From positions 1,028,386 to 1,092,385 of the forward strand of contig NZ_FNJA01000001.1 of assembly GCF_900104385.1 (NCBI RefSeq): a stretch of DNA of 64,000 nucleotides. Reading direction: 5' to 3'. The notes beneath the pieces were generated by a model that made no database searches, had not been told where the DNA came from, and worked only from the letters and a program-made list of their open reading frames with translations. The translations under genes were made by a program, and so were the position numbers. Each line of letters opens with the position of its first letter. Within the stretch, counting starts at the first letter, position 1. Source of the stretch: Rhodoferax sp. OV413. GTDB lineage: Bacteria; Pseudomonadota; Gammaproteobacteria; Burkholderiales; Burkholderiaceae_C. Below, piece by piece: positions 1 through 64,000 of this stretch.

Positions 1-2
1 GC

Positions 3-962
3 ATCAAGCCCCTGGCCAAGAAAACCATGCGCGAAGGCGTGCTGGCGGGCATTGGCGGCTTTGGCGCGCTGTTTGAAGTGCCCAAGCGCTACAAAGAGCC
101 CGTGCTGGTCAGCGGCACCGACGGCGTGGGCACCAAGCTGCGCCTGGCGTTTGAATGGAATATGCACGACACCGTGGGCATCGACCTGGTGGCCATGAGC
201 GTCAATGACGTGCTGGTGCAAGGCGCCGAGCCACTGTTCTTCCTCGACTACTTTGCCTGCGGCAAGCTGGACGTTGACACCGCGGCGGCCGTGGTCGGCG
301 GCATCGCCAAGGGCTGCGAACTGTCGGGCTGCGCGCTGATCGGCGGCGAAACCGCGGAAATGCCCGGCATGTACCCGGCGGGCGAGTACGACCTGGCCGG
401 CTTCGCCGTCGGCGCGGTCGAAAAATCCAAAATCCTGACCGGCAAGGAGGTAGCCGCCGGCGACGTGGTGCTGGGCCTGGCCAGCAGCGGCGTGCATTCC
501 AACGGCTTCAGCCTGGTGCGCAAGTGCATCGAGCGCGCTGGCGACGCAACGCCTGCCACCCTGGACGGCAAACCCTTCAAGCAAGCCCTGATGGAGCCGA
601 CGCGCCTCTACGTAAAAAACGTGCTGGCCGCGCTGGCTGCGCACCCGATCAAGGCCCTGGCGCACATCACCGGTGGCGGCCTGCTGGAGAACATTCCCCG
701 CGTGCTGCCCGAAGGCACGGCCGCCCATCTGAAGCAAGGCAGCTGGCCACAGACCGAGCTGTTCGCCTGGCTGCAGAAGACCGCTGGCATCGACGACTTC
801 GAGATGAACCGCACCTTCAACAACGGCATCGGCATGGTGGTGGTGGTGGACGCAGCCAATGCTGCAGCCACCGCGCAGACGCTGCGCTCGCTGGGCGAGT
901 CGGTATATGAAATTGGCGTGATTGGTGCGCGTGGCGACGGTGCTGCCGTCGTCGTCGCCTAA
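3..962 (+). CDS. purM: Phosphoribosylformylglycinamidine cyclo-ligase (AIR synthetase), 5' end missing
   Basis: Catalyses the ATP-dependent ring closure of FGAM to aminoimidazole ribonucleotide in cytoplasmic purine synthesis. The frame is open from base 3, upstream of the first ATG at 27, so the window edge has removed roughly the first 25-30 codons; the family is usually about 345 aa and 320 codons are visible. The PurM signatures [10 protein letters not shown] and GGETAEMPG (ATP and substrate binding) are present, and the C-terminal half holds the conserved [16 protein letters not shown] stretch. The stop TAA is at 960-962. It is followed by a palindromic repeat and then pilU, with no obvious terminator. 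Identification is secure; the true start cannot be seen. Confidence 0.96.
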
Positions 963-973
963 ATTTATAAAAA

Positions 974-1026
974 ATATGCCTCTGGCGCACTATCTACCTG
1001 CACGAGCAGCTATGTAAACAATAGCA
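974..1026 (+). repeat. Dispersed palindromic repeat, copy 1 (forward)
   Basis: Intergenic copy of the repeat family. It carries the left arm GCCTCTGGCGCA, the centre TATCTACCTGCACGA and the right arm AGCAGCTAT with a mirror ATAGCA. It is nearly the reverse complement of the copy at 57131-57180. Confidence 0.7.
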
Positions 1027-1051
1027 TCCCCATCCACCTACCAAGGCCGCC

Positions 1052-2317
1052 ATGTCGACGCTGACCGAAGACCAAGCCCGCAGTTACATGCACAAGCTGC
1101 TGGCGGCCATGCACCAAGCCGGTGGGTCGGATCTCTTCATCGCCGCAGACTTCGCGCCCAGCATGAAGTCCAACGGCCAGATGAAGGCCTTGTCGGCGCA
1201 GAAGCTGGCCAGCGACGTGACCCGCATGCTGGCCCAGTCGCTGATGAACGAACGGCAGAACGCCGAGTTCGCCAAGGAAATGGAGTGCAACTTTGCGATG
1301 GCCCTGCCCGGCGTGGCGCGGTTCCGGGTGAATGTGTTCATCCAGCAGCAAAGCGTCAGCATGGTGATACGCACCATCGCCGCCGAAATCCCCAGCTTCG
1401 CCACCCTGGCCCTGCCCGAGGTGCTGAAGGAAGTCATCATGCACAAGCGCGGGCTGGTGCTGGTGGTGGGCGGCACCGGATCGGGCAAATCCACCTCGCT
1501 AGCGGCCATGATCGACCACCGCAACAGCAGCTCGGGCGGCCACATCATCACCGTGGAAGACCCGGTGGAATATGTGCACACCTCCAAGCTGTCCCTGGTC
1601 AGCCACCGCGAAGTGGGGGTGGACACGCATTCCTGGCACCACGCGCTGAAGAACACGCTGCGCCAGGCACCGGACGTGATACTGATTGGCGAAATCCGCG
1701 ACCCGCAGACCATGGAGCACGCGATCGCCTTCGCTGAAACCGGCCATTTGTGCCTGGCCACGCTGCACGCCAACAGCGCCAACCAGGCGCTGGACCGCAT
1801 CATCAACTTCTTCCCCGAAGAGCGGCGCAACCAGCTGCTGATGGACATGTCGGCCAATCTGCGCGCCATCGTCTCGCAGCGCCTGGTGCGCACCGAGGAC
1901 GGCAAGGGCCGGCGCGCGGCGGTCGAGATCCTGCTGAATACCCCGCTGGTAGCGGACCGGATTTTCAAAGGCCAGTTCAACGACCTGAAGGCGCTGATGG
2001 ACAAGTCGCGCGAACTGGGCATGCGCACCTTCGACTGGGCGCTGTTCGAGCTGTACAACGAAGGCCATATCTCCTACGAAGAAGCCCTGCGCAACGCCGA
2101 TTCAGCCAATGAGCTGCGCCTCAACATGAAGCTGAAAAGCGCGCGTGGCGAGCCCACCAGCACCGGCGGCATGGAACTGAGCTTTGACAAGCCCTTGACC
2201 GACGAGGAAGTCGAAGCCTTGCGGGCCGAAGAGCTGCTCAAGCAGCAGCAAAGGCGCCGCCAGCTGGAAGACGAGCAGTTGGCCAAGCTACGCCAGGCCA
2301 AAGGCCCGGCAGCTTAG
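1052..2317 (+). CDS. pilU: Type IV pilus retraction ATPase, PilT/PilU family
   Basis: Hexameric cytoplasmic ATPase that powers pilus retraction at the inner-membrane base for twitching motility or DNA uptake. Of 421 aa, the Walker A GGTGSGKST lies at about 140-148, the Walker B region VILIGEIRDP at about 209-218, and the His box TGHLCLATLHANSA at about 230-243. PilU is preferred over PilT from the whole-protein look (for example the GRRAAVEILLNTPL block) and the longer tail. The last ~40 residues are a charged Q/R/E-rich helix beyond the usual ~380 aa. No other pilus gene lies in the window, so PilT identity is not excluded. Its stop overlaps the stop of the convergent gene by 4 bp. Confidence 0.88.
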   Translation: MSTLTEDQARSYMHKLLAAMHQAGGSDLFIAADFAPSMKSNGQMKALSAQKLASDVTRMLAQSLMNERQNAEFAKEMECNFAMALPGVARFRVNVFIQQQSVSMVIRTIAAEIPSFATLALPEVLKEVIMHKRGLVLVVGGTGSGKSTSLAAMIDHRNSSSGGHIITVEDPVEYVHTSKLSLVSHREVGVDTHSWHHALKNTLRQAPDVILIGEIRDPQTMEHAIAFAETGHLCLATLHANSANQALDRIINFFPEERRNQLLMDMSANLRAIVSQRLVRTEDGKGRRAAVEILLNTPLVADRIFKGQFNDLKALMDKSRELGMRTFDWALFELYNEGHISYEEALRNADSANELRLNMKLKSARGEPTSTGGMELSFDKPLTDEEVEALRAEELLKQQQRRRQLEDEQLAKLRQAKGPAA

Positions 2318-3624
2318 TCGTCTGCCGGGGCCGGCGCCGCCGCGATGCTGGCCAACACCTTGTCGATGCGCTTGCCGTCCAGGTCCACCACCTCGAACAC
2401 CCAGCCCGCGCACTCAATGCTTTCGGCCGCAGCCATCATGCGGCCAGAGACCGACATCAGCAGACCCGCCACCGTGTTGTAACGGCCACGGTCTTCCTCT
2501 GGTAAGTCTTTGATGTCGAGGCGGGACTTGAGTTCGTTGACCGGCATCAGGCCGTCCAGCAGCCAAGAGCCGTCTTCGCGCTGGGTGGCCCAGGCATCGG
2601 CCTGCGCACCCGGCTGCAGTTCGCCGGTAATGGCTTCCAGCAGGTCGCGTGGCGTCATCAGGCCTTGCACCACACCGTATTCATCGACCACAAACACCAT
2701 CCGGCCCGACTTGGCGCGAAACTGCTCCAGCAGCTCCATGCCGCTCAGGGTTTCGGGCAGGAACGCGGCGGGCAGCACATGCGGCTCCACCGGGCCAGGC
2801 AGATCGGCACCCAGCTCCAGCAGACGGCCCACGCTGATCACGCCAACCACGTCATCCAGCGAGCCCCGGCATACCGGGTACCAGGAATGCGCCACCTTGT
2901 CGCCGCCGCTGCTGGCCATCTGCAGGCATTGCGCGACTGTGTGCGAGGCCTCCAGCCAGTTCACGTCGGTGCGCGGCACCATCAGCGAGGTAAGCGGCCG
3001 CTCGTCGAGCCGGAACACGTTCTGCACCATCTGGTGCTCGTGCTCCTCGATCACGCCGGCATCCACGCCCTCCTCCAGGCTGGCCACGATTTCTTCTTCG
3101 GTCACCGACCGGCCGGCTGCGTTATCGATGCGCAGCAGCTTCAGCACCGCATGGGTGCTGAGCGACAGCAAACGCACAAAAGGCTTGGCCCCGGTCGCCA
3201 CCCAGGTCATAGGCCGCGAGACATAGCGCGCCACCAGCTCGGGATACAGCTGGCCGATGCGCTTGGGCACCAGCTCACCAAATACGATGGTGACAAAGGT
3301 GATCACCGTCACCACAATCACCGTGGCCGTAATGTCGGCAGCCCCCACGGCCACCCCAAATTGCTGTACCCAGGCAGATACGCCGTCACTGAACGCTGCC
3401 TCACCCAGAATACCGTTCACCATGCCGATGGAAGTAATGCCGACCTGCACGGACGACAGGAACTGCGTGGGGTTCTCCAGCAAGGCCAATGCCGCCTGGG
3501 CCCCCTTGTCGCCCGCCTCCGCCATCGCCGTCAAGCGCGCCTTGCGGCTCGACGCCAAAGCCAGCTCCGACATAGAAAACACGCCATTGAGCAAAGTCAA
3601 CAGCACAATCAGCAATAAATCCAT
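2314..3624 (-). CDS. CNNM/CorC-type hemolysin-family membrane protein (DUF21-CBS-CorC_HlyC)
   Basis: Predicted inner-membrane protein of the TlyC/CorC/YtfL family, linked in relatives to divalent cation (Mg/Co) efflux or polyamine tolerance. The N-terminal ~180 residues form a DUF21 domain with hydrophobic segments (start MDLLLIVLLTLLNG; ITATVIVVTVITFVTIVFGE before the conserved ELVPKRIG). Two CBS domains follow (about 200-330, with LMVPRTDV and a later GLMTPRDLLEAITGE), and then a C-terminal transporter-associated domain (about 350-430). I chose the ATG at 3622-3624 because the hydrophobic helix begins there; the longer frame would run into apaH. It is divergent from apaH with a 23 bp gap. 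The exact substrate is unknown. Confidence 0.85.
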   Translation of the reverse strand: MDLLLIVLLTLLNGVFSMSELALASSRKARLTAMAEAGDKGAQAALALLENPTQFLSSVQVGITSIGMVNGILGEAAFSDGVSAWVQQFGVAVGAADITATVIVVTVITFVTIVFGELVPKRIGQLYPELVARYVSRPMTWVATGAKPFVRLLSLSTHAVLKLLRIDNAAGRSVTEEEIVASLEEGVDAGVIEEHEHQMVQNVFRLDERPLTSLMVPRTDVNWLEASHTVAQCLQMASSGGDKVAHSWYPVCRGSLDDVVGVISVGRLLELGADLPGPVEPHVLPAAFLPETLSGMELLEQFRAKSGRMVFVVDEYGVVQGLMTPRDLLEAITGELQPGAQADAWATQREDGSWLLDGLMPVNELKSRLDIKDLPEEDRGRYNTVAGLLMSVSGRMMAAAESIECAGWVFEVVDLDGKRIDKVLASIAAAPAPADD

Positions 3625-3647
3625 GGATCTTCTAAGAAAATAAACAC

Positions 3648-4493
3648 ATGGCACTTTACTTGATTGGCGACCTGCAAGGCTGCGATGGCGCATTGCAGCG
3701 GCTTTTGGACAAGCTGGACTTCTCTCCCAGCCGTGACACGCTCTACCTACTAGGCGACTTAGTGAACCGGGGCCCGGCTTCGGTCGAGGTATTGCGGCGG
3801 CTGATGGGCTACGGCGACGCGGCCCGCTGTCTGCTGGGCAACCACGATCTGCATTTGCTGGCCGCTGCCTACGGCATCCGCTCTACGCACCGCCTGGACA
3901 CGCTACAAGGCATCCTGCAGGCCCCTGACCGGGTCGCCATGCTCGACTGGCTGCGCAATCAGCGCATGGCCATGCGGGAGACTCTGGACGGTCAGGACAT
4001 TCTGATGGTGCACGCAGGGGTGCTGCCAAGTTGGAGTGCCGCGCAGACCATGGCACTGGCCGCGGAAGTGGAAACGGTACTGCGCGGGCCCGATCTGGTG
4101 GGTTTTCTGGAGCAGATGTATGGCAACACCCCTGCACAGTGGGATGACGCTCTGCAAGGCATGGACAGACTCCGGGTGATCGTGAATGCACTCACGCGAC
4201 TGCGCTTCTGCACTCTGAACGGTCGCATGGAATTTGAAAGCAAGGAAGGTACAGGTGCTAGCCCCGCTGGCTACATGCCCTGGTTTGAGGTACCGGGCAG
4301 GCTTACCGCGGCAAACACAGTGGCTTTTGGCCACTGGTCCACACTAGGCTGGCTGGGCCGCAGCGACCTACTGTCACTGGACACCGGCTGTGTCTGGGGC
4401 GGCTCGTTGAGCGCGCTGAAGATTCAAGCGGCTCCAACGCACAACGAACTCATCCAGGTGCGCTGCGAACAAGCGCAGCAACCGGGCAACTAA
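3648..4493 (+). CDS. apaH: Symmetrical diadenosine tetraphosphatase
   Basis: Hydrolyses Ap4A to two ADP in the cytoplasm and limits alarmone build-up and NpN capping of RNA. The calcineurin-like metallophosphatase motifs are in order: GDLQG (7-11), GDLVNRGP (36-43), GNHDLH (64-69), VHAG (121-124) and a late GHWS with LDTGCVWGG. The length of 281 aa is normal for ApaH. The gene is divergent from the CorC-like gene, and its stop overlaps the 3' end of the convergent helicase gene by 4 bp. Identification is firm. Confidence 0.95.
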   Translation: MALYLIGDLQGCDGALQRLLDKLDFSPSRDTLYLLGDLVNRGPASVEVLRRLMGYGDAARCLLGNHDLHLLAAAYGIRSTHRLDTLQGILQAPDRVAMLDWLRNQRMAMRETLDGQDILMVHAGVLPSWSAAQTMALAAEVETVLRGPDLVGFLEQMYGNTPAQWDDALQGMDRLRVIVNALTRLRFCTLNGRMEFESKEGTGASPAGYMPWFEVPGRLTAANTVAFGHWSTLGWLGRSDLLSLDTGCVWGGSLSALKIQAAPTHNELIQVRCEQAQQPGN

Positions 4494-5938
4494 GCAGTTA
4501 CGGCGGGCGCGACGGCCTTGAACAAGGCCGCCACTTTGCGCTTGGGCTTGATATTGGCCGAGATACCACGCACGGTCGCGTGTTTGGCCGAGGCTTCCCA
4601 GGTGGGTGCCTCGGTGGCTGCAGGAGCCTGGTAGGGCTGGTCGAAGAACGGATCGCGTGGCGCGCTGTGGCGCTGGGGGCGCGGAGCCGGACGCGGCGTA
4701 TCCAGCACATCGCGCGGATCATCACCACCCCAGGCACGACGCCCGTCGTTGATGCGGCCTTGCTCGCGGATCTTCGGAATATCTTCCTCGAATTCCATGG
4801 CTTCCAGCTCGATCTTGGTTTTGACCAACTTTTCGATATCAGCCACCAGACGCGCATCACTGCCCGCCACAAAGCTGACAGCCAAACCGGACGCCCCCGC
4901 ACGGCCGGTACGGCCAATGCGGTGAACGTAGTCTTCGGCGTTAAAAGGCACGTCAAAGTTGAACACCGCGGGCACGTCCTTGATGTCCAGACCGCGCGCG
5001 GCCACATCGGTACACACCAGCAGATCAACTTCGCCCTTTTTAAACGAATCCAGCGCCTTCAAACGCTCGTCCTGGGTCTTGTCGCCGTGCAAGGCAGCCG
5101 TCTTCAGGCCTTCCTTTTCCAGCGAACGGGCCAGACGCGCGCAGCCCAGCTTGCTGTTCACGAACACAAAGGCTTGCTTCATGCCGCGCGACTTGAGAAC
5201 TTGGTGCAGTGCGCGGCGCTTGTCGTCGGCATTGACGCTGTAGAAATGCTGCTCGACCGTGGAAGCCGTAGCATTGGAGCGGGCTACTTCGATGGTGACC
5301 GGGTCTTGTAGATAGCTGCTGGCTAAGCGCTTGATCTCAGGCGAGAACGTGGCTGAAAACAGCAAGGTGGTGCGTTGCTTGGGCAGGTAGCTCAGAATGC
5401 GCTGCAGATCCGGCAAAAAGCCGATATCGAGCATGCGGTCGGCCTCATCCAGCACCACATATTCCACCTGGTTCAGCACTGCGTTCTTGGCTTCGATGTG
5501 GTCAAGCAAGCGGCCAGGTGTGGCCACCAGGATTTCTACGCCTTTTTTCAGTTCTAGTGTCTGGGGCTTCATGTCCATGCCGCCGAACACCACCGCACTA
5601 CGCAAATTGGTGTGTTTGGCATACGATTTGATGGCCTGGGCCACCTGGTCGGCCAACTCGCGCGTAGGCAGCAGCACCAAGGCCCGCACCGGATGGCGGG
5701 CAGGTGAGGTGGAAGCGTTTTCGTGCTTGAGCATGCGCTGCAGCAGGGGCAGCGAGAAAGCGGCTGTTTTGCCGGTGCCGGTCTGGGCCGCGCCCATCAC
5801 GTCACGGCCTTGCAAGACTACCGGAATGGCTTGCGCCTGGATCGGTGTCATGGCGGTGTAGCCCATGTCAGCCACGGCACGTGACAGGGGTTCTGCAAGC
5901 TGCAGTTGCGAGAAAGAATCCAGGGGGGTATCGCTCAT
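4490..5938 (-). CDS. DEAD-box ATP-dependent RNA helicase, RhlE-like
   Basis: RNA helicase expected to act in ribosome assembly or RNA decay. The motifs are complete: Q-motif region TPIQAQAIPV, motif I AQTGTGKT (51-58), PTRELA, TPGRLLDH, DEAD (about 164-167), SAT (about 195-197), and the second RecA domain with FVNSK, DVAARGLDI and HRIGRTGRAG. The C-terminal ~100 residues are basic and proline-rich (about 380-482), typical of RhlE relatives that use the tail to bind RNA. I chose the ATG at 5936-5938 (MSDTPLDSF). An upstream TTG would begin inside a palindromic repeat and adds nine residues unlike the family. The tail differs from SrmB, DbpA and CsdA. Confidence 0.92.
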   Translation of the reverse strand: MSDTPLDSFSQLQLAEPLSRAVADMGYTAMTPIQAQAIPVVLQGRDVMGAAQTGTGKTAAFSLPLLQRMLKHENASTSPARHPVRALVLLPTRELADQVAQAIKSYAKHTNLRSAVVFGGMDMKPQTLELKKGVEILVATPGRLLDHIEAKNAVLNQVEYVVLDEADRMLDIGFLPDLQRILSYLPKQRTTLLFSATFSPEIKRLASSYLQDPVTIEVARSNATASTVEQHFYSVNADDKRRALHQVLKSRGMKQAFVFVNSKLGCARLARSLEKEGLKTAALHGDKTQDERLKALDSFKKGEVDLLVCTDVAARGLDIKDVPAVFNFDVPFNAEDYVHRIGRTGRAGASGLAVSFVAGSDARLVADIEKLVKTKIELEAMEFEEDIPKIREQGRINDGRRAWGGDDPRDVLDTPRPAPRPQRHSAPRDPFFDQPYQAPAATEAPTWEASAKHATVRGISANIKPKRKVAALFKAVAPAVTA

Positions 5939-5952
5939 CAAATCCAGAGGTT

Positions 5953-5975
5953 TGTAGCTATTCAAATAATAGCAA
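5953..5975 (+). repeat. Partial palindromic repeat core
   Basis: Only the right-arm core (GTAGCTAT, A/T-rich spacer, ATAGCA) of the dispersed repeat family is recognisable, just upstream of the helicase start. It may be a decayed copy. Confidence 0.4.
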
Positions 5976-6041
5976 ATTGCACCCGCGCGTCGCGGGCAAA
6001 CCCTGATTATCCCCGAATTTGCAAAATCAGGACTACAAACA

Positions 6042-6079
6042 CCAAGGGCCGATGGGATTTACACCCCATCGGCCCTTGG
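6042..6079 (-). terminator. Strong hairpin downstream of lon
   Basis: A perfect 15 bp inverted repeat (arms 6042-6056 and 6065-6079) with an 8 nt loop, starting 18 bp after the lon stop. The U-tract on the lon-transcript side is weak (TGTTTGT), so the hairpin may act as an RNA 3'-end stabiliser as well as a terminator. Confidence 0.75.
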
Positions 6080-6096
6080 CTTAGCACCACTAGCGC

Positions 6097-8520
6097 TTAG
6101 TGCTTGACGGGTACGACAGGGGTCGCTGCAGCGGTTTCCAACACAGGAGCAACGACAGCCGGCTCTTCATCGGGCAGTGGCTGGGGCATGCGCTCCAGCG
6201 CAACTTCCAGCACCTGGTCAATCCACTTCACAGGTACGATTTCCAGGCCATTTTTGACATTTTCGGGAATGTCCTGCAGGTCCTTGGCGTTCTCCTCGGG
6301 AATCAACACCGTCTTGATGCCGCCGCGCAGAGCCGCCAGCAGCTTTTCTTTCAAGCCGCCGATGGCCGTGACTTCACCACGCAGGGTGATTTCTCCGGTC
6401 ATGGCCACGTCGCCGCGCACGGGAATACCTGTCAGCGCAGAGACAAACGCAGTCGTCATGGCCGCACCAGCGCTAGGGCCATCCTTGGGGGTGGCACCGT
6501 CGGGCACGTGGATATGGATGTCCTTCTTCTCGAACACCTCGTCCTTGATACCCAGGCGCTTGGAACGGCTACGCACCACGGTGCGGGCCGCTTCCACCGA
6601 CTCTTTCATCACGTCGCCCAGTGAGCCGGTGCGGGTGATCACGCCCTTACCGGGCATGATCGCCGCCTCAATGGTCAGCAAATCGCCGCCCACTTCAGTC
6701 CAGGCCAAGCCCACGACCTGGCCCACCTGGTTCTGCTGCTCGGCACGCCCATAGGTGTACTTTTGCACACCCAGATAATCGTTGAGGTTGTCCGCAGTCA
6801 CCTTGACCTGGGGCACCATCTCCTTGAGCAGCAGGCCTTTGACAACCTTGCGGCAGATCTTGGACAGCTCGCGCTCCAGCGAACGCACGCCGGCTTCACG
6901 GGTGTAGTAACGCACGATGTCCCGCACAGCGTCTGGCGTCAACAACAGCTCGGCTTCGCTCAGGCCGTTGTTCTTCAACTGCTTGGGCAACAGGTAGCGA
7001 ACCGCAATATTGGTCTTTTCGTCTTCGGTATAGCCCGACAAGCGGATCACCTCCATGCGATCCAACAAGGCCGACGGAATATTCATCGAGTTGGACGTCG
7101 CCACAAACATCACATCGCTCAGGTCAAAGTCCACTTCAACATAGTGGTCGCCGAACGTGTGGTTTTGCTCGGGGTCCAGCACCTCCAGCAAGGCGCTGGA
7201 CGGGTCACCCCGGAAGTCCGTACCGAGTTTATCGATCTCATCCAGCAGGAACAGCGGATTACGCGTGCCAATCTTGCTCAAGCTTTGAAGCACCTTACCG
7301 GGCAAGGCCCCAATGTAGGTACGGCGGTGCCCGCGAATTTCAGCTTCGTCGCGCATGCCACCCAAGGCCATGCGCACGTATTTGCGCCCCGTAGCCTTGG
7401 CAATCGACTGACCCAGCGAGGTCTTACCCACGCCTGGAGGACCTACCAGACACAGGATTGGCGCCTTGACCTTGTCGACCCGTTGCTGGACCGCTAAATA
7501 TTCCAGAATACGGTCCTTGACCTTGTCCAACCCGAAGTGGTCTTCGTTGAGCACACCTTCGGCATTGCGCAAATCGTGCTTGATCTTGGTCTTCTTGCTC
7601 CATGGCAGGCCGGTCAGCACGTCGATATAGTTGCGCACCACCGTGGCTTCGGCGGACATGGGTGACATCAGCTTGAGCTTCTTCAGCTCGCTCTCAGCCT
7701 TCTTCAGCGCCTCTTTGGGCATTTTGGACAGCTTGATCTTTTTCTCGATCTCGTCGATGTCCGCGCCCTCTTCGCCTTCGCCCAACTCCTTCTGGATGGC
7801 TTTGACCTGCTCGTTCAGATAGAAATCGCGCTGGTTCTTCTCCATCTGGCGCTTGACGCGGCCGCGGATCTTCTTGTCCACATTCAGAATGTCGACTTCG
7901 CGCTCCAACTGGCCATAGAGGTTTTCCAGTCTTTCGCGCACATCCGACAGATCCAGCACCACTTGTTTGCTATCCAATTTGAGTGGCAAATGGGCTGCAA
8001 TGGTATCGGCCAGACGGCCTGGGTCGTCGATGCTGGAAATCGAGGTCAGGATTTCGGGAGGAATCTTTTTGTTCAGCTTGACGTACTGGTCGAACTGCTG
8101 CATCACGGCACGGCGCAGAGCCTCTATTTCCGTGGTTTTCTGGGTCAGCGCCACAGTAACCACAGGCGTGATGTTCGCGGTGAAATGCGATTCGCCGTCT
8201 TCAATATGGTTAACGCGGGCCCGCTGCTGGCCTTCGACCAGCACTTTGACCGTGCCATCCGGCAACTTCAGCATCTGCAGAATGGTAGAGACGCAGCCGA
8301 CATCAAACATGTCGGATACCGAAGGCTCATCTTTAGCAGCCGCCTTTTGGGCTACGAGCATGATGCGCCGGTCGGATTCCATCGCAGCCTCCAAGGCCTT
8401 GATGCTTTTCGGACGCCCCACAAACAGCGGGATCACCATGTGGGGGAATACCACCACGTCGCGCAGAGGCAACAACGGCAGATCGAGGGGTTCAGCAGGG
8501 AGAGGAATGTGTCCGGACAT
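6097..8520 (-). CDS. lon: ATP-dependent protease Lon (LonA)
   Basis: Cytoplasmic AAA+ serine protease that degrades misfolded and regulatory proteins. It has 807 aa: an N-terminal substrate domain (about 12-205, PLLPLRDVVVFPHMV), a coiled-coil linker, an AAA+ domain with Walker A GPPGVGKT (360-367) and LLDEIDKL, and a proteolytic domain with the catalytic Ser683 in PKDGPSAG and Lys726 in GGLKEKLLAA. All key residues are present. The start has a Shine-Dalgarno AAGGA a few bases upstream. It is last in a tig-clpP-clpX-lon series on the same strand; a 97 bp gap carries its own heat-shock-like promoter. Confidence 0.98.
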   Translation of the reverse strand: MSGHIPLPAEPLDLPLLPLRDVVVFPHMVIPLFVGRPKSIKALEAAMESDRRIMLVAQKAAAKDEPSVSDMFDVGCVSTILQMLKLPDGTVKVLVEGQQRARVNHIEDGESHFTANITPVVTVALTQKTTEIEALRRAVMQQFDQYVKLNKKIPPEILTSISSIDDPGRLADTIAAHLPLKLDSKQVVLDLSDVRERLENLYGQLEREVDILNVDKKIRGRVKRQMEKNQRDFYLNEQVKAIQKELGEGEEGADIDEIEKKIKLSKMPKEALKKAESELKKLKLMSPMSAEATVVRNYIDVLTGLPWSKKTKIKHDLRNAEGVLNEDHFGLDKVKDRILEYLAVQQRVDKVKAPILCLVGPPGVGKTSLGQSIAKATGRKYVRMALGGMRDEAEIRGHRRTYIGALPGKVLQSLSKIGTRNPLFLLDEIDKLGTDFRGDPSSALLEVLDPEQNHTFGDHYVEVDFDLSDVMFVATSNSMNIPSALLDRMEVIRLSGYTEDEKTNIAVRYLLPKQLKNNGLSEAELLLTPDAVRDIVRYYTREAGVRSLERELSKICRKVVKGLLLKEMVPQVKVTADNLNDYLGVQKYTYGRAEQQNQVGQVVGLAWTEVGGDLLTIEAAIMPGKGVITRTGSLGDVMKESVEAARTVVRSRSKRLGIKDEVFEKKDIHIHVPDGATPKDGPSAGAAMTTAFVSALTGIPVRGDVAMTGEITLRGEVTAIGGLKEKLLAALRGGIKTVLIPEENAKDLQDIPENVKNGLEIVPVKWIDQVLEVALERMPQPLPDEEPAVVAPVLETAAATPVVPVKH

Positions 8521-8543
8521 GAAGATCCTTTGAGTAACCCGTT

Positions 8544-8574
8544 GAATATGGACTTCTAACGGTAATTTTCAACC
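8544..8574 (-). promoter_or_regulatory. Candidate sigma-32 (heat-shock) promoter of lon
   Basis: On the minus strand the sequence reads GGTTGAAA, a 15 bp spacer, then CCATATTC, close to the sigma-32 consensus CTTGAAA-N11-16-CCCCATNT. The -10 ends about 24 bp before the lon ATG. This fits the known heat induction of lon but rests on the motif match alone. Confidence 0.5.
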
Positions 8575-8617
8575 CTCCCCAGCTGCAAAACCTGCAGCAT
8601 GGGATAAGGGCGCCCGG

Positions 8618-9883
8618 TTAAGCCTTCTTCGCAGCTTCGCGGTACACCAACAAAGGAGGCTTATTCTCATCAATCGTCGATTCGTCCACCACCACTTTAT
8701 CCACATTGTGGTTGGTGGGTAGATCAAACATGGTGTCAATCAGGGACAGCTCCAAAATCGAGCGCAATCCCCGAGCGCCCGTCTTGCGGGCCAGCGCCTT
8801 CTTGGCAATCGCCTTCAAGGCCGAGGGCCGGATCTCCAGATCCACGCCTTCCATGGACAGTAGCTTGCTGTATTGCTTGACCAGCGCGTTCTTAGGCTCG
8901 GTCAGAATCTGCACCAAGGCATCTTCGCTGAGCTCGGCCAGCGTCGCCACCACCGGCATACGCCCGACCAGCTCGGGAATCAGGCCGAACTTGATCAGAT
9001 CTTCGGGCTCGACGTCGCGGAACACCTCGGTCAGGCTGCGTTGTGCCTTGCTCTTGACGGAGGCGCCAAAACCGATTCCAGAAGACTCGGTACGGTTGCC
9101 AATTACTTTTTCCAACCCCGAAAATGCTCCGCCCAGAATGAACAGGATGTTGGTGGTATCGACCTGGAGGAAATCCTGGTTTGGATGCTTGCGACCGCCC
9201 TGTGGCGGTACGCTGGCCATCGTGCCTTCAATCAGCTTGAGCAAAGCCTGCTGCACACCCTCACCCGACACATCGCGGGTAATCGACGGGTTATCTGACT
9301 TGCGCGAAATTTTGTCGATTTCATCGATGTAAACGATGCCGCGCTGGGCCCGTTCAACTTCGTAATTGCAACTTTGCAGCAGCTTGGCGACGATGTTTTC
9401 CACGTCCTCGCCCACATAGCCTGCCTCGGTCAGGGTTGTAGCATCGGCCATCACAAAGGGCACATCCAGCATACGCGCCAGGGTTTGCGCCAGCAGCGTC
9501 TTGCCGGAACCCGTGGGGCCGATCAGCAAGATATTGCTCTTGGTCAGCTCCACTTCATCCTTCTTGGCCGTTTCCTTGTGGCGCAGACGCTTGTAGTGGT
9601 TGTATACCGCAACTGCCAAGGTGCGTTTCGCAACCTCTTGGCCAATCACATAGTTGTCCAGATTGTTCTTGATCTCGACTGGCGTGGGCAGTGCAGCCCC
9701 GGCTTCGCGGGCTTCGGTGCCAGCAGGCAATTCGTCGCGAATGATGTCGTTGCACAGGTCTATGCATTCATCGCAAATGAACACCGACGGCCCTGCAATC
9801 AGCTTCTTCACTTCATGCTGGCTTTTGCCGCAGAAGGAGCAGTACAGGGTTTTTTCGGTGGAGGAGCCTTTTTTCTCGGCCAT
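8618..9883 (-). CDS. clpX: ClpX, ATPase specificity subunit of ClpXP
   Basis: Unfoldase that recognises tagged proteins and feeds them to ClpP. The N-terminal zinc-binding domain has the four cysteines C15, C18, C37 and C40, followed by an AAA+ module with Walker A GPTGSGKT (122-129), [10 protein letters not shown] and the GIGFGA loop (the IGF tripeptide that docks on ClpP). The length of 421 aa is normal. It lies downstream of clpP on the same strand but a terminator-like hairpin separates them, so part of its transcription may be independent. The start has no clear Shine-Dalgarno. Confidence 0.98.
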
Positions 9884-9928
9884 GGGAGGAATGCCTTTTC
9901 AGTCGTTACTGAATGATAACCAAATAAA

Positions 9929-9959
9929 AACGGCGCTTTCCAGTCCAGAAAACGCCGTT
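9929..9959 (-). terminator. Intrinsic terminator after clpP
   Basis: Arms AACGGCG (9929-9935) and CGCCGTT (9953-9959) with A/T pairs inside, followed on the minus strand by a run of T (TTTTTATTT). It lies 30 bp beyond the clpP stop and before clpX. Confidence 0.75.
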
Positions 9960-9988
9960 ATGGGCTGCTTAGCCGCCTATCTCTAGGC

Positions 9989-10609
9989 TTAGGGGCGCTT
10001 GCTGATCACCTCGTCCACCAGGCCATAGGTCTTGGCTTCGTCGGCAAACATGAAGTAGTCACGCTCGGTATCGCGCTCGATCTTTTCCATTGTCTGGCCG
10101 GTACGCTCGGCCAAGATCCGGTTCAGCTGGTCGCGGGTCTTCAGGATGTCACGCGCATGGATCTCGATATCGCTGGCCTGGCCTTGGGCACCGCCAGACG
10201 GTTGGTGGATCATGACGCGCGAATTCGGCAGCGAGAAGCGCTTGCCCTTGGCACCAGCCGCCAACAAGAAAGCGCCCATGCTCGCAGCCATGCCGACGCA
10301 CAGAGTCGACACATCGGGCTTGATGAACTGCATGGTGTCGTAGATCGCCATACCAGCGGTAACCGAGCCACCGGGCGAGTTGATGTAGAAGGAAATATCC
10401 TTGTCAGGATTTTCGCTTTCCAGGAACAGCAACTGGGCGACCACCAAATTAGCGGTCTGGTCATTGACCGGGCCGACCAAGAAAATCACGCGCTCCTTGA
10501 GCAAACGCGAATAGATGTCGTACGAGCGCTCGCCGCGGCCCGACTGCTCGATGACCATCGGCACCATGCCGAGACCCTGGATTTCCTGTGTGCTATTACG
10601 GATGAACAT
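9989..10609 (-). CDS. clpP: ClpP, proteolytic subunit of Clp protease
   Basis: Tetradecameric serine peptidase working with ClpX (and ClpA). The 206 aa sequence has catalytic Ser110 (GMAASMGA), His135 (MIHQPSGG) and Asp184 (RDYFM), and the [10 protein letters not shown] oxyanion region. The short N-terminal leader before MVPMVIEQ is probably cleaved. The start has a good Shine-Dalgarno (AGGAAA). It sits between tig and clpX as in many proteobacteria. Confidence 0.98.
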
Positions 10610-10646
10610 GGAGTTTCCTGCGTTGTTGAAGAGCTATTGAAAGCAA

Positions 10647-10679
10647 ATAAGGGCTTGCGTAGAAAACACAAGCCCTTAT
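10647..10679 (-). terminator. Terminator-like hairpin after tig
   Basis: An 11 bp perfect inverted repeat (10647-10657 and 10669-10679) located 21 bp past the tig stop and before clpP. The following minus-strand bases are only moderately T-rich, so read-through into clpP is plausible. Confidence 0.65.
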
Positions 10680-10700
10680 ATCGCGTATCCGGCAGTGGAC

Positions 10701-12011
10701 TTAGTTCTGACCCATCAGCTCGTCAAACACAACCGCCTTTTCAACCACTTTGGCCTTGCCCAACACGAAGTCGGTGACATTGCTTTCAATCACAATGGCT
10801 TCAACTTCTGCCAGGCGCTGGTTGTCGCTGTAATACCAACGGACCACGTCAGCTGGCTTTTCGTAGCTGGCAGCCAGCTCTTCGATGTGGGCCTTGATCT
10901 GCTCAGTCGTGGCTTGCAGTGCATTGCTGCGCACCAGCTCGGCAACCACCAGACCCAGGCGCACACGGCGCTCGGCCTGCGGACGGAAGATGTCATCGGG
11001 AATCGGCGCCTTGTCAGCATCCTTGATACCGCGCTGCTTCAAATCGGCGCGAGCCGACTCCACCATGCGGTTCAGTTCAGTCTGGACGCTGGAATTGGGC
11101 AGATCTAGCTCGGCCTTGGCGATCAAAGCATCCATCACGGCTTGCTTGTTACGGGCCAAAACGCGGAACTTGACTTCGCGCTCCAGGTTCTTGCGGATGT
11201 CGGCGCGCAGACCTTCAACCGTAGCGTCGGCGATACCCAGCGACTTGGCCAGGGCTTCGTTGACTTCAGGCAGGTGGGCGGCTTCGATCTTCTTCACGGT
11301 GACCATGAAATCGGCTTGCTTGCCAGCCACGTCCTTGCCGTGGTAGTCAGCAGGGAAGGCCAGCGGGAAGGTGCGGCTTTCGCCGGACTTCATGCCACGC
11401 ACGGCATCTTCAAATTCTTTCAGCATCTGGCCTTCGCCAACCAGAAACTGGAAGGCTTCGGCTTTGCCGCCTTCGAAGGTTTCGCCGTCGATCTTGCCTT
11501 CGAAGTCCACCGTCACACGGTCGCCGTCTTCGGCAGGAGCTTCCAGCGCGCGCTGGGCGAAAGTGCGGCGTTGCTTGCGCAGGATTTCGACGGTCTTGTC
11601 GATCGCGCCGTCGTCCACGGCGGTGGTGATTTTTTCGACTTCAGCGGTGCTCAGGTCGCCGATCTTGACGTCCGGGAACACTTCGAAGATCGCGTCAAAA
11701 GCCATTTGGCCTTCGGGCGAGGTTTCGTTTTCGCTGATGCGGGGCTGGCCTGCGACACGCAGCTTGGCTTCGTTGGCGGCAACAGCAAAAGCCTCGCCCA
11801 CCTTGTCGTTCATCACTTCGTAGTGAACCGAATAGCCATAGCGCTGTGCCACCACGTTCATCGGCACTTTGCCGGGACGGAAACCGTCCATCTTGACCGT
11901 GCGGGCCATCTTCTTGAGACGGGTAGCCACTTCGTTCTGGATCACATCCACAGGCAGGGACAGCGTGATTTTGCGTTCCAGCTTTTCAAGGGTTTCAACA
12001 GTAACTGCCAT
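10701..12011 (-). CDS. tig: Trigger factor, ribosome-bound chaperone and peptidyl-prolyl isomerase
   Basis: Binds ribosomal protein L23 at the exit tunnel and folds nascent chains. The 436 aa chain has the usual order: a ribosome-binding N-terminal domain with the signature GFRPGKVPMNVV near residue 45, a FKBP-type PPIase domain (about 155-240, around DRVTVDFEGKIDG), and a long helical C-terminal chaperone domain. It is first in the tig-clpP-clpX-lon order and directly downstream of tRNA-Leu on the same strand, so the tRNA and tig could share transcription. Confidence 0.97.
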   Translation of the reverse strand: MAVTVETLEKLERKITLSLPVDVIQNEVATRLKKMARTVKMDGFRPGKVPMNVVAQRYGYSVHYEVMNDKVGEAFAVAANEAKLRVAGQPRISENETSPEGQMAFDAIFEVFPDVKIGDLSTAEVEKITTAVDDGAIDKTVEILRKQRRTFAQRALEAPAEDGDRVTVDFEGKIDGETFEGGKAEAFQFLVGEGQMLKEFEDAVRGMKSGESRTFPLAFPADYHGKDVAGKQADFMVTVKKIEAAHLPEVNEALAKSLGIADATVEGLRADIRKNLEREVKFRVLARNKQAVMDALIAKAELDLPNSSVQTELNRMVESARADLKQRGIKDADKAPIPDDIFRPQAERRVRLGLVVAELVRSNALQATTEQIKAHIEELAASYEKPADVVRWYYSDNQRLAEVEAIVIESNVTDFVLGKAKVVEKAVVFDELMGQN

Positions 12012-12034
12012 CTGAGATCTCGTATAAAAAATTG

Positions 12035-12121
12035 TGGTGCGCGGGGGGGGACTCGAACCCCCACACCATTGCTGGCGTCAGGACCTAAACCTGGTGCGTC
12101 TACCAATTTCGCCACCCGCGC
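12035..12121 (-). tRNA. tRNA-Leu (anticodon UAG)
   Basis: The minus strand folds as an 87 nt class II tRNA including an encoded CCA. The acceptor stem GCGCGGG pairs with CCCGCGC; there is a D-loop with GGTAGACGC, an anticodon loop TTTAGGT giving UAG, a long variable arm, and the T-loop GGTTCGAGTCC. One mismatch is seen at the top of the anticodon stem (C-A). It lies 23 bp upstream of tig. Confidence 0.95.
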
Positions 12122-12193
12122 AAATACAGAACTGAACAGACGGCCTGGGAAGCTGCCACGGGGGCAAGCCATTTCAGACCGTCTGCGTGAAAT

Positions 12194-12224
12194 CGGTAAG
12201 CCCGCTATTTTAGCGTGCTTACCG
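12194..12224 (-). terminator. Hairpin downstream of the RND efflux operon
   Basis: Outer arms CGGTAAGC/GCTTACCG (12194-12201, 12217-12224) and an inner stem CGCTA/TAGCG with a 3 nt loop, about 40 bp past the efflux pump stop. It probably ends the efflux transcript before the tRNA gene. The U-tract is short. Confidence 0.6.
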
Positions 12225-12265
12225 ACGGGTTTTACCCGGATGCGCTCCGGGTTCACCCTTGGCTG

Positions 12266-15200
12266 TCACTTGGGTTCGCGCTTGACCCGGAACCAGGCGG
12301 CGTACATGGCGGGCAAGGCCAGCAGGGTCAGCACAGTGGCCACCACCAGCCCGCCCATGATGGCGACCGCCATTGGCCCCCAGAACACCGAGCGCGACAA
12401 CGGGATCATCGCCAGCACGGCCGCCGCGGCGGTCAGCACGATGGGCCGCAGCCGCCCCACCGCCGACTCCACGATCGCGTCCCAGGTGGCAACGCCACGG
12501 GCCCGCTCCTGCTCGATCTGGTCGATCAGGATCACCGAATTGCGCTGGATCATGCCCATCAGCGCGATCACCCCTAGCAAAGCCACGAAGCCGAAAGGCC
12601 GGCCCAGCAGGATCAGGGCGCCGGCCACCCCGGCAATCCCCAAGGGCCCGGTCAGGAACACCAGCATCGCCCGGCTGAAGCTGTGCAGCTGCAGCATCAG
12701 CAAGGTAAAGGTCAGGAACAGCATGATGGGCACACCCGCCGCGATGGATGCCGAGCCCTTGCTGCTTTCCTCCACGGCACCGGCCACCTCGATGCGGTAA
12801 GCGCTTTGGCCTTGGGCCGCCCACTGCGCCTCCAGCGCCTTCAGCGCCGGCAGCAGCTCATTCGTCACCGTCGCACCCTGCAGGCCTTCAGTGATATCGC
12901 TCTGCACGGTGATCGCGTAGTCGCGGTTCTCGCGCCACATCACGCCCGGCTCCCAGTCAAACACCGGCTTGGCGATCTGCGTCAGCGGAATCGAGCGGCC
13001 CGATGAGGTGGGCAGGTACGCGTTGGCGATGTCGGTAATCGCGCTGCGCTCGTCCAGCGGCTGGCGTAGCACGATGTCGATCAGCTTGTCGCCTTCGCGG
13101 AACTGGCCGACGGTGGAGCCGGTCAGCAGCACCTTGGCCGCCTGCGCAATCGACTGGCTGGTCACGCCCAAGGCACGGGCCTTGGCCTGGTCGACCTCCA
13201 GCCGCATCACCTTGACCGATTCGTTCCAGTTGTCGTTCACGCCGCGGGTGTTCGGGCTCTTGCGCATGGCGGCCTTGACCTCGTCGGCGCGCGTGCGCAG
13301 CACCAGCGGGTCCACCCCCAACACCCGGAACTGCACCGGATACGCCACCGGCGGCCCGTTGGGCAGCAGCTTGATGCGTCCGCGCACCTCGGGGAACTCG
13401 GTCGCCAGCAGGGCCGGCAGCTTGACGCGCAGCAGCTCGCGCTGCTTCAAGTCCTTGGCCACCACGATGAACTGCGTCACATTGGTCTGCGGGAACACCT
13501 GGTCCAGCGGCAGATAGAAGCGCGGCACGCCCGACCCCACCCAAGCGCTGACCGTGGCCACACCGCCCTCTTCCATCAAGCGCGCCTCGACCCGCTTGGC
13601 CGTGGCTTCGTTCGCCACGAAGGCCGTGCCTTCGGGGAACCAGATATCCACCATGATTTCCGGGCGGCTCGAATCCGGGAAGAACTGCTGCTGCACCTTA
13701 CCCATGCCCACGATGCCCAGGGCAAAAACCAGCAGGGTCAGGCCGATGGTGATCCAGCGGTGCAATACGCACCAGCCCACCAATTGGCGGAAGCGGTTGT
13801 AGAACGGGGTGTTGAATGACTCGTGGCCATGCTCAGCAACTTCGGCCGCACCAGGCTCCGGCAGCACCTTGGCATGCGGCGGGGCCTTGAGCAGCAGCAC
13901 GCCCAGGTAGGGCACAAAGTACACCGACACCACCCAGCTCAGCAGCAAGGCCAGCACCGTGACGGCAAAAATGGCAAAGGTGTACTCGCCGGTGACCGAC
14001 CGGGCAATGCCGATGGGCAAAAAGCCAGCGGCGGTGATCAAGGTGCCGGTCAGCATCGGCATGGCGGTGATTTCATAGGCAAAGGTGGCGGCCCGCACCT
14101 TGTCGTAGCCCTCCTCCATCTTGCGCACCATCATCTCCACCGCAATGATGGCGTCGTCCACCAGCAGGCCCAGCGCGATGATCAGCGAACCCAGCGAAAT
14201 CTTGTGCAGTCCTATACCCCAGTACCACATACCCAGAAATGTCAGGCCCAGCACCAGCGGAATGGTGATGCCCACCACCAGGCCGGGTCGCATGTCCAGC
14301 GTATAGCTGCGCCAGAACGGGTGTTTGCCAGGCCGCTTGTGCAGCCCCAGGCTGATGAAGCTGACCACCAGCACGATCACCACGGCCTCGATCAACACGT
14401 GCACGAACTCGTTTACCGAGGTGCTGACCGCCTTGGGCTGGTCCTGTATCTGCACCAGCTTCAGGCCGGCAGGCAGGCTCTGGGCGATGCGGGCCGACAG
14501 CTTGTCCATCGCCTTGCCCAAGGCAATGATGTCGCCGCCCTTGGCCATGGAGACGCCCAGGGCAATCACTTCCTTGCCCTGGTGCCGCACCTTGACGCTG
14601 GGCGGGTCCACATAGCCGCGGCTGATGCTGGCGATATCGCCCAAGCGCAGCTGGCGGCCGCTGGCGTCGCCGCCCGTGCCGCGGATCGGCATGGCGCGCA
14701 GCTGCTCCACCGCCTCGAACTGCCCGGCCACCCGCACCTGTACTACGTCCAGCGGCGTCTGTACCGTGCCCGCGCTCTCGATGGCGTTCTGCTGGCCCAA
14801 TTGCGCCAGCACCTGGTTCATGTCCAGCCCCAGCTGGGCCAGGCGCTTTTGCGACAACTCGATGTAGACCTTCTCGTCCTGCACGCCAAACAGCTCGACC
14901 TTGGCCACATCGGGCACGCGCAGCAGCTGCTGGCGCACATCGTCGGCAAACACCTTGGTCTCGGCGTTGCTGAAGCCGTCCGACTCCAGCGCGTAGATCA
15001 CGCCATACACGTCGCCAAAATCATCGTTGAAGAACGGCCCCTGCAGGCCCGACGGCAGGGTATTGCGCATGTCGCCGATCTTTTTGCGCACCACGTACCA
15101 GACGTTGGTGACATCGCTGCCCTTGATCGAGTCCTTGACCTGGAAGATGATTTGCGACTCGCCGGGCTTGGAATAGCTGCGGATCTTGTCGGCAAACGGC

Positions 15201-15460
15201 ACCTCTTGCAGCGTGCGCTCCAGCTTGTCGGTCACCTGTTCGGCTACCTGCTGGGCGGTGGCGCCCGGCCAGTAGGTGCGCACCACCATCACCCGGAAGG
15301 TGAACGGCGGGTCTTCGTCCTGGCCCAGCTGGAAGTAGGCGGCAAAGCCCAGCACCATCAGCACCACCAGCAGGTAGCGGGTCAGCGCCGGGTGCTCAAG
15401 CGCCCATTTGGAAAGATTGAAGCCCGGCTTGGGCTGGTCGGGGGTATGGCTTGGCGTCAT
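12266..15460 (-). CDS. RND-family multidrug efflux permease (AcrB/HAE1-like)
   Basis: Inner-membrane proton-driven exporter, expected to be the trimeric pump of a tripartite system. It has 1064 aa: a first transmembrane helix (about 25-47), a large periplasmic porter loop (about 48-345), a block of helices with the RND relay signature LLVDDAIIAVEMM (about 420), a second periplasmic loop, and a final group of helices ending near 1055. It lies 7 bp downstream of its adaptor gene. It resembles the HAE1 type (drugs, solvents) rather than the heavy-metal type, judging by the DD relay and no CusA-type motifs. No outer-membrane factor lies beside it. The substrate cannot be told from sequence. Confidence 0.92.
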   Translation of the reverse strand: MTPSHTPDQPKPGFNLSKWALEHPALTRYLLVVLMVLGFAAYFQLGQDEDPPFTFRVMVVRTYWPGATAQQVAEQVTDKLERTLQEVPFADKIRSYSKPGESQIIFQVKDSIKGSDVTNVWYVVRKKIGDMRNTLPSGLQGPFFNDDFGDVYGVIYALESDGFSNAETKVFADDVRQQLLRVPDVAKVELFGVQDEKVYIELSQKRLAQLGLDMNQVLAQLGQQNAIESAGTVQTPLDVVQVRVAGQFEAVEQLRAMPIRGTGGDASGRQLRLGDIASISRGYVDPPSVKVRHQGKEVIALGVSMAKGGDIIALGKAMDKLSARIAQSLPAGLKLVQIQDQPKAVSTSVNEFVHVLIEAVVIVLVVSFISLGLHKRPGKHPFWRSYTLDMRPGLVVGITIPLVLGLTFLGMWYWGIGLHKISLGSLIIALGLLVDDAIIAVEMMVRKMEEGYDKVRAATFAYEITAMPMLTGTLITAAGFLPIGIARSVTGEYTFAIFAVTVLALLLSWVVSVYFVPYLGVLLLKAPPHAKVLPEPGAAEVAEHGHESFNTPFYNRFRQLVGWCVLHRWITIGLTLLVFALGIVGMGKVQQQFFPDSSRPEIMVDIWFPEGTAFVANEATAKRVEARLMEEGGVATVSAWVGSGVPRFYLPLDQVFPQTNVTQFIVVAKDLKQRELLRVKLPALLATEFPEVRGRIKLLPNGPPVAYPVQFRVLGVDPLVLRTRADEVKAAMRKSPNTRGVNDNWNESVKVMRLEVDQAKARALGVTSQSIAQAAKVLLTGSTVGQFREGDKLIDIVLRQPLDERSAITDIANAYLPTSSGRSIPLTQIAKPVFDWEPGVMWRENRDYAITVQSDITEGLQGATVTNELLPALKALEAQWAAQGQSAYRIEVAGAVEESSKGSASIAAGVPIMLFLTFTLLMLQLHSFSRAMLVFLTGPLGIAGVAGALILLGRPFGFVALLGVIALMGMIQRNSVILIDQIEQERARGVATWDAIVESAVGRLRPIVLTAAAAVLAMIPLSRSVFWGPMAVAIMGGLVVATVLTLLALPAMYAAWFRVKREPK

Positions 15461-15467
15461 GGCTGGC

Positions 15468-16676
15468 TCACTGCACCGCAGAGGCTGGGGCGGCAGCGGG
15501 CTTTGCTACTGTATTCGTAGCTGCTTGCGCAGATGCAGCTTGCGCTGGAGCCGTTTTTTGTTGATAAATAGTCACTTTCTCACCCGGCGACAGTACGTGT
15601 ACGCCCGCGGCCACCACCTGCATGCCGGGCTGCAAGCCGCTGGCGATCACCGCCTCGTTGCCATCGGCCGTGGCCACCACCACCGCCTGGGCTTTCACCG
15701 TCATGCTGGCGGTGTCGAGTACCCAAACCGCCGTGCTGCCGTTCGCCTCTTGCCGCAGCGCGCTGGTCGGCAGCTTGATTACCGGCTGGCCCGTGTGGCC
15801 CAGCGACTGCGGCACCACATTCACCGTAGCCCCCAATGCGGGCGCGGTGGCGGCGTCGATGCCCACCTTGACCTGGAAGGTCCGCGTCACCGGATCGGCG
15901 CTGGCCGCCACTTCGCGCACCTTGCCCGCCAGCTTGGTGTCGCTGGCCCAGATCCGCACCTCGACGGCCGAGCCCAGCGCAACGCCGGCCACCCGGTCCT
16001 CGGGCACCACGAACACCACGTCGCGCGCACCGTCCTGCGCCACCTTGACCACCGGCGTACCGCCGCTCACCACCTGACCGGGCTCGGCGGACACCGCCGT
16101 CACCACCCCGGCCACATCCGACACCAACCGGGTATAAACCGCCTGGTTGCCGCTGGACGCCAGCTGCGCCTGGGCCTGCTGCACCTGGGCCTGGGCCGAT
16201 TTGAGTGCGCTGTCGCGCCGCTCCAGTTCGGCGCCGCTGATGAAGTTCTGCTCTTTCAGCTCTTTGTAGCGCTTGTAGTCGGCGCTGGCCAGATCGCGGC
16301 TGGTGGTGGCCGCGGCCAGCTGGGCCTGGGCTGCGTCTGCGGCCAGCTTGTAATCCTGCGGGTCCAGTTGGGCCAACACATCGCCGACCTTGACGCGCTG
16401 GCCCAGCTCGGCCTGGCGCCGGATGATCTTGCCGGCTACGCGAAAGCTCAACACCGACTCGGTCCGCGCCCGCACTTCGCCGGGGAATTCGCGCTGGGCC
16501 TGCATATCGCTCGCCGCCACCGTCAGCACCTTGACCGCCCGCACCGGCTCGGGCGCGGCCTCGGGCTTGGAGCAGCCGGCCAGCACGGCGGCCAGCGCGG
16601 CCCCGGCCAGGCCAAGACGAAAAACGGCGCGCGCAGCAGCCGACTGGGGGGACGAAACAGAAGAATGGTGTGACAT
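15468..16676 (-). CDS. RND efflux periplasmic adaptor (membrane fusion lipoprotein)
   Basis: Bridges the pump to an outer-membrane channel. Residues 1-34 form a lipoprotein signal with lipobox LAGC (Cys35), so it is anchored on the periplasmic face. A barrel-sandwich lipoyl half (about 60-100), a coiled-coil hairpin rich in A and Q (about 110-175), the second lipoyl half and a beta-barrel domain follow. The C-terminal tail from about 375 is a low-complexity Ala/Gln stretch that overlaps a dispersed palindromic repeat. It is first in the operon, 7 bp before the permease, divergent from hpnC, and a TetR-like palindrome lies in its upstream region. Confidence 0.9.
   Translation of the reverse strand: MSHHSSVSSPQSAAARAVFRLGLAGAALAAVLAGCSKPEAAPEPVRAVKVLTVAASDMQAQREFPGEVRARTESVLSFRVAGKIIRRQAELGQRVKVGDVLAQLDPQDYKLAADAAQAQLAAATTSRDLASADYKRYKELKEQNFISGAELERRDSALKSAQAQVQQAQAQLASSGNQAVYTRLVSDVAGVVTAVSAEPGQVVSGGTPVVKVAQDGARDVVFVVPEDRVAGVALGSAVEVRIWASDTKLAGKVREVAASADPVTRTFQVKVGIDAATAPALGATVNVVPQSLGHTGQPVIKLPTSALRQEANGSTAVWVLDTASMTVKAQAVVVATADGNEAVIASGLQPGMQVVAAGVHVLSPGEKVTIYQQKTAPAQAASAQAATNTVAKPAAAPASAVQ
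15502..15552 (-). repeat. Palindromic repeat inside the efflux adaptor gene
   Basis: Matches the reverse orientation of the family (GTAGCTGC, TTGCGCAG, then TTGCGCTGGAGCC). It encodes about residues 375-392 of the adaptor, in the dispensable C-terminal tail. Confidence 0.45.
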
Positions 16677-16741
16677 AGCAGGCCTAGTGGAAGACGGCGA
16701 AAGCCAGCCGAAAGGCCCGCACTGTGCGTAGACCCGGGTTG

Positions 16742-16763
16742 TTACTGACTAACGGGTTAGTAA
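16742..16763. promoter_or_regulatory. TetR-type operator-like palindrome between the efflux adaptor and hpnC
   Basis: TTACTGACTAACGGGTTAGTAA contains the inverted repeat ACTAAC-GG-GTTAGT (16748-16761). It lies 66 bp upstream of the adaptor start and 10 bp before the hpnC start, in the shared divergent promoter region. Palindromes of this look are common TetR/AcrR sites before RND pumps, but no tetR gene is in the window. Confidence 0.5.
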
Positions 16764-16772
16764 TTTAGGGGA

Positions 16773-17672
16773 ATGGGCATAAGGTGTCAAGCGACAATCC
16801 CTGCCGTGAATGCCCACCCCTCATCCCAAAATGCTACCCCACAAAGCGTGCGCCACTACGAGAACTTCCCGGTGGCGTCGATTCTGTGCCCGGCCGCTCT
16901 GCGCCCGCCCATTGCCGCCATCTACTGGTTTGCACGCACCGCCGACGACATCGCCGACGAGGGCACGGCCCCGCCCGCCCAGCGCCTAGCCGACCTGGCC
17001 GCCTTCCGCGCCGATCTGGCCGCAGCCGCCGCTGGCAAGCCGGCCTCGGCGCGCTGGCCCAAGGTGTTTGGGCCCTTGCAGGTCGCCATCAAACAATGGC
17101 GGCTGCCCCAGGCGCTGCTGGCCGACCTGCTCAGCGCCTTCACCCAGGACGTCATCAAAACGAGGGATAAAGCCGGCTACGCCAACCGCGCCGACTTGCT
17201 GGCCTACTGCCAGCGCTCGGCCGCGCCGGTCGGCCGCCTGCTGCTGCACTTATATGGTGTGCACGACGCCGCCTCCCTGCAACGCAGCGACGCCATCTGC
17301 AACGCGCTGCAACTCATCAACTTTTGGCAAGACCTGAGCCTGGACCTGCCGCGCGGCCGCTTCTACCTGCCGCAAGACCGCAGCCTGCGCCACGGCGTGG
17401 ACGAAGCCGCCCTGCAGCAGAACCCGCAGAGCCCGGCGCTGACCCGGCTGATGGAAGAAAACGTGGCCTGGGCGCGCGACCTGATGCGCAGCGGCGCCCC
17501 GCTGGTACACCGCGTACCCGGTCGCGCCGGCTGGGAACTGCGCCTGGTAGTGCAAGGCGGCTTGCGCATCCTCGACAAAATCGAAGCCCTGGATTTTGCC
17601 ACCCGGTACCAGCGGCCCACCGTTGGCGCCCGGGATGTGCCGCTGATGCTGTGGCGCGCACTTTGGATGTAA
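16773..17672 (+). CDS. hpnC: HpnC, hydroxysqualene synthase (squalene/phytoene synthase family)
   Basis: Second enzyme of the HpnDCE route: converts presqualene diphosphate made by HpnD to hydroxysqualene for hopanoid synthesis. The 299 aa chain has the first Asp-rich motif in ARTADDIADEGTA and the second region in FWQDLSLDLPRGRFYLP, typical of HpnC rather than HpnD. The opening HYENFPVASILCPAALRPP is diagnostic. The start is uncertain: the ATG at 16773 directly follows a purine-rich AGGGGA, and a GTG at 16806 would trim a non-conserved leader. It heads the hpnCDE operon, 14 bp before hpnD. Confidence 0.92.
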   Translation: MGIRCQATIPAVNAHPSSQNATPQSVRHYENFPVASILCPAALRPPIAAIYWFARTADDIADEGTAPPAQRLADLAAFRADLAAAAAGKPASARWPKVFGPLQVAIKQWRLPQALLADLLSAFTQDVIKTRDKAGYANRADLLAYCQRSAAPVGRLLLHLYGVHDAASLQRSDAICNALQLINFWQDLSLDLPRGRFYLPQDRSLRHGVDEAALQQNPQSPALTRLMEENVAWARDLMRSGAPLVHRVPGRAGWELRLVVQGGLRILDKIEALDFATRYQRPTVGARDVPLMLWRALWM

Positions 17673-17686
17673 CAATCCTTCTCCAT

Positions 17687-18526
17687 ATGACCCCCGAGCA
17701 ATACGTCCAAGAAAAAGCTGCCTCGTCCGGCAGCAGTTTTTATTACGCCTTCCTGTTCCTGCCCAAGCCCCGCCGGGCCGCCATCACCGCCTTCTATGCG
17801 TTTTGCCGCGAAGTCGACGACGTGGTGGACGAAACCGTTGATGCCGGCGTCGCCCGCACCAAGCTCCACTGGTGGCAGGGCGAGGTGTCCAGCGCCTACG
17901 CCGGCAAGCCCACGCACCCGGTGATGCAGGCCCTGATGCCGCTGGCCGCCGACTACCAGATCGAAGAACGCCATCTGCACGCCATCATCGAAGGCTGCCA
18001 GATGGACCTGGAGCAAACCCGCTACCTCGACTTCCCCGGCCTGCAGCGCTACTGCCACCTGGTGGCCGGCGTGGTGGGCGAGGTATCGGCGCAGATCTTC
18101 GGCCAGACCGACCCGGCCACCACCGAATACGCCCACACCCTGGGCCTGGCGTTCCAGCTGACCAACATCATCCGCGACGTCGGCGAAGACGCCCTGCTGG
18201 GCCGCATCTACCTGCCGGTCAACGAGTTGCAGCAGTTCGACGTCAAGGCGCACGAAATCCTCAAGCGCACCTACTCCGACCGCTTCACCGCGCTGATGCG
18301 CTTCCAGGCCCAGCGCGCCCATGGCCTGTACGACAAAGCCTTCGCCATGCTGCCCGCTGCCGACCGCCGCGCCCAGAAGCCCGGACTGATGATGGCCAGC
18401 ATCTACCGCACCCTGCTGCGCGAGATCGAGGCCGACAACTTCCAGGTGCTGCACCAGCGCGTCAGCCTGACCCCGCTGCGCAAGCTCTGGCTGGCCTGGA
18501 AGGTCCAGGCATTGAACAAGCTATGA
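17687..18526 (+). CDS. hpnD: HpnD, presqualene diphosphate synthase
   Basis: Joins two farnesyl diphosphates to presqualene diphosphate, the first step of bacterial squalene synthesis. The 279 aa chain has the substrate-Mg motifs DDVVDE (44-49) and NIIRDVGED (about 163-171), and YLP after the second motif. The ATG at 17687 was chosen because SSFYYAFLFLPKPRR close behind it is the conserved N-terminus; a longer open frame runs back into hpnC but is only the hpnC shadow. It overlaps hpnE by 4 bp (ATGA), indicating translational coupling. Confidence 0.95.
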   Translation: MTPEQYVQEKAASSGSSFYYAFLFLPKPRRAAITAFYAFCREVDDVVDETVDAGVARTKLHWWQGEVSSAYAGKPTHPVMQALMPLAADYQIEERHLHAIIEGCQMDLEQTRYLDFPGLQRYCHLVAGVVGEVSAQIFGQTDPATTEYAHTLGLAFQLTNIIRDVGEDALLGRIYLPVNELQQFDVKAHEILKRTYSDRFTALMRFQAQRAHGLYDKAFAMLPAADRRAQKPGLMMASIYRTLLREIEADNFQVLHQRVSLTPLRKLWLAWKVQALNKL

Positions 18527-19794
18527 AAATTGCGGTGATCGGCGCCGGCTGGGCCGGTTTGGCGGCCGCCGTCACCGCTACGCACGCGGGGCACCACGCT
18601 ACAGTTTTTGAAGCATCTCGCGCAATCGGTGGGCGTGCCAGAGCCCTGTTTGATGCAGAAAATGGCGCACCACTGGACAATGGCCAGCACATCATGATTG
18701 GCGCCTACGCCGAGACCCTGCGCCTGATGCGCATGGTGGGCGTCGACCTGGACCAGACCCTGCTGCGCCTGCCGCTGACCTTGCTGTTCCCCGACGGACT
18801 GGGCTTGCGGCTGCCCACGCTGCCCGCACCGTTCGACGCCCTGGTCGGCATCGTGCGCGCCCGCGGCTGGGGCTGGGCCGACAAGGCCGCCCTGCTGCGC
18901 ACCTCGGTCGGCTGGCAACTGGCTGGCTTCCAGTGCCGCCCGAACCAGTCGGTGGCCGACCTGTGCCGACCGCTGACGCAGCGGGTCAACCACGAACTGA
19001 TAGAGCCGCTGTGCGTGGCCGCGCTCAATACCCCGGCGGACCGCTCCAGCGGCCAGGTGTTTCTGCGGGTGATCCAGGATTCGCTGTTCGGCGCGCCTGG
19101 AGGCTCCAACCTGCTGCTGCCGCGCGTCGACCTGGGTGTGCTGTTCCCCAAACCCGCGGTGCAGTGGCTGGAGCAACGCGGCGGCGCCGTACGGATGGGC
19201 CACCGCGTCCAGTCCATCCGCCCGCAGGCGCTGCAATGGCTGGTCGACGGCCAGTTGTTCGACCAGGTGCTGCTGGCCTGCCCGTCCTGGGAGGCCACCC
19301 GCCTGGTCGGCGCCAGCGGCGTGCCCGCAGACGACTGGCTGGCGCTGGCCCAGGCGCTGCAGTTCGAAGCCATCACCACGGTCTACGCCCGCAGCACTGC
19401 CCCACAAGCCCGCTTGGCCCAGCCCATGCTGGCACTGCGTAGCGACACCCAGCATCCCGCCCAGTTTGTGTTCGACCGCGGCCAGCTCGGCGGCCCGCAA
19501 GGCCTGCTGGCCTTCGTGGCCAGTGCCAGCCATGGCGACCGCCAGGCGCTGGAGCACGCCGTCATCGCCCAGGGCCGGCTGCAGCTGGGCCTCGGCGATC
19601 TGCAAGCGCTGCAAACCGTGGTCGAAAAGCGCGCCACCTTTGCCTGCACACCCGGCCTGCAGCGCCCGGCGCAGCACATCGCGCCCGGGCTTCAAGCCTG
19701 CGCCGACTATGTGGACGGCCCCTACCCAGCAACGCTGGAAGGCGCGGTGCGCAGCGGCGTGGCGGCCGCCCAAGCCTTTAGCCCCCAGCCATAA
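18523..19794 (+). CDS. hpnE: HpnE, hydroxysqualene dehydroxylase (FAD-dependent)
   Basis: Third step of the HpnCDE pathway: reduces hydroxysqualene to squalene. The 423 aa chain starts with a Rossmann FAD motif GAGWAGLAAA (8-17), then EASRAIGGRAR and the family signature LDNGQH (about 47-52), and ends with a C-terminal FAD-binding segment (DGPYPATLEGAVRSG). It overlaps hpnD by 4 bp, so hpnCDE is a tight operon. No squalene-hopene cyclase (shc) is in the window and must lie elsewhere if hopanoids are made. Confidence 0.94.
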   Translation: MKIAVIGAGWAGLAAAVTATHAGHHATVFEASRAIGGRARALFDAENGAPLDNGQHIMIGAYAETLRLMRMVGVDLDQTLLRLPLTLLFPDGLGLRLPTLPAPFDALVGIVRARGWGWADKAALLRTSVGWQLAGFQCRPNQSVADLCRPLTQRVNHELIEPLCVAALNTPADRSSGQVFLRVIQDSLFGAPGGSNLLLPRVDLGVLFPKPAVQWLEQRGGAVRMGHRVQSIRPQALQWLVDGQLFDQVLLACPSWEATRLVGASGVPADDWLALAQALQFEAITTVYARSTAPQARLAQPMLALRSDTQHPAQFVFDRGQLGGPQGLLAFVASASHGDRQALEHAVIAQGRLQLGLGDLQALQTVVEKRATFACTPGLQRPAQHIAPGLQACADYVDGPYPATLEGAVRSGVAAAQAFSPQP

Positions 19795-19818
19795 AAAAGG
19801 GGGACCAAAAGGTCCCCC
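19792..19818. terminator. Convergent, probably bidirectional terminator
   Basis: A perfect 8 bp stem (GGGGGACC, AAAA loop, GGTCCCCC; 19799-19818) flanked on the left by six A, so on the minus strand it ends in TTTTTT. It serves the minus-strand gene at 19865-20800 and may also stop hpnE transcripts. Confidence 0.8.
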
Positions 19819-19864
19819 AAACTACCGCCTCGCATCTGCGGCCAGGCCGCATCCCAACCGGCGC

Positions 19865-20800
19865 TTAGGAACGCAGCCGGTATTCGTCGCGCAGTGCCTT
19901 CACCAAGTCGTGGTTCTTTTGCACGCCCTGCATCTGGCGTTCCACCAGGCTGCGGACGTCCGCCGGCAGGGCTTGCTTCAGCGCCCTGCGGTAACGGGCC
20001 AGGGCCGTGTCTTCACCGCGCTCGCACTCTTCCAGCACCGCCAGGTCGCTGTCGCTGGTCAACATGCCTTTGACTGCCACCCAACCGCGGTGTGCCGCGC
20101 CGCTGACCGTGCCGCCGTCTTCGGGCACACCGCCCAGGCGCAGCACTTCAGACGCCAGCTCGGCAGCCGAACTGGCGCAGTCGCGCATGCGCTGCTCGAA
20201 GGTCGACTTCAGCTGCGCGGTTTCGGTGCGCTCCATGCAGGCCTTGAAGCCGTATTCGCCGTCATGGCAGGTTTCCACCAGGTCGTTCAGGACATCAATC
20301 ACGTCGTCGTTGTCCAGCGGCTCGGCGGTATCGGCTAACTGGCCTTCGTTGATGCGGTCCCAGGCCGCCCGGGTGGCGTAGCGCGCATGCGGCCAGGCCA
20401 GGCTGGAACGGCCGCGCTGCTCTTCCCAGCGGCGGGCCAGTTCGGGCTCGACCGCACTGAACTCGCTGCCGTACAAATTGCCGCCGCTCCAGCCCAGCGC
20501 ATAGGCGGGGCCGTAGTCGTCATAGGTACGGCCGGCTTCGTAATACGGCTCGTCCTGGTAGCGTTCGCGCCAGTAGGCTTCTTCGGCCGTGGGGTTCACC
20601 GCTTCGGCACCGGCCTTGCCAGCCAGTCCGCCGACCACCGCGCCCGCCACGCCGCCAATCGCCGCGCCCACCGGACCGCCCATGGCGCCGACGGCCGCGC
20701 CCGCCACTGCACCGCCGGTGGCGCCCAGGCCGGTACCGACCGGATGTGCGCCGGGTTCACCCGAGATCGGGTCGAGGTTGGAATCTTTTTCGTTCAACAT
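19865..20800 (-). CDS. DUF2383 (PA2169-type) four-helix protein with N-terminal glycine zipper
   Basis: Function unknown. Of 311 aa, residues about 25-65 form a Gly/Ala-rich glycine-zipper-like segment (GATGGAVAGAAVGAMGG) likely to insert in or coat a membrane. A Tyr/Trp-rich linker follows (about 70-130). Residues about 160-290 fit the ferritin-like DUF2383 four-helix domain (VIDVLNDLVETCHDGEYGFK, and a late CERGEDTALARYRRAL). Proteins of this type are often stress-related. No signal peptide is seen. It is a single gene with its own terminator. The domain calls are from pattern recognition. Confidence 0.7.
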   Translation of the reverse strand: MLNEKDSNLDPISGEPGAHPVGTGLGATGGAVAGAAVGAMGGPVGAAIGGVAGAVVGGLAGKAGAEAVNPTAEEAYWRERYQDEPYYEAGRTYDDYGPAYALGWSGGNLYGSEFSAVEPELARRWEEQRGRSSLAWPHARYATRAAWDRINEGQLADTAEPLDNDDVIDVLNDLVETCHDGEYGFKACMERTETAQLKSTFEQRMRDCASSAAELASEVLRLGGVPEDGGTVSGAAHRGWVAVKGMLTSDSDLAVLEECERGEDTALARYRRALKQALPADVRSLVERQMQGVQKNHDLVKALRDEYRLRS

Positions 20801-21015
20801 AGGATGGCTCCTTTAAGTGATGGAATGAATCCTGCCCGCCGCCTGTGGGATACAGCTTGCATGCGCCTCAGTGCATGCAGCTCCGTAGCGGTTGGGCTGG
20901 TGACTTCATCTTGGTGGCTGGTGCGGATTTGGTACGTCGGCCAGACCGGCACAGCCATGTAGGAGAAAACGCCGAATCCCGGCAGCAAGGCCGGGTGGCT
21001 ACCGTGGTGGTTGGG

Positions 21016-21717
21016 TTAACGCTGCTGGGCCAGCAGCGCGCACAGGGCGCCGAGCTCGGCCACGTGCAGATGCGGCTGGACCGCGTGGCTCCAGGCATGC
21101 TGGCCGCGGTTCACCCACACCGCCTGCATGCCGGCCTGGACGGCGGCCACCACGTCGAGCAAGGGGTCGTCGCCCACGTGCAGTACCTCATGCGGCGCCA
21201 CCCCGGCGGATAGTGCGGCGGCGTGGAAGATGCGCGGGTCGGGCTTGGCCACGCCAAACTCGCGGGCGCTCAGGGCCGCCGTGAAATGCGCGCCAATGCC
21301 GACCCGGTGCACATCGGCATTGCCGTTGCTCAGTGCCACCAAGGGGTAGCGCGCGGCCAGCCATTCCAGCGCGGGCAAGGCATCGGTATAAAAGTCCACC
21401 CTTTGGCGGGCCGCAAAAAACACATCGAAAGCCGGTTCGGCCAGGTCGGTGTCTTCGCCTGCCAGCTGCAGCGCCAGGCGGATGGATTCGCGGCGCAGCG
21501 CGCTCAGGTCGTGGCGCAGATCGGGCCGCTCGGCTTCCAGCTGCACGCGTACGCCGCGCAAGGCCTCGGTGCTGTTGTAGCGCGCCGCCGTGGCCGGGGC
21601 GTAGTCCACCAGCCACTGCAATAGCTCGGCCTCGGCCCGTTCGATGGCCGGCCACACCGGCCACAAGGTGTCGTCCAGGTCCAGGGATATTGCTTTGATT
21701 TTGGAGAGGTCCAACAT
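21016..21717 (-). CDS. HAD-superfamily hydrolase (YigB/NagD-like phosphatase)
   Basis: Soluble phosphatase of 233 aa. HAD motif I is DLDDT (D13, D15), motif II lies in VALSNGNADV, the motif III lysine in VAKPDPRIF, and motif IV in HVGDDPLLDV, so all catalytic elements are present. A cap domain sits between motifs I and II (subfamily I). The nearest known relatives include YigB, an FMN phosphatase, but the substrate is not determined. It is divergent from hemH by 20 bp. Confidence 0.8.
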   Translation of the reverse strand: MLDLSKIKAISLDLDDTLWPVWPAIERAEAELLQWLVDYAPATAARYNSTEALRGVRVQLEAERPDLRHDLSALRRESIRLALQLAGEDTDLAEPAFDVFFAARQRVDFYTDALPALEWLAARYPLVALSNGNADVHRVGIGAHFTAALSAREFGVAKPDPRIFHAAALSAGVAPHEVLHVGDDPLLDVVAAVQAGMQAVWVNRGQHAWSHAVQPHLHVAELGALCALLAQQR

Positions 21718-21737
21718 AGGTACGGGAGAATACCGGA

Positions 21738-22844
21738 ATGCCCCTCTTCGCCTCCCCCTTCAAGCCAGAACCCCCACACTCCCACGCCCAAGCCCCGCGC
21801 ACCGGCGTTTTGTATTGCAACCTGGGCACGCCCGACGCCGCCACACCGGCGGCAGTGCGCCGCTACCTGGCGCAGTTCCTCAGCGACCACCGGGTCATCG
21901 AGATCCCCAAAGTCATCTGGAACGTAATCCTGCACGGCATCATCCTGCGCACCCGGCCCAAGCAGTCGGCCGCCAAATACGCCAGCATCTGGACGCCGCA
22001 GGGCTCGCCGCTGCGCATAGGCACCGAGCAGCAGGCCGTGATGCTGCGCGGCTGGCTGAGCGAGCGCGGCCACCAGGTGCAGGTGGACTACGCCATGCGC
22101 TACGGCAGCCCGTCGATCGCCGAGCAACTCGATAAATTCAAAGCCCAGGGCGTGACCCGGGTGCTGATCGTGCCGGCCTACCCGCAGTATTCGGCCACCA
22201 GCACCGCCAGCGTGTTTGACGCGGTGTACGACTGGGCGCGCCAGACCCGCAGCATCCCCGAGCTGCGCTTCGTCAACCGCTACCACGACGACCCTGGCTA
22301 CATCGCCGCCCTGGCCCGCCGCGTGCGCAGCCACTGGCAGCACAACGGCAGGCCCGACCAGCTGGTGATGAGCTTCCACGGCGTGCCCGAGCGCACCCTG
22401 CACCTGGGCGACCCCTACCACTGCGAATGCCACAAAACCGCGCGCCTGCTGGCCGCCGCGCTGGGACTGGCCAAAGAGGAATACAAGGTCACCTTCCAGT
22501 CGCGCCTGGGCCGCGCCAAATGGCTGGAGCCCTACACCGAGCCCAGCCTGATCGCCATGGCCAAAGCCAAGGTCGCGCGCGTCGACGTGGTCTGCCCCGG
22601 CTTTACCAGCGACTGCCTGGAGACGTTGGAAGAAATCGCCATGGAAGGCAAGGCCGCGTTCCTGAACGCCGGCGGCAAGGAGTTCCACTACATCCCCTGC
22701 CTGAACAGCGAGCCCGACTGGATCACCGCGCTCAGCCACATCGTGCAAACCCATCTGCAAGGCTGGCCGACGCAGAACCCGGTGGATGCACAAAGCCTGA
22801 CCGACACCGCAGCCCGCGCCAAATCCTTGGGAGCAAAACAATGA
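21738..22844 (+). CDS. hemH: Ferrochelatase
   Basis: Inserts Fe2+ into protoporphyrin IX in the last step of haem synthesis. The 368 aa chain shows the N-terminal NLGTPD, the PAYPQYSATSTAS block, the catalytic His in SFHGVPER (about residue 213) and the acidic path Glu in FTSDCLETLEEI. The N-terminal ~20 residues are a proline-rich extension. A palindromic repeat begins just after the stop. The gene lies between the HAD phosphatase (divergent) and the flavoprotein gene. Confidence 0.97.
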   Translation: MPLFASPFKPEPPHSHAQAPRTGVLYCNLGTPDAATPAAVRRYLAQFLSDHRVIEIPKVIWNVILHGIILRTRPKQSAAKYASIWTPQGSPLRIGTEQQAVMLRGWLSERGHQVQVDYAMRYGSPSIAEQLDKFKAQGVTRVLIVPAYPQYSATSTASVFDAVYDWARQTRSIPELRFVNRYHDDPGYIAALARRVRSHWQHNGRPDQLVMSFHGVPERTLHLGDPYHCECHKTARLLAAALGLAKEEYKVTFQSRLGRAKWLEPYTEPSLIAMAKAKVARVDVVCPGFTSDCLETLEEIAMEGKAAFLNAGGKEFHYIPCLNSEPDWITALSHIVQTHLQGWPTQNPVDAQSLTDTAARAKSLGAKQ

Positions 22845-22889
22845 TTTTGATAGCTATCACCGCAGGCAGAACCTGCGCCAGAGGCCAAT
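22845..22889 (-). repeat. Dispersed palindromic repeat (reverse)
   Basis: Fills nearly the whole gap between hemH and the flavoprotein gene: ATAGCTATC, CGCAGGCAGAACCTGCGCC, then AGAGGCC. Its end lies 3 bp before the next ATG, so the repeat supplies that gene's ribosome-binding region. Confidence 0.75.
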
Positions 22890-22892
22890 TTC

Positions 22893-24113
22893 ATGCATAA
22901 GTTTGATGTCGTCGTGATAGGCGCCGGCGCCGCCGGTTTGTTCTGCGCCGGCGTGGCCGGGCAGCGCGGTTTGAAGGTGCTGGTGCTGGACCACAGCGAG
23001 AAGGTGGCCGAGAAGATCCGCATCTCCGGCGGCGGCCGCGCCAACTTCACCAACAAGGACGTAACCCCGGCCAACTTCCTCAGCGACAACCCGCACTTCT
23101 GCCGCAGCGCACTCAGCCGCTACACGCCCAAGGACTTCACCGAGCTGATGACCCGTCACGGCATCAGCTTCCACGAGAAGCACAAAGGCCAGCTGTTCTG
23201 CGACCGGTCCGCCGAAGACCTGGTGAACATGCTGCTGGCCGAATGCGCGAGCGGCAATGTCACGCGCTGGCAGCCCTGCAGCGTCAAAAACATACGCTTT
23301 TCGGCCGCTAGCGCAGACAGTACCAGCGCAGGCAGCTATGAAATCGATAGTAGCGAAGGCAGCATACAGACGCCGCAAATCGTCGTCGCCACCGGCGGCC
23401 TGTCCATCCCCAAGATCGGTGCCACCGACTTTGGTTACCGGCTCGCCCAGCAGTTCGGCCTGCGCATGGTCACCCCCCGCCCGGCCCTGGTGCCCCTGAC
23501 CTTCGACAGCGCAGCCTGGGCGCCGTATGCCCACCTGTCGGGCCTGGCGCTGCCGGTGCAGATCGAGGTCGGTGCCAAGAAGACCAAGACCAGCTTCCTG
23601 GAAGACCTGCTGTTCACCCATCGAGGCCTCAGCGGCCCGGCCGTGCTGCAAATCTCCAGCTACTGGCGCGAGGACACGCCCATCCGCCTGAACCTGGCGC
23701 CCGAAGTCGACCTGCCGCCCGCCCTGGCCCGCGCCAAAGCCACGTCCCGCAAGCTGATCGCCAACGAGCTGGCCCAGCTGGTCCCCTCCCGCCTGGCCGA
23801 CGCCTGGGCCGGCCAAGACACCGCCTGGCAAAAACCCATCTGCGACGCCACCGACAAGGCCCTGACCCAGCTGGCCGAAAAGCTGGCCCGCTGGGAGCTG
23901 ACGCCCAACGGCTCCGAAGGCTATAAAAAAGCCGAGGTCACCGCGGGCGGTGTGGACACCCGCGACCTGTCATCGCAGACCATGGAGTCGAAGCAACCGG
24001 GGCTGTATTTCATCGGCGAAGTGGTCGATGTGACAGGCTGGTTGGGGGGGTATAACTTTCAGTGGGCCTGGGCTAGCGGGTTTGCTTGTGGGCAGGCGCT
24101 GAGGGCGGGCTGA
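22893..24113 (+). CDS. NAD(P)/FAD-dependent oxidoreductase, HI0933/YhiN (BaiN) family
   Basis: Soluble flavoprotein of 406 aa with the dinucleotide motif GAGAAGLFCA (10-19), the family signature KIRISGGGRANFTN (41-54), VVATGGLS (about 164-171) and a C-terminal FAD segment (GLYFIGEVVDVTGWLGGYN). The reaction of this family is mostly unsettled; BaiN in gut clostridia reduces bile-acid intermediates. Residues 135-154 are encoded by a dispersed palindromic repeat that remains in frame, in a variable loop between strands. Expression may be coupled to hemH. Confidence 0.88.
   Translation: MHKFDVVVIGAGAAGLFCAGVAGQRGLKVLVLDHSEKVAEKIRISGGGRANFTNKDVTPANFLSDNPHFCRSALSRYTPKDFTELMTRHGISFHEKHKGQLFCDRSAEDLVNMLLAECASGNVTRWQPCSVKNIRFSAASADSTSAGSYEIDSSEGSIQTPQIVVATGGLSIPKIGATDFGYRLAQQFGLRMVTPRPALVPLTFDSAAWAPYAHLSGLALPVQIEVGAKKTKTSFLEDLLFTHRGLSGPAVLQISSYWREDTPIRLNLAPEVDLPPALARAKATSRKLIANELAQLVPSRLADAWAGQDTAWQKPICDATDKALTQLAEKLARWELTPNGSEGYKKAEVTAGGVDTRDLSSQTMESKQPGLYFIGEVVDVTGWLGGYNFQWAWASGFACGQALRAG
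23296..23354 (+). repeat. Palindromic repeat inside the flavoprotein gene
   Basis: Forward copy with GGCCGCTAGCGCAG, then AGTACCAGCGCA, GGCAGCTAT and a mirror GATAGTAGC. It is in frame, without stops, and encodes a Ser/Ala-rich loop at residues 135-154. Confidence 0.65.
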
Positions 24114-24162
24114 GTTTTCTCCTGCAGCCACACCTCTCCACACCTCCGCACGCGACCACCCC

Positions 24163-24963
24163 ATGATCGCCTCCCTCCCCATGTACGTGTCCCACCCGGC
24201 CGGCAGCGCCGCGCTCTGGCAATACTTGGCCGGCTACCTGCGCCAGGCGGGGGTGGCGGACGTACCCACGGAGCTGGACATCCCCACCAACGCCGACCTC
24301 ACCCAGCACTGGCTGCGGCCCGACCTGCTGCTCAGCCAGTGCTGCGGCTACCAGATGGTGGATGCACTGGAGCAGCGGGTGCAGCTGGTCGGGGCCTTCC
24401 ACTACACGGCGCCGGGCTGCGCGGGCACCCACTACAGCAGCCACCTGGTGTGCCGTTCCGACGATAGCGGACGCGCACTGGCTGATTTCCGCGGCCGGGT
24501 GGCGGCCTACAACTCGGCCGATTCGCAGTCGGGCTACCACAGCCTGCGCAGCATGGCGGCACCGCTGGCGCTGGACGGGCGCTTTTTTGCGCGGGCGATG
24601 GCCTCGGGCGCGCACATCGCTTCGCTGGCCCTGGTGCGCAGCGGCGCGGCGGATATCGCGGCCATAGACTGCATCAGCTACGCCCAGTTTCAGCGCTACC
24701 AGCCCGAGGTGCTGCAGGGCACGCGCATCGTCGGCCGCACCGCCAGCGTGCCGGGTACGGCCTTGGTCACAGCCCTGAACACGCCGCCCGCGCTGCTGGC
24801 GCTGTTGCGCCAAGGCCTGCAGCAGGCGATGGCCGATCCGGCGCTGGCCGGCACGCGTGCCAGCCTGCTGCTGGGTGGCTTCGAGGCCGTGCCGGCCTCG
24901 GCCTACCAGGTGCTGCGGGACCTGGATAGACAGGCTACGGCGCTAGGCTTGGCGCAGCTGTAG
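24163..24963 (+). CDS. PhnD-like substrate-binding-fold protein without signal peptide (paralogue 1)
   Basis: 266 aa with the periplasmic-binding fold of the PhnD/SsuA type, but it starts straight at IASLPMYVSHPAG with no export signal, so it should stay in the cytoplasm. Conserved blocks shared with the paralogue at 29963-30757 are SLPMY, WxxPxLLLSQxCGY, RVQLVGAFxYxAPGC, YNSxDSQSGYxSLR and AxDCxxxA. Related proteins are often annotated as phosphate/phosphonate ABC receptors. The role is unknown. It precedes the desaturase and the osmolyte ABC genes in the same direction, with a repeat-containing gap of 220 bp. Confidence 0.75.
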   Translation: MIASLPMYVSHPAGSAALWQYLAGYLRQAGVADVPTELDIPTNADLTQHWLRPDLLLSQCCGYQMVDALEQRVQLVGAFHYTAPGCAGTHYSSHLVCRSDDSGRALADFRGRVAAYNSADSQSGYHSLRSMAAPLALDGRFFARAMASGAHIASLALVRSGAADIAAIDCISYAQFQRYQPEVLQGTRIVGRTASVPGTALVTALNTPPALLALLRQGLQQAMADPALAGTRASLLLGGFEAVPASAYQVLRDLDRQATALGLAQL

Positions 24964-24976
24964 TCGCATTTATACA

Positions 24977-25032
24977 AAATCGGCCTGCAGCGCATATTCC
25001 ACCAGCGCCAGCAGCTATTTTTAATATAGCAA
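24977..25032 (+). repeat. Dispersed palindromic repeat (forward)
   Basis: One of the cleanest copies: CGGCCTGCAGCGCATATTCC, ACCAGCGCC, AGCAGCTAT, an A/T spacer and ATATAGCA. It occupies the intergenic gap before the desaturase. Confidence 0.8.
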
Positions 25033-25183
25033 TTGGCCACTCAACCATGGCTGGTAAGGGTGCAGCTAGATGCCGCCACCCCATTGGCACCGAATATGCT
25101 TAGGCGTATTTATTCTTTGCTTGTATATACCGGGTGAACGTAACATCCATAGCAGGCATTTTTCTGCTTGTTACATCCCCACC

Positions 25184-26116
25184 ATGCACAGCTCCAGCAC
25201 TCTTGCACGCAGCCGTTTTGAATGGCCGACCTGGCTTTTGACGGCTGGCATCTACTTGGCCTGGGTGGCGGTGGTGGTCTATTGGCAGCAGCTGGGCGAC
25301 GTGCTGGGCAGCGCGGCTTTGCTGCTGGTGGTGTGCTGGTACATGAGCTTGCAGCACGAGCTGGTGCACGGCCACCCCACGGCGTCGCCGCGCATCAACC
25401 GGCTGCTGGGCCTGGCGCCGCTGGCCGTTTGGTACCCGTTCGACATGTACCGCCACAGCCATTTGATCCACCACCAAGACGAGCACCTGACCCGGCCCGG
25501 CATCGACCCTGAAAGCAACTACCTGACGGCGGCCCAGTATGCGGGCCTGCCCGCCTGGCAGCGCGTCTGCTGGCGCTGGCAGCGCACGGTCTTGGGGCGG
25601 CTGCTGGTCGGCCCGGCGCTGGCCATCGTGCCGACCTGGGCCGATATCCTGCGCCAGCCGCTGCGGGGCGACTGGTCGCATAGCCGCAGCTGGGCCGAGC
25701 ACCTGGGCCTGCTGGCACTGCTGCTGTGGGCGCTGCAGCACTATGCGGGTATCCATCCGCTGCACTATCTGCTGGTGTCCTACCCGGCGCTGGGCCTGGC
25801 CATGCTGCGATCCCTGTATGAACACCGGCCGGCGCTGCGCCCCGCGCACCGCATCGCCATCAACGAAGCCAGCCCGTTCTGGCGCCTGCTGTACCTGAAC
25901 AACAACTACCACGTGGTGCACCACGAAACCCCGTCCATGCCCTGGTACCGGCTGCGCGCCAGCTACTTGGCCGACCGCAGCGGCTACCTGCAGCGCAATG
26001 GCGGCTTCCTGGTGCCGGGCTACGGCCATCTGCTGCGCCGGTTTGCGCTGACACCAATTGATTCACCTGTCCTACCTGAAGAACTGATTCCTGTGGCACG
26101 CTCTAGCCTGCACTGA
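25184..26116 (+). CDS. Membrane fatty-acid desaturase
   Basis: Integral-membrane di-iron desaturase or hydroxylase of about 310 aa. The histidine boxes are in order: HELVHGH, HSHLIHH and HVVHHE (the last in NNYHVVHHETPSMPW), with four or so membrane helices between them (for example LLTAGIYLAWVAVVVYW). I chose the ATG at 25184; an upstream in-frame ATG at 25070 adds 38 residues unlike the family. It lies 32 bp upstream of the osmolyte-binding gene and may be co-transcribed, suggesting envelope adaptation to osmotic or cold stress. The lipid substrate is unknown. Confidence 0.82.
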   Translation: MHSSSTLARSRFEWPTWLLTAGIYLAWVAVVVYWQQLGDVLGSAALLLVVCWYMSLQHELVHGHPTASPRINRLLGLAPLAVWYPFDMYRHSHLIHHQDEHLTRPGIDPESNYLTAAQYAGLPAWQRVCWRWQRTVLGRLLVGPALAIVPTWADILRQPLRGDWSHSRSWAEHLGLLALLLWALQHYAGIHPLHYLLVSYPALGLAMLRSLYEHRPALRPAHRIAINEASPFWRLLYLNNNYHVVHHETPSMPWYRLRASYLADRSGYLQRNGGFLVPGYGHLLRRFALTPIDSPVLPEELIPVARSSLH

Positions 26117-26148
26117 AATCTTGTCTCCCTCCGTTTAAAGGAAATCCC

Positions 26149-27072
26149 ATGGCTTATTCGTTTTCTCGCCGCCTGCTGGTTACCGCTGTTGCCACCCTGG
26201 GCCTAACTGGCGCACTGCATGCCCAGACCGCGGTGCGCGTCGCCTCCAAGATCGACACCGAAGGCGCGTTGCTGGGCAATGTGGTGCTGCAGATGCTGGA
26301 AGCCAACGGCATCAAAACCGAGAACAAGTTGCAGCTAGGCAACACCAAGATCGTGCGTGGCGCGCTGACGGCGGGCGAGATCGACATCTACCCCGAATAC
26401 ACCGGCAACGGCGCGTTCTTCTTCTCCGACGAAAAGAACCCGGCCTGGAAAGACGCCAAGGCCGGCTATGAAAAGGTCAAGGCGCTGGACGCCGAGAAGA
26501 ACAAACTGGTCTGGCTGGAGCCGGCCCCAGCCAACAACACCTGGGCCATCGCCATCCGCAAAGATGTCGCCAGCAAGAACAACCTGAAGTCGCTGGATGA
26601 CCTGGGCAAATGGCTGGGCACGGGCGGCAAGTTCAAGCTGGCCGCATCGGCCGAGTTCATCGAGCGGCCCGACGCCCTGCCCGCCTTCCAGACCACCTAC
26701 GGCTTCAAGCTGAACCAGGACCAGCTGCTGACCCTGGCCGGCGGCGACACCACCGTCACCATCAAGGCCGCGGCCGAGCAGACCTCCGGCGTGAACGCCG
26801 CCATGGCCTACGGCACCGACGGCCCAGTGTCCGCGCTGGGCCTGGTGATCCTGAACGACAGCAAGGGCGCGCAGCCGATCTACGCGCCGGCACCGGTGGT
26901 GCGGGCCGATGTACTGGCCAAGTTCCCCAAGATCAAGGATGCGCTGGCGCCGGTGTTCAAAAGCCTGGACGGCCCCACCCTGCAAAGCCTGAACGCCAAG
27001 ATCGCCCTGGAAGGCCAGGACGCTAAGGCCGTGGCCGCTGCCTACCTGAAGTCCAAAGGCTTCGTCAAATAA
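26149..27072 (+). CDS. osmF: Glycine-betaine/choline-type ABC substrate-binding protein (OsmF/YehZ-like)
   Basis: Periplasmic receptor of 307 aa with a Sec signal peptide (cleavage after ALHA, about residue 25). The mature part shows the quaternary-amine (OpuAC) family pattern VRVASKIDTEGALLGNVVLQ, DIYPEYTGNG and the conserved AYGTDG. It is first of the receptor-permease-ATPase-permease set, the same order as E. coli yehZYXW. The ribosome-binding site AAAGGAAA lies before the ATG. The ligand is probably a compatible solute, but YehZ-type systems have low affinity for betaine, so another ligand is possible. Confidence 0.86.
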   Translation: MAYSFSRRLLVTAVATLGLTGALHAQTAVRVASKIDTEGALLGNVVLQMLEANGIKTENKLQLGNTKIVRGALTAGEIDIYPEYTGNGAFFFSDEKNPAWKDAKAGYEKVKALDAEKNKLVWLEPAPANNTWAIAIRKDVASKNNLKSLDDLGKWLGTGGKFKLAASAEFIERPDALPAFQTTYGFKLNQDQLLTLAGGDTTVTIKAAAEQTSGVNAAMAYGTDGPVSALGLVILNDSKGAQPIYAPAPVVRADVLAKFPKIKDALAPVFKSLDGPTLQSLNAKIALEGQDAKAVAAAYLKSKGFVK

Positions 27073-27076
27073 ACCG

Positions 27077-28285
27077 ATGTCGCAGGCCTCGCCACCCCTG
27101 CTCGCTGTAGCCGAGGCCGCCCATAGCCCGGACACCCCGGGCTGGGTGCGCAACCGGGTGCTGTTCAGCCTGGTGCTGCTCGGCCTGTTCGTGGCTTTCC
27201 GCCTAGCGTTTGTTACCGAGGCACCAAACCGCCTGGTCTCGGGCGTAGGTATTCCACTGGCCGACATCCTGACCGGTTGGCGCTGGCTGGTGCTGCTGCC
27301 CGCTGCGCTGCTGGCCGGCGCAGTGTTTCTGGCCCCGCAGCCGCGCGTCCATTGGCTGGTGTTGCTGGCGGCGGCGGCCAGCCTGTTCGGCTGGGTCTGG
27401 CTGGCGGGCGAACAGGCGCGGCAGGCCGCTGCCACGGCCGAGTCGCCGCTGCTGCGCACCTCGTTTGGCGGCGGTTTCTGGATTCTGGTCGTGCTGTGCG
27501 CGCTGGCTGCAGCTGATGCGCTGCAGCGCCTGAAGCTGAATGCCCTGACCCGCAGCCTGGCCGGCGTGGCCGTGGCGCTGCCGCTGCTGGTCCTGCTGCT
27601 GCAAGGCCATCTGGATGCACTCTCGCTGCTGAAGGAATATGCGAACCGGCAGGACGTGTTCCAGTCGGCCTGGCGCCGCCATGTGCAGATCGTGCTGACC
27701 ACCCTGGTGCCAACCCTGCTGATCGGCGTGCCACTGGGCGTGGCGGCGTTCCGGCGGCCGCGGCTGGCGGCGCCGCTGTTTGCGCTGCTGAACCTGGTGC
27801 AAACCGTGCCGTCGATTGCCCTTTTCGGCCTGCTGATGGCGCCGCTGGCCATGCTGGCCGCCTGGTGGCCCAACGCCGGCATCAGCGGCATCGGCCTGAC
27901 GCCGGCGGTGCTGGCGCTGACCCTGTACTCGCTGCTGCCCATCGTGCACAGCACCGTCACCGGGCTGCGCCAGGTGCCGGATGCGGTGGTCGAGTCGGCC
28001 ACCGGCATGGGGCTGACACCGAGGCAGATCTTCTGGCGCGTCGAGGTGCCGCTGGCCCTGCCGCTGCTGGTGTCCGGCATCCGCACCACTACCGTGCAGG
28101 CCGTGGGCCTGGCCGTGGTGGCGGCGCTCATCGGCGCGGGCGGCTTTGGCGCCATCATGTTCCAGGGCCTGCTCAGCAGTGCACTGGACCTGGTGCTGCT
28201 GGGCGTGCTGCCGGTGGTGGCGCTGGCGGTGCTGGTCGATGCGCTGTTTCAATCTTTGTCTGTATTCCTCACACCCACGCCATGA
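27077..28285 (+). CDS. yehY: Osmolyte ABC transporter permease (YehY-like)
   Basis: Inner-membrane permease of 402 aa. Residues about 30-190 hold several extra N-terminal helices, and residues about 200-395 form a BPD_transp_1 domain (HVQIVLTTLVPTLLIGVPLG; the EAA-like loop ESATGMGLTPRQIFWRVEVP). This long form with extra helices is characteristic of YehY. It begins 4 bp after osmF and overlaps the ATPase start by 4 bp (ATGA). Confidence 0.85.
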   Translation: MSQASPPLLAVAEAAHSPDTPGWVRNRVLFSLVLLGLFVAFRLAFVTEAPNRLVSGVGIPLADILTGWRWLVLLPAALLAGAVFLAPQPRVHWLVLLAAAASLFGWVWLAGEQARQAAATAESPLLRTSFGGGFWILVVLCALAAADALQRLKLNALTRSLAGVAVALPLLVLLLQGHLDALSLLKEYANRQDVFQSAWRRHVQIVLTTLVPTLLIGVPLGVAAFRRPRLAAPLFALLNLVQTVPSIALFGLLMAPLAMLAAWWPNAGISGIGLTPAVLALTLYSLLPIVHSTVTGLRQVPDAVVESATGMGLTPRQIFWRVEVPLALPLLVSGIRTTTVQAVGLAVVAALIGAGGFGAIMFQGLLSSALDLVLLGVLPVVALAVLVDALFQSLSVFLTPTP

Positions 28286-29214
28286 TCGAATTCCAGCACG
28301 TGCACAAATCCTTTGGCGGGGCGGCGGCAGTCAAAGACCTGTCGCTGAATATCCCCAAGGGCGAATTCACCGTGCTCATAGGCGGGTCTGGATCGGGTAA
28401 ATCCACCACCTTGAAGATGATCAACCGCCTGGTCGAGCACGACTCGGGGCGCATCCTGTTCCAGGGCGAAGAAATCCGCAGCTTCAAGCCCGAGGACATA
28501 CGCCGCCGCATGGGTTATGCAATCCAGTCGATCGGCCTGTTCCCGCACTGGACGGTGGAGAAAAACATCGCCACCGTGCCCGAGCTGCTGGGCTGGCCGG
28601 CCGCCCGCATCCGCGACCGCGTGACCGAACTGCTGGAGCTGCTGGACCTGGCGCCAGCCACCTACCGCGGCCGCTACCCGCACCAGCTGTCGGGCGGCCA
28701 GCAGCAGCGCGTGGGCGTGGCGCGGGCGCTGGCGGTAGACCCCGAGGTGCTGCTGATGGACGAGCCGTTTGGCGCGCTCGACCCGGTCACGCGCAGCACC
28801 CTGCAAAAAGAGATGCTGCGCATCCACAAGGCATCGGGCAAAACCATTGTGCTGGTAACCCACGATATCGACGAGGCGCTGAGCCTGGCGACCCGCATCG
28901 TGCTGCTGCAGGACGGCCAGATCGTGCAGGCCGGCAGCCCCACCGAGTTGCTGACGCACCCGGCCAACGACTTCGTGACCGACTTTGTCGGCCGCAGCGA
29001 CATCGGCATCAAGCTGCTGGGCCTGGCCACGGTCGCATCGCACACCCGGCGCGGCGAAACCGTGGCCGGCGACGCCCTGCCCGCCCACACCAGCCTGCGC
29101 GAAGCCCTGTCGACCTTCGTGGCCCGCGCCTGCGACCGCCTGCCGGTGGTGGACGATCTCGGCCAACCCTTGGGCGTGCTGCACTTTGCCGATCTCTGGC
29201 ACCGGGCTGCGTGA
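28282..29214 (+). CDS. yehX: Osmolyte ABC transporter ATP-binding protein (YehX-like)
   Basis: ATPase of the transporter, 310 aa. Walker [10 protein letters not shown] (34-42), Q-loop at [12 protein letters not shown] signature [10 protein letters not shown], Walker [13 protein letters not shown] and the H-loop VTHDIDEA are all present. The C-terminal ~80 residues include a CBS-type domain ([19 protein letters not shown]); in the OpuA family CBS domains sense ionic strength. Only one CBS copy is clear. It overlaps both neighbouring permease genes. Confidence 0.9.
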
Positions 29215-29957
29215 TGCATAAAATCCTGCGTGACCGCTTATTCTGGGCGGTTCTCTTGCTAGCATTATTGACATGGGGCATGCCACAGCTGCGGCCGCTG
29301 TTTGCAGCGTTGTTCCCGGCGCTGGACCGTCCGGTCTACACCCAGGACAGCTTTGTGGCCCTGGTGCTCGCGCATCTGAACATCGTGTTCTGGTCGAGTC
29401 TGGCGTCGGTCGTGGTCGGCGTGGGCGCAGGTGTGGCCGTCACCCGGCCCGCCGGGCGCGAGTTCAAGCCGCTGGTGGAAACCGTGGTCGCCATGGGCCA
29501 GACCTTTCCGCCAGTGGCGGTACTAGCGATTGCCGCGCCCTTGATAGGCTTTGGCACCGAGCCGGCGCTGATTGCGCTGGCCTTGTACGGCCTGCTGCCC
29601 GTGGTGCGTGCCACCATCGCCGGCATTGAATCGGTACCCGCATCGGTACGCGAAATCGCGTTCGGCCTGGGTATGGGCGGGCTGGGCTCGCTATTAAAAG
29701 TAGAGCTGCCGCTGGCCCTGCCGGTGATACTGACGGGGGTGCGCACCTCGGTCATCGTGAACCTGGGCACGGCCGCGATTGCCTCCACCGTGGGCGCCAA
29801 AACCCTGGGCTCGCCCATCATCGTCGGCCTGAGCGGCTTCAACACCGCCTATGTGCTGCAAGGCGCGATCCTGGTCGGCGGGCTGGCCGTGGTGACCGAT
29901 ATGGCTTTTGGCCGCCTGGCCCAGCACCTGGACCGCTGGCGCACATCCACTCGCTGA
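29211..29957 (+). CDS. yehW: Osmolyte ABC transporter permease (YehW-like)
   Basis: Second permease, 247-248 aa, one BPD_transp_1 domain with five to six helices and the EAA loop [20 protein letters not shown]. The start is either GTG at 29211 or ATG at 29214; both overlap the ATPase stop, so translation is coupled. The next gene, a PhnD-like protein, starts 5 bp after its stop. Confidence 0.87.
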
Positions 29958-29962
29958 AATCC

Positions 29963-30757
29963 ATGCTGTCTTCCCTTCCCATGTACGCTGCCGGATCGGC
30001 CGCCAACGCCACGCTATGGCAGGCCGTGGCCGAACAATTGCGCCACGCCGGCCTGGCCCAGGTGCCCGACACCCTGGCCCAACCCGATGATTTGATGGCG
30101 CACTGGACCGACCCCGGCCTGCTGCTGAGCCAGACCTGCGGCTACCCGCTGACGCACGCGCTGGCCGGCCGGGTCCAGCTGGTCGGCGCTTTTGCCTATG
30201 CCGCGCCCGGCTGCGAGGGCGTGTACTACCGCAGCCAGCTGGTCTGCCGGGACGCAGACGCCGGCCAGCCGCTGGAGGCGTTTCGCGGCCGGGTGGTGGC
30301 CTACAACTCGGAAGATTCACAGTCGGGTTACAACAGCCTACGGGCCCTGCTGGCGCCCTGGGCACGGGATGGCCGGTTTTTTGCCAGCGCCGTCGCGTCC
30401 GGCTCGCACCGGAGCTCGGTGGAGCTGGTGCGCAGCGGCCAGGCCGATCTGGCCGCAGTGGACTGCGTAACCTGGGCCTTGCTGGCCCGCGACCAGCCCG
30501 AGGCCGTGCGCGGCTTGCAGGTCTGCGGCCAAACTGCGCCCGCACCGGGCTTGCCGCTGGTAACCTCTATCCACACCTCTGCCGCCGTACTGCAGGCCTT
30601 GCACCAGGCCCTGCACCAAGTCGTCGCCGACCCACGCTGGGCCGAGGTACGGGCGGCCTTGCTCGTCCAGGATTTCGCCGAATTGCCGCTCAGCGCCTAT
30701 GGCGTGATCCCGCAAATGGCGCAAAATGCCATGGATGCGGGTTACCCGCGGCTATAG
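29963..30757 (+). CDS. PhnD-like substrate-binding-fold protein without signal peptide (paralogue 2)
   Basis: 264 aa, clearly paralogous along its length to the protein at 24163-24963 (SLPMY at the start, LLLSQTCGY, RVQLVGAFAYAAPGC, YNSEDSQSGYNSLR, AVDCVTWALL). It too lacks an export signal. Because it follows yehW by 5 bp it is almost certainly in the osmolyte transporter operon, so it may bind the same or a derived ligand inside the cell, or act as a regulator. This link is inferred from position only. Confidence 0.75.
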   Translation: MLSSLPMYAAGSAANATLWQAVAEQLRHAGLAQVPDTLAQPDDLMAHWTDPGLLLSQTCGYPLTHALAGRVQLVGAFAYAAPGCEGVYYRSQLVCRDADAGQPLEAFRGRVVAYNSEDSQSGYNSLRALLAPWARDGRFFASAVASGSHRSSVELVRSGQADLAAVDCVTWALLARDQPEAVRGLQVCGQTAPAPGLPLVTSIHTSAAVLQALHQALHQVVADPRWAEVRAALLVQDFAELPLSAYGVIPQMAQNAMDAGYPRL

Positions 30758-30772
30758 GCCGCACTTCCGCGC

Positions 30773-30778
30773 TATAAT
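30773..30778 (+). promoter_or_regulatory. Candidate -10 box of rpsU
   Basis: A perfect TATAAT 129 bp upstream of the rpsU start. No convincing -35 hexamer is seen at 17 bp spacing, so the call rests on the -10 and position. Confidence 0.4.
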
Positions 30779-30797
30779 CCAAGGCTTTGCTGGCAAA

Positions 30798-30829
30798 CCC
30801 CTGCTGCCTGATCAATTTAATAGCAGGGG
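30798..30829 (+). other. Hairpin in the rpsU leader
   Basis: Arms CCCCTGCT (30798-30805) and AGCAGGGG (30822-30829) with a 16 nt A/T-rich loop, in the 5' untranslated region between the -10 box and the rpsU ATG. Its role is unknown; control by ribosomal proteins is one option. Confidence 0.4.
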
Positions 30830-30907
30830 AACACCGCGGATTCTTCGCCAGACGGCCTGATCTTCCTTCTGACAAGACCCGCAAATAAATCGGAATCTTT
30901 TTTTGTC

Positions 30908-31120
30908 ATGACAACTATCCGTGTAAAAGAAAACGAACCCTTTGACGTGGCACTGCGCCGCTTCAAGCGCACCATCGAAAAGCTCGGCCTGCTGACCGAC
31001 TTGCGTGCCCGCGAGTTCTACGAAAAGCCCACCACCGAGCGCAAGCGCAAGAAGTCGGCCGCTGTCAAGCGCCACTACAAGCGTGTACGTTCGATGCAGC
31101 TGCCTAAAAAGCTGTATTAA
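30908..31120 (+). CDS. rpsU: 30S ribosomal protein S21
   Basis: Small basic protein of 70 aa bound near the anti-Shine-Dalgarno region of 16S rRNA and needed for normal initiation. The family pattern [16 protein letters not shown], then [14 protein letters not shown] and a basic C-terminus, is complete. It is followed by two tandem hairpins, then yqeY, the order found in many betaproteobacteria. Confidence 0.98.
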
Positions 31121-31125
31121 GCTTT

Positions 31126-31178
31126 CAGACTGTTCGCAGTCTGACAAGCCCGCCCAGGGACGCCAGGGCGGGCTTTTT
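31126..31178 (+). terminator. Tandem hairpins ending in an intrinsic terminator after rpsU
   Basis: The first hairpin CAGACTG-TTCG-CAGTCTG (31126-31143) has a stable UUCG tetraloop. The second, arms AGCCCGCCC (31147-31155) and GGGCGGGCT (31166-31174), runs into TTTTT and is a classical terminator. The first probably blocks 3' exonucleases or strengthens termination. Confidence 0.9.
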
Positions 31179-31213
31179 GTCTTTCAGAATCCCCCAAATA
31201 CCAGGAAATCAGT

Positions 31214-31675
31214 ATGTCCCTCAAAGACCAGATCACCGAAGACATGAAAACCGCCATGCGCGCCAAAGACAGTGCACGCCTGGGTACCGTGCGCCTGCTG
31301 CTGTCGGCGATGAAGCAAAAGGAAGTCGATGAACGCGTGGTGCTGGACGACACGGCCATCATCGCCATCGTCGACAAGCTGATCAAGCAGCGCAAGGACT
31401 CGGTGGAAGCCTTCACCAAGGCCGACCGCGCCGACCTGGCCGATATCGAAAAGGCCGAAATGGCCGTGCTGTCGGCCTACTTGCCCCAGCGCCTGGACGC
31501 CGAGCAGGTGAACGCCGAAGTGCGCACGCTGGCCGCAGCCCTGTCTGCCGAGCTGGGCCGCGCGCTGGGCGCTGGCGACATGGGCAAGCTGATGGGCGTC
31601 GCCAAGGCCCAATTGGCCGGCAAGGCCGAAATGGGCCAGGTCTCGGCCGCCGTCAAGGCCGCCCTGGCGGGTTAA
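31214..31675 (+). CDS. yqeY: GatB/YqeY domain protein
   Basis: 153 aa, single YqeY domain related to the tRNA-binding tail of GatB. It begins SLKDQITEDMKTAMRAKD and contains EMAVLSAYLPQRLD and a C-terminal ALGAGDMGKLMGVAK, all typical. It probably interacts with tRNA, but the function is not settled. It has its own terminator. Confidence 0.9.
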   Translation: MSLKDQITEDMKTAMRAKDSARLGTVRLLLSAMKQKEVDERVVLDDTAIIAIVDKLIKQRKDSVEAFTKADRADLADIEKAEMAVLSAYLPQRLDAEQVNAEVRTLAAALSAELGRALGAGDMGKLMGVAKAQLAGKAEMGQVSAAVKAALAG

Positions 31676-31683
31676 CCCGAAAT

Positions 31684-31711
31684 GCAGCAGGCCAACCGAT
31701 AGGCCTGCTGC
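31684..31711 (+). terminator. Hairpin after yqeY
   Basis: A perfect 10 bp stem (31684-31693 and 31702-31711) with an 8 nt loop, 9 bp after the stop, followed by a weakly T-rich stretch. Confidence 0.65.
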
Positions 31712-31746
31712 CGCGTTGTAGAGTAGTGTTTACTCTCGATAACGCC

Positions 31747-33402
31747 ATGCCATCATCCTTTTTACAGAGATCCGCCCGCTTGCTGGGCGCCGCGCTGCTG
31801 GTGGCGGCAAGCGGCTTGGCGCTGGCGCAGTCGGCCCCACCGAGCCGCGTCGGGCGGCTCAGCCTGGTGGAAGGATCGGTGAGCTTCGCCCCCGCCGGCA
31901 GCGAGGACTGGGGACAAGCCGAATTCAACCGTCCGCTGACCAGCGGCGACCGGCTGCAAACCGCGCCCGGCGCCCGCGCCGAATTACACAGCGGCTCCAC
32001 CGCACTGCGGCTGGCCGGCCAGACCGTGCTGGAGATCAGCGAACTCGACGACGACAACACCCGCCTGACCCTGACCCAGGGCACGCTAGCGTTGCGCGTG
32101 CGCAACCTCTATCCGGGCGAACGGATGGAGATCAACACCCCGAATCTGGCCTTCACCGTCAGCCAGCCCGGCGAATACCGGCTGGACGTAGACCCTAACT
32201 ACCGCACCACGGGTATCACCGTGCGCAGCGGCAGCGGCGTGGCCTATGGTGAAAACGGCGCCGCACGCACCTTGGGTGGCCAGCAGCAGATCCGCTTTGC
32301 CGACCGCCAACTGGCCCAGGAAGTCGCCCAGAACAATCCGCCGCGCGACAGCTTCGACCTCTGGTCGTTTGCCCGGGACAAAGCCGAAGACCAGTCGCAG
32401 AGCGCACGCTATGTTTCCCGCGACACCATTGGTTACCAGCAGCTCGACAGCTACGGCGACTGGCGCACCGACACCCAGTACGGCCCGGTATGGATTCCAC
32501 GGGTCAGCTCCGGTCAGTGGGCGCCTTACCGCAATGGCCAATGGCGCTGGGTTCCCCCCTGGGGCTGGACCTGGGTGGACGATGCCCCCTGGGGTTTCGC
32601 CCCCTTCCACTACGGACGTTGGGCCCAGATCGGCCTGCAATGGGCCTGGGTGCCGGGCCCGATACGGCCACGCCCGGTGTACGCGCCCGCGCTGGTAGGC
32701 TTTCCACATGACCGCGACAACGCCTGGCAGGACCACCGCCGCCCTCCGAGCAGTGGCTGGTTCCCCCTGGCCCCCGGAGAACCCTGGCGCCCGAATTACC
32801 GCCCGCCCCAACGCGGCAATGAACATCCGAACCGCCCGCCCGATGCCCGTCCTGACCTGCCCGGTTACCAGGCGCCTGGCGCGCCGGGCTGGCGTGGTGA
32901 CCGGCCAAGGCCCTTTGAGCCTGATGCGGGCCGCGTACCGTCCATGGTGCAACCTCAGCAGCCCGGTATCGTCCCTCGCCCCGGCGGCCAAATCGACGCC
33001 TTCCCTCAGGCGATACCGCGTCCGCGTCCAGAAATGCGCCCCGCGGAAATACCCAACCAGCCGACCCCGGCCGCCCGCAACCAAGCCGAGCAAGACCAGC
33101 GCGCCTTCATGCAACGCCAGCAGCAGGCCGAACGCGAACGTGCCCAGCAGGAGCAGAACCGCAACCAGGCCGCGCGTGAACAGGATCAGCGCCAAAACGG
33201 CCTTCAGCAGCAGATGCGGCAAGACCTGCAGCGGCAGCAACAAGAACGCCAGCGCCAGGAGCAGTTGCAGCGCGAACAGGCGCAAAGGGAATCCCAGCAG
33301 CGCCAGCAAGCCGCGCCACCCGGAGCGCAGCCCCAGCCTGGTGTGCCCGACCCGCGGCAACGCCCACTGTGGCCGCTACGCGATAGTGGATCGAGCCGCT
33401 AA
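31747..33402 (+). CDS. Exported FecR-domain protein with WxP-rich repeats and a Gln/Arg-rich tail
   Basis: About 551 aa. The signal peptide ends after GLALA (about residue 28 from the ATG at 31747; a GTG at 31726 would add seven residues). A FecR domain follows (about 35-190: RVGRLSLVEGSVSFAP, LQTAPGARAELHSG). Then comes a Trp/Tyr/Pro-rich module of YGPVWIPR, WAPYRNGQWRWVP, WGWTWVDDAPWGFAPFHYGRW type, as in DUF6600 proteins. Residues from about 430 are a Q/R/E-rich coiled or disordered tail. It has no sigma-factor or TonB gene nearby, so it is not a classical FecR anti-sigma protein. Likely periplasmic or surface-associated; function unknown. Confidence 0.75.
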   Translation: MPSSFLQRSARLLGAALLVAASGLALAQSAPPSRVGRLSLVEGSVSFAPAGSEDWGQAEFNRPLTSGDRLQTAPGARAELHSGSTALRLAGQTVLEISELDDDNTRLTLTQGTLALRVRNLYPGERMEINTPNLAFTVSQPGEYRLDVDPNYRTTGITVRSGSGVAYGENGAARTLGGQQQIRFADRQLAQEVAQNNPPRDSFDLWSFARDKAEDQSQSARYVSRDTIGYQQLDSYGDWRTDTQYGPVWIPRVSSGQWAPYRNGQWRWVPPWGWTWVDDAPWGFAPFHYGRWAQIGLQWAWVPGPIRPRPVYAPALVGFPHDRDNAWQDHRRPPSSGWFPLAPGEPWRPNYRPPQRGNEHPNRPPDARPDLPGYQAPGAPGWRGDRPRPFEPDAGRVPSMVQPQQPGIVPRPGGQIDAFPQAIPRPRPEMRPAEIPNQPTPAARNQAEQDQRAFMQRQQQAERERAQQEQNRNQAAREQDQRQNGLQQQMRQDLQRQQQERQRQEQLQREQAQRESQQRQQAAPPGAQPQPGVPDPRQRPLWPLRDSGSSR

Positions 33403-33420
33403 CCCCATGTGCTGCAGCAA

Positions 33421-34473
33421 CTAGCTGCTCTGCCGCACCACCAGCTCAAACCCCAGGTCAATCGTGCTCTGCGGCACTGGTTCGCCGCGCATCAGCGCCA
33501 GCAGCATTTTGGCGGCCTGGGTGCCTATCTCGGCACGCGGGGTGCGGACGGTGGTCAGCGGCGGCAGCATCTGGTCGCTGCCCGCCAGGTCGTTAAAACC
33601 CACGACAGCGATCCGCTGCGGCACGGCCACCTGCAGGCGCAGCGCGGCCAGCAGCCCACCCTGGGCCAGGTCGTCATTGCAAAAGAAAACCGCATCCACG
33701 TCGGGGTGACGCTGCAGCAGTTCTTCAAACAGGCGGCCACCCAGTGCCATCGAGGTCGGCGTGGGGTCCAGAATTTCCAGCTGCGGGTCGTAGCAGCCCG
33801 CATCGCGCAAAGCCGCCCGGTAGCCTTCGGCCCGCTGCATCACGCGCGGATCGAGCTGCCCCGCCACATAGGCGATGCGGCGCCGGCCACGCTGCAGTAA
33901 ATGCTCGGTGATGGTGCGCGCCGCGTCCAGCTGCGACAGGCCAACGCCGTAGACGCCGGGCGTGGGCACGGTTTCCATCAAATGCACGCAGGGCACGCCG
34001 CTATCGGCAATCATCTGGCGCGCCGCATCACTGCGGTCAAAACCGGTCACCAGCAAGCCCGCAGGGCGGTGCGCGAGATAGCTGCGCAGCAAGGCGTCCT
34101 CTTCGGCGGGCTGGTAATGGGTCACGCCCATCAGGGTCTGAAAGCCCGCGGGCGCCAAGGTGTGTTGCACGGCTTCCAGCAGCTCCACAAACAAGGCATT
34201 GGATAGCAGCGGAATCAGCACCGCCACATGCGAGCTGCGGGCCGAAGCCAGCGCGCGAGCGGCCGGGTCGGGCACATAGCCGAGCTGCTGCGCGGCCACC
34301 CGGACCTTTTCGACCAGCACCGGATCCACCGCCCGCGCACCGCGCAACGCCCGCGAAGCCGTGATGGCACTGACACCTGCCGCCGACGCTACATCGTTGA
34401 GGGTGGCGCGGCCGGTAGCCCGGCGACGCGCGGCAGCAAAAGGGGGATGAGAGGGAGGAGGAGAGCGTTCCAT
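33421..34473 (-). CDS. gntR: LacI-family transcriptional repressor, GntR (gluconate) type
   Basis: DNA-binding repressor of 350 aa. The N-terminal helix-turn-helix is TLNDVASAAGVSAITASRALRG in residues ~24-45 (split here as TLNDVASAAGVS and AITASRALRG), with a hinge at ALASARSSHVAVLIP, then a periplasmic-binding-like sensor domain. It is divergent from gluconokinase with a 210 bp gap holding two copies of a GGAT(A/T)GCGCTGTCC palindrome, so it very likely represses gntK and the TRAP genes and is released by gluconate or a phosphate derivative. Confidence 0.85.
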   Translation of the reverse strand: MERSPPPSHPPFAAARRRATGRATLNDVASAAGVSAITASRALRGARAVDPVLVEKVRVAAQQLGYVPDPAARALASARSSHVAVLIPLLSNALFVELLEAVQHTLAPAGFQTLMGVTHYQPAEEDALLRSYLAHRPAGLLVTGFDRSDAARQMIADSGVPCVHLMETVPTPGVYGVGLSQLDAARTITEHLLQRGRRRIAYVAGQLDPRVMQRAEGYRAALRDAGCYDPQLEILDPTPTSMALGGRLFEELLQRHPDVDAVFFCNDDLAQGGLLAALRLQVAVPQRIAVVGFNDLAGSDQMLPPLTTVRTPRAEIGTQAAKMLLALMRGEPVPQSTIDLGFELVVRQSS

Positions 34474-34590
34474 GCGGTGTGGTGGACGATTTTACCGAGG
34501 CTGACCAGGCCTGATCGGCGTCAATAAATTTGTAACTTTGGTCAATTTGCTGGTGAAAACCCTGAGCTGCGTTTGCCATGCAGGTGTTTA

Positions 34591-34604
34591 GGATAGCGCT
34601 GTCC
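34591..34604. promoter_or_regulatory. Operator-like palindrome 1 (gluconate repressor)
   Basis: GGATAGCGCTGTCC, an imperfect palindrome centred on GCGC as expected for LacI-family sites. It is 93 bp before the gntK ATG, and the same 14-mer recurs with one change 77 bp downstream. Confidence 0.65.
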
Positions 34605-34636
34605 AAGATTGCAATACGCAAAACAAGACACCCCCC

Positions 34637-34658
34637 AGGCAGTTTGCCTGTTTTTTTA
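34637..34658 (+). terminator. Short hairpin plus T-run in the gntK leader
   Basis: CAGGCA-GTT-TGCCTG followed by seven T. It has the form of a small intrinsic terminator, but lies between the two operator copies upstream of gntK. It may attenuate transcription, stop upstream noise, or be another protein site. Confidence 0.45.
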
Positions 34659-34667
34659 ACTTATTGG

Positions 34668-34681
34668 GATTGCGCTGTCCA
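34668..34681. promoter_or_regulatory. Operator-like palindrome 2 (gluconate repressor)
   Basis: GGATTGCGCTGTCC, differing in one base from site 1, and ending 2 bp before the gntK ATG. Binding here would block initiation or elongation. The two sites could be bridged by a LacI tetramer. Confidence 0.65.
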
Positions 34682-34683
34682 AC

Positions 34684-35193
34684 ATGGTTTCACTGGTCGT
34701 CATGGGAGTTGCCGGATGCGGCAAATCGAGCTTAGGCAGTGCCGTCGCCCAGGCGCTGGGCTGGCCGCTGATCGAGGGGGACGACTTCCACCCCCCTGCC
34801 AACGTCGCCAAGATGCGCGCCGGCACACCGCTGGTCGATGCCGACCGTAGCGGCTGGCTGGCCTTGCTCGGCCAGGAGCTGCAACGCCACCCGGGCGGTG
34901 CGGTGCTGACCTGCTCGGCCCTGAAGAAAGCCTACCGCGACCAGTTGCGCTCCGCCCTGCCTGGTCTGCGCTTTGTACACCTGGAACTCAGCCGCGAACA
35001 AGCCCGCACCCGCGTTGCCCAGCGCGCGGGTGGCCATTACTTCCAAGCAGGCCTGGTGGACAGCCAGTTCGATACCCTGGAGCCGCCACAAAACGAAGCC
35101 GGGGTGCTGGTGGTCGACGCCACCCAGACCCTGGCCGCCCTTACCCCACAGATCGTCCACTGGATACAGAAAGCCCCTGATGCCAACACCTGA
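34684..35193 (+). CDS. gntK: Gluconokinase
   Basis: Phosphorylates D-gluconate to 6-phosphogluconate, feeding the pentose phosphate and Entner-Doudoroff routes. The 169 aa P-loop kinase has Walker A GVAGCGKS (8-15), EGDDFHPPANVAKM (substrate region), CSALKKAYRD and a lid region with QAGLVDSQFDTLE. It shares a regulatory region with the divergent gntR-type gene and overlaps the TRAP small subunit gene by 14 bp. Confidence 0.94.
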   Translation: MVSLVVMGVAGCGKSSLGSAVAQALGWPLIEGDDFHPPANVAKMRAGTPLVDADRSGWLALLGQELQRHPGGAVLTCSALKKAYRDQLRSALPGLRFVHLELSREQARTRVAQRAGGHYFQAGLVDSQFDTLEPPQNEAGVLVVDATQTLAALTPQIVHWIQKAPDANT

Positions 35194-35689
35194 TACCCCA
35201 CCCACCGTGCCGCCGCTGCAGCGCCTGGCCAATACAGCCATGGCCGTGTGCCTGGCCATCATGGCGACCTCGGTCTTTGTTAACGTAGTGCTGCGCTATG
35301 GCTTCGGCAGCGGCGTGGCCGCCAGCGAAGAACTGTCTCGGCTGCTGTTCGTCTGGATGGTCTTCATCGGCGCGACGGCCGCCTACCCCACGGGCGAGCA
35401 CATGGCCTTCAACAGCTTGCTGGTCGCCATGCGCAACAAGCCACGCCTGCTGGTGGTCACCGCCGTACTGGTGCGGCTGCTGGTGATCCTGGGCTGCGGC
35501 CTGCTGGCCTGGGGTGCCTGGCAGCAAGTCGTGGTGGGCATGGGCAGCCAATCGGTGGTGCTCGGCTACTCGACCGCATTGCTGCCGCTGCCAGCCTTTT
35601 TATGTTCTGTGGCGATCGGCCTGATGGCGCTGTGGGAACTCATACGCAACCAACCGCTGGACCTCGGTCACAGCGTGGAACTGGAGTAA
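35180..35689 (+). CDS. dctQ: TRAP transporter small permease (DctQ family)
   Basis: 169 aa with four predicted membrane helices, starting about residues 18-36. The family hallmark RYGFGSGVAASEELSRLLFVW is visible as RYGFGSGVAASEE followed by LSRLLFVW. I chose the ATG at 35180, inside the gntK 3' end; a longer open frame upstream is the gntK shadow. The 14 bp overlap with gntK suggests coupled translation, linking uptake with phosphorylation. The next gene is 3 bp away. Confidence 0.9.
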   Translation: MPTPDTPPTVPPLQRLANTAMAVCLAIMATSVFVNVVLRYGFGSGVAASEELSRLLFVWMVFIGATAAYPTGEHMAFNSLLVAMRNKPRLLVVTAVLVRLLVILGCGLLAWGAWQQVVVGMGSQSVVLGYSTALLPLPAFLCSVAIGLMALWELIRNQPLDLGHSVELE

Positions 35690-35692
35690 GCC

Positions 35693-36985
35693 ATGTCCGC
35701 TGAAGGTCAAGCATTTATCGTTTTCTCGCTCGGCATGCTGGTGCTGATGGGCATCGGCATGAACATGGGCCTGGCTCTGGTACTGACCGGTGCCGGCATG
35801 GCTTTTGTACTTGACTTCTGGGACACCCAGCTGCTGGCGCAAAACCTGGTGGCCGGGGTCGACAGTTTTCCGCTGCTGGCCGTGCCCTTCTTCATTCTGG
35901 CCGGCGAGCTGATGAACTCAGGCGGCATCAGCCGCCGCATCATCGACATGGCGCAGGCCTGGTTCGGCCATGTGCGCGGCGGGCTCGGCTACGTGACCAT
36001 CGGCACGGCCATCATGCTGTCGGCCATGTCGGGCTCGGCGCTGGCCGACGCCGCCGCCATGTCGACCATCCTGTTGCCAATGATGCGCAAGCACGGTTAT
36101 CCGGTAGGCCCCTCGGCCGGCCTGATTGCCGCCGGCGGTGTCATCGGCCCGATCATCCCGCCGTCCATGGCCTTCGTGATCTATGGCGTGACCACCAATA
36201 CCTCGATCTCCTCGCTGTTCATCGCCGGCATCGCGCCCGGCCTGATGATGGGCCTGGGCCTGGTGATCGCCTGGAAGATGCAGTTGCGCAACTTCACCGT
36301 GCAGGCCGATGCGCCCATGCCCGTTCGCCAGCGCCTGCTGGTGTCGGCGCGGGCCTTCTGGGCGCTGCTGATGCCGGTGATCATCATCGGCGGCATGAAA
36401 AGCGGGGTCTTCACCCCCACCGAAGCCGCCGTGGTGGCCGCCGTCTACGCGCTGGTGGTGGCCTTTGTGATCCACCGCGAAATGAATGTGGGCGACCTGT
36501 ACGGCGTGCTGGTGCGCGCCGCCAAGACCACCGCCATCGTGATGTTCCTGTGTGCCGGCGCCCAGGTGGCCAGCTACATGATCACCCTGGCCGACCTGCC
36601 CTCGGTACTGACGGGCTGGCTCGGCCCAATGGTGCAAAACCCGCGCCTGCTGATGCTGGTGATGATGGTGGTGCTGGTCATCGTCGGCACCGCGCTGGAC
36701 CTGACGCCGACCATCCTGATCTTCGCCCCGGTGATGCTGCCCATCGCCGCCAAGGCCGGCATCGACCCGGTGTACTTCGGCCTGATGTTTGTGCTGAATG
36801 GCTCGATCGGCCTGATCACCCCGCCCGTCGGCACGGTGCTGAACGTGGTGGCCGGCGTAGGCCGGGTGCCCATGCACACCGTGATCAAGGGCGTGAACCC
36901 CTTCCTCATCACCTACACGCTGATCTTGCTGCTGTTTGTGATCTTCCCCCAGCTCGTCACCGCGCCCGTCGCGTGGATGCGTTAA
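35693..36985 (+). CDS. dctM: TRAP transporter large permease (DctM family)
   Basis: Ion-coupled inner-membrane permease of 430 aa with about twelve hydrophobic segments. Family features include PFFILAGELMNSGGIS, AMSGSALADAAAMSTILLP and GLITPPVGTVLNVVAG. It works with DctQ and the DctP receptor encoded on either side. The neighbouring gluconokinase and LacI regulator point to gluconate or a related sugar acid as the substrate (inference). Confidence 0.93.
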   Translation: MSAEGQAFIVFSLGMLVLMGIGMNMGLALVLTGAGMAFVLDFWDTQLLAQNLVAGVDSFPLLAVPFFILAGELMNSGGISRRIIDMAQAWFGHVRGGLGYVTIGTAIMLSAMSGSALADAAAMSTILLPMMRKHGYPVGPSAGLIAAGGVIGPIIPPSMAFVIYGVTTNTSISSLFIAGIAPGLMMGLGLVIAWKMQLRNFTVQADAPMPVRQRLLVSARAFWALLMPVIIIGGMKSGVFTPTEAAVVAAVYALVVAFVIHREMNVGDLYGVLVRAAKTTAIVMFLCAGAQVASYMITLADLPSVLTGWLGPMVQNPRLLMLVMMVVLVIVGTALDLTPTILIFAPVMLPIAAKAGIDPVYFGLMFVLNGSIGLITPPVGTVLNVVAGVGRVPMHTVIKGVNPFLITYTLILLLFVIFPQLVTAPVAWMR

Positions 36986-37029
36986 ACCTTTACGGCCCTT
37001 TTCCCCTTTTTCACCCCCAGGAGACGACT

Positions 37030-38049
37030 ATGCAAAAACTACTTCGCCGCACCGCGCTGGCCACCCTCGCCGCGCTCACCTTCGGTGCCACCGGCGCCGC
37101 CTTCGCGCAGGACATCAAGCCGCGCATCATCCGCTTCGGCTACGGCCTGAACGAGCAAAGCAACCAGGGCCGCGCCGCCAAGGTGCTGGCCGAAGCCGTG
37201 GAGAAAGCCTCTGGCGGCAAGATGAAGCTGCGCGCCATCGGCGCCGCGGCCCTTGGCCCGGACACCCAGATGCAGCAAGCCCTGGTCGGCGGCGCGCAGG
37301 AAATGATGGTCGGCTCCACTGCCACCCTGGTCGGCATCACCAAGGAAATGGCGCTGTGGGACACGCCGTTTTTGTTCAACAACGCGCAAGAGGCTGACGC
37401 CGTGCTCGACGGCCCGATCGGCCAGAAGGTCATGGCCAAGCTCCAAGAAAAAGGCCTGGTCGGCCTGGTCTACTGGGAAAACGGCTTTCGCAACCTGACC
37501 AACAACAAGCGCCCGATCACCAAGCTGGAAGACATGGACGGCGTGAAGCTGCGCGTGATGCAGAACGAGGTGTTCCTGAACAGCTTCAAGTCGCTGGGCG
37601 CAAACGCCATTCCCCTGCCCTTCAGCGAACTCTTCAGCGCGCTGGAAACCAAGGCGGTGGACGGCCAGGAAAACCCCTTCAACACCATCGTCTCCAGCAA
37701 GTTCTATGAGGTGCAGAAGTACCTGAGCGTGACCAATCACGTCTACAGCCCCTGGATCGTGCTGGCCAGCAAGAAATGGTGGGACGGCCTGAGCAAGGAT
37801 GAGCAGAAAGTGCTGCTCGACGCCGCCAAGACCAGCCGCGACTTCGAGCGCAAGGACACCCGCGACGAAGCCGCCAAGGCCCTGGCCGACCTGAAGTCCA
37901 AGGGCATGCAGATCAACGAACTGGCCCCCGCCGAGACCGCCCGCATGCGCGACAAGCTGACCAAGGTGAACGCCCTGGTGGCCACCAATGTCGGCATGGA
38001 ACTGTGGAACGAAACCCAGGCCGAGCTGGCCAAAAAACGCGGCAAGTAA
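37030..38049 (+). CDS. dctP: TRAP transporter periplasmic receptor (DctP family)
   Basis: Exported solute receptor of 339 aa; the signal peptide is cleaved after AAFA (about residue 26). It has the DctP pattern GYGLNEQSNQGRAAKVLAE, VLRLMQ-like VKLRVMQNEVFLNSFKSLGA (with the Arg that binds the substrate carboxylate) and PLPFSELFSALETKAVDGQEN. A good Shine-Dalgarno (AGGAG) precedes the ATG. It completes the gntK-dctQ-dctM-dctP unit and is followed by a repeat able to form a 12 bp hairpin. Confidence 0.92.
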   Translation: MQKLLRRTALATLAALTFGATGAAFAQDIKPRIIRFGYGLNEQSNQGRAAKVLAEAVEKASGGKMKLRAIGAAALGPDTQMQQALVGGAQEMMVGSTATLVGITKEMALWDTPFLFNNAQEADAVLDGPIGQKVMAKLQEKGLVGLVYWENGFRNLTNNKRPITKLEDMDGVKLRVMQNEVFLNSFKSLGANAIPLPFSELFSALETKAVDGQENPFNTIVSSKFYEVQKYLSVTNHVYSPWIVLASKKWWDGLSKDEQKVLLDAAKTSRDFERKDTRDEAAKALADLKSKGMQINELAPAETARMRDKLTKVNALVATNVGMELWNETQAELAKKRGK

Positions 38050-38075
38050 GCCCCATCCCGTCCACCAGCGAAAAC

Positions 38076-38136
38076 GCCACCAGCTATATTATTAATAGCT
38101 GGTGGCGCTGGTGGTATCTGCGCTAGAGGCCTAAAA
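38076..38136 (-). repeat. Dispersed palindromic repeat with 12 bp hairpin, after dctP
   Basis: Reverse copy. Arms GCCACCAGCTAT (38076-38087) and ATAGCTGGTGGC (38095-38106) form a perfect stem, then TATCTGCGCTAGAGGCC. It sits between the convergent dctP and pmbA genes and may serve as a terminator. Confidence 0.8.
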
Positions 38137-38144
38137 GGCTTAAA

Positions 38145-39524
38145 TCAGCTGCCGGCGACCTTCATCTTGTTGATCAAGATCGAACCCACGGTTTTGGCGC
38201 CGTAGTTGTAGGTATCCGCGCCAATCGCCTGGATGCCCTTGAACATGTCTTTCAGATTGCCGGCAATGGTGATCTCTTCCACCGGGAAGGCGATTTCGCC
38301 GTTCTCCACCCAGAAGCCGCTGGCACCGCGCGAATAGTCGCCGGTCACGTAGTTCACGCCCTGGCCCATCAGCTCGATCACGAACAGGCCGGTGCCCAGC
38401 TTCTTCAGCATCGCGTCCAAGTCGTCGCCTGGGCGGGTGCGGCTGGAGGACAGCACCAGGTTGTGCGAACCGCCGGCATTGCCGGTGGTCTTCATGCCCA
38501 GCTTGCGCGCCGAATAGCTGCTCAGGAAGTAGCCCTCGACCCGGCCCGCGTCCACCACGGTACGCGCCTTGACGCGTACGCCTTCTTCGTCGAACGGCGA
38601 GCTGCCTTTGCCGCGCTTCACAAACGGGTCTTCCAGCAGCTGGATGTGCTTGGGGAAGACCTGCTTGCCCAGCGAATCCAGCAAAAACGTGCTCTTGCGG
38701 TACAGCGCACCGCCGCTGACGGCCTGCACAAAGCCGCCCAGCAGCCCGGCCGCCAGAGGCGACTCGAACAGCACCGGGCATTCGATCGTCGGGATCTTGC
38801 GTGACTTCAGGCGGCTCAATGCGCGCTGGGCGGCGTAGCGGCCCACCGACTCGGGCGAGGCCAGTTCGTCGGCGCTGCGCATCGAGCTGTACCAGGCGTC
38901 GCGCTGCATGCCGCTGCCCTTGCCGGCAATCGGCGCCACCGACAGCGAATGCCGCGAACTCGCATAGCCGCCGCGGAAACCATTGGTGTGCGCGCTGAAG
39001 AAGTGCGACTGCTGGGCCGACACGCCCGCGCCTTCGCTGTTGGTGATGTGCTTGCTGGTCTGCAAGGCCGCAGCCTCGCATTCCATGGCGATCTGGGCCG
39101 CGTCTTCGCTGGTGATGGCCCAGGGGTGGAACAGGTCCAGGTCGACCTGGCGCTTGGCGATGTCCTTAGCGCTGGGCAGGCCGGCGGCCGGGTCTTCAGC
39201 GGTGAAGCGGGCGATGTCGTAGGCGGCCTGCACGGTTTGCTGGATCGCCGCCTTGGAGAAGTCGGAGGTGCTGGCATTACCGCGGCGCTTGCCCATGTAG
39301 ACAGTGATGCCCAGGGATTTGTCGCGGTTGCGCTCCACGGTTTCCAGCGCGCCCTTGCGCACCGAAACGCTGAGGCCACAGCCCTCGGAGGCCTCGGCCC
39401 CGGCGTCGGTGGCGCCGAGTTTTTTGGCGTGCGCCAGGGCACTGTCGACCAGTTCTTCGAAGAATGGACGGCTGTAGGCAAAGCCGCTGTCGGGGCGGGA
39501 GGCGTTGGAATCTGGTTTTTTCAT
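38145..39524 (-). CDS. pmbA: Metalloprotease PmbA/TldE
   Basis: Non-catalytic partner of the TldD/TldE zinc protease, needed for peptide (microcin B17, CcdA) processing. The chain is 459 aa from the ATG at 39522-39524 (MKKPDSNAS); the open frame extends 21 residues upstream but without family similarity. Recognisable blocks are KGALETVERNRDKSLGITVY, TNSEGAGVS, KSTFLLDSLGKQVFP and GNAGGSHNLVLSS. It is divergent from darP by 87 bp. TldD is not in the window. Confidence 0.93.
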   Translation of the reverse strand: MKKPDSNASRPDSGFAYSRPFFEELVDSALAHAKKLGATDAGAEASEGCGLSVSVRKGALETVERNRDKSLGITVYMGKRRGNASTSDFSKAAIQQTVQAAYDIARFTAEDPAAGLPSAKDIAKRQVDLDLFHPWAITSEDAAQIAMECEAAALQTSKHITNSEGAGVSAQQSHFFSAHTNGFRGGYASSRHSLSVAPIAGKGSGMQRDAWYSSMRSADELASPESVGRYAAQRALSRLKSRKIPTIECPVLFESPLAAGLLGGFVQAVSGGALYRKSTFLLDSLGKQVFPKHIQLLEDPFVKRGKGSSPFDEEGVRVKARTVVDAGRVEGYFLSSYSARKLGMKTTGNAGGSHNLVLSSSRTRPGDDLDAMLKKLGTGLFVIELMGQGVNYVTGDYSRGASGFWVENGEIAFPVEEITIAGNLKDMFKGIQAIGADTYNYGAKTVGSILINKMKVAGS

Positions 39525-39611
39525 GTTGGCGGCTATGATACTTGCCACCGCGCTCACTGCGCCGCGCCGCCACGGATACCCGCACACGGCGCCAAATCAC
39601 TCAAAAAAAAC

Positions 39612-40247
39612 ATGTCACGCAAACTCACCAAAGGCTACTACGTCCACGGCAAATTCGTTGCCGAAGGTAGCGAACTGGACATCCAGCTCAAAGCCGAACT
39701 CAAGGGCACGGACGCATCCAGCCGCACCGACCTCAAGAAGGAAAGTGACGAACTGCAAAAGCTGGGCGAAGACCTGCTGACCCTGCGCCAAGACCTGTTC
39801 ACCAAGCTGCAACTGGGCGAAAAGCTGCATGACGCGGTGGTGGAATCCAAGCGCATCACCAACTTCGAAGGCAAGCGCCGCCAGATGCAGTTCATCGGCA
39901 AACTCATGCGCAAGCAAGAGCCCGAGATGCTGGAAGCCATCCGCGCCGCGCTGAAGGTGCAGCAGTTCGGCTCGGCCCAGGAAAACCTGGCCCTGCACAA
40001 AGCCGAAACCTGGCGTGATCGCCTGATTGCCGACGACGCCGCCGTCGGCGAGTGGATTGCCGCCTTCCCGCAAACCGACACCCAGCAGCTGCGCGCCCTG
40101 GTGCGCCAGGCCCGCAAAGACCTGGTGCCCGCAACGCCCGGCGCCCTGCCCCGCCACGGCCGCGCCTACCGCGACATCTTCCAGCTGGTGCGCGAGCACC
40201 TGTCGGAAACAGACGGCCCGCTGAACGACGGCACGGTCGAAGAATGA
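39612..40247 (+). CDS. darP: Ribosome-associated protein YjgA/DarP
   Basis: 211 aa, DUF615 family. It binds the 50S subunit during late assembly near the peptidyl-transferase centre. Charged helical protein with SKRITNFEGKRRQMQFIGKLMR and a C-terminal LVRQARKDL and RAYRDIFQLVREH, all typical. It overlaps mog by 4 bp (ATGA). In many proteobacteria darP lies next to pmbA as here. Confidence 0.93.
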   Translation: MSRKLTKGYYVHGKFVAEGSELDIQLKAELKGTDASSRTDLKKESDELQKLGEDLLTLRQDLFTKLQLGEKLHDAVVESKRITNFEGKRRQMQFIGKLMRKQEPEMLEAIRAALKVQQFGSAQENLALHKAETWRDRLIADDAAVGEWIAAFPQTDTQQLRALVRQARKDLVPATPGALPRHGRAYRDIFQLVREHLSETDGPLNDGTVEE

Positions 40248-40831
40248 GCACGGCCTTCGATCCGGTGAAGATCGGCATCGTCTCGGTCAGCGACCGGGCC
40301 AGCACCGGCGTCTACGAAGACAAAGGCCTGCCCGCCCTGCAGGACTGGCTGACGCGGGCACTGAAGAACCCCATCGAATTCGTGCCGCGCCTGATCCCCG
40401 ACGAGCAGGCCGTCATCAGCGCCACCCTGGTCGAGCTGGTCAACGCCGGCTGCAGCCTGGTGCTGACCACCGGCGGCACCGGCCCGGCGCTGCGCGATGT
40501 CACGCCCGAGGCCACCCTGGCCATCGCCCACAAGGAAATGCCCGGCTTTGGCGAGCAGATGCGCCAGATCAGCCTGAAGTTCGTGCCCACCGCCATCCTG
40601 TCGCGCCAAACTGCCGTCATCCGCGACAAAAGCCTGGTGATCAACCTGCCCGGCCAGCCCAAGGCGATTGCCGAGACGCTGGAAGGCCTGCCCGCCCTGG
40701 GCACACCCGGCATCTTTGCCGCCGTGCCCTACTGCATCGACCTGATCGGCGGCCCCTACCTGGAAACCGACGACGCAGTGTGCAAGGCCTTCCGTCCCAA
40801 ATCGGCCATCCGCGCCAGCACCGGCCAGTAA
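40244..40831 (+). CDS. mog: Molybdopterin adenylyltransferase
   Basis: Adenylates molybdopterin before Mo insertion in molybdenum cofactor synthesis. The 195 aa MogA/MoaB fold has the N-terminal IGIVSVSDRAS, the TTGGTGPALRDVTPEAT signature and INLPGQPKAI. Its start overlaps darP. Other moa/moe genes are not in the window. Confidence 0.93.
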   Translation: MSTAFDPVKIGIVSVSDRASTGVYEDKGLPALQDWLTRALKNPIEFVPRLIPDEQAVISATLVELVNAGCSLVLTTGGTGPALRDVTPEATLAIAHKEMPGFGEQMRQISLKFVPTAILSRQTAVIRDKSLVINLPGQPKAIAETLEGLPALGTPGIFAAVPYCIDLIGGPYLETDDAVCKAFRPKSAIRASTGQ

Positions 40832-40857
40832 CCGTGTGCCCGGCAGGGCTTCATGGC

Positions 40858-40880
40858 CCTGCTAAAAATAGCTTTTAGCC
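40858..40880. repeat. Degenerate palindromic repeat core before phzF
   Basis: GCTAAAAATAGC followed by TTTTAGCCCC resembles the right-arm core of the dispersed family. Too short to be certain. Confidence 0.3.
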
Positions 40881-40909
40881 CCTCTCTCTCTGTTCTGCAA
40901 GGAGACCCC

Positions 40910-41743
40910 ATGCAAGTCCTGAAACTGGCCGCCTTTTCCGACGGCGACACGGGCGGCAACCCCGCTGGCGTGGTGGTGGCCCACGAGCTGCCCACCGACG
41001 CCGAAATGCAGCGCACCGCCGCCCTGGTCGGCTTCTCGGAAACCGCCTTCGCCGCGCCCGCGGGCAGCGGCTGGCGGGTGCGCTACTTCTCCCCCGAAAA
41101 CGAGGTGCCGTTCTGCGGCCACGCCACGGTGGCACTGGGCGCAGCCCTGGCCCAGCAGCAAGGCGACGGCGTGTTTGCGCTGACCTTGAACCACGCCCAC
41201 ATCACGGTCGAAGGCCGGCGCAGCGGCAGCCTGGTCGCCGCCGCACTGCAGTCGCCGCCCACGCGCAGCCAGCCCGCACCCGCGGCCCTGGTGGCCGAGG
41301 CCCTGGCCTTGTTTGGCTACAGCACCCACGACCTGGACCCGCGGATTCCGCCGGCCCTGGTACACGGCGGCGCCGACCACCTGGTGCTGGCGCTGAAGAC
41401 CCGCAGCGCCCTGGCCACCATGCACTACAACCTGGCCGCCGGCCGCAGCCTGATGCTGCGCGAAGGCCTGGTCACCATCCTGCTGGCGTTTGCCGAGTCG
41501 GCGCAGCGCTTCCACACCCGCAACGCCTTTGCTTCCGGCGGCGTGCTGGAAGACCCGGCCACCGGCGCCGCCACCGCCGCCTTGGCCGGCTATCTGCGCG
41601 ACCTGGACTGGCCGCACGGCGGTGCCATCGACGTGGTGCAGGGCGAGGACATGGGCATGCGCTCGCTACTGCATGCCGACATCCCGGCCACGCCGGGCAG
41701 CTCGATACGGGTATCGGGCAGCGTGCGGAATATGGCCGACTAA
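40910..41743 (+). CDS. PhzF-family isomerase/epimerase-like protein
   Basis: 277 aa, diaminopimelate-epimerase fold. The catalytic Glu lies in [10 protein letters not shown] (Glu44), and the conserved [11 protein letters not shown] and ENPATGAAT-like [16 protein letters not shown] are present. Most such proteins have unknown substrates; only PhzF itself acts in phenazine synthesis, and no phenazine genes are here. The ATG at 40910 has a good Shine-Dalgarno (AAGGAGA). The 3' end overlaps the convergent amidohydrolase by 4 bp. Confidence 0.85.
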
Positions 41744-42663
41744 GGCTGCGGGGTAGGCAGCCCGAACAGGGCCGCCGCGTTGTCCCATGCGATCTGCCGC
41801 GCCACCGGGGTCGGCAAATCGCCTAGCCAGCGGCGGTAGCCCTGCATCAACGCGTCGTAGTACTGCCAGCGCTGGTTCACCCAGGTGTCGGAACCAATCA
41901 CGAAGCGGCCCGGGTATTTGAGCAGCAGCGCGCGCCAATCCGGGCAGAGCTTGCCATCGGCGCAGGTCAGGCCGGGCCGGTACGACAGCTCGCCAACCAG
42001 CAATGGGTATTTGGCAAACAGCGCATCCACCCGCTCCACGCTAGCGCCGCCAATGCCAGTATGGGCCCAGATCAGGCGCAGCTTCTGGCCTTTGCTGGGC
42101 GCGTTGGCCATCAGCAGGTCGATGGCCACGTCGTCCACATGGGCCAGCACGGCCAGGTTCTTCTCTTCGGCAAACACTATCAGCTGCTTGGCCACCGCGC
42201 CGTTGGCGTTGGCGCTGTCGTACAAATGGAATTCGCCTATGCCCCGGTAGGCCCCGGCCGCCGTGCCGCGGGCGAACTCGGTCTGCACCATCTCGAAGAT
42301 GCTGGGGTCGCGGAACCAGTTGTCGTAGTCGGCACGGGTGCGGTACAGCCGGATGAACGGCACCACGCGCACGCCGGCCTGCGCGGTCTGCGGTGCTTCG
42401 GCCAGCGACTTGGTGCCGTCGTTCGGCCGCGAATTGGCGACGATGGCCCGCACGCCGTTGCGCTGCATGCGCGCCAGCACATCGGCCAGCGGATGCGGGC
42501 CGTTCCAGGCTTCTTCGTTGTAGTGCAGATGCGCATCGAACAGCGGGCCGGTGTACGGCGCATCGGCAGCGCGAGCTGCATTTACTATCAAAAAAGTAGC
42601 TGCCAGCGCAGGCAGTACCTGCGCCAGCGGCCTGAAAAGCTTGAAGATCGTAGGATGGGGCAT
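41740..42663 (-). CDS. Exported amidohydrolase-family protein (Amidohydro_2, TIM barrel)
   Basis: 307 aa metal-dependent hydrolase. The signal peptide (about 1-33, ending ARA before ADAP) shows export; its hydrophobic core is encoded by a dispersed repeat. The metal-binding HxH is in DAHLHYNEE (H45, H47); later candidates are GEFHLY, LAHVDD, WAHTG and the terminal GSDTW. It covers a single barrel. I chose the ATG at 42661-42663; a longer frame lacks a signal. The substrate is unknown. Convergent with phzF, divergent from creB. Confidence 0.8.
42584..42636 (-). repeat. Palindromic repeat encoding a signal peptide core
   Basis: In the coding direction it reads GGCCGCTGGCGCAGGTACTG, CCTGCGC, TGGCAGCTAC and a mirrored GATAGT. 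It encodes about residues 10-27 of the amidohydrolase precursor, the hydrophobic stretch of the signal. Confidence 0.7.
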
Positions 42664-42755
42664 GCGGGCTCCTGCAGGTGGATCTGCATCGTAGCGCCTG
42701 CTGCCAAGCCCGCCCATGCCCAGGCTAAGATAGCCCGGCTTTCACCGCCCCCTCC

Positions 42756-43451
<696 letters not shown>

Positions 43452-43454
43452 ATA

Positions 43455-44858
43455 GTGCATCTGGGCATCCGCATCCTGTTTGGCTTCTTCCTGATCACCG
43501 GGCTGGCCGGCCTTTTCGTGCTGCGCATCTTTGTGGCCGAGGTCAAACCCAGCGTGCGCGAGGTGATGGAAGACATGATGGTCGACACCGCCAACATCCT
43601 GGCCGAGCTGGCCGTCGACGACCTGCGCGCCGGCAACATGGCGCAGGGCCGGTTCGCCACCCAGGTGGGCGCCTATGCGCGCCGGCCCATAGACGCGCGC
43701 ATCTGGGGCCTGGACAAGCAGTCGCTGGACTTCCGCGTCTACGTGACCGACGCCAAGGGCACGGTCATGTTTGACTCGGCCCGGGTGGCGGTGGGGCAAG
43801 ACTATTCGCAGTGGCGCGACGTGGCCCGCACCCTGCGCGGCGAGTACGGCGCCCGGGCCACGCGCCAGGTCTACGAAGACGACCGCAGCTCGGTGCTGTA
43901 CGTGGCCGCGCCCGTCAACTACGGCGGCCAGGTCATCGGCGTGCTAACGGTGGCCAAGCCGGTGGCCACGGTGCAGGCCTTCATCGACCGGGCCGAGCGC
44001 AAGATTCTGGTCAGCGGCTTCTGGCTGCTGGGCCTGTCGGCGGCGGTGGGGGTGGCGGTGACGCTGTGGGTGGTCTACAGCATCCGCCAGCTGCGCCGCT
44101 ACGCCAATGCCATGGAGGCCGGCAAGAAGCTGCCGCTACCGCGCATCCCCGGCGAGCTGGGCGAGCTGGCGCGGGCCATGCAGGCGATGCGCCAGCGGGT
44201 CGAAGGACGCGACTACATCGAAGGCTATGTGCGCGCCCTGACCCACGAGCTGAAGAGCCCGCTGGCCGCCATCCGCGGTGCCGGCGAGCTGCTGCAGGAG
44301 CCGCTGCCCGAGCTGGACCGGCAGGAATTCGCCGCCGACGTGCTGGCGCAGACCCGGCGCCTGCAGAGCCTGGTGGACCGCCTACTGGAGCTCAGCAAGC
44401 TAGAGCAGCGCCAGGAACTGCTGCAACCACAGCGCCTGCTGCTGACCGACTATTTGGCATCATTTATAGCCCTGGCGCAGGTAGACCGTGCGCATATAGC
44501 TATAGACTTGATAGCAATTAGCAGCCCGGCCACAGCCCGCATCGAAGCCGACTTGCTGGCGCTGGCCCTGGGCAATCTGCTGGACAACGCCGCCGCCTTT
44601 GCCCCGCCGGGCAGCCGCATTTCCCTGAGCGTCGAAGGCCAGGCCATCGTGGTGCAGGACAGCGGCCCCGGCGTGCCCGACTATGCGCTGCCCAAGCTGG
44701 GGCAGAAGTTCTTCTCCACCGTGCGGCCCGACGGCATCACCAAAGGCTCGGGCCTGGGCCTGGCCATCGTGCAGCAGATCATGGCGCTGCATGGCGGGCA
44801 TATGCAGGTGCGCAACACCCAACCCGGGCTGCGGGTGGAGCTGCACTTTCCGCCTTGA
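43455..44858 (+). CDS. creC: Sensor histidine kinase CreC
   Basis: Inner-membrane sensor of 467 aa. There is one helix at about 8-27, a periplasmic domain (about 28-185), a second helix (about 185-208), a HAMP-like linker, the H-box LTHELKSPLAAIRG with His264, then N-box NLLDNAA, G1 DSGPGVPD and G2 GSGLGLAIV. The start is a GTG 3 bp after the creB stop. Residues 336-356, between the dimerisation domain and the N-box, are encoded by a dispersed palindromic repeat in frame. It probably phosphorylates CreB. Confidence 0.9.
   Translation: MHLGIRILFGFFLITGLAGLFVLRIFVAEVKPSVREVMEDMMVDTANILAELAVDDLRAGNMAQGRFATQVGAYARRPIDARIWGLDKQSLDFRVYVTDAKGTVMFDSARVAVGQDYSQWRDVARTLRGEYGARATRQVYEDDRSSVLYVAAPVNYGGQVIGVLTVAKPVATVQAFIDRAERKILVSGFWLLGLSAAVGVAVTLWVVYSIRQLRRYANAMEAGKKLPLPRIPGELGELARAMQAMRQRVEGRDYIEGYVRALTHELKSPLAAIRGAGELLQEPLPELDRQEFAADVLAQTRRLQSLVDRLLELSKLEQRQELLQPQRLLLTDYLASFIALAQVDRAHIAIDLIAISSPATARIEADLLALALGNLLDNAAAFAPPGSRISLSVEGQAIVVQDSGPGVPDYALPKLGQKFFSTVRPDGITKGSGLGLAIVQQIMALHGGHMQVRNTQPGLRVELHFPP
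44462..44523 (+). repeat. Palindromic repeat inside creC
   Basis: Forward copy: TATAGCCCTGGCGCAGGTAG, CCGTGCGC, ATAGCTAT, spacer, GATAGCAATTAG. It is in frame with no stop and encodes residues 336-356 of CreC. The local A+T content is clearly higher than the surrounding gene. Confidence 0.7.
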
Positions 44859-44880
44859 ACACGTCCTTAATACGCCAGAC

Positions 44881-44905
44881 TTCACTTTCGCTTCACAGAC
44901 TTCAC
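44881..44905 (+). promoter_or_regulatory. cre-tag (CreB binding site) before creD
   Basis: TTCAC, six bases, TTCAC (44881-44896) matches exactly the published CreBC tag TTCACnnnnnnTTCAC. A third TTCAC follows at 44901-44905. It lies 63 bp upstream of the creD ATG, fitting CreB control of creD. Confidence 0.88.
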
Positions 44906-44958
44906 GGCCCCCTCACCGTCGACCCGCAGACTCGCCGCATTCAACAAAGGAGTGGGCG

Positions 44959-46380
44959 ATGAAGACAATTATTTTTGGAAAACTCGGCGGACTGTTGCTG
45001 GTGGCGATCTTGCTGCTGCTGGGGCTGGACCAGATCACCAGCCTGGTCCACGAACGCCAGGGGCGGCACCAAAGTGCAGTCGACAGCGTGGCCCGCAGCC
45101 TGGCCGGCAGCCAGACGCTGCTGGGGCCGCTGCTGCACATGCGTTGCACCGAGGAATGGAACACCTCCAGCGACAAAGGCCCGGTGCACCAGCGCCGCGA
45201 TTTCACCCTGTCCGCGGCGCCCAGCAACCTGGCGCTCAGCGGCAGCAGCCAGGTGGAAGCCCGTGCGCGCGGCCTGCATGCCACCCAGGTCTACACCTAC
45301 AAATCGCACATCAGCGCCCAATGGCCCAACCTGAAGGCGCTGGCCATGGGCCGGCAGAACACCGGCTCCAAGGTGCAATGCGACACCCCGGTGCTGATGC
45401 TGGCGGTGTCCGACGCGCGCGGCATCCGCCAGGCCGAGGTCAAGATCAACGGCGCAGTGCAAGAGGTGCAGGCCGGTACGCAGCACGCCGCCTACCCCCG
45501 TGGTATCCAGGCCAGCCTGCCAGGCAACATACAAGCCAACGCCCCGCTGGTGGCCGAGGTAGAGCTGGAATTGCTCGGCACCGAAAGCCTGAACTTCGTG
45601 CCCGTGGGCAGCGCCACCCAGGTCAACCTGACGTCCAACTGGCCACACCCCAGCTTCACCGGCCAGTTCCTGCCCTCAGAGCGCAAGATCAGCGAAAAAG
45701 GCTTTGAGGCCAGCTGGCGCATCTCCGCCCTGGCCAGCAACGCGCAGCAGGCCGTGCTCAGCGAAGGCGCGCTGTGCAGCGGCAACAGCATGGGCGGGTC
45801 CGCCCACGACAGCCCCGCCGATGCGGTCACGGCCGCCGCCGTGGTGGCCGGCAGCTCCGACTGTGTGGAAACCCTGGGGCTGGGCTTTATCGACCCGATC
45901 AACACCTATTCGCTGTCCGACCGGGCCACCAAATACGGCCTGCTGTTCATCGCGCTCACCTTCGTGGCGGTGGGCCTTTTCGAATTCATGCGCGGGCTGC
46001 GGGTCCACCCAGTGCAGTACTTCCTGGTAGGCGCGGCGATCAGCATCTTCTTCCTGCTGCTGGTGAGCCTGTCCGAGCACCTGCCGTTTGACGCCGCCTA
46101 TGCCATCGGCGCCAGCGCCTGTGTGCTGCTGCTCAGCTACTACGCCAGCCACATGCTGCGCAGCTGGAAGCGCGGCCTGCCGTTTGGCGCGGGCATCGCC
46201 GCCTTGTACGGCCTGCTCTATATGCTGCTGCAACTGGAGCAAACCGCGCTGGTGGTGGGTGCGCTGGCCTTGTTCAGCGTGCTGGCCGCGGTGATGATGC
46301 TGACACGCAAGGTGGACTGGTATGGCCGGCTGCAGAGCCCACCCAACGCCACCTCTGCCGCCCAACCTGAAGCGCCATGA
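44959..46380 (+). CDS. creD: Inner-membrane protein CreD
   Basis: 473 aa. The N-terminal helix is FGKLGGLLLVAILLLLGL, a large periplasmic domain follows (about 30-310), then five or six C-terminal helices. CreD signatures include KYGLLFIALTFVAVGLFEF, HPVQYFLVGAAISIFFLLL and LSEHLPFDAAY. CreD is induced by CreBC; loss affects envelope integrity in some species. The cre-tag upstream and a Shine-Dalgarno AAAGGAG support the start at 44959. It overlaps the DUF2809 gene by 4 bp. Confidence 0.92.
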   Translation: MKTIIFGKLGGLLLVAILLLLGLDQITSLVHERQGRHQSAVDSVARSLAGSQTLLGPLLHMRCTEEWNTSSDKGPVHQRRDFTLSAAPSNLALSGSSQVEARARGLHATQVYTYKSHISAQWPNLKALAMGRQNTGSKVQCDTPVLMLAVSDARGIRQAEVKINGAVQEVQAGTQHAAYPRGIQASLPGNIQANAPLVAEVELELLGTESLNFVPVGSATQVNLTSNWPHPSFTGQFLPSERKISEKGFEASWRISALASNAQQAVLSEGALCSGNSMGGSAHDSPADAVTAAAVVAGSSDCVETLGLGFIDPINTYSLSDRATKYGLLFIALTFVAVGLFEFMRGLRVHPVQYFLVGAAISIFFLLLVSLSEHLPFDAAYAIGASACVLLLSYYASHMLRSWKRGLPFGAGIAALYGLLYMLLQLEQTALVVGALALFSVLAAVMMLTRKVDWYGRLQSPPNATSAAQPEAP

Positions 46381-46778
46381 ACCCATTCACCTTCCGCCCC
46401 CAGTGGCTGCTCGCAGCCCTGGCACTGCTAGCCATCGAAGTGACCATCGCCCGCTATGCGCCGCAGGGCGTGCTGCGCGGCTTTGGCGGCGATGTGCTGG
46501 TGGTGGTGCTGGTGTATGCCTTGCTGCGCAGCTGCGTGGCGCAGCCGGCCGCACGGCTGGCGCTATGGGCGCTGCTGTTCGCATGTGCGATCGAGGGCCT
46601 GCAAGGCCTGGGCATGGTCGACCTGCTGGGCCTGCACGACCAGACAGCGCTGCACCGCGTTCTGCGCATCGCCCTGGGCACCACCTTCGACCTGTGGGAC
46701 CTGGTGGCCTACGGATGCGGCTGGCTGGTGTGCCGCGCGCTGGATCTGCCCGGGCTTGCCTTCCGGCCAGCCCGTTGA
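46377..46778 (+). CDS. DUF2809 family membrane protein
   Basis: 133 aa, four predicted helices (VanZ/DUF2809 type; FAHYDLWD-like ending seen as GTTFDLWDLVAYGCG). The function is unknown. The ATG overlaps the creD stop (ATGA), so it is probably co-expressed with creD under CreB control. Confidence 0.75.
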   Translation: MNPFTFRPQWLLAALALLAIEVTIARYAPQGVLRGFGGDVLVVVLVYALLRSCVAQPAARLALWALLFACAIEGLQGLGMVDLLGLHDQTALHRVLRIALGTTFDLWDLVAYGCGWLVCRALDLPGLAFRPAR

Positions 46779-46794
46779 ACCCGGGTGGACCCGA

Positions 46795-47403
46795 CTAAAA
46801 CCGGTTGGTAAATTCCGTAAACGTTGTCTCCGGGCAATGCCCGCTTGAACGACTGCCTTCGCGATTGCCTTCGTAGTAGTTCCAACGATATGCCATTTCA
46901 GTGCCATCCCGGCAAGCCACACCTTCGTACAACTTGCCGTAAGTGGCTCTGGCCCCCGAGGACGATCGAAAGCTATCCTTGACTTCAACCGCCAGCACGC
47001 CGTTTTCTGGATAAACCCTCAACACGCCAAAGGACGCATTGCTCGGAATGTCGTAATGGACATAGAGGGCGTTGCGCTCAGCATCCGGGGACGCATTGGT
47101 GATCAATATAAAAACAGCCTGTTGTTGCGCCACCAACTCTTGCTGCGTCAGGTGGGTAAACGATGAGGATTTGATTTTTGCGCCAAATTTCAGTGCCGAA
47201 CCTAGCACCAGCAAAGGCTTTCGCTCCTCGGTATCCGCAGGGTTGAACCGATGCAGAAGCGATTTTTTAAACTTGCTGACAACTGCCGAGAAGATTTCAT
47301 CGTCGCTGAATTTTTGCTGCTGCAGCTCCAAAGCCCACACAGGACTTGCAACACACAGCAGCACTAGCGCTATTAATTTTTGTACTCTCAAATACATCAT
47401 CAC
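46795..47403 (-). CDS. Hypothetical exported protein
   Basis: About 202 aa, not recognised. The signal peptide KLIALVLLCVASPVWA (cleavage about residue 24) is clear. The mature part is mixed alpha/beta with two cysteines near the C-terminus (VACRDG, SGHCPE), compatible with a disulfide. The base composition is distinctly more A+T-rich than its neighbours, which suggests a later arrival. Several ATGs at the start (MMMY) leave the exact initiation unclear. Convergent with the DUF2809 gene. Confidence 0.6.
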   Translation of the reverse strand: MMMYLRVQKLIALVLLCVASPVWALELQQQKFSDDEIFSAVVSKFKKSLLHRFNPADTEERKPLLVLGSALKFGAKIKSSSFTHLTQQELVAQQQAVFILITNASPDAERNALYVHYDIPSNASFGVLRVYPENGVLAVEVKDSFRSSSGARATYGKLYEGVACRDGTEMAYRWNYYEGNREGSRSSGHCPETTFTEFTNRF

Positions 47404-47509
47404 TGAGCTGCCAAGAATGGGTTGAATGACCCGCGCCCCATGGGCGTAGCGAGCCGATAGTTTTGAAGTGGCCAGATTGCCGGTTGCCCGGGGCTCAATC
47501 TGCCCAGGC

Positions 47510-48283
47510 TTACTTGCCCACCAGCTCGTTGAGCTTGGCCGCCTCGAAACACTCGCTGCGGGCCGCGTCGCTGGGCACGCAGTCGGGCGTCTGCTGGCGG
47601 GCCGACAGGGTTTCGATGGCCTGCCACAGCAGCGCGATCTGGTGCTCCTGGCTGGAGGCGTTGTCGATCAGGCCGCGCATGGCTTCGCCGATCGGGTCGC
47701 CATCTGGGGTGATGCCATAGGCGCTGAAGCGCGGCGTGGCCATGGCGGCATCGCCCACCTGGCCGTCTTTCGGCAGGATGATGCGGGCCGGAATGCCCAC
47801 CGCCGTGGCGCCAGCCGGCACCGGCTTGATGACCACGGCGTTCGAGCCGATCTTGGCGCCATCGCCCACGGTGAAGCCGCCCAGCACCTTGGCACCAGCG
47901 CTGACCACCACGTCGCGGCCCAGGGTCGGGTGGCGTTTCGTACCCTTGTACAGCGAGGTGCCGCCCAGCGTCACGCCCTGGTAGATGGTGCAGCCGTCGC
48001 CAATTTCGGCGGTCTCGCCGACCACCACGCCCATCGCGTGGTCGAAGAAAACCCGCTCGCCCAGCTTGGCGCCGGGGTGGATTTCGATGCCGGTGAGCCA
48101 GCGCGCGCAATGCGAGATGAAGCGCCCCAGCCATTTGAAGTTGCGGTTCCACAAGCCATGGGCCACGCGGTGCAGCACCACGGCGTGCAGGCCCGGATAG
48201 CAGGTCAGCACCTCCCAGGTACTGCGGGCAGCGGGGTCACGGTCGAGGATGCAGCGGATGTCGGAGCGGAGGCGGGAAAACAT
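47510..48283 (-). CDS. cysE: Serine O-acetyltransferase
   Basis: Makes O-acetylserine from serine and acetyl-CoA, the first step of cysteine synthesis. The 257 aa chain has an N-terminal helical domain and a left-handed beta-helix with hexapeptide repeats ([48 protein letters not shown]). The catalytic His is in the [10 protein letters not shown] region. The C-terminal tail extends ~70 residues past the helix, as in the longer betaproteobacterial forms. It lies 9 bp after trmJ on the same strand. Confidence 0.94.
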
Positions 48284-48292
48284 CAGAATAGT

Positions 48293-49090
48293 CTAGTCGT
48301 TTGCTGGGGATTGCGCTTTATCCGCCATCTGCGAGATGGCTTTGGCGATGCCACGCAGGATGTGGATTTCTTCCTGCAGCGGCTGGGCGCGGTTGAACAG
48401 CTGGTTCAGGCGTGGCATCAGCTTCTTGGGCGCTGCCGGGTCCAGGAAGCCCAGCTCGGTGAGCGCCTGCTCCCAGTGCGCCAGCATGCCGGCCACCTGG
48501 CGTGCGTCGGCCCGCACCGGCTCCGGTGTAGAGGCCTCGACCGCGAAGCCGCCCAGGGCCATGCGCCATTCGTAGGCGATCAGCTGTACGGCGGCAGCCA
48601 GGTTCAGCGAGCCGAACTTGGGGTTGGTGGGAATGCTGAGAGCCACATGGCTGCGGTACACGTCTTCGTTGGCCATGCCGAAGCGTTCGCAGCCAAACAG
48701 AAACGCCACGCCCTCCGGCAGGCTTGATGGCAAATCGACCTCCGACGCATATTCCGCCTGCGCGGGAAGCTCCTGTTTCAATAGCATTTCAAAATGCTGG
48801 CGTGGCGCGCGGGTAGGCGGGCCGAAGTCGCGCGGCGTCATCGCCGTGGCACACAAATGGTCCATGCCGTCCAGCGCCTCGTCCAGCGTGGCGACGATGC
48901 GGGCATTGTTCAGTACGTCCAGGGCGCCGCTGGCGCGCTGTATGGTTTCCAGCCGGCGCAGCACATTTGGCCAGCGCGGGTTGACCAGCACCAGGTCGTC
49001 GAAGCCCATGACTTTCATGGCGCGGGCAGTAGCGCCCACATTGCCAGCGTGGCTGGGTTGGATCAGAATAAAACGGGTTTGCATCGGCAA
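48293..49090 (-). CDS. trmJ: tRNA (cytidine/uridine-2'-O-)-methyltransferase TrmJ
   Basis: SPOUT methylase that modifies position 32 of tRNA. It has 265 aa with motif 1 IQPSHAGNVGATARAMK (10-26), motif 2 FLFGCERFGM (about 131-140) and motif 3 LNLAAAVQLIAYE. The knot is formed by these motifs. Residues 102-120, just before motif 2, match a dispersed repeat. The start is the ATG at 49088-49090 or the second Met two codons later. Confidence 0.9.
   Translation of the reverse strand: MPMQTRFILIQPSHAGNVGATARAMKVMGFDDLVLVNPRWPNVLRRLETIQRASGALDVLNNARIVATLDEALDGMDHLCATAMTPRDFGPPTRAPRQHFEMLLKQELPAQAEYASEVDLPSSLPEGVAFLFGCERFGMANEDVYRSHVALSIPTNPKFGSLNLAAAVQLIAYEWRMALGGFAVEASTPEPVRADARQVAGMLAHWEQALTELGFLDPAAPKKLMPRLNQLFNRAQPLQEEIHILRGIAKAISQMADKAQSPAND
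48730..48786 (+). repeat. Palindromic repeat-like segment inside trmJ
   Basis: AAATCGACCTCCGACGCATA, TTCCGCCTGCGC and a terminal TCAATAGCA align closely with the clean intergenic copy at 24977-25032. It encodes residues 102-120 of TrmJ on the opposite strand. Confidence 0.5.
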
Positions 49091-49180
49091 TATCGGGGAA
49101 ATTGGGCGAACAGGTAAAATCCCCCGATTGTCGCTGCCTGCATCGCCCGGCCGCTCTTCATTTGCTCTTACCTACAATCT

Positions 49181-50095
49181 ATGGCGCTCCCCAACCTACA
49201 CCCGATGCTTAACGTGGCCGTCAAGGCCGCCCGTGCCGCTGGCTCCCTCATCAACCGTGCGGCACTCGATGTCGAAGCGGTGCGAATCTCGCAAAAGCAG
49301 ATCAACGACTTCGTCACCGAAGTCGATCAGGCGGCCGAGAAAGTGATCATCGAGACACTGCTGACGGCCTACCCCGGCCACGGCATACTGGCAGAAGAAT
49401 CGGGTTCGGAGTTTGGCGCCAAAGATTCAGAGTTTGTGTGGATCATCGATCCACTCGACGGCACCACCAACTTCATCCACGGCTTTCCGTTCTACTGCGT
49501 CAGCATCGCGCTGGCCGTGCAGGGCAAGATCGAACAGGCCGTGGTCTATGACCCCACCCGCAACGACTTGTTCACCGCCACCAAGGGCCGTGGCGCCTAC
49601 ATGAACGAGCGCCGCATCCGCGTGTCCAAGCGCGTGCGCTTGAACGAATGCCTGATCTCCACGGGCTTCCCGTTCCGTCCGGGCGACAACTTCAAGAACT
49701 ACCTGGGCATGATGTCCGACCTGATGCCCAAGCTGGCCGGCATGCGCCGCCCGGGCGCAGCCGCGCTGGACATGGCCTATGTGGCCGCCGGCTTTACCGA
49801 CGGCTTCTTTGAAACCGGCCTGAACCCCTGGGACATGGCCGCTGGCTCGCTGCTGATCACCGAAGCCGGTGGTCTGGTGGGCAACTTCACCGGCGAAGCC
49901 GACTTCCTGGAACAAAAGGAATGCATGGCCGCCAATCCCCGCGTCTATGGCCAGCTGGTCAGCATCCTGGGCAAGTACAGCAAGTTCGCCAGCGCGGGCG
50001 AAAAAGCCACGCTGCGCCAGGCCGCTGCTGCAGATGCCGAAGAAGCCGTCAGCACCGAGCCTGACGCCAGCGCCAGCGAAGACGCGCCGTTCTAA
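49181..50095 (+). CDS. suhB: Inositol-1-monophosphatase SuhB
   Basis: 304 aa Mg-dependent phosphatase; SuhB also acts in rRNA transcription antitermination. Metal motifs are EE in [26 protein letters not shown] (about 87-103) and the C-terminal [17 protein letters not shown]. The tail from about 265 is an acidic Ala/Glu extension. It is divergent from trmJ. It may supply inositol to the inositol-type genes 4 kb away, but the two are not linked in transcription. Confidence 0.93.
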
Positions 50096-50124
50096 GCCCG
50101 GCGCCGCGTAGCCGGGGCCCACAG

Positions 50125-52077
50125 CTACCGCAATGCCGGTAGCGCGGTTTCCGTCAGCTTGAAAACGCCCACGGCCTGGGCCAGGCGCTGCGCTTGGTCG
50201 CGCAGGCTTTCGGCGGCGGCCGCCGATTCTTCGACCAGTGCTGCGTTCTGCTGCGTCATCTGGTCCAGCTGGCTGACCGAGGTGTTCAGCTGGCCAATCC
50301 CTTCAGACTGCTCGCCCGACGCCGCAGTGATCTCGCCGATGATGTCGCTCACGCGCTGCACCGAACCAACGATCTCCTCCATGGTCTGGCCGGCACTCTG
50401 CACCAGCCGCGAGCCTCCCGCCACTTTGCCCACCGAGGCGCTGATCAGCAGCTTGATCTCCTTGGCGGCCTCGGCGCTGCGCTGCGCCAGGTTGCGCACC
50501 TCGCTGGCCACCACGGCAAAGCCACGGCCTTGTTCGCCAGCACGGGCTGCCTCTACGGCGGCGTTCAAGGCCAGGATGTTGGTCTGGAAGGCGATGCCGT
50601 CGATCACGCCAATGATGTCGCCAATCTTCTGCGAGCTGCGGTTGATGTCATCCATGGTCGCCACCACCTGGCCCACCACCGCGCCACCGCGCGCTGCCAC
50701 TTCGGCGGCCGACGCCGCCAGCTGGTTCGCCTGGCGTGCCGCATCGGCCGAGCTCTTCACCGTATCGGTAAGCTGCTCCATGCTGGTGGCGGCAGTTTGC
50801 AAGTTGCTGGCCGTTTGTTCGGTGCGCACGCTCAGGTCCTGGCTGCCGCTGGCGATCTCGGAGCTGGCCGTGCCTATGCTTTCCACCGAGGCGCGCACCT
50901 GCAGCAGGGTCTGGCAATAGCGTTGGCGCAGGCTCTCGACTTCGTTCACCAGCGCCCCGATTTCATCCTGGCGCGCCGAATGGAACACCTGGGTCAGGTC
51001 GCCCTGCGCCACCAGGGTGATGGCGCCGGTCAATTCCCCCAGCGGCTGGCTCACCGTGCGGCGCACCAGCATGAACAAGCCGGCGGCCAGCAGCAGCGCC
51101 GTGCCTACCAGCAGGCTCCAGATGACCCGCATATTGGCCCAGTACAGCGCCATGGATTCCTGTTCGGAAATTTCGGCCACGATCCAGCCACCGCCCTCCT
51201 TGGTCTTGCGCATCACGGCCCAGCGGTCTTCGCCCGGCTCGCCCAGAAACGACGGCGCGTGGCGCACATAGCCTTCGGGCGCTTCGGCCAGGGCGGCCAG
51301 AAACTTGTCGGCATCGGGGTAGACTTCCAGTACCTTCTTGCCCCTGGCCTGCGGGTGCGCAGTAAACCGGGCGTCCACCAGCGGGCCGCTGGCGTCGATG
51401 TAGTAGGCCCCGCCGGTGTCAAAAAACCGGGTGTCGGCAATCTGCTTGCCCATCACGAATTGCTGGAACGACACATCGCTGCCCGCAAACAGCACGCCCA
51501 CCACCGCGCCTGCCGCGTCCTTCAGTGGTTCGAACTGGGCCATATAGGGCTTGCCGTACAGCTTGACCGGGCCGGCATAGCTCTCGCCCGCCAGCACCAG
51601 CTTGTAGGCCGGATGGTTGCGGTCCAGCAGCGTGCCGATATCCCGGGCTCCGTCGTCCTTGCGCAGCGACGAAGTGATGGATTCAAAATCCTCTCCCTTT
51701 TTGGCAAACACCGTGGCCACACCGCCGGTATCGCGCGAATATTTGTCCACCGCCTGGAAGTCGTCGTTGATCGCCGCGCCGCCGCTGACCAGCTCGCCGC
51801 TGGCCGGGTCAAGCGCCACGGTGCGGTCAAAGTTACGCCGGATGCTGGTGAAGGACTTGACCACCAGCCCGCGGTTGACCTGGTCCGACGCATCGGCCGA
51901 GGCCACCATGCCCTGCACCCGCTCGGCCACCGAAGCTACCCGCAGCGCGTGGATGCTGTTGTGTTCCATCACCCCGATAGCCACCCCCACGCCGATCAGC
52001 ACCGCCGTCAGACCGGCGAACGACAGCAGCGCCAACTTGCGCGCCACCGACTTCTTCTGCATCTTGAACTTGAACAT
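50125..52077 (-). CDS. Methyl-accepting chemotaxis protein with dCACHE-type sensor
   Basis: Membrane chemoreceptor of 650 aa. A first helix lies at about 14-37 and a large periplasmic Cache domain (Cache 3/Cache 2-like, about 40-320; [29 protein letters not shown]). A second helix lies at about 325-347. A HAMP follows (about 348-400) and a signalling domain with the conserved hairpin tip [28 protein letters not shown] (quoted in part: [20 protein letters not shown]). The ligand is unknown. It is single, with a terminator-like region before its neighbour. Confidence 0.93.
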
Positions 52078-52141
52078 TGTCTCCGTCCTCTTCTTATGTA
52101 AATGCCAACAGATACGGGCGCGCCTGCACAGGGCTGGCGTA

Positions 52142-52178
52142 TAAAAAACGCCGCCCGGCCAGATGGCCGCGCGGCGTT
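52142..52178 (-). terminator. Strong terminator after the Gfo/Idh/MocA operon
   Basis: Arms AACGCCGC (52147-52154) and GCGGCGTT (52171-52178) with an inner GGCC stem, followed on the minus strand by TTTTTTAT. It is 43 bp past the stop at 52221. Confidence 0.9.
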
Positions 52179-52220
52179 ATCAAAGATGTCTGGCTGTATG
52201 CGCGGTAAACCGACGCCGCG

Positions 52221-53255
52221 CTACACGGGCTCCGCCTGTCCGCTGTGCAGCGAACGGGTGATGGCCAGCCCGATGCGGGTGGCTTCCAGTGCATCGGCCA
52301 GGGTCAGCGTCAACGGCTGCTCGCCGCGGCAGGCCGCGACAAAGGCCGCCATCTCGGTGGCGAATGCGGTCTCGAAGCGCTCGTAAAAGTCCTTCACCAC
52401 CGCGTGGCGCACGCCATGGCTGTCGCTGCGCACCACGCGGTCGCGGGCCGCGTGCTCGCCCACCGTCAGCTTGCCGGCGGTACCTATGACTTCGGTGCTG
52501 GTTTCATGCCCATGGGCCATGGTGCGCGATGCGTACAGCACAGCCCGCGCGCCGCCTTCAAATTCGACAATCGCCAGGCCGTTATCCACATCGCCAAACT
52601 CGGCCAGCGCCGGGTGCAGCGCCGTGGTGCCGGTGGCAAATGCGCGCAAGGCTTTGGGCCGACCCAGCATCCAGCGCGCCAGGTCGATGTCGTGCACGCT
52701 GCAGTCCATGAAGATGCCGCCCGAGGTGGGCGCAAACCGCACGAAGAAGCCTTCGGGGTCGTTCTGGTCGCAGGTCTGCGAACGCACCAGGAATGGCTGG
52801 CCGATCTCGCCCGCTGCCACGCTGGCCTGGGCGGCCATGTAGCTGGGGTCAAAGCGCCGCACAAAGCCGACCATCGCAACCTGCGCCGGATGCCGCTCGG
52901 CCACGGCCAGCACGCGTTCGCAGTCGGCCACGTTCAGGGCCAAAGGTTTTTCCACGAACACATGCTTGCCAGCTTCGAGTGCAGCAATCGTCTGGTTCGC
53001 GTGCAGCGAGGTCGGCGTGACCAGCACCACTGCGTCGATCTCCGGGTCAGCGATGAAAGCGTCAAAGTCGTCATACAGACGGCCTATGCCCAGCTGCTCA
53101 CCAGCAAATGCGCGTTCGCTGGCGACCGGGCTGCAGGCCGCAACCAGATTGCAGTGGCGGGTGCGGAAGGCCAGGGCCTCCGCATGGCGTTGGCCCAGCC
53201 GGCCCAGGCCGGCGATGCCGATGCGCAATGGGGTAGAACCAGAGGTAGTCGCCAT
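52221..53255 (-). CDS. Gfo/Idh/MocA-family NAD(P)-dependent dehydrogenase
   Basis: 344 aa sugar/inositol oxidoreductase. It has the Rossmann motif GIAGLGRLGQRH (13-24), VEKPLALN with the conserved catalytic Lys of EKP, and GFVRRFDPSY plus GGIFMDCSVHDIDLARW in the C-terminal domain. It is most like inositol 2-dehydrogenases or related sugar dehydrogenases. It follows the second dehydrogenase by 3 bp, so the two are co-transcribed. The exact substrate is uncertain. Confidence 0.88.
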   Translation of the reverse strand: MATTSGSTPLRIGIAGLGRLGQRHAEALAFRTRHCNLVAACSPVASERAFAGEQLGIGRLYDDFDAFIADPEIDAVVLVTPTSLHANQTIAALEAGKHVFVEKPLALNVADCERVLAVAERHPAQVAMVGFVRRFDPSYMAAQASVAAGEIGQPFLVRSQTCDQNDPEGFFVRFAPTSGGIFMDCSVHDIDLARWMLGRPKALRAFATGTTALHPALAEFGDVDNGLAIVEFEGGARAVLYASRTMAHGHETSTEVIGTAGKLTVGEHAARDRVVRSDSHGVRHAVVKDFYERFETAFATEMAAFVAACRGEQPLTLTLADALEATRIGLAITRSLHSGQAEPV

Positions 53256-53258
53256 GGC

Positions 53259-54254
53259 TTAGAACAGTACTGGTTGGCCGCTCTTGCAGCTTTCAGCGGC
53301 GGCGTCGGCCAGCTTCTGGGCGGCCACACCATCGGCCACCGTGGTCTTGAACGGCGTGCCGGCTTGCAGAGCTTCGAAGAAGTGTGCGATCTCCAGCTTG
53401 TAGGCCGCGGCATAGCGCTGCAGGAAGAAGGCCTCGGGCTTGTCGGCATGGATGCCGCTGGCGTTCCACTGCACGACTTCAGTCGGCGTGTGGTTGCCGC
53501 ATTGCAGCAGGCCGGCCGAGCCCAGCACTTCAAAGCGCTGGTCGTAACCGTAGGCGGCACGGCGGCTGGTGTTGATCTGGCACAGGCGGCCGGACTTGGT
53601 GCGGATGCTGACGGCGGTGCTGTCCACATCGCCGGCGGCGGCAATCGCCGGGTCGGTCAGCACCGATCCGGTGGCGCTGAGCCACACGGCTTCGTCGCCG
53701 TCGGCGCACAGAATCCAGCGGAACACGTCCAGGTCATGGATCAGCATGTCGCGGAAGATACCGCCGGAGGCCTTGATGTATTCCACCGGCGGTGCACCGG
53801 GGTCGCGGCTGGTGATGACCAGCATCTCGGGCTTGCCGATCTCGCCGGCCAGCAGACGGCGGCTGGCGTCGTTGAAGGTCGGGTCGAAACGGCGCTGAAA
53901 GCCGATCATGCAGGCCACACCGGCAGCCTTGACGGCGTCAGCGCAAGCCTGGGCGCGCGGCACCGACAGGTCCACCGGCTTTTCGCAAAAAATGTTCTTG
54001 CCGGCAGCAGCGGCGCGGGTGATCAGGTCGCTGTGGGTGTCGGTAGACGAGCAGATGGCCACCGCGTCAATGCTCTTGTCGGCCAGCACGGCTTCGATGG
54101 TGGACACCTGGGCGCCCAGTTGTTGTGCCAGGTCGCCGGCTGCGGCGGGTACCGGGTCGCACACGTACTGCAGCTTAACGCCAGGCAGTGCGGCGATGTT
54201 CGAGGAGTGGATGCGGCCAATGCGACCGGCACCGAAAACAGCAACGTTCTTCAT
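53259..54254 (-). CDS. iolG: Inositol 2-dehydrogenase-like (IolG-type) oxidoreductase
   Basis: 331 aa. Rossmann motif VFGAGRIGRIHSSNIA (about 5-20), the EKPVDLS catalytic Lys, GFQRRFDPTF and GGIFRDMLIHDLDVFRW match the IolG family well. It should oxidise myo-inositol or an isomer to an inosose with NAD. It starts a two-gene operon and is divergent from an IolI-like gene across a 273 bp A+T-rich region. Only part of the iol pathway (no iolB, C, D or E) is in the window, so a scyllo-inositol or other sugar route is also possible. Confidence 0.82.
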   Translation of the reverse strand: MKNVAVFGAGRIGRIHSSNIAALPGVKLQYVCDPVPAAAGDLAQQLGAQVSTIEAVLADKSIDAVAICSSTDTHSDLITRAAAAGKNIFCEKPVDLSVPRAQACADAVKAAGVACMIGFQRRFDPTFNDASRRLLAGEIGKPEMLVITSRDPGAPPVEYIKASGGIFRDMLIHDLDVFRWILCADGDEAVWLSATGSVLTDPAIAAAGDVDSTAVSIRTKSGRLCQINTSRRAAYGYDQRFEVLGSAGLLQCGNHTPTEVVQWNASGIHADKPEAFFLQRYAAAYKLEIAHFFEALQAGTPFKTTVADGVAAQKLADAAAESCKSGQPVLF

Positions 54255-54343
54255 AAATTTTCCAGAAAAAATAGCAGGGACAGGAACTTGAACAGGACTT
54301 GAAAACCCGCAAACCGGGCAACAGCAGGCAGGACTATACGGCG

Positions 54344-54432
54344 ATTTTCGACAATCGAAAATAATTTTCTAAAAAAATTAAAAATCGAATTTCACTTCAA
54401 GGTAAACCCTTAGAAATGACCAAAAATGGTCA
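54344..54432. promoter_or_regulatory. A+T-rich divergent control region with nested palindromes
   Basis: The iolG/iolI gap holds ATTTTCGA-CAA-TCGAAAAT (54344-54362), overlapped by GAAAAT-A-ATTTTC (54357-54369), and TGACC-AAAAAT-GGTCA (54417-54432). These are plausible operators for the LacI or RpiR regulators encoded downstream. The rest of the 273 bp gap shows no gene. Confidence 0.5.
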
Positions 54433-54527
54433 AAAAACCTGCTGCCAAGGGCCTGCAGTTTCTCTAGAGTGGCGGTTTGTTTTTCCCTGTCCATTCCCGA
54501 TTACCACCACCATAACGGAGACTTCCC

Positions 54528-55379
54528 ATGAGCCGCAGCATCCCTTTCTCGATCAACCGCATCAGCGCCCCACGCATTCCCTTCGCCGACTTCACCGCGC
54601 TGGTGAAGCGCCTGGGCGTGCAGGCCATCGAGATCCGCAACGACCTGCCCGAGGCCGAGATGGTCAATGGCGCCAAGGCTGCCGACATCGGTGCCGCAGC
54701 CATTGCCCAGGGCCTGACCATCCGCTCGATCAACGCACTGCAGCGCTTTGAACAATTCGACGCCAAACGCCTGCAGGAAGCCACAGACATGATCGCCTAC
54801 GCCGTGGCCTGCGGCGCCGAAGCCCTGGTGCTCTGCCCCACCAACGACCTGCGCGACAAGCGCACACCCAACCAGCGCCACCTGGACCTGGTGCACGCCC
54901 TGACTCAGCTCAAGCCGCTGCTGGATGCTGCCGGCCTGGTCGGCCTGGTTGAGCCGCTGGGCTTCGAAGAATGCGCTGTGCGTCGCAAGTCGCAGGCTGT
55001 GCGCGCCATCCGTGAAATCGGCGGCGAGGACACCTTCAAGCTAGTGCACGACACCTTCCACCACCACCTGGCGGGCGAAGGCCTGTTCTTCCCCGAGCTG
55101 ACCGGTCTGATCCACATTTCTGGCGTGGAAGACACCGCCCTCACCCCCTCGCAAATGCGTGACAGCCACCGCGTGCTGGTCGGTGCGTCCGACCGCCTGG
55201 GCAATGCGGCCCAGCTCAACACCTTGCTGAACGCGGGCTACGCCGGCTATGTGTCGTTCGAGCCGTTTGCCGAAGAAATCGCCGCCGCCAAGGACATCGA
55301 GCAGCAGTTGGCCAGCAGCATGGCCTACCTGACCCAGGCAGTGGCAGCCGAGCACGAGAAAGATGCGCAGACAGCCTGA
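54528..55379 (+). CDS. IolI-like sugar/inosose isomerase (xylose isomerase-type TIM barrel)
   Basis: 283 aa AP-endonuclease-2-like TIM barrel. Shared landmarks with IolI (2-keto-myo-inositol isomerase) are AIEIRNDLPE, SINALQRF, EPLGFE, the metal-site HDTFHHHLAGE and VSFEPFAEE. This would move the keto group of an inosose made by the divergent IolG-like enzymes. A LacI gene follows 8 bp after it. Identity as IolI is by resemblance; IolE and hydroxypyruvate isomerase are less likely. Confidence 0.78.
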   Translation: MSRSIPFSINRISAPRIPFADFTALVKRLGVQAIEIRNDLPEAEMVNGAKAADIGAAAIAQGLTIRSINALQRFEQFDAKRLQEATDMIAYAVACGAEALVLCPTNDLRDKRTPNQRHLDLVHALTQLKPLLDAAGLVGLVEPLGFEECAVRRKSQAVRAIREIGGEDTFKLVHDTFHHHLAGEGLFFPELTGLIHISGVEDTALTPSQMRDSHRVLVGASDRLGNAAQLNTLLNAGYAGYVSFEPFAEEIAAAKDIEQQLASSMAYLTQAVAAEHEKDAQTA

Positions 55380-55387
55380 ACTACAGT

Positions 55388-56482
55388 GTGGGGATGGCCG
55401 AAACACCCCCGCCGCGTAAAAAATCCAGCGCCCGCTTCATCGACATCGCGGCGCTGGCCCAGGTCAGCCCGGCCACCGTCAACCGGGTGCTGAACGACCG
55501 CGGCAGTGTGTCGGCAACTACCCGCGAGAAGGTGGTGCGCGCGGCGCAGCAGTTGGCGGTGCCGCGGCTGATGCCTGAGGTGCACCGTGGCCTGACCCGC
55601 ATCGACGTGGTGCTGGCACGCAGCCAGACCCCGTTCTTCCAGCGCATGGACCTGGCCTTGCAGCGCTTCATGCAGCTGCTGGACCGGCGCATCGTGGTGC
55701 ACCGCCACAGCTTTGCGCCCGGCGACGACGAGCGCACGGCAGACTTCATCCGCCGCCCGCCACACCCGCGCCACGGCCTGCTGCTGGCGGTGCACGACAC
55801 ACCGGTGCTGCGCGCCGCGGTGCAGCAGGTGAGCCAGCAAGGCGTGCCGGTGGTGACCTTAATGAGCGACATCAGCGATGTGCTGCGCCTGCACTATGCG
55901 GGCATCGACAACCTGCACGCCGGCCGCACCGCCGGGCATTTCATGGGCAGGCTTGCCGCCACAAAAAAAGGCACCGGCGGGCGGCTGCTGGTGCTGACCA
56001 ACGACCTGCATTTCCGCGCCCACCGCGACCGCACGGCCGGCTTTCTGGATGCGGTGCAAGAGAAATTCCCCGCCCTCGCCTGCCTGCCCATCACCCCTTG
56101 TTTTGACGACCCCGACCAGGTGTTCCAGGCGGTGGACGCGGCGCTGAAGCAAGGCGATCTGGCCGGCATCTACCACAGCGGCGCCGGCTCGGCTGGCATC
56201 CACCAGGCGCTGCAGCGCCACGGCTGCGCGGGCCAGGTGGTGTGGATTGGGCACGAACTGTCGGACGAGCACCGCCGCTGGCTCAAGCTGGGCGGGATGG
56301 ATTTGGTGATCGACCAGGACCCGGATGGCCAGGTGCTGTCGGGCATGCAGCACCTGCTGTTTGAGAACAAATGGCTGCAGCAGAAACCGCCGGCCGGGCC
56401 CAACGAATTTCGCCTGTTCTGCGCCGAAAACCTGCCGAGCCAGCCGTATCTGCCGCGTGCGGCTTTGCTATTGGATAAATAG
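55388..56482 (+). CDS. LacI-family transcriptional regulator
   Basis: About 362-364 aa. The helix-turn-helix is FIDIAALAQVSPATVNRVLN (about 17-36), followed by a sensor domain of the ribose-receptor type (RIDVVLARSQTPFFQ, GAGSAGIHQAL). Starts at GTG 55388 or ATG 55394 are both possible; the gap to iolI is only 8 bp, so it is probably co-transcribed. Its last codons and stop lie in a dispersed repeat. An orphan copy of its 3' end occurs at 57899-58018. It probably controls the inositol-type genes. Confidence 0.85.
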   Translation: MGMAETPPPRKKSSARFIDIAALAQVSPATVNRVLNDRGSVSATTREKVVRAAQQLAVPRLMPEVHRGLTRIDVVLARSQTPFFQRMDLALQRFMQLLDRRIVVHRHSFAPGDDERTADFIRRPPHPRHGLLLAVHDTPVLRAAVQQVSQQGVPVVTLMSDISDVLRLHYAGIDNLHAGRTAGHFMGRLAATKKGTGGRLLVLTNDLHFRAHRDRTAGFLDAVQEKFPALACLPITPCFDDPDQVFQAVDAALKQGDLAGIYHSGAGSAGIHQALQRHGCAGQVVWIGHELSDEHRRWLKLGGMDLVIDQDPDGQVLSGMQHLLFENKWLQQKPPAGPNEFRLFCAENLPSQPYLPRAALLLDK

Positions 56483-56502
56483 CTGCTGGCGAATAAACGC
56501 CT
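56464..56502 (-). repeat. Dispersed palindromic repeat at the lacI 3' end
   Basis: Reverse copy, shortened: TTTGCTATTGGATAAATAGC, TGCTGGCGAATAAACGCC. It supplies the last codons and stop of the LacI gene. Confidence 0.55.
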
Positions 56503-56539
56503 TACCATAGGCGGCACAACGCGCAACCATATTTCAGCC

Positions 56540-57133
56540 ATGCAGCACCATATCAAATCAAGTTTGAACGAAGCCCATGCGGCGCTCACGGCACTCCTGC
56601 GTAACCCCATCGCTCTCGCAAGCATTGAGGATGCCGCGAAACTACTCATCAACGTGTTCGAGAACAAGGGGCGTGTCTATTCGTGCGGCAACGGAGGCTC
56701 GATGTGCGATGCCATGCACTTTGCCGAAGAACTAACTGGCCGCTATCGCCACGATCGCCCGGGCTTGGCCGCGACGGCTATCAGTGACGCAGGACACATG
56801 ACTTGCGTGGGCAACGATATGGGCTATGAGCAAGTTTTTTCTCGTTATGTGGAGGCACATGGGCGGCCAGGCGACTGCCTACTGGCACTCAGCACCAGCG
56901 GCACAAGCAAGAACATCATCCGCGCCGCTGCCGCCGCACAGGCGCTGGGTATGAAAGTCATCATCCTCAGCGGCAAGCGCAGCGAAGCTTTGGAAGCGCT
57001 GAGCACGGTGTATATCTGCACCCCAGGCGGCGCCTTTGCGGACCGAGTACAAGAACTGCACATCAAGGTCCTGCATATCCTTATCGAATTGATCGAACGA
57101 AGCCTGTTCCCTAAGAACTACCTTTTGTCATAA
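56540..57133 (+). CDS. gmhA: Sedoheptulose-7-phosphate isomerase
   Basis: First enzyme of ADP-heptose synthesis for LPS core. 197 aa SIS-domain protein, very like the enterobacterial GmhA: SCGNGGSMCDAMHFAEELTGRY is seen in parts (CGNGGS 49-54; AMHFAEELTGRYR), CVGNDMGYEQVFSRYVEA and STSGTSKNI, with the zinc ligands His60, Glu64, Gln171 and His179. It is not the DiaA-type paralogue. Base composition is lower in GC than its neighbours and no other heptose gene is near, so it looks acquired. It sits between repeats. Confidence 0.88.
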   Translation: MQHHIKSSLNEAHAALTALLRNPIALASIEDAAKLLINVFENKGRVYSCGNGGSMCDAMHFAEELTGRYRHDRPGLAATAISDAGHMTCVGNDMGYEQVFSRYVEAHGRPGDCLLALSTSGTSKNIIRAAAAAQALGMKVIILSGKRSEALEALSTVYICTPGGAFADRVQELHIKVLHILIELIERSLFPKNYLLS

Positions 57134-57180
57134 AAAATATAGCGCCTCGCGCAGGTAGATACTGCGTCAGAGGCCTTTTC
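57131..57180 (-). repeat. Dispersed palindromic repeat after gmhA
   Basis: Reverse copy: TATAGCGCCTCGCGCAGGTA, GATACTGCGTCAGAGGCC. It is nearly the reverse complement of the copy at 974-1026. Confidence 0.75.
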
Positions 57181-57183
57181 TCT

Positions 57184-57240
57184 TTAAGAAACCGTGGCTT
57201 CCGGCGAAGTTGACTGGTAGGGCAATTCCAGCGTGTAGGA
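57184..57240 (-). pseudogene. Orphan C-terminal tail of an RpiR-family regulator
   Basis: The minus strand reads YTLELPYQSTSPEATVS then a stop, matching the end of the intact RpiR gene at 59714-60598 (MLELPYQTTTPNGQAVSPK). Only these ~18 codons remain and they abut the hsdM fragment exactly. No upstream part of the gene is present. Confidence 0.65.
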
Positions 57241-57499
57241 CCCCACTGGTGGCATGCTCAGCGTGGCGGACGAACACCTTGCCAGCCTGAACCCCGAAGC
57301 CCGTCTGTTCATGCACGGACAGGAGCTGAACCCCGAGTCCTACGCCATATGCAAGACTGACATGCTCATCAAGGAGCAAACCGTCGGCAACAGTATCCAG
57401 GGCAACACCTTGTCCAACGACGGTTTGCACGGCAAGCACTTCGACTACGCGCTCTCGAACCCACCACTTCGGCGTGGAGTGGAAGAAGATCGAGAAAGA
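57239..57499 (+). pseudogene. hsdM: Fragment of type I restriction-modification methylase HsdM (frameshifted)
   Basis: The frame begins [19 protein letters not shown], a motif I (DPxCGTGG) that has lost residues, then [20 protein letters not shown] and [10 protein letters not shown]. One extra base near 57467 shifts the frame before [11 protein letters not shown]. Motif IV (NPPF) is thus broken. A stop lies just upstream. It is a remnant of about 85 residues of a ~500 aa protein, with no specificity subunit. Confidence 0.85.
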
Positions 57500-57860
57500 C
57501 AGCCGCGCCTTGCAAGAGAAGCAAACCGCCTACATGGCCGAGCTGATCGAGAAGCTGAACGACCTGTTTAGCACCGACACCAGCGAGCAGGACCAGCTGA
57601 GCTGTGTCAACAGTACGATTTTTGGCAAGGTGGCAGAGTTGCAAAAGCTGCAGCTGCAGGCCAGCAACAACAGCAAGGAGCAGTTTGCCACCTCGCCCGA
57701 CCTGCCCCATGAGCTGCAGAACGCCATCATGGAGTCCTTCGACGCCCACACTTCCATGAGCACCCGGGCGCTGAACTCGCCCATCGTGCTGCGCGGCATG
57801 CTGGACGTTTTGCTGAACTACTCGGGACTGCACGAGGCGCTGCGGGCGCGGGCTGCGTAA
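57500..57860 (+). pseudogene. hsdR: C-terminal fragment of type I restriction enzyme HsdR
   Basis: Directly continuous with the hsdM fragment in the shifted frame. [55 protein letters not shown] and LRGMLDVLLNYSGLHEALR match the helical C-terminus of HsdR. It ends in a normal stop at 57858-57860. No nuclease or helicase motifs remain. The join records a deletion through an hsdM-(S)-R operon. Confidence 0.82.
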
Positions 57861-57898
57861 GAGTGCGCCAAAGACTGCTCCGGCTGCTCCAGCCCCAG

Positions 57899-58018
57899 TG
57901 ACTGCAACAGCAACCGCCTGCCGGACCCAATGAATTTCGCCTGTTCTGCGCCGAAAACCTGCCGAGCCAGCCTTACTTGCCTACGATCCACATATCCGAA
58001 AAACTATCAAAACAATAG
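57899..58018 (+). pseudogene. Orphan 3' end of the LacI-family gene
   Basis: The segment repeats about 80 bp of the 3' end of the intact gene at 55388-56482, with an identical core of about 40 bp encoding EFRLFCAENLPSQPYLP-like residues. A Trp codon of the intact gene is TGA here (57899-57901). The tail then differs (TIHISEKLSKQ) and stops at 58016-58018 inside a palindromic repeat. No start or upstream coding part exists. Confidence 0.8.
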
Positions 58019-58035
58019 CAGCTAACGCAGAATCC
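58003..58035 (-). repeat. Dispersed palindromic repeat (reverse, truncated)
   Basis: ACTATCAAAACAATAGCAGC followed by TAACGCAG. It overlaps the end of the lacI relic, mirroring the repeat at the end of the intact lacI. Confidence 0.6.
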
Positions 58036-58061
58036 ATAAGCACCAAAGACCAATCCGAACA

Positions 58062-58985
58062 TCAACCCTGGGTGCCAAAGGCCGCATCAGACAGCGTCTG
58101 CTGGCGGCGAAACTCCATCGGCGTACACCCCGCCTCGCGCTTGAAGAACTTCACAAAATTGGCCAGATCATTGAAGCCAATATCCTCGGAAATACGCGAA
58201 ACCGATAGCCCCGTATGCGCCAACATGCGCTTGGCTTCCAAGATGACCCGGGCGGAGATGAGCACCTTCGGGTTGACACCCGCCACCTCCATGGACGCAC
58301 GCGCCAGGCTTTTCTCAGAACAAGCCAGTTGATCGGCGTATTTGGCGATCTGGTGCCAGTGCGCAAAGTTCTTTTCCAATAGCTGCTCAAAGTCTTTGAA
58401 CCGCTGGAATACGCGGCTGAGGGGCGCAGCTTGCACCGCCTGCCGCTCGTGAATAATTCGAATCCGCATCAGCAGCGCATAGAGTTGATGGCGCAGCAAG
58501 GCATGCGCATGCTGTAGCGCCGCACTGATTCCGGCATCCTCGTGCATCTGCGCTATGGCATTGGTGATGGCGCGTATTTCTCCGTCGCCCACAGTCAGAT
58601 GAACCGGCAGTCCATCGAGGCCGCCAAGCGCTGTCAAATCTGGCGCCGTGGAAGACGACGTCCAGAGAAATTCTGAGCGGAACAGCACCATCCATCCGTC
58701 CCAATTCTCCTTTGGCCCAAAGCTGTGGGCCTTTCCAGGGGGCAACACGAGCAACGAGCCCGGTTGGCAATGCAGCGACTCGAAATCGACCACATGGGTG
58801 CACTCTCCTTCCGAGACAAATATCAAAGTCGGAAAGGCGTAGCGATGGGTTGAACTGAGCACCGGGGTGCCAAACCGCCGACGGAGATCGGACACGAAAA
58901 ATATCTCCAGATCGAGCTTGTAGCTTCCCCCCGGCTGGTAACGGAGATGCGGGATGTCGGTGCCCGGTTGGCTTTTCCTCGTCAT
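58062..58985 (-). CDS. AraC-family transcriptional regulator with cupin sensor
   Basis: 307 aa. The N-terminal ~110 residues are a cupin-like arabinose-binding domain (LIFVSEGECTHVV, LLVLPPGKAHSFGP). The C-terminal ~100 residues carry two helix-turn-helices (YADQLACSEKSLARAS and VSRISEDIGFNDLANFVKFF, ending in GCTPMEFRR). It is divergent from the SnoaL-like gene (224 bp gap, no clear motif), which it probably controls. GC content is lower than the window average. Confidence 0.85.
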   Translation of the reverse strand: MTRKSQPGTDIPHLRYQPGGSYKLDLEIFFVSDLRRRFGTPVLSSTHRYAFPTLIFVSEGECTHVVDFESLHCQPGSLLVLPPGKAHSFGPKENWDGWMVLFRSEFLWTSSSTAPDLTALGGLDGLPVHLTVGDGEIRAITNAIAQMHEDAGISAALQHAHALLRHQLYALLMRIRIIHERQAVQAAPLSRVFQRFKDFEQLLEKNFAHWHQIAKYADQLACSEKSLARASMEVAGVNPKVLISARVILEAKRMLAHTGLSVSRISEDIGFNDLANFVKFFKREAGCTPMEFRRQQTLSDAAFGTQG

Positions 58986-59209
58986 GGTTGCCTTATCAAC
59001 AAGTAGATAAGCCCAAACCCCAGTATGTCTTGAATATACAGTTTTCAGCCTATTTCCTACCGTGATTTACGAAAGCAACTGTCTAATAATTACCGCTCCA
59101 ATCCACGAACCATGCCGCGCCGTATGTTCTCTTTGCCGTCACGGCCTTGCAGAACTGCCCGCGGTGCTGGCGCCACAGCCCTTCTCAACACTTCCATCAA
59201 GAAAAACCC

Positions 59210-59599
59210 ATGCTCAACATCCAGACTGCAAAAACCTACATCCAAGCCGCCCAGACAGGCGATCAAGCCACACTGGGCAGTGTCATTTCGCCCGACGTTG
59301 TCTGGCACCAGCCAGGAAACAACCAGTTCTCGGGCACACACCGCGGTATGGCTGCGGTAGGGGCCATGCTGGCCAAGATGATGGAAGTCTCCAAAGGAAC
59401 GTTCACGATCGCAGCTGCCGACCAGTTCATGGCCAATGGCGACTGGGTGGCAATTACGCTCGAATTTTCGGGCCAACGCGATGGCATTGAGCTCAAGCAA
59501 GCGGGGGTAGACCTCCTCCGCATTGAAGGCGGCAAGATTGTCGAGGTTCGCCTTTTCTCCAGCGACCCAGCGCAAGAAGACACCTTCTGGGGACATTGA
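59210..59599 (+). CDS. SnoaL/NTF2-like small protein
   Basis: 129 aa, nuclear transport factor 2 fold (KTYIQAAQTGDQATLGSVIS, DVVWHQPGNN, GGKIVEVRLFSSD). Members are isomerases, dehydratases or small-ligand binders; the reaction is unknown. The ATG at 59210 is chosen because the conserved domain begins there; a longer frame adds a non-conserved leader. It is divergent from the AraC gene, its likely regulator. The 114 bp gap to rpiR shows nothing recognisable. Confidence 0.75.
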   Translation: MLNIQTAKTYIQAAQTGDQATLGSVISPDVVWHQPGNNQFSGTHRGMAAVGAMLAKMMEVSKGTFTIAAADQFMANGDWVAITLEFSGQRDGIELKQAGVDLLRIEGGKIVEVRLFSSDPAQEDTFWGH

Positions 59600-59713
59600 G
59601 GCGCAGGCGCGCGCCGCCTTGCTTTGCACACGGGCGACGCCCGAGGCATTCCGTGCGCATCTCCGCGTGGTTTCGCTCTCGCGGAGCGAGCCGATACCGC
59701 CTGTGCTGCCGCC

Positions 59714-60598
59714 CTATTTCGGCGAAACCGCCTGGCCGTTGGGCGTAGTGGTCTGGTAAGGCAGCTCAAGCATGTAGGCCAGGGCGATGAACAGGCTTTG
59801 CGCCAGGCCCATGGTGCTATTCAGCGAGCGGAAGCCGAAGGTAGAGTTGTCCTGCACCACCAGCGTCACCTGGGCCAGCTTGGCCAGCGGGCTCATGCGG
59901 CTGTCGGTGATGGCGATCAGGCGCGCGCCGCGCTCCTCGGCCATCTTGGCAACGTTGATGGTTTCCTCGGCATAGGGCGAGAACGAGATCGCCAGCATCA
60001 CATCGCCCTTGCGCACCGAGCGCATCTGGCCCAGGTGCATGCTGCCCATGCCCGATACCAGGCCGACCCGCTTGTCGGTGTGCTGCAAGGCGTAGTCCAG
60101 GTACACCGCCACCGGGAACGAACGGCGCGATGCGGCGATCCAGATGCAGTCGCTCTCGGCCAGCAGGTCCACGGCCTTCTTGAAGGTCGGCCCGTGCAGG
60201 CTGGCCTGCAGCTCCTGCATGCCAGCAATGCTGCCGGACAGGAATTCGTTGGCGATCTGCACGCTGGACAGGCTGCCCGCGCCCGACTCGATCACGTCGC
60301 GGATGCGGGTCTTGTAGTTGCGCGCGGGCGCCAGCTGGCGCGACAGGCCTTCGCGGAAGATGGCCTGCATTTCCGAGAAGCCGCTAAAGCCGAAATGCTT
60401 GGCAAACCGCACCACCGCCGAGGGCTGCACGCCGCACTGCGTGGCCACCTGCTGGATGCCGTCCAACCCGATGTGGTGGCGGTTCTGCTCCACATAGCGG
60501 GCAATCACCTTGAGCTGCTTGCTCAGCGCGTCGTATTCGCCAGTGATGCGCTTGATCAGCTGGTCGACGCTGGTTTTAGGGTCCTTGTCAGCGGGCAT
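59714..60598 (-). CDS. RpiR-family transcriptional regulator (HTH-SIS)
   Basis: 294 aa. The N-terminal RpiR HTH (about 10-85: RYVEQNRHHIGLDGIQQVA and QPSAVVRFAKHFGFSGFSEMQ) is followed by a SIS sugar-phosphate domain (about 130-270: SDCIWIAASRRSFPVAVYLD, GDVMLAISFSPYAEETI). It is divergent from the ferredoxin reductase gene across an A+T-rich 141 bp region. RpiR proteins of this shape often control inositol or sugar-acid genes. An orphan copy of its C-terminus lies at 57184-57240. Confidence 0.87.
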   Translation of the reverse strand: MPADKDPKTSVDQLIKRITGEYDALSKQLKVIARYVEQNRHHIGLDGIQQVATQCGVQPSAVVRFAKHFGFSGFSEMQAIFREGLSRQLAPARNYKTRIRDVIESGAGSLSSVQIANEFLSGSIAGMQELQASLHGPTFKKAVDLLAESDCIWIAASRRSFPVAVYLDYALQHTDKRVGLVSGMGSMHLGQMRSVRKGDVMLAISFSPYAEETINVAKMAEERGARLIAITDSRMSPLAKLAQVTLVVQDNSTFGFRSLNSTMGLAQSLFIALAYMLELPYQTTTPNGQAVSPK

Positions 60599-60739
60599 GG
60601 TGGCCTCGGTTCTGTAAACGGGCCATCTTAATCGCGGGGAAGTAATAAATTTTCATAGACAAATAAAAATAGAAATTTTTTGTTATTTTGAGACAGCTCT
60701 TCTTATAATTAAATTCTATTTTTGAGAAGCCACACACCC
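60599..60739. promoter_or_regulatory. A+T-rich divergent promoter region of rpiR and the ferredoxin reductase
   Basis: The region is strikingly A+T-rich. TATAATTAAATTCTA (60704-60718) matches 12 of 15 bases of the HexR/RpiR-type operator TGTAATTAAATTACA, and GAAATTTTTT lies at about 60672-60681. It probably contains both promoters and RpiR sites. Confidence 0.45.
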
Positions 60740-62005
60740 ATGCAAACCCCCGATAGTAAGTCCACTACGCCCAGCGCGGCCATGGTCATCGTGGGGGCCG
60801 GCCATTGCGGTGGCCGTGCCGCCCATGCATTGCGCAGCGCCGGCTGGCAAGGCGCCATCCATTTGGTCGGCGACGAAGCCCATGCGCCCTACGAGCGTCC
60901 ACCCCTGTCCAAAGACCTACTGACCGGCGACAAAACCGCTGACGCCTGCGCACTACTGTCGCCCGATGCCATGGCCGATCTGCAGATCACCCGGCATGTG
61001 GCACGGGTGACGGGCATCAACGCTGCGGCGCGCCAGGTCACGCTGTCCGATGGCCAGCAATTGCCGTACCAGTCGCTGCTGCTGGCCACCGGCGGCAAGG
61101 TGCGCACCCTGACCATCCCCGGCGGCGACCTGCCCGAGGTGCTGACCCTGCGCAACCTGGGCGACGCCGCGGCGCTGTCTACCCGCCTCGGCGCGGGCCA
61201 GCGCTTGCTGGTGGTGGGCGGCGGCTTCATCGGGCTGGAGGTCGCGGCCTCGGCGCGCAAGCTGGGCTGCGAAGTCACCGTGGTCGAAGGCGCGCCGCGC
61301 CTGATGGGCCGAGCCGTGCCCGAGCCGGTGGCCGAACGCGCGCTGGCCCTGCACCGAGAGCGCGGCGTGCGCGTGCTGTTGGGGGTGAACCCGGTCAGCA
61401 TCAGCCGCACGGCCAACGGCATCAGCATGGCTTTGTCCGACGGCAGCAGTATCGAAGCGGACACGGTGCTGGCCGGCATCGGCATCGCGCCCGACCTGTC
61501 GCTCGCGCAGTCCGCCGGGCTGGCGGTGGCGCGTGGCGTGCTGGTCAACGCGCAGTTGCAGACCAGCCAGCCAGGCATCTTCGCGGCCGGTGACCTGGCC
61601 GAATTCCCCAGCGTGCTGTCGGGCCAGCTGGTGCGGCAGGAAACCTGGCACAACGCCGAAACCCAGGCCGCTATCGCCGCGCACAACATGCTGGGCGGCG
61701 CGGAGGCCTATGCATCGCTGCCCTGGTTCTGGTCCGACCAGTACGACCACCAGCTGCAGGTGATGGGCGAGCCCGCGCTGGCCGCCAGCAGCGCCACCCG
61801 CATGCTGGACGACGGTGGCCTGGTGATCTTCTACCTGGATGCAGCGAACCGCCTGGTCGGCGCCTGCGGCTGGGGCCAGAGCAGCCGCGTCGCCAAGGAA
61901 CTGAAGCTGGCCCGTACCTTGGTGGAGCGCCGAATCACGGCCGCCCCCGATGTGCTGATCGACCCCGCCACCAAACTGAAAGCCTTGCTCAGCAATGACC
62001 GCTAA
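60740..62005 (+). CDS. Rhodocoxin/BphA4-type ferredoxin reductase
   Basis: 421 aa NAD(P)H-FAD reductase. FAD site VGAGHCGGRAAHALR (about 18-32), YERPPLSKDLL, NAD site VVGGGFIGLEVAA (about 156-168), FAAGDLAEFPS and the C-terminal FWSDQYDHQLQVMG are typical of oxygenase-linked reductases. It would hand electrons to a ferredoxin for a Rieske oxygenase or P450, but neither is in the window. I start at the ATG 60740. It overlaps the next gene by 11 bp. Confidence 0.88.
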   Translation: MQTPDSKSTTPSAAMVIVGAGHCGGRAAHALRSAGWQGAIHLVGDEAHAPYERPPLSKDLLTGDKTADACALLSPDAMADLQITRHVARVTGINAAARQVTLSDGQQLPYQSLLLATGGKVRTLTIPGGDLPEVLTLRNLGDAAALSTRLGAGQRLLVVGGGFIGLEVAASARKLGCEVTVVEGAPRLMGRAVPEPVAERALALHRERGVRVLLGVNPVSISRTANGISMALSDGSSIEADTVLAGIGIAPDLSLAQSAGLAVARGVLVNAQLQTSQPGIFAAGDLAEFPSVLSGQLVRQETWHNAETQAAIAAHNMLGGAEAYASLPWFWSDQYDHQLQVMGEPALAASSATRMLDDGGLVIFYLDAANRLVGACGWGQSSRVAKELKLARTLVERRITAAPDVLIDPATKLKALLSNDR

Positions 62006-62999
62006 TACCCACCTCTCTGTCGGTATCAACATCGACGGTGTGCTGCAGCACGACGGCCTGCCCACGCCCGACGCGGCCACCCGTTTTGCCTGGATACGCG
62101 ACAGCGGCGCCTTCGACTACATCGAGAAGAACCACAACCCGGCGGAAGACTTCGCGCCCTACTTCGACCTGGTGGCCGAGTACGGCGTGCCCATCGGCGT
62201 GTTCGGTGGCATCTTCTGCGCCGGGCGCGACGAGGAACGCATGCGCTGGTGCCTGGCCAGCGGCGGCAAGCTCGGCGCAAAGCTGTGCAACATGCAGCTG
62301 TTTGCCCGCCACGCCGACGGCAGCGCTTTGAGCGACCAGCAGGTGGCAGACTTCTTTCTGGACGCCATGGCGCATGGCACACCCGCCCACTGCCTGCCCA
62401 GCCTGGAAGTGCACATCGACATGTGGAACGAGCAGTTTCACCGCGTCGAGCGCGTGGCCGAACTGCTGGCGCGCAGCCATGTGCCGCTGCGCATCACGCT
62501 CGACCATTCGCACCAGATATTCAAGATCAACAACCCGCAGGAACTGGCCCTCAGCGGCCTGGCGGATGCGCCGGACGGCGGCCACGCCGAGGTGCTGGCC
62601 TTGTACAAGCTGTGGCTGGAGTCGGGCTGGGTGGTGCATGCGCACACCCGTAGCGTCGCCACCAGCGTGCCGTACAACAAGGCCATGCAACGCGCGCCCG
62701 GCCTGCCAGGACGCGCCGTGCAGTACCCGTTCGTCCAGCCACCACCCGGCACTTTCCACAGCGCTTGGCGCGCAGAAGAACTGGAGCCCTGGAAGCAGGC
62801 CGTGCGCGACCTGCTGGCCTGGATGCAGGCCCACCCCGACCGCGCGCCGCAGCGCATCAGCTGCGAGTTCATCCCCTTCCCCGACTACGGTGGCGGCGGG
62901 CGCTATTCGATCTGGGACAACAACATCGCCTGTGCCAACTGGCTTCGCGAAGAGTGGAGCCAACTACAAAGCCGTGCACCGGCGGCTGCCATCGGCTAA
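61995..62999 (+). CDS. Sugar-phosphate isomerase/epimerase-like TIM-barrel protein
   Basis: 334 aa of the xylose isomerase-like barrel group: VGINIDGVLQHDGLP, FGGIFCAGRDEERMRW, LEVHIDMWNEQF, ITLDHSHQIFKINN with candidate metal His/Asp, and CEFIPFPDYGGGG. The family is seldom characterised and the substrate is unknown. The start overlaps the reductase end by 11 bp, so the two are coupled in translation. Its position between the reductase and a Bug receptor suggests a small oxidative catabolic route (inference). Confidence 0.72.
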   Translation: MTANTHLSVGINIDGVLQHDGLPTPDAATRFAWIRDSGAFDYIEKNHNPAEDFAPYFDLVAEYGVPIGVFGGIFCAGRDEERMRWCLASGGKLGAKLCNMQLFARHADGSALSDQQVADFFLDAMAHGTPAHCLPSLEVHIDMWNEQFHRVERVAELLARSHVPLRITLDHSHQIFKINNPQELALSGLADAPDGGHAEVLALYKLWLESGWVVHAHTRSVATSVPYNKAMQRAPGLPGRAVQYPFVQPPPGTFHSAWRAEELEPWKQAVRDLLAWMQAHPDRAPQRISCEFIPFPDYGGGGRYSIWDNNIACANWLREEWSQLQSRAPAAAIG

Positions 63000-63040
63000 A
63001 CGCTGACAACCCAGGGCCGTTGGCGGCCCGGGCTGGGCAC

Positions 63041-63059
63041 CGATAACCGCGCGTTATCG
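63041..63059. promoter_or_regulatory. Perfect palindrome before the Bug receptor gene
   Basis: CGATAAC-CGCGC-GTTATCG, a perfect 7 bp inverted repeat with 5 bp spacer, 99 bp before the receptor start. The form fits a repressor operator. A GC-rich hairpin (GGGCCG-TTGG-CGGCCC, about 63014-63029) just upstream may end the previous transcript. Confidence 0.5.
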
Positions 63060-63157
63060 CGATGCCAAACCCGGCATCTTTCAGCCTCCACCCATGCCTT
63101 CTAGACTTCGCCGCTGCGAGCTGCTCGCAACCTCGAAAACAACTCTAGAGACATATT

Positions 63158-64000
63158 GTGAAAACCCCTCTGACCCCTTTCGCCCTGGTTATCGCCTCCG
63201 CCCTGGGCACGTTCCTGCCTGCAGCCCAAGCGCAGGAATTCCCCACCAAGCCGGTGCGCATCATCACGCCGTTCCCGGTGGGCAGCGGCCCCGAAGGCGT
63301 GGTGCGCCTGGTGGCCGACAAGCTGTCGCGCGCCTGGGGCAAGCCGGTGTTCGTCGAGAACAAGCCGGGCGGCAATGGTTTTATCGCCATCGACACCTTC
63401 AAGCGCGGCGCCACCGACGGGCATGACCTGATCCAGCTGGACAACGTGCATCTGTCGGCCTACCCGCATCTGTTCAAGAAGCTGCCCTACGATGCCAAGG
63501 CCGACTTCGAGCCGCTGCTGCCGCTGTTCAAGACCTATTTTTTCTTTGCCGTCGCCACCGACAGCAAGTACAAGACGGTGGGCGACATCGTGGCCGACGC
63601 CAAGGCCAACCCCGGCAAGCTGAACTACGGCTCCTGGTCGGTAGGCAACCCGGTGCACCTGGGCTCCGCGCTGTTTGAATCGGTCACCGCCACCGAAATG
63701 CAGCACGTGGTCTACAAGGAAACCACCATGCTGTACACCGGCGTGGCCAATGGCGAACTGTCGTTTGCGATGGGCACCAATGCCACGGCCGGCGCCATGT
63801 ACCGCGCCGGCAAGCTGCGCTATGTGGGCGTGGCCGCACCGAAGCGCGTGGTGGGCTTCCCCAATGTGCCTACCGTGGCCGAGGCCGGTGGCCCCGCCAA
63901 TTTCGAAGTCAGCGGCTGGACCGCCATCGCCGCACCCAAGGGCCTGCCCAAAGCAGTAGCCGACAAGATCCAGCACGACATTGAAAAGGCCCTGGCGGAG
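63158..64000 (+). CDS. Tripartite tricarboxylate transporter (Bug/TctC) receptor, 3' end beyond window
   Basis: Periplasmic solute receptor; 281 codons are visible and the frame is open at the window end (family about 320-330 aa). The start is a GTG at 63158 giving KTPLTPFALVIASALGTFLP, a signal peptide ending in AQAQ (about residue 26). Bug signatures are FPTKPVRIITPFPVGSGPE, VENKPGGNGFIA and GYPNVPT-like GFPNVPTVAEAGG. Such orphan receptors abound in Burkholderiales; the ligand is unknown. Confidence 0.88.
   Translation, partial: MKTPLTPFALVIASALGTFLPAAQAQEFPTKPVRIITPFPVGSGPEGVVRLVADKLSRAWGKPVFVENKPGGNGFIAIDTFKRGATDGHDLIQLDNVHLSAYPHLFKKLPYDAKADFEPLLPLFKTYFFFAVATDSKYKTVGDIVADAKANPGKLNYGSWSVGNPVHLGSALFESVTATEMQHVVYKETTMLYTGVANGELSFAMGTNATAGAMYRAGKLRYVGVAAPKRVVGFPNVPTVAEAGGPANFEVSGWTAIAAPKGLPKAVADKIQHDIEKALAE

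Follow-up and report, generated by a model that had tools for sequence, protein, structure and literature searches.

We hold with about even confidence that positions 55388 to 60598 of the window (the whole 64,000-nucleotide stretch of Rhodoferax sp. OV413 DNA that was analysed) are what remains, after decay, of an insertion that made a second copy of its landing site. The gene order was confirmed as intact lacI, gmhA, an rpiR tail on the minus strand, an hsd remnant, a lacI tail on the plus strand, araC/snoaL, and intact rpiR on the minus strand (see the table). The original prediction had read this order as the scar of a tandem duplication of a unit running from lacI to rpiR, whose junction was then lost. 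Part of that reading stands, namely the ancestral gene pair and the direct-repeat order of the remnants, and the duplication of the whole unit was not borne out, with only 3' ends recognizable. Because the duplication is confined to these 3' ends, with a collapsed hsd operon between them, an insertion with target duplication fits better.

Features of the lacI-rpiR region, in window coordinates
Feature	Position	Strand	Remark
LacI-family regulator, intact	55388..56482	+	left partner of ancestral convergent pair; Pfam LacI and Peripla_BP_4
Left part of lacI-rpiR spacer with partial dispersed repeat	56479..56539	+	upstream of gmhA
gmhA-like sedoheptulose-7-phosphate isomerase (SIS)	56540..57133	+	putative cargo in left spacer copy
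Right part of spacer (dispersed palindromic repeat)	57136..57183	.	alignable with lacI-rpiR spacers of G002, G003, G006
Orphan rpiR tail, final 17-18 codons plus stop	57184..57240	-	
hsdM fragment, starts at GGML motif	57244..57496	+	Pfam N6_Mtase; 80% DNA identity to G373 hsdM
hsdR 3' end, stop and about 120 codons before it	57500..57860	+	joined to hsdM fragment
Orphan lacI tail, about 46 codons, in-frame TGA 57899-57901, ends in TAG	57877..58018	+	
Partial dispersed repeat and spacer	58015..58061	+	downstream of orphan lacI tail
AraC-family regulator	58062..58985	-	divergent from snoaL; putative cargo in right spacer copy
SnoaL-like protein	59204..59599	+	putative cargo in right spacer copy
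RpiR-family regulator, intact	59714..60598	-	

The two intact regulators probably still work, and no sign of a function was seen for the orphan tails. The C terminus of the intact RpiR (...NGQAVSPK*) is 3-4 residues longer than in five relatives. Orthologs of the intact lacI (E below 1e-200) were found in five of the seven other genomes of the genus that were searched, and in four of these five (G002, G003, G005, and G006), as in Sphaerotilus hippei (L013), lacI converges on rpiR, the protein matches lying about 45-270 bases apart; in the fifth, G007, the two genes are separated. The simple lacI...rpiR arrangement for which the original prediction had suggested looking in close relatives is thus present, and the convergent pair is supported as the ancestral state. 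An intact double copy, the other arrangement proposed for a search, occurs in none of the five other same-genus genomes with lacI (one of which, G006, is 71% complete). The simple pair in relatives, together with the failure to find a double copy among them, indicates that the 3.2-kb block between the two intact genes is new in the source lineage. No intermediate allele (lacI-hsd-rpiR) was found, and the same scar was not seen elsewhere when the 3.26-kb block was compared with 399 family genomes (own included, two candidate places being scored in most); the matches obtained were to single modules only (gmhA, hsdM, hsdR, araC, snoaL, or the lacI end).

The orphan lacI tail is real. Its 83-base core (57899-57981) is identical to the intact lacI at 74 positions, and residues 336-356 of LacI are matched at 21 of 21 in a search against the block (E 1.3e-10). 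The frame runs through the internal TGA to the TAG at 58016-58018. The homology probably starts upstream of the core, at 57877, where 15 of 22 bases are shared with the G002 lacI (a match reached by none of 100,000 shuffles) and 13 with the own lacI. The core is nearer to the own lacI than to five orthologs (62-70 of 83), and in 84% of bootstraps the own gene was strictly nearest. That the own lacI is nearest of the six compared speaks against the view that unrelated regulators were brought in separately. Three core sites are common to the own gene and the tail alone, and two to the tail and G006 alone. Of the eight changes assigned to the tail, seven are from G/C to A/T and only two alter a residue, which is below the expectation for neutral decay (P about 0.03), as though this copy had at one time been functional. 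At 9/83, the divergence between the tail and the own lacI would be compatible with an import as well as with a once-working copy.

The orphan rpiR tail, weaker than that of lacI, is likewise real. It shares 9 of 15 residues with the end of the intact rpiR, AYMLELPYQTTTPNGQAVSPK* (E 0.006 in the block), a value no better than that of the RpiR sugar-isomerase fold match to gmhA in the same search. In nucleotide comparisons with the two targets that were scored, it reached 35 against the own rpiR and 39 against that of G003, scores attained by none of 5,000 shuffles for each (maxima 28 and 26). Its identity is supported by the neighboring sequence and by its length: 9 residues follow ELPYQ, as in four of five relatives, and the tail adjoins spacer-like sequence, continuing into a stretch alignable with the lacI-rpiR spacers of relatives. 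Its stop lies where these relatives predict it. We therefore consider it highly improbable, despite the 17-18 codons concerned and their modest E value, that the lacI tail alone is a duplication and the rpiR tail a chance or unrelated C terminus in coincidental order; the shuffles, the stop position, and the continuation into the spacer all argue against this. Identity is 27/36 bases to the own rpiR and 27-28/36 to five orthologs, so the own gene is no nearer than these and the 36 bases hold no kinship signal.

Between the two tails, the middle of the block is a collapsed type I restriction-modification (RM) operon in which an hsdM fragment is fused to the end of hsdR; in G373, stretches matching the two pieces lie 6.3 kb apart. 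The hsdR stop is 16 bases before the lacI tail homology, and by eye the joint between the hsdM fragment and the rpiR tail falls near a shared TGTA. Each of the tails has a terminal stop and is oriented away from hsd, an arrangement of direct target copies on each side of the remnant. Searches with Pfam and NCBIfam recognized no plasmid or phage genes in the block. Around 20 related intact hsd operons, hand-picked from those with hsdM and hsdR matches (at least five were left out: G101, G145, G215, G296, and G408), direct flanking matches occurred at 4/20 loci versus 44/380 mismatched pairs (about 2.3/20 expected), no clear excess of target duplications over the control. The sole long repeat, of 129 bases in G342, looks by eye like a dispersed intergenic repeat.

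These observations also bear on the possibility, in our view rather doubtful, that the lacI...rpiR unit underwent tandem duplication as a whole, that both copies worked for a while, and that an hsd operon later inserted at the junction, with deletion of the greater part of one rpiR copy and of one lacI copy. Such a history would account for the direct-repeat order of the tails, for the proximity of the lacI tail to the own lacI, and for its scarcity of residue changes. Against it, no double copy was found in the five other same-genus genomes with lacI, and it needs a separate hsd insertion plus one further deletion whose endpoint lies 16 bases beyond the hsdR stop. Nor did any remnant of the remaining ~320 codons of lacI or ~273 codons of rpiR stand out in the block: when the flanking genes were compared with it, no part besides the tails did so, the next best matches being a 22-base inverted gmhA match (E 0.003) and the RpiR-gmhA fold match.

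Less probable again, and on the whole unlikely, is that the tails are flanks from a sister species that arrived with the hsd operon by recombination, that is, diverged alleles rather than copies made in the source genome. The divergence of the lacI tail is close to the between-species level (own lacI versus that of G005 or G002, 11/83), two core sites are shared with G006 alone, the rpiR tail is equidistant from all rpiR compared, and gmhA, the hsd pieces, araC, and snoaL have a G+C content of 56-60%, below the 64-69% of the flanking genes, all of which such an import would explain. The three sites shared by the own lacI and the tail alone argue against it, as does the failure to find a better donor in the eight genus genomes, in the 399 family genomes (two places scored in most), in viral contigs, or in plasmids. 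The five candidate stretches from viral contigs contained no relative of lacI. Plasmid lacI relatives, in 731 records, were all below 60% identity; the block matched 54 plasmid records, and the 12 listed matched hsd pieces only.

Under the target-duplicating insertion that we favor, the ancestral lacI and rpiR would have faced each other across a short spacer, the arrangement seen in relatives. DNA with a type I RM operon (hsdM...hsdR) on it would have entered the lacI-rpiR junction, leaving on both sides of hsd a short target segment made up of the spacer and the 3' ends of lacI and rpiR. This may have occurred by the route termed "insertion with long target duplication" or by single-crossover integration of a circle that bore hsd together with a short segment of the form lacI'-spacer-rpiR'; the two routes yield products that look alike. 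One deletion would then have removed the start of hsdM, and perhaps part of the rpiR copy, and another the middle of hsd; both junctions are visible, and the order of these events is conjectural. The orphan tails would meanwhile have decayed, the lacI tail acquiring a stop codon and mostly G/C to A/T changes. Since neither gmhA nor araC-snoaL is present in both spacer copies, they would have inserted separately, gmhA in the left copy and araC-snoaL in the right. Several points weigh against a target-duplicating insertion: the copies differ considerably (identity 74/83 in the lacI core and 27/36 in rpiR), the lacI tail and G006 alone have two core sites in common, the changes in that tail show a mild synonymous excess, the rpiR tail is short, and the hsd family shows no clear excess of flanking repeats.

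As for the cargo, the gmhA-like protein scores just under the NCBIfam cut-offs and has a close relative in G005, one of the seven other genomes of the genus, where it occupies another locus. Its neighbors there are, on one side, a small open reading frame (ORF) that has numerous weaker DNA matches within the genus and, on the other, a transporter-like ORF, beyond which come coxB-like and coxA-like ones (names assigned by eye). The source genome retains the transporter-coxB stretch at C5:1212779. Adjacent araC-snoaL pairs also occur in G115, G237, G381, and G409. Repeat-like sequence lies on each side of gmhA, both here and in G005. The palindromic repeat noted at both lacI ends is present there loosely, with 3 mismatches at each end. 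It was rejected as evidence of duplication and carries no weight because it is dispersed genome-wide, its half-site having 526 matches in the genome versus 9 for a reversed control (a palindromic copy can match both strands, so that copies may number about half of 526). We think it very unlikely that this repeat is a landing or exchange site through which convergent ends such as lacI-rpiR repeatedly acquire repeat-bounded cassettes.

Of the systems already described, insertion of RM genes with long target duplication, reportedly described by Nobusato et al. in 2000 in a study to which PMC3031569 and PMC1643837 refer, resembles the present locus in having RM genes at the insertion, direct target copies on either side, and a single-copy site in relatives. 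It differs in that here the RM operon is a wreck and each spacer copy has extra, unrelated cargo. Moreover, copies made in this way are identical at first, whereas those described here now agree at about 89% of positions in the lacI core and 75% in rpiR, values that both old decay and import fit. Single-crossover (Campbell-type, or insertion-duplication) integration of circular DNA leaves a pair of truncated homologous segments that point outward from the inserted backbone, the same product as seen here, but no plasmid or phage gene was recognized and only hsd pieces are left in the middle. Tandem gene duplication with loss of the junction shares the direct order of gene remnants, yet only short 3' ends are recognizable and foreign hsd pieces lie exactly between them. 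Passages in two sources (PMC3031569, PMC1643837) describe RM genes as inserting with long, variable target duplications. The locus is a probable old and decayed example of an RM operon so inserted; apart from this, it represents ordinary genome wear, and it shows how the scar of an RM insertion can be mistaken for a tandem gene duplication.

In the 5.74-Mb genome (window G000:C5:1028386-1092385), the intact lacI and rpiR genes enclose a block of 3.2 kb that carries, in order, a gmhA-like SIS gene, an orphan 3' end (tail) of rpiR, a remnant of an hsd (type I restriction-modification) operon, a lacI tail, and AraC and SnoaL-like genes, which confirms the gene order and the orphan tails described in the original prediction. 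The G+C content is 56-60% in gmhA, the hsd pieces, araC, and snoaL versus 64-69% in the flanking genes, and it is lower still in the tails (53%, with the spacer, and 55%); the araC-snoaL and snoaL-rpiR gaps have 49% and 73%, respectively.

Features of the lacI-rpiR locus and matches of the palindromic repeat (window positions)
Feature	Position	Strand	Remark
LacI-family regulator, intact	55388-56482	+	
gmhA	56540-57133		
rpiR tail	57184-57240		last 17-18 codons and stop
hsdM fragment	57244-57496		starts at GGML motif
hsdR end	57500-57860		last ~120 codons
Stop inside lacI tail	57899-57901	+	in-frame TGA
lacI tail end	58016-58018	+	in-frame TAG
RpiR-family regulator, intact	59714-60598	-	
Repeat matches (10)	997, 15517, 23261, 23323, 25002, 38095, 42596, 56479, 57139, 58015		~3 expected by chance

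A lacI orthologue (E < 1e-200) is present in five of the seven other same-genus genomes and absent from G001 (73% complete) and G004. Four of these five (G002, G003, G005, and G006) have a convergent lacI-rpiR pair, with ~50-270 bases between the protein matches, followed as in the window by a ferredoxin-reductase-like gene and then by one more gene, presumably DUF692-like, for which Pfam gave no match. In the fifth, G007, ~7 kb separates lacI from rpiR and the gene order is rearranged (L071, L178); there, the ferredoxin-reductase-like and DUF692-like genes remained with rpiR. Among the 33 closest loci, L008, L009, and L010 were counted as G005, G002, and G006, and the 30 others were assessed by an rpiR search (E 1e-15): lacI and rpiR converge 45 bases apart in Sphaerotilus hippei (L013), an rpiR relative lies several kilobases from lacI in L011 and L032, and in 27 none was found within the stretch examined. 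The convergent pair in the four genomes and in S. hippei shows that the simple lacI-rpiR arrangement is ancestral in the genus and that the block was added in the lineage of the window. The G005 spacer (L074, about 8250-8510) is enlarged by several copies of a CCTTCGACAGGCTCAGG-type repeat, so this junction took up other DNA in G005 too.

The core of the lacI tail (57899-57981) matches the intact gene (56372-56454) at 74 of 83 bases, and LacI residues 336-356 are identical in it (E 1.3e-10, search of the block); the homology probably extends back to 57877. The copies are not near-identical. We assign eight of the nine core differences to the tail, with the orthologues leaving the direction undecided at about half of these. 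Seven of the eight are G/C to A/T changes, a pattern as in decay, but only two alter a residue (creating a stop in one case), fewer than predicted when neutral change with this spectrum is simulated (P 0.031). Three core sites are common to the window's own lacI and the tail alone, and two to the tail and G006 alone.

The rpiR tail matches at 9/15 residues (E 0.006), and its nucleotide score, computed for two targets, was 35 against the window's own rpiR and 39 against that of G003 (shuffle maxima, 28 and 26; 5000 each). It is no closer to the window's own rpiR (27/36) than to five others (27-28/36). RpiR C termini differ among relatives, and the tail ends in TVS-stop, as G002 does. The C terminus of the intact gene (59714-59735), NGQAVSPK-stop, exceeds those of G002, G003, G005, G006, and G007 by 3-4 residues and extends towards the inserted side. 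Sequence adjoining the tail aligns with the spacer between lacI and rpiR in G002, G003, and G006, although this spacer is itself part of a dispersed repeat. The half-site ATAGCTGCTNGCGC of this repeat, with up to one mismatch, has 526 matches in the genome versus 9 for the reversed control, and the 17-base form has 10 in the window versus 3.2 expected when as many as 3 mismatches are allowed. Because the repeat is dispersed genome-wide, its presence at both lacI ends, previously taken as evidence of duplication, is uninformative on that point. In a motif survey, Rhodoferax ferrireducens T118 is the genome that has the most significant spaced motif pairs (PMC5217627).

The left edge of the hsd remnant lies within hsdM and, in our reading of the breakpoint, meets the rpiR tail close to a TGTA common to both, whereas on the right the remnant ends with the hsdR stop, 16 bases ahead of the lacI homology; these edges imply one deletion on the left and one internal, and none is required on the right. 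In G373, both stretches are found at 80% DNA identity, separated by 6.3 kb. Insertion of an hsd operon with target duplication would leave duplicated 3' ends pointing away from the foreign genes, and so would integration, by a single crossover, of a circular DNA with hsd genes and a short stretch of homology. We give the scar about an even chance of having arisen in one of these ways. Tandem duplication of the whole lacI...rpiR unit, as originally predicted, yields the same tail order but requires an additional hsd insertion plus an additional deletion, and we consider it doubtful; overall, the original interpretation is borne out in part. Direct repeats flank related intact hsd operons at 4/20 loci, picked from DNA-search matches of the block, versus 44/380 control pairs, with no clear excess. 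This result, the non-identical copies, the few residue changes in the lacI tail, the sites shared with G006, and the kinship of the rpiR tail count against insertion with target duplication; they leave room for import of the tails from a sister species, which we judge unlikely, and for a second lacI that may once have been a working gene. In G342 (L211), an intact related hsd operon lies between 129-base direct repeats (89% identical), the only long repeat among the 20 loci, which looks like a dispersed intergenic element.

The distribution of gmhA is patchy: a close relative occurs in one of the seven other same-genus genomes, G005, at a different locus (L170 4751-5335; 88% amino acid identity, remaining matches 44% or less), bordered on both sides by repeat-like sequence, as judged by eye. 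araC and snoaL are adjacent in G115, G237, G381, and G409, the four genomes examined for the pair. Since neither gmhA nor araC-snoaL is in both spacer copies, we infer separate insertions. Two reports describe restriction-modification genes that insert with long and variable target duplications (PMC3031569, PMC1643837), and the scar between lacI and rpiR may be of this known kind.
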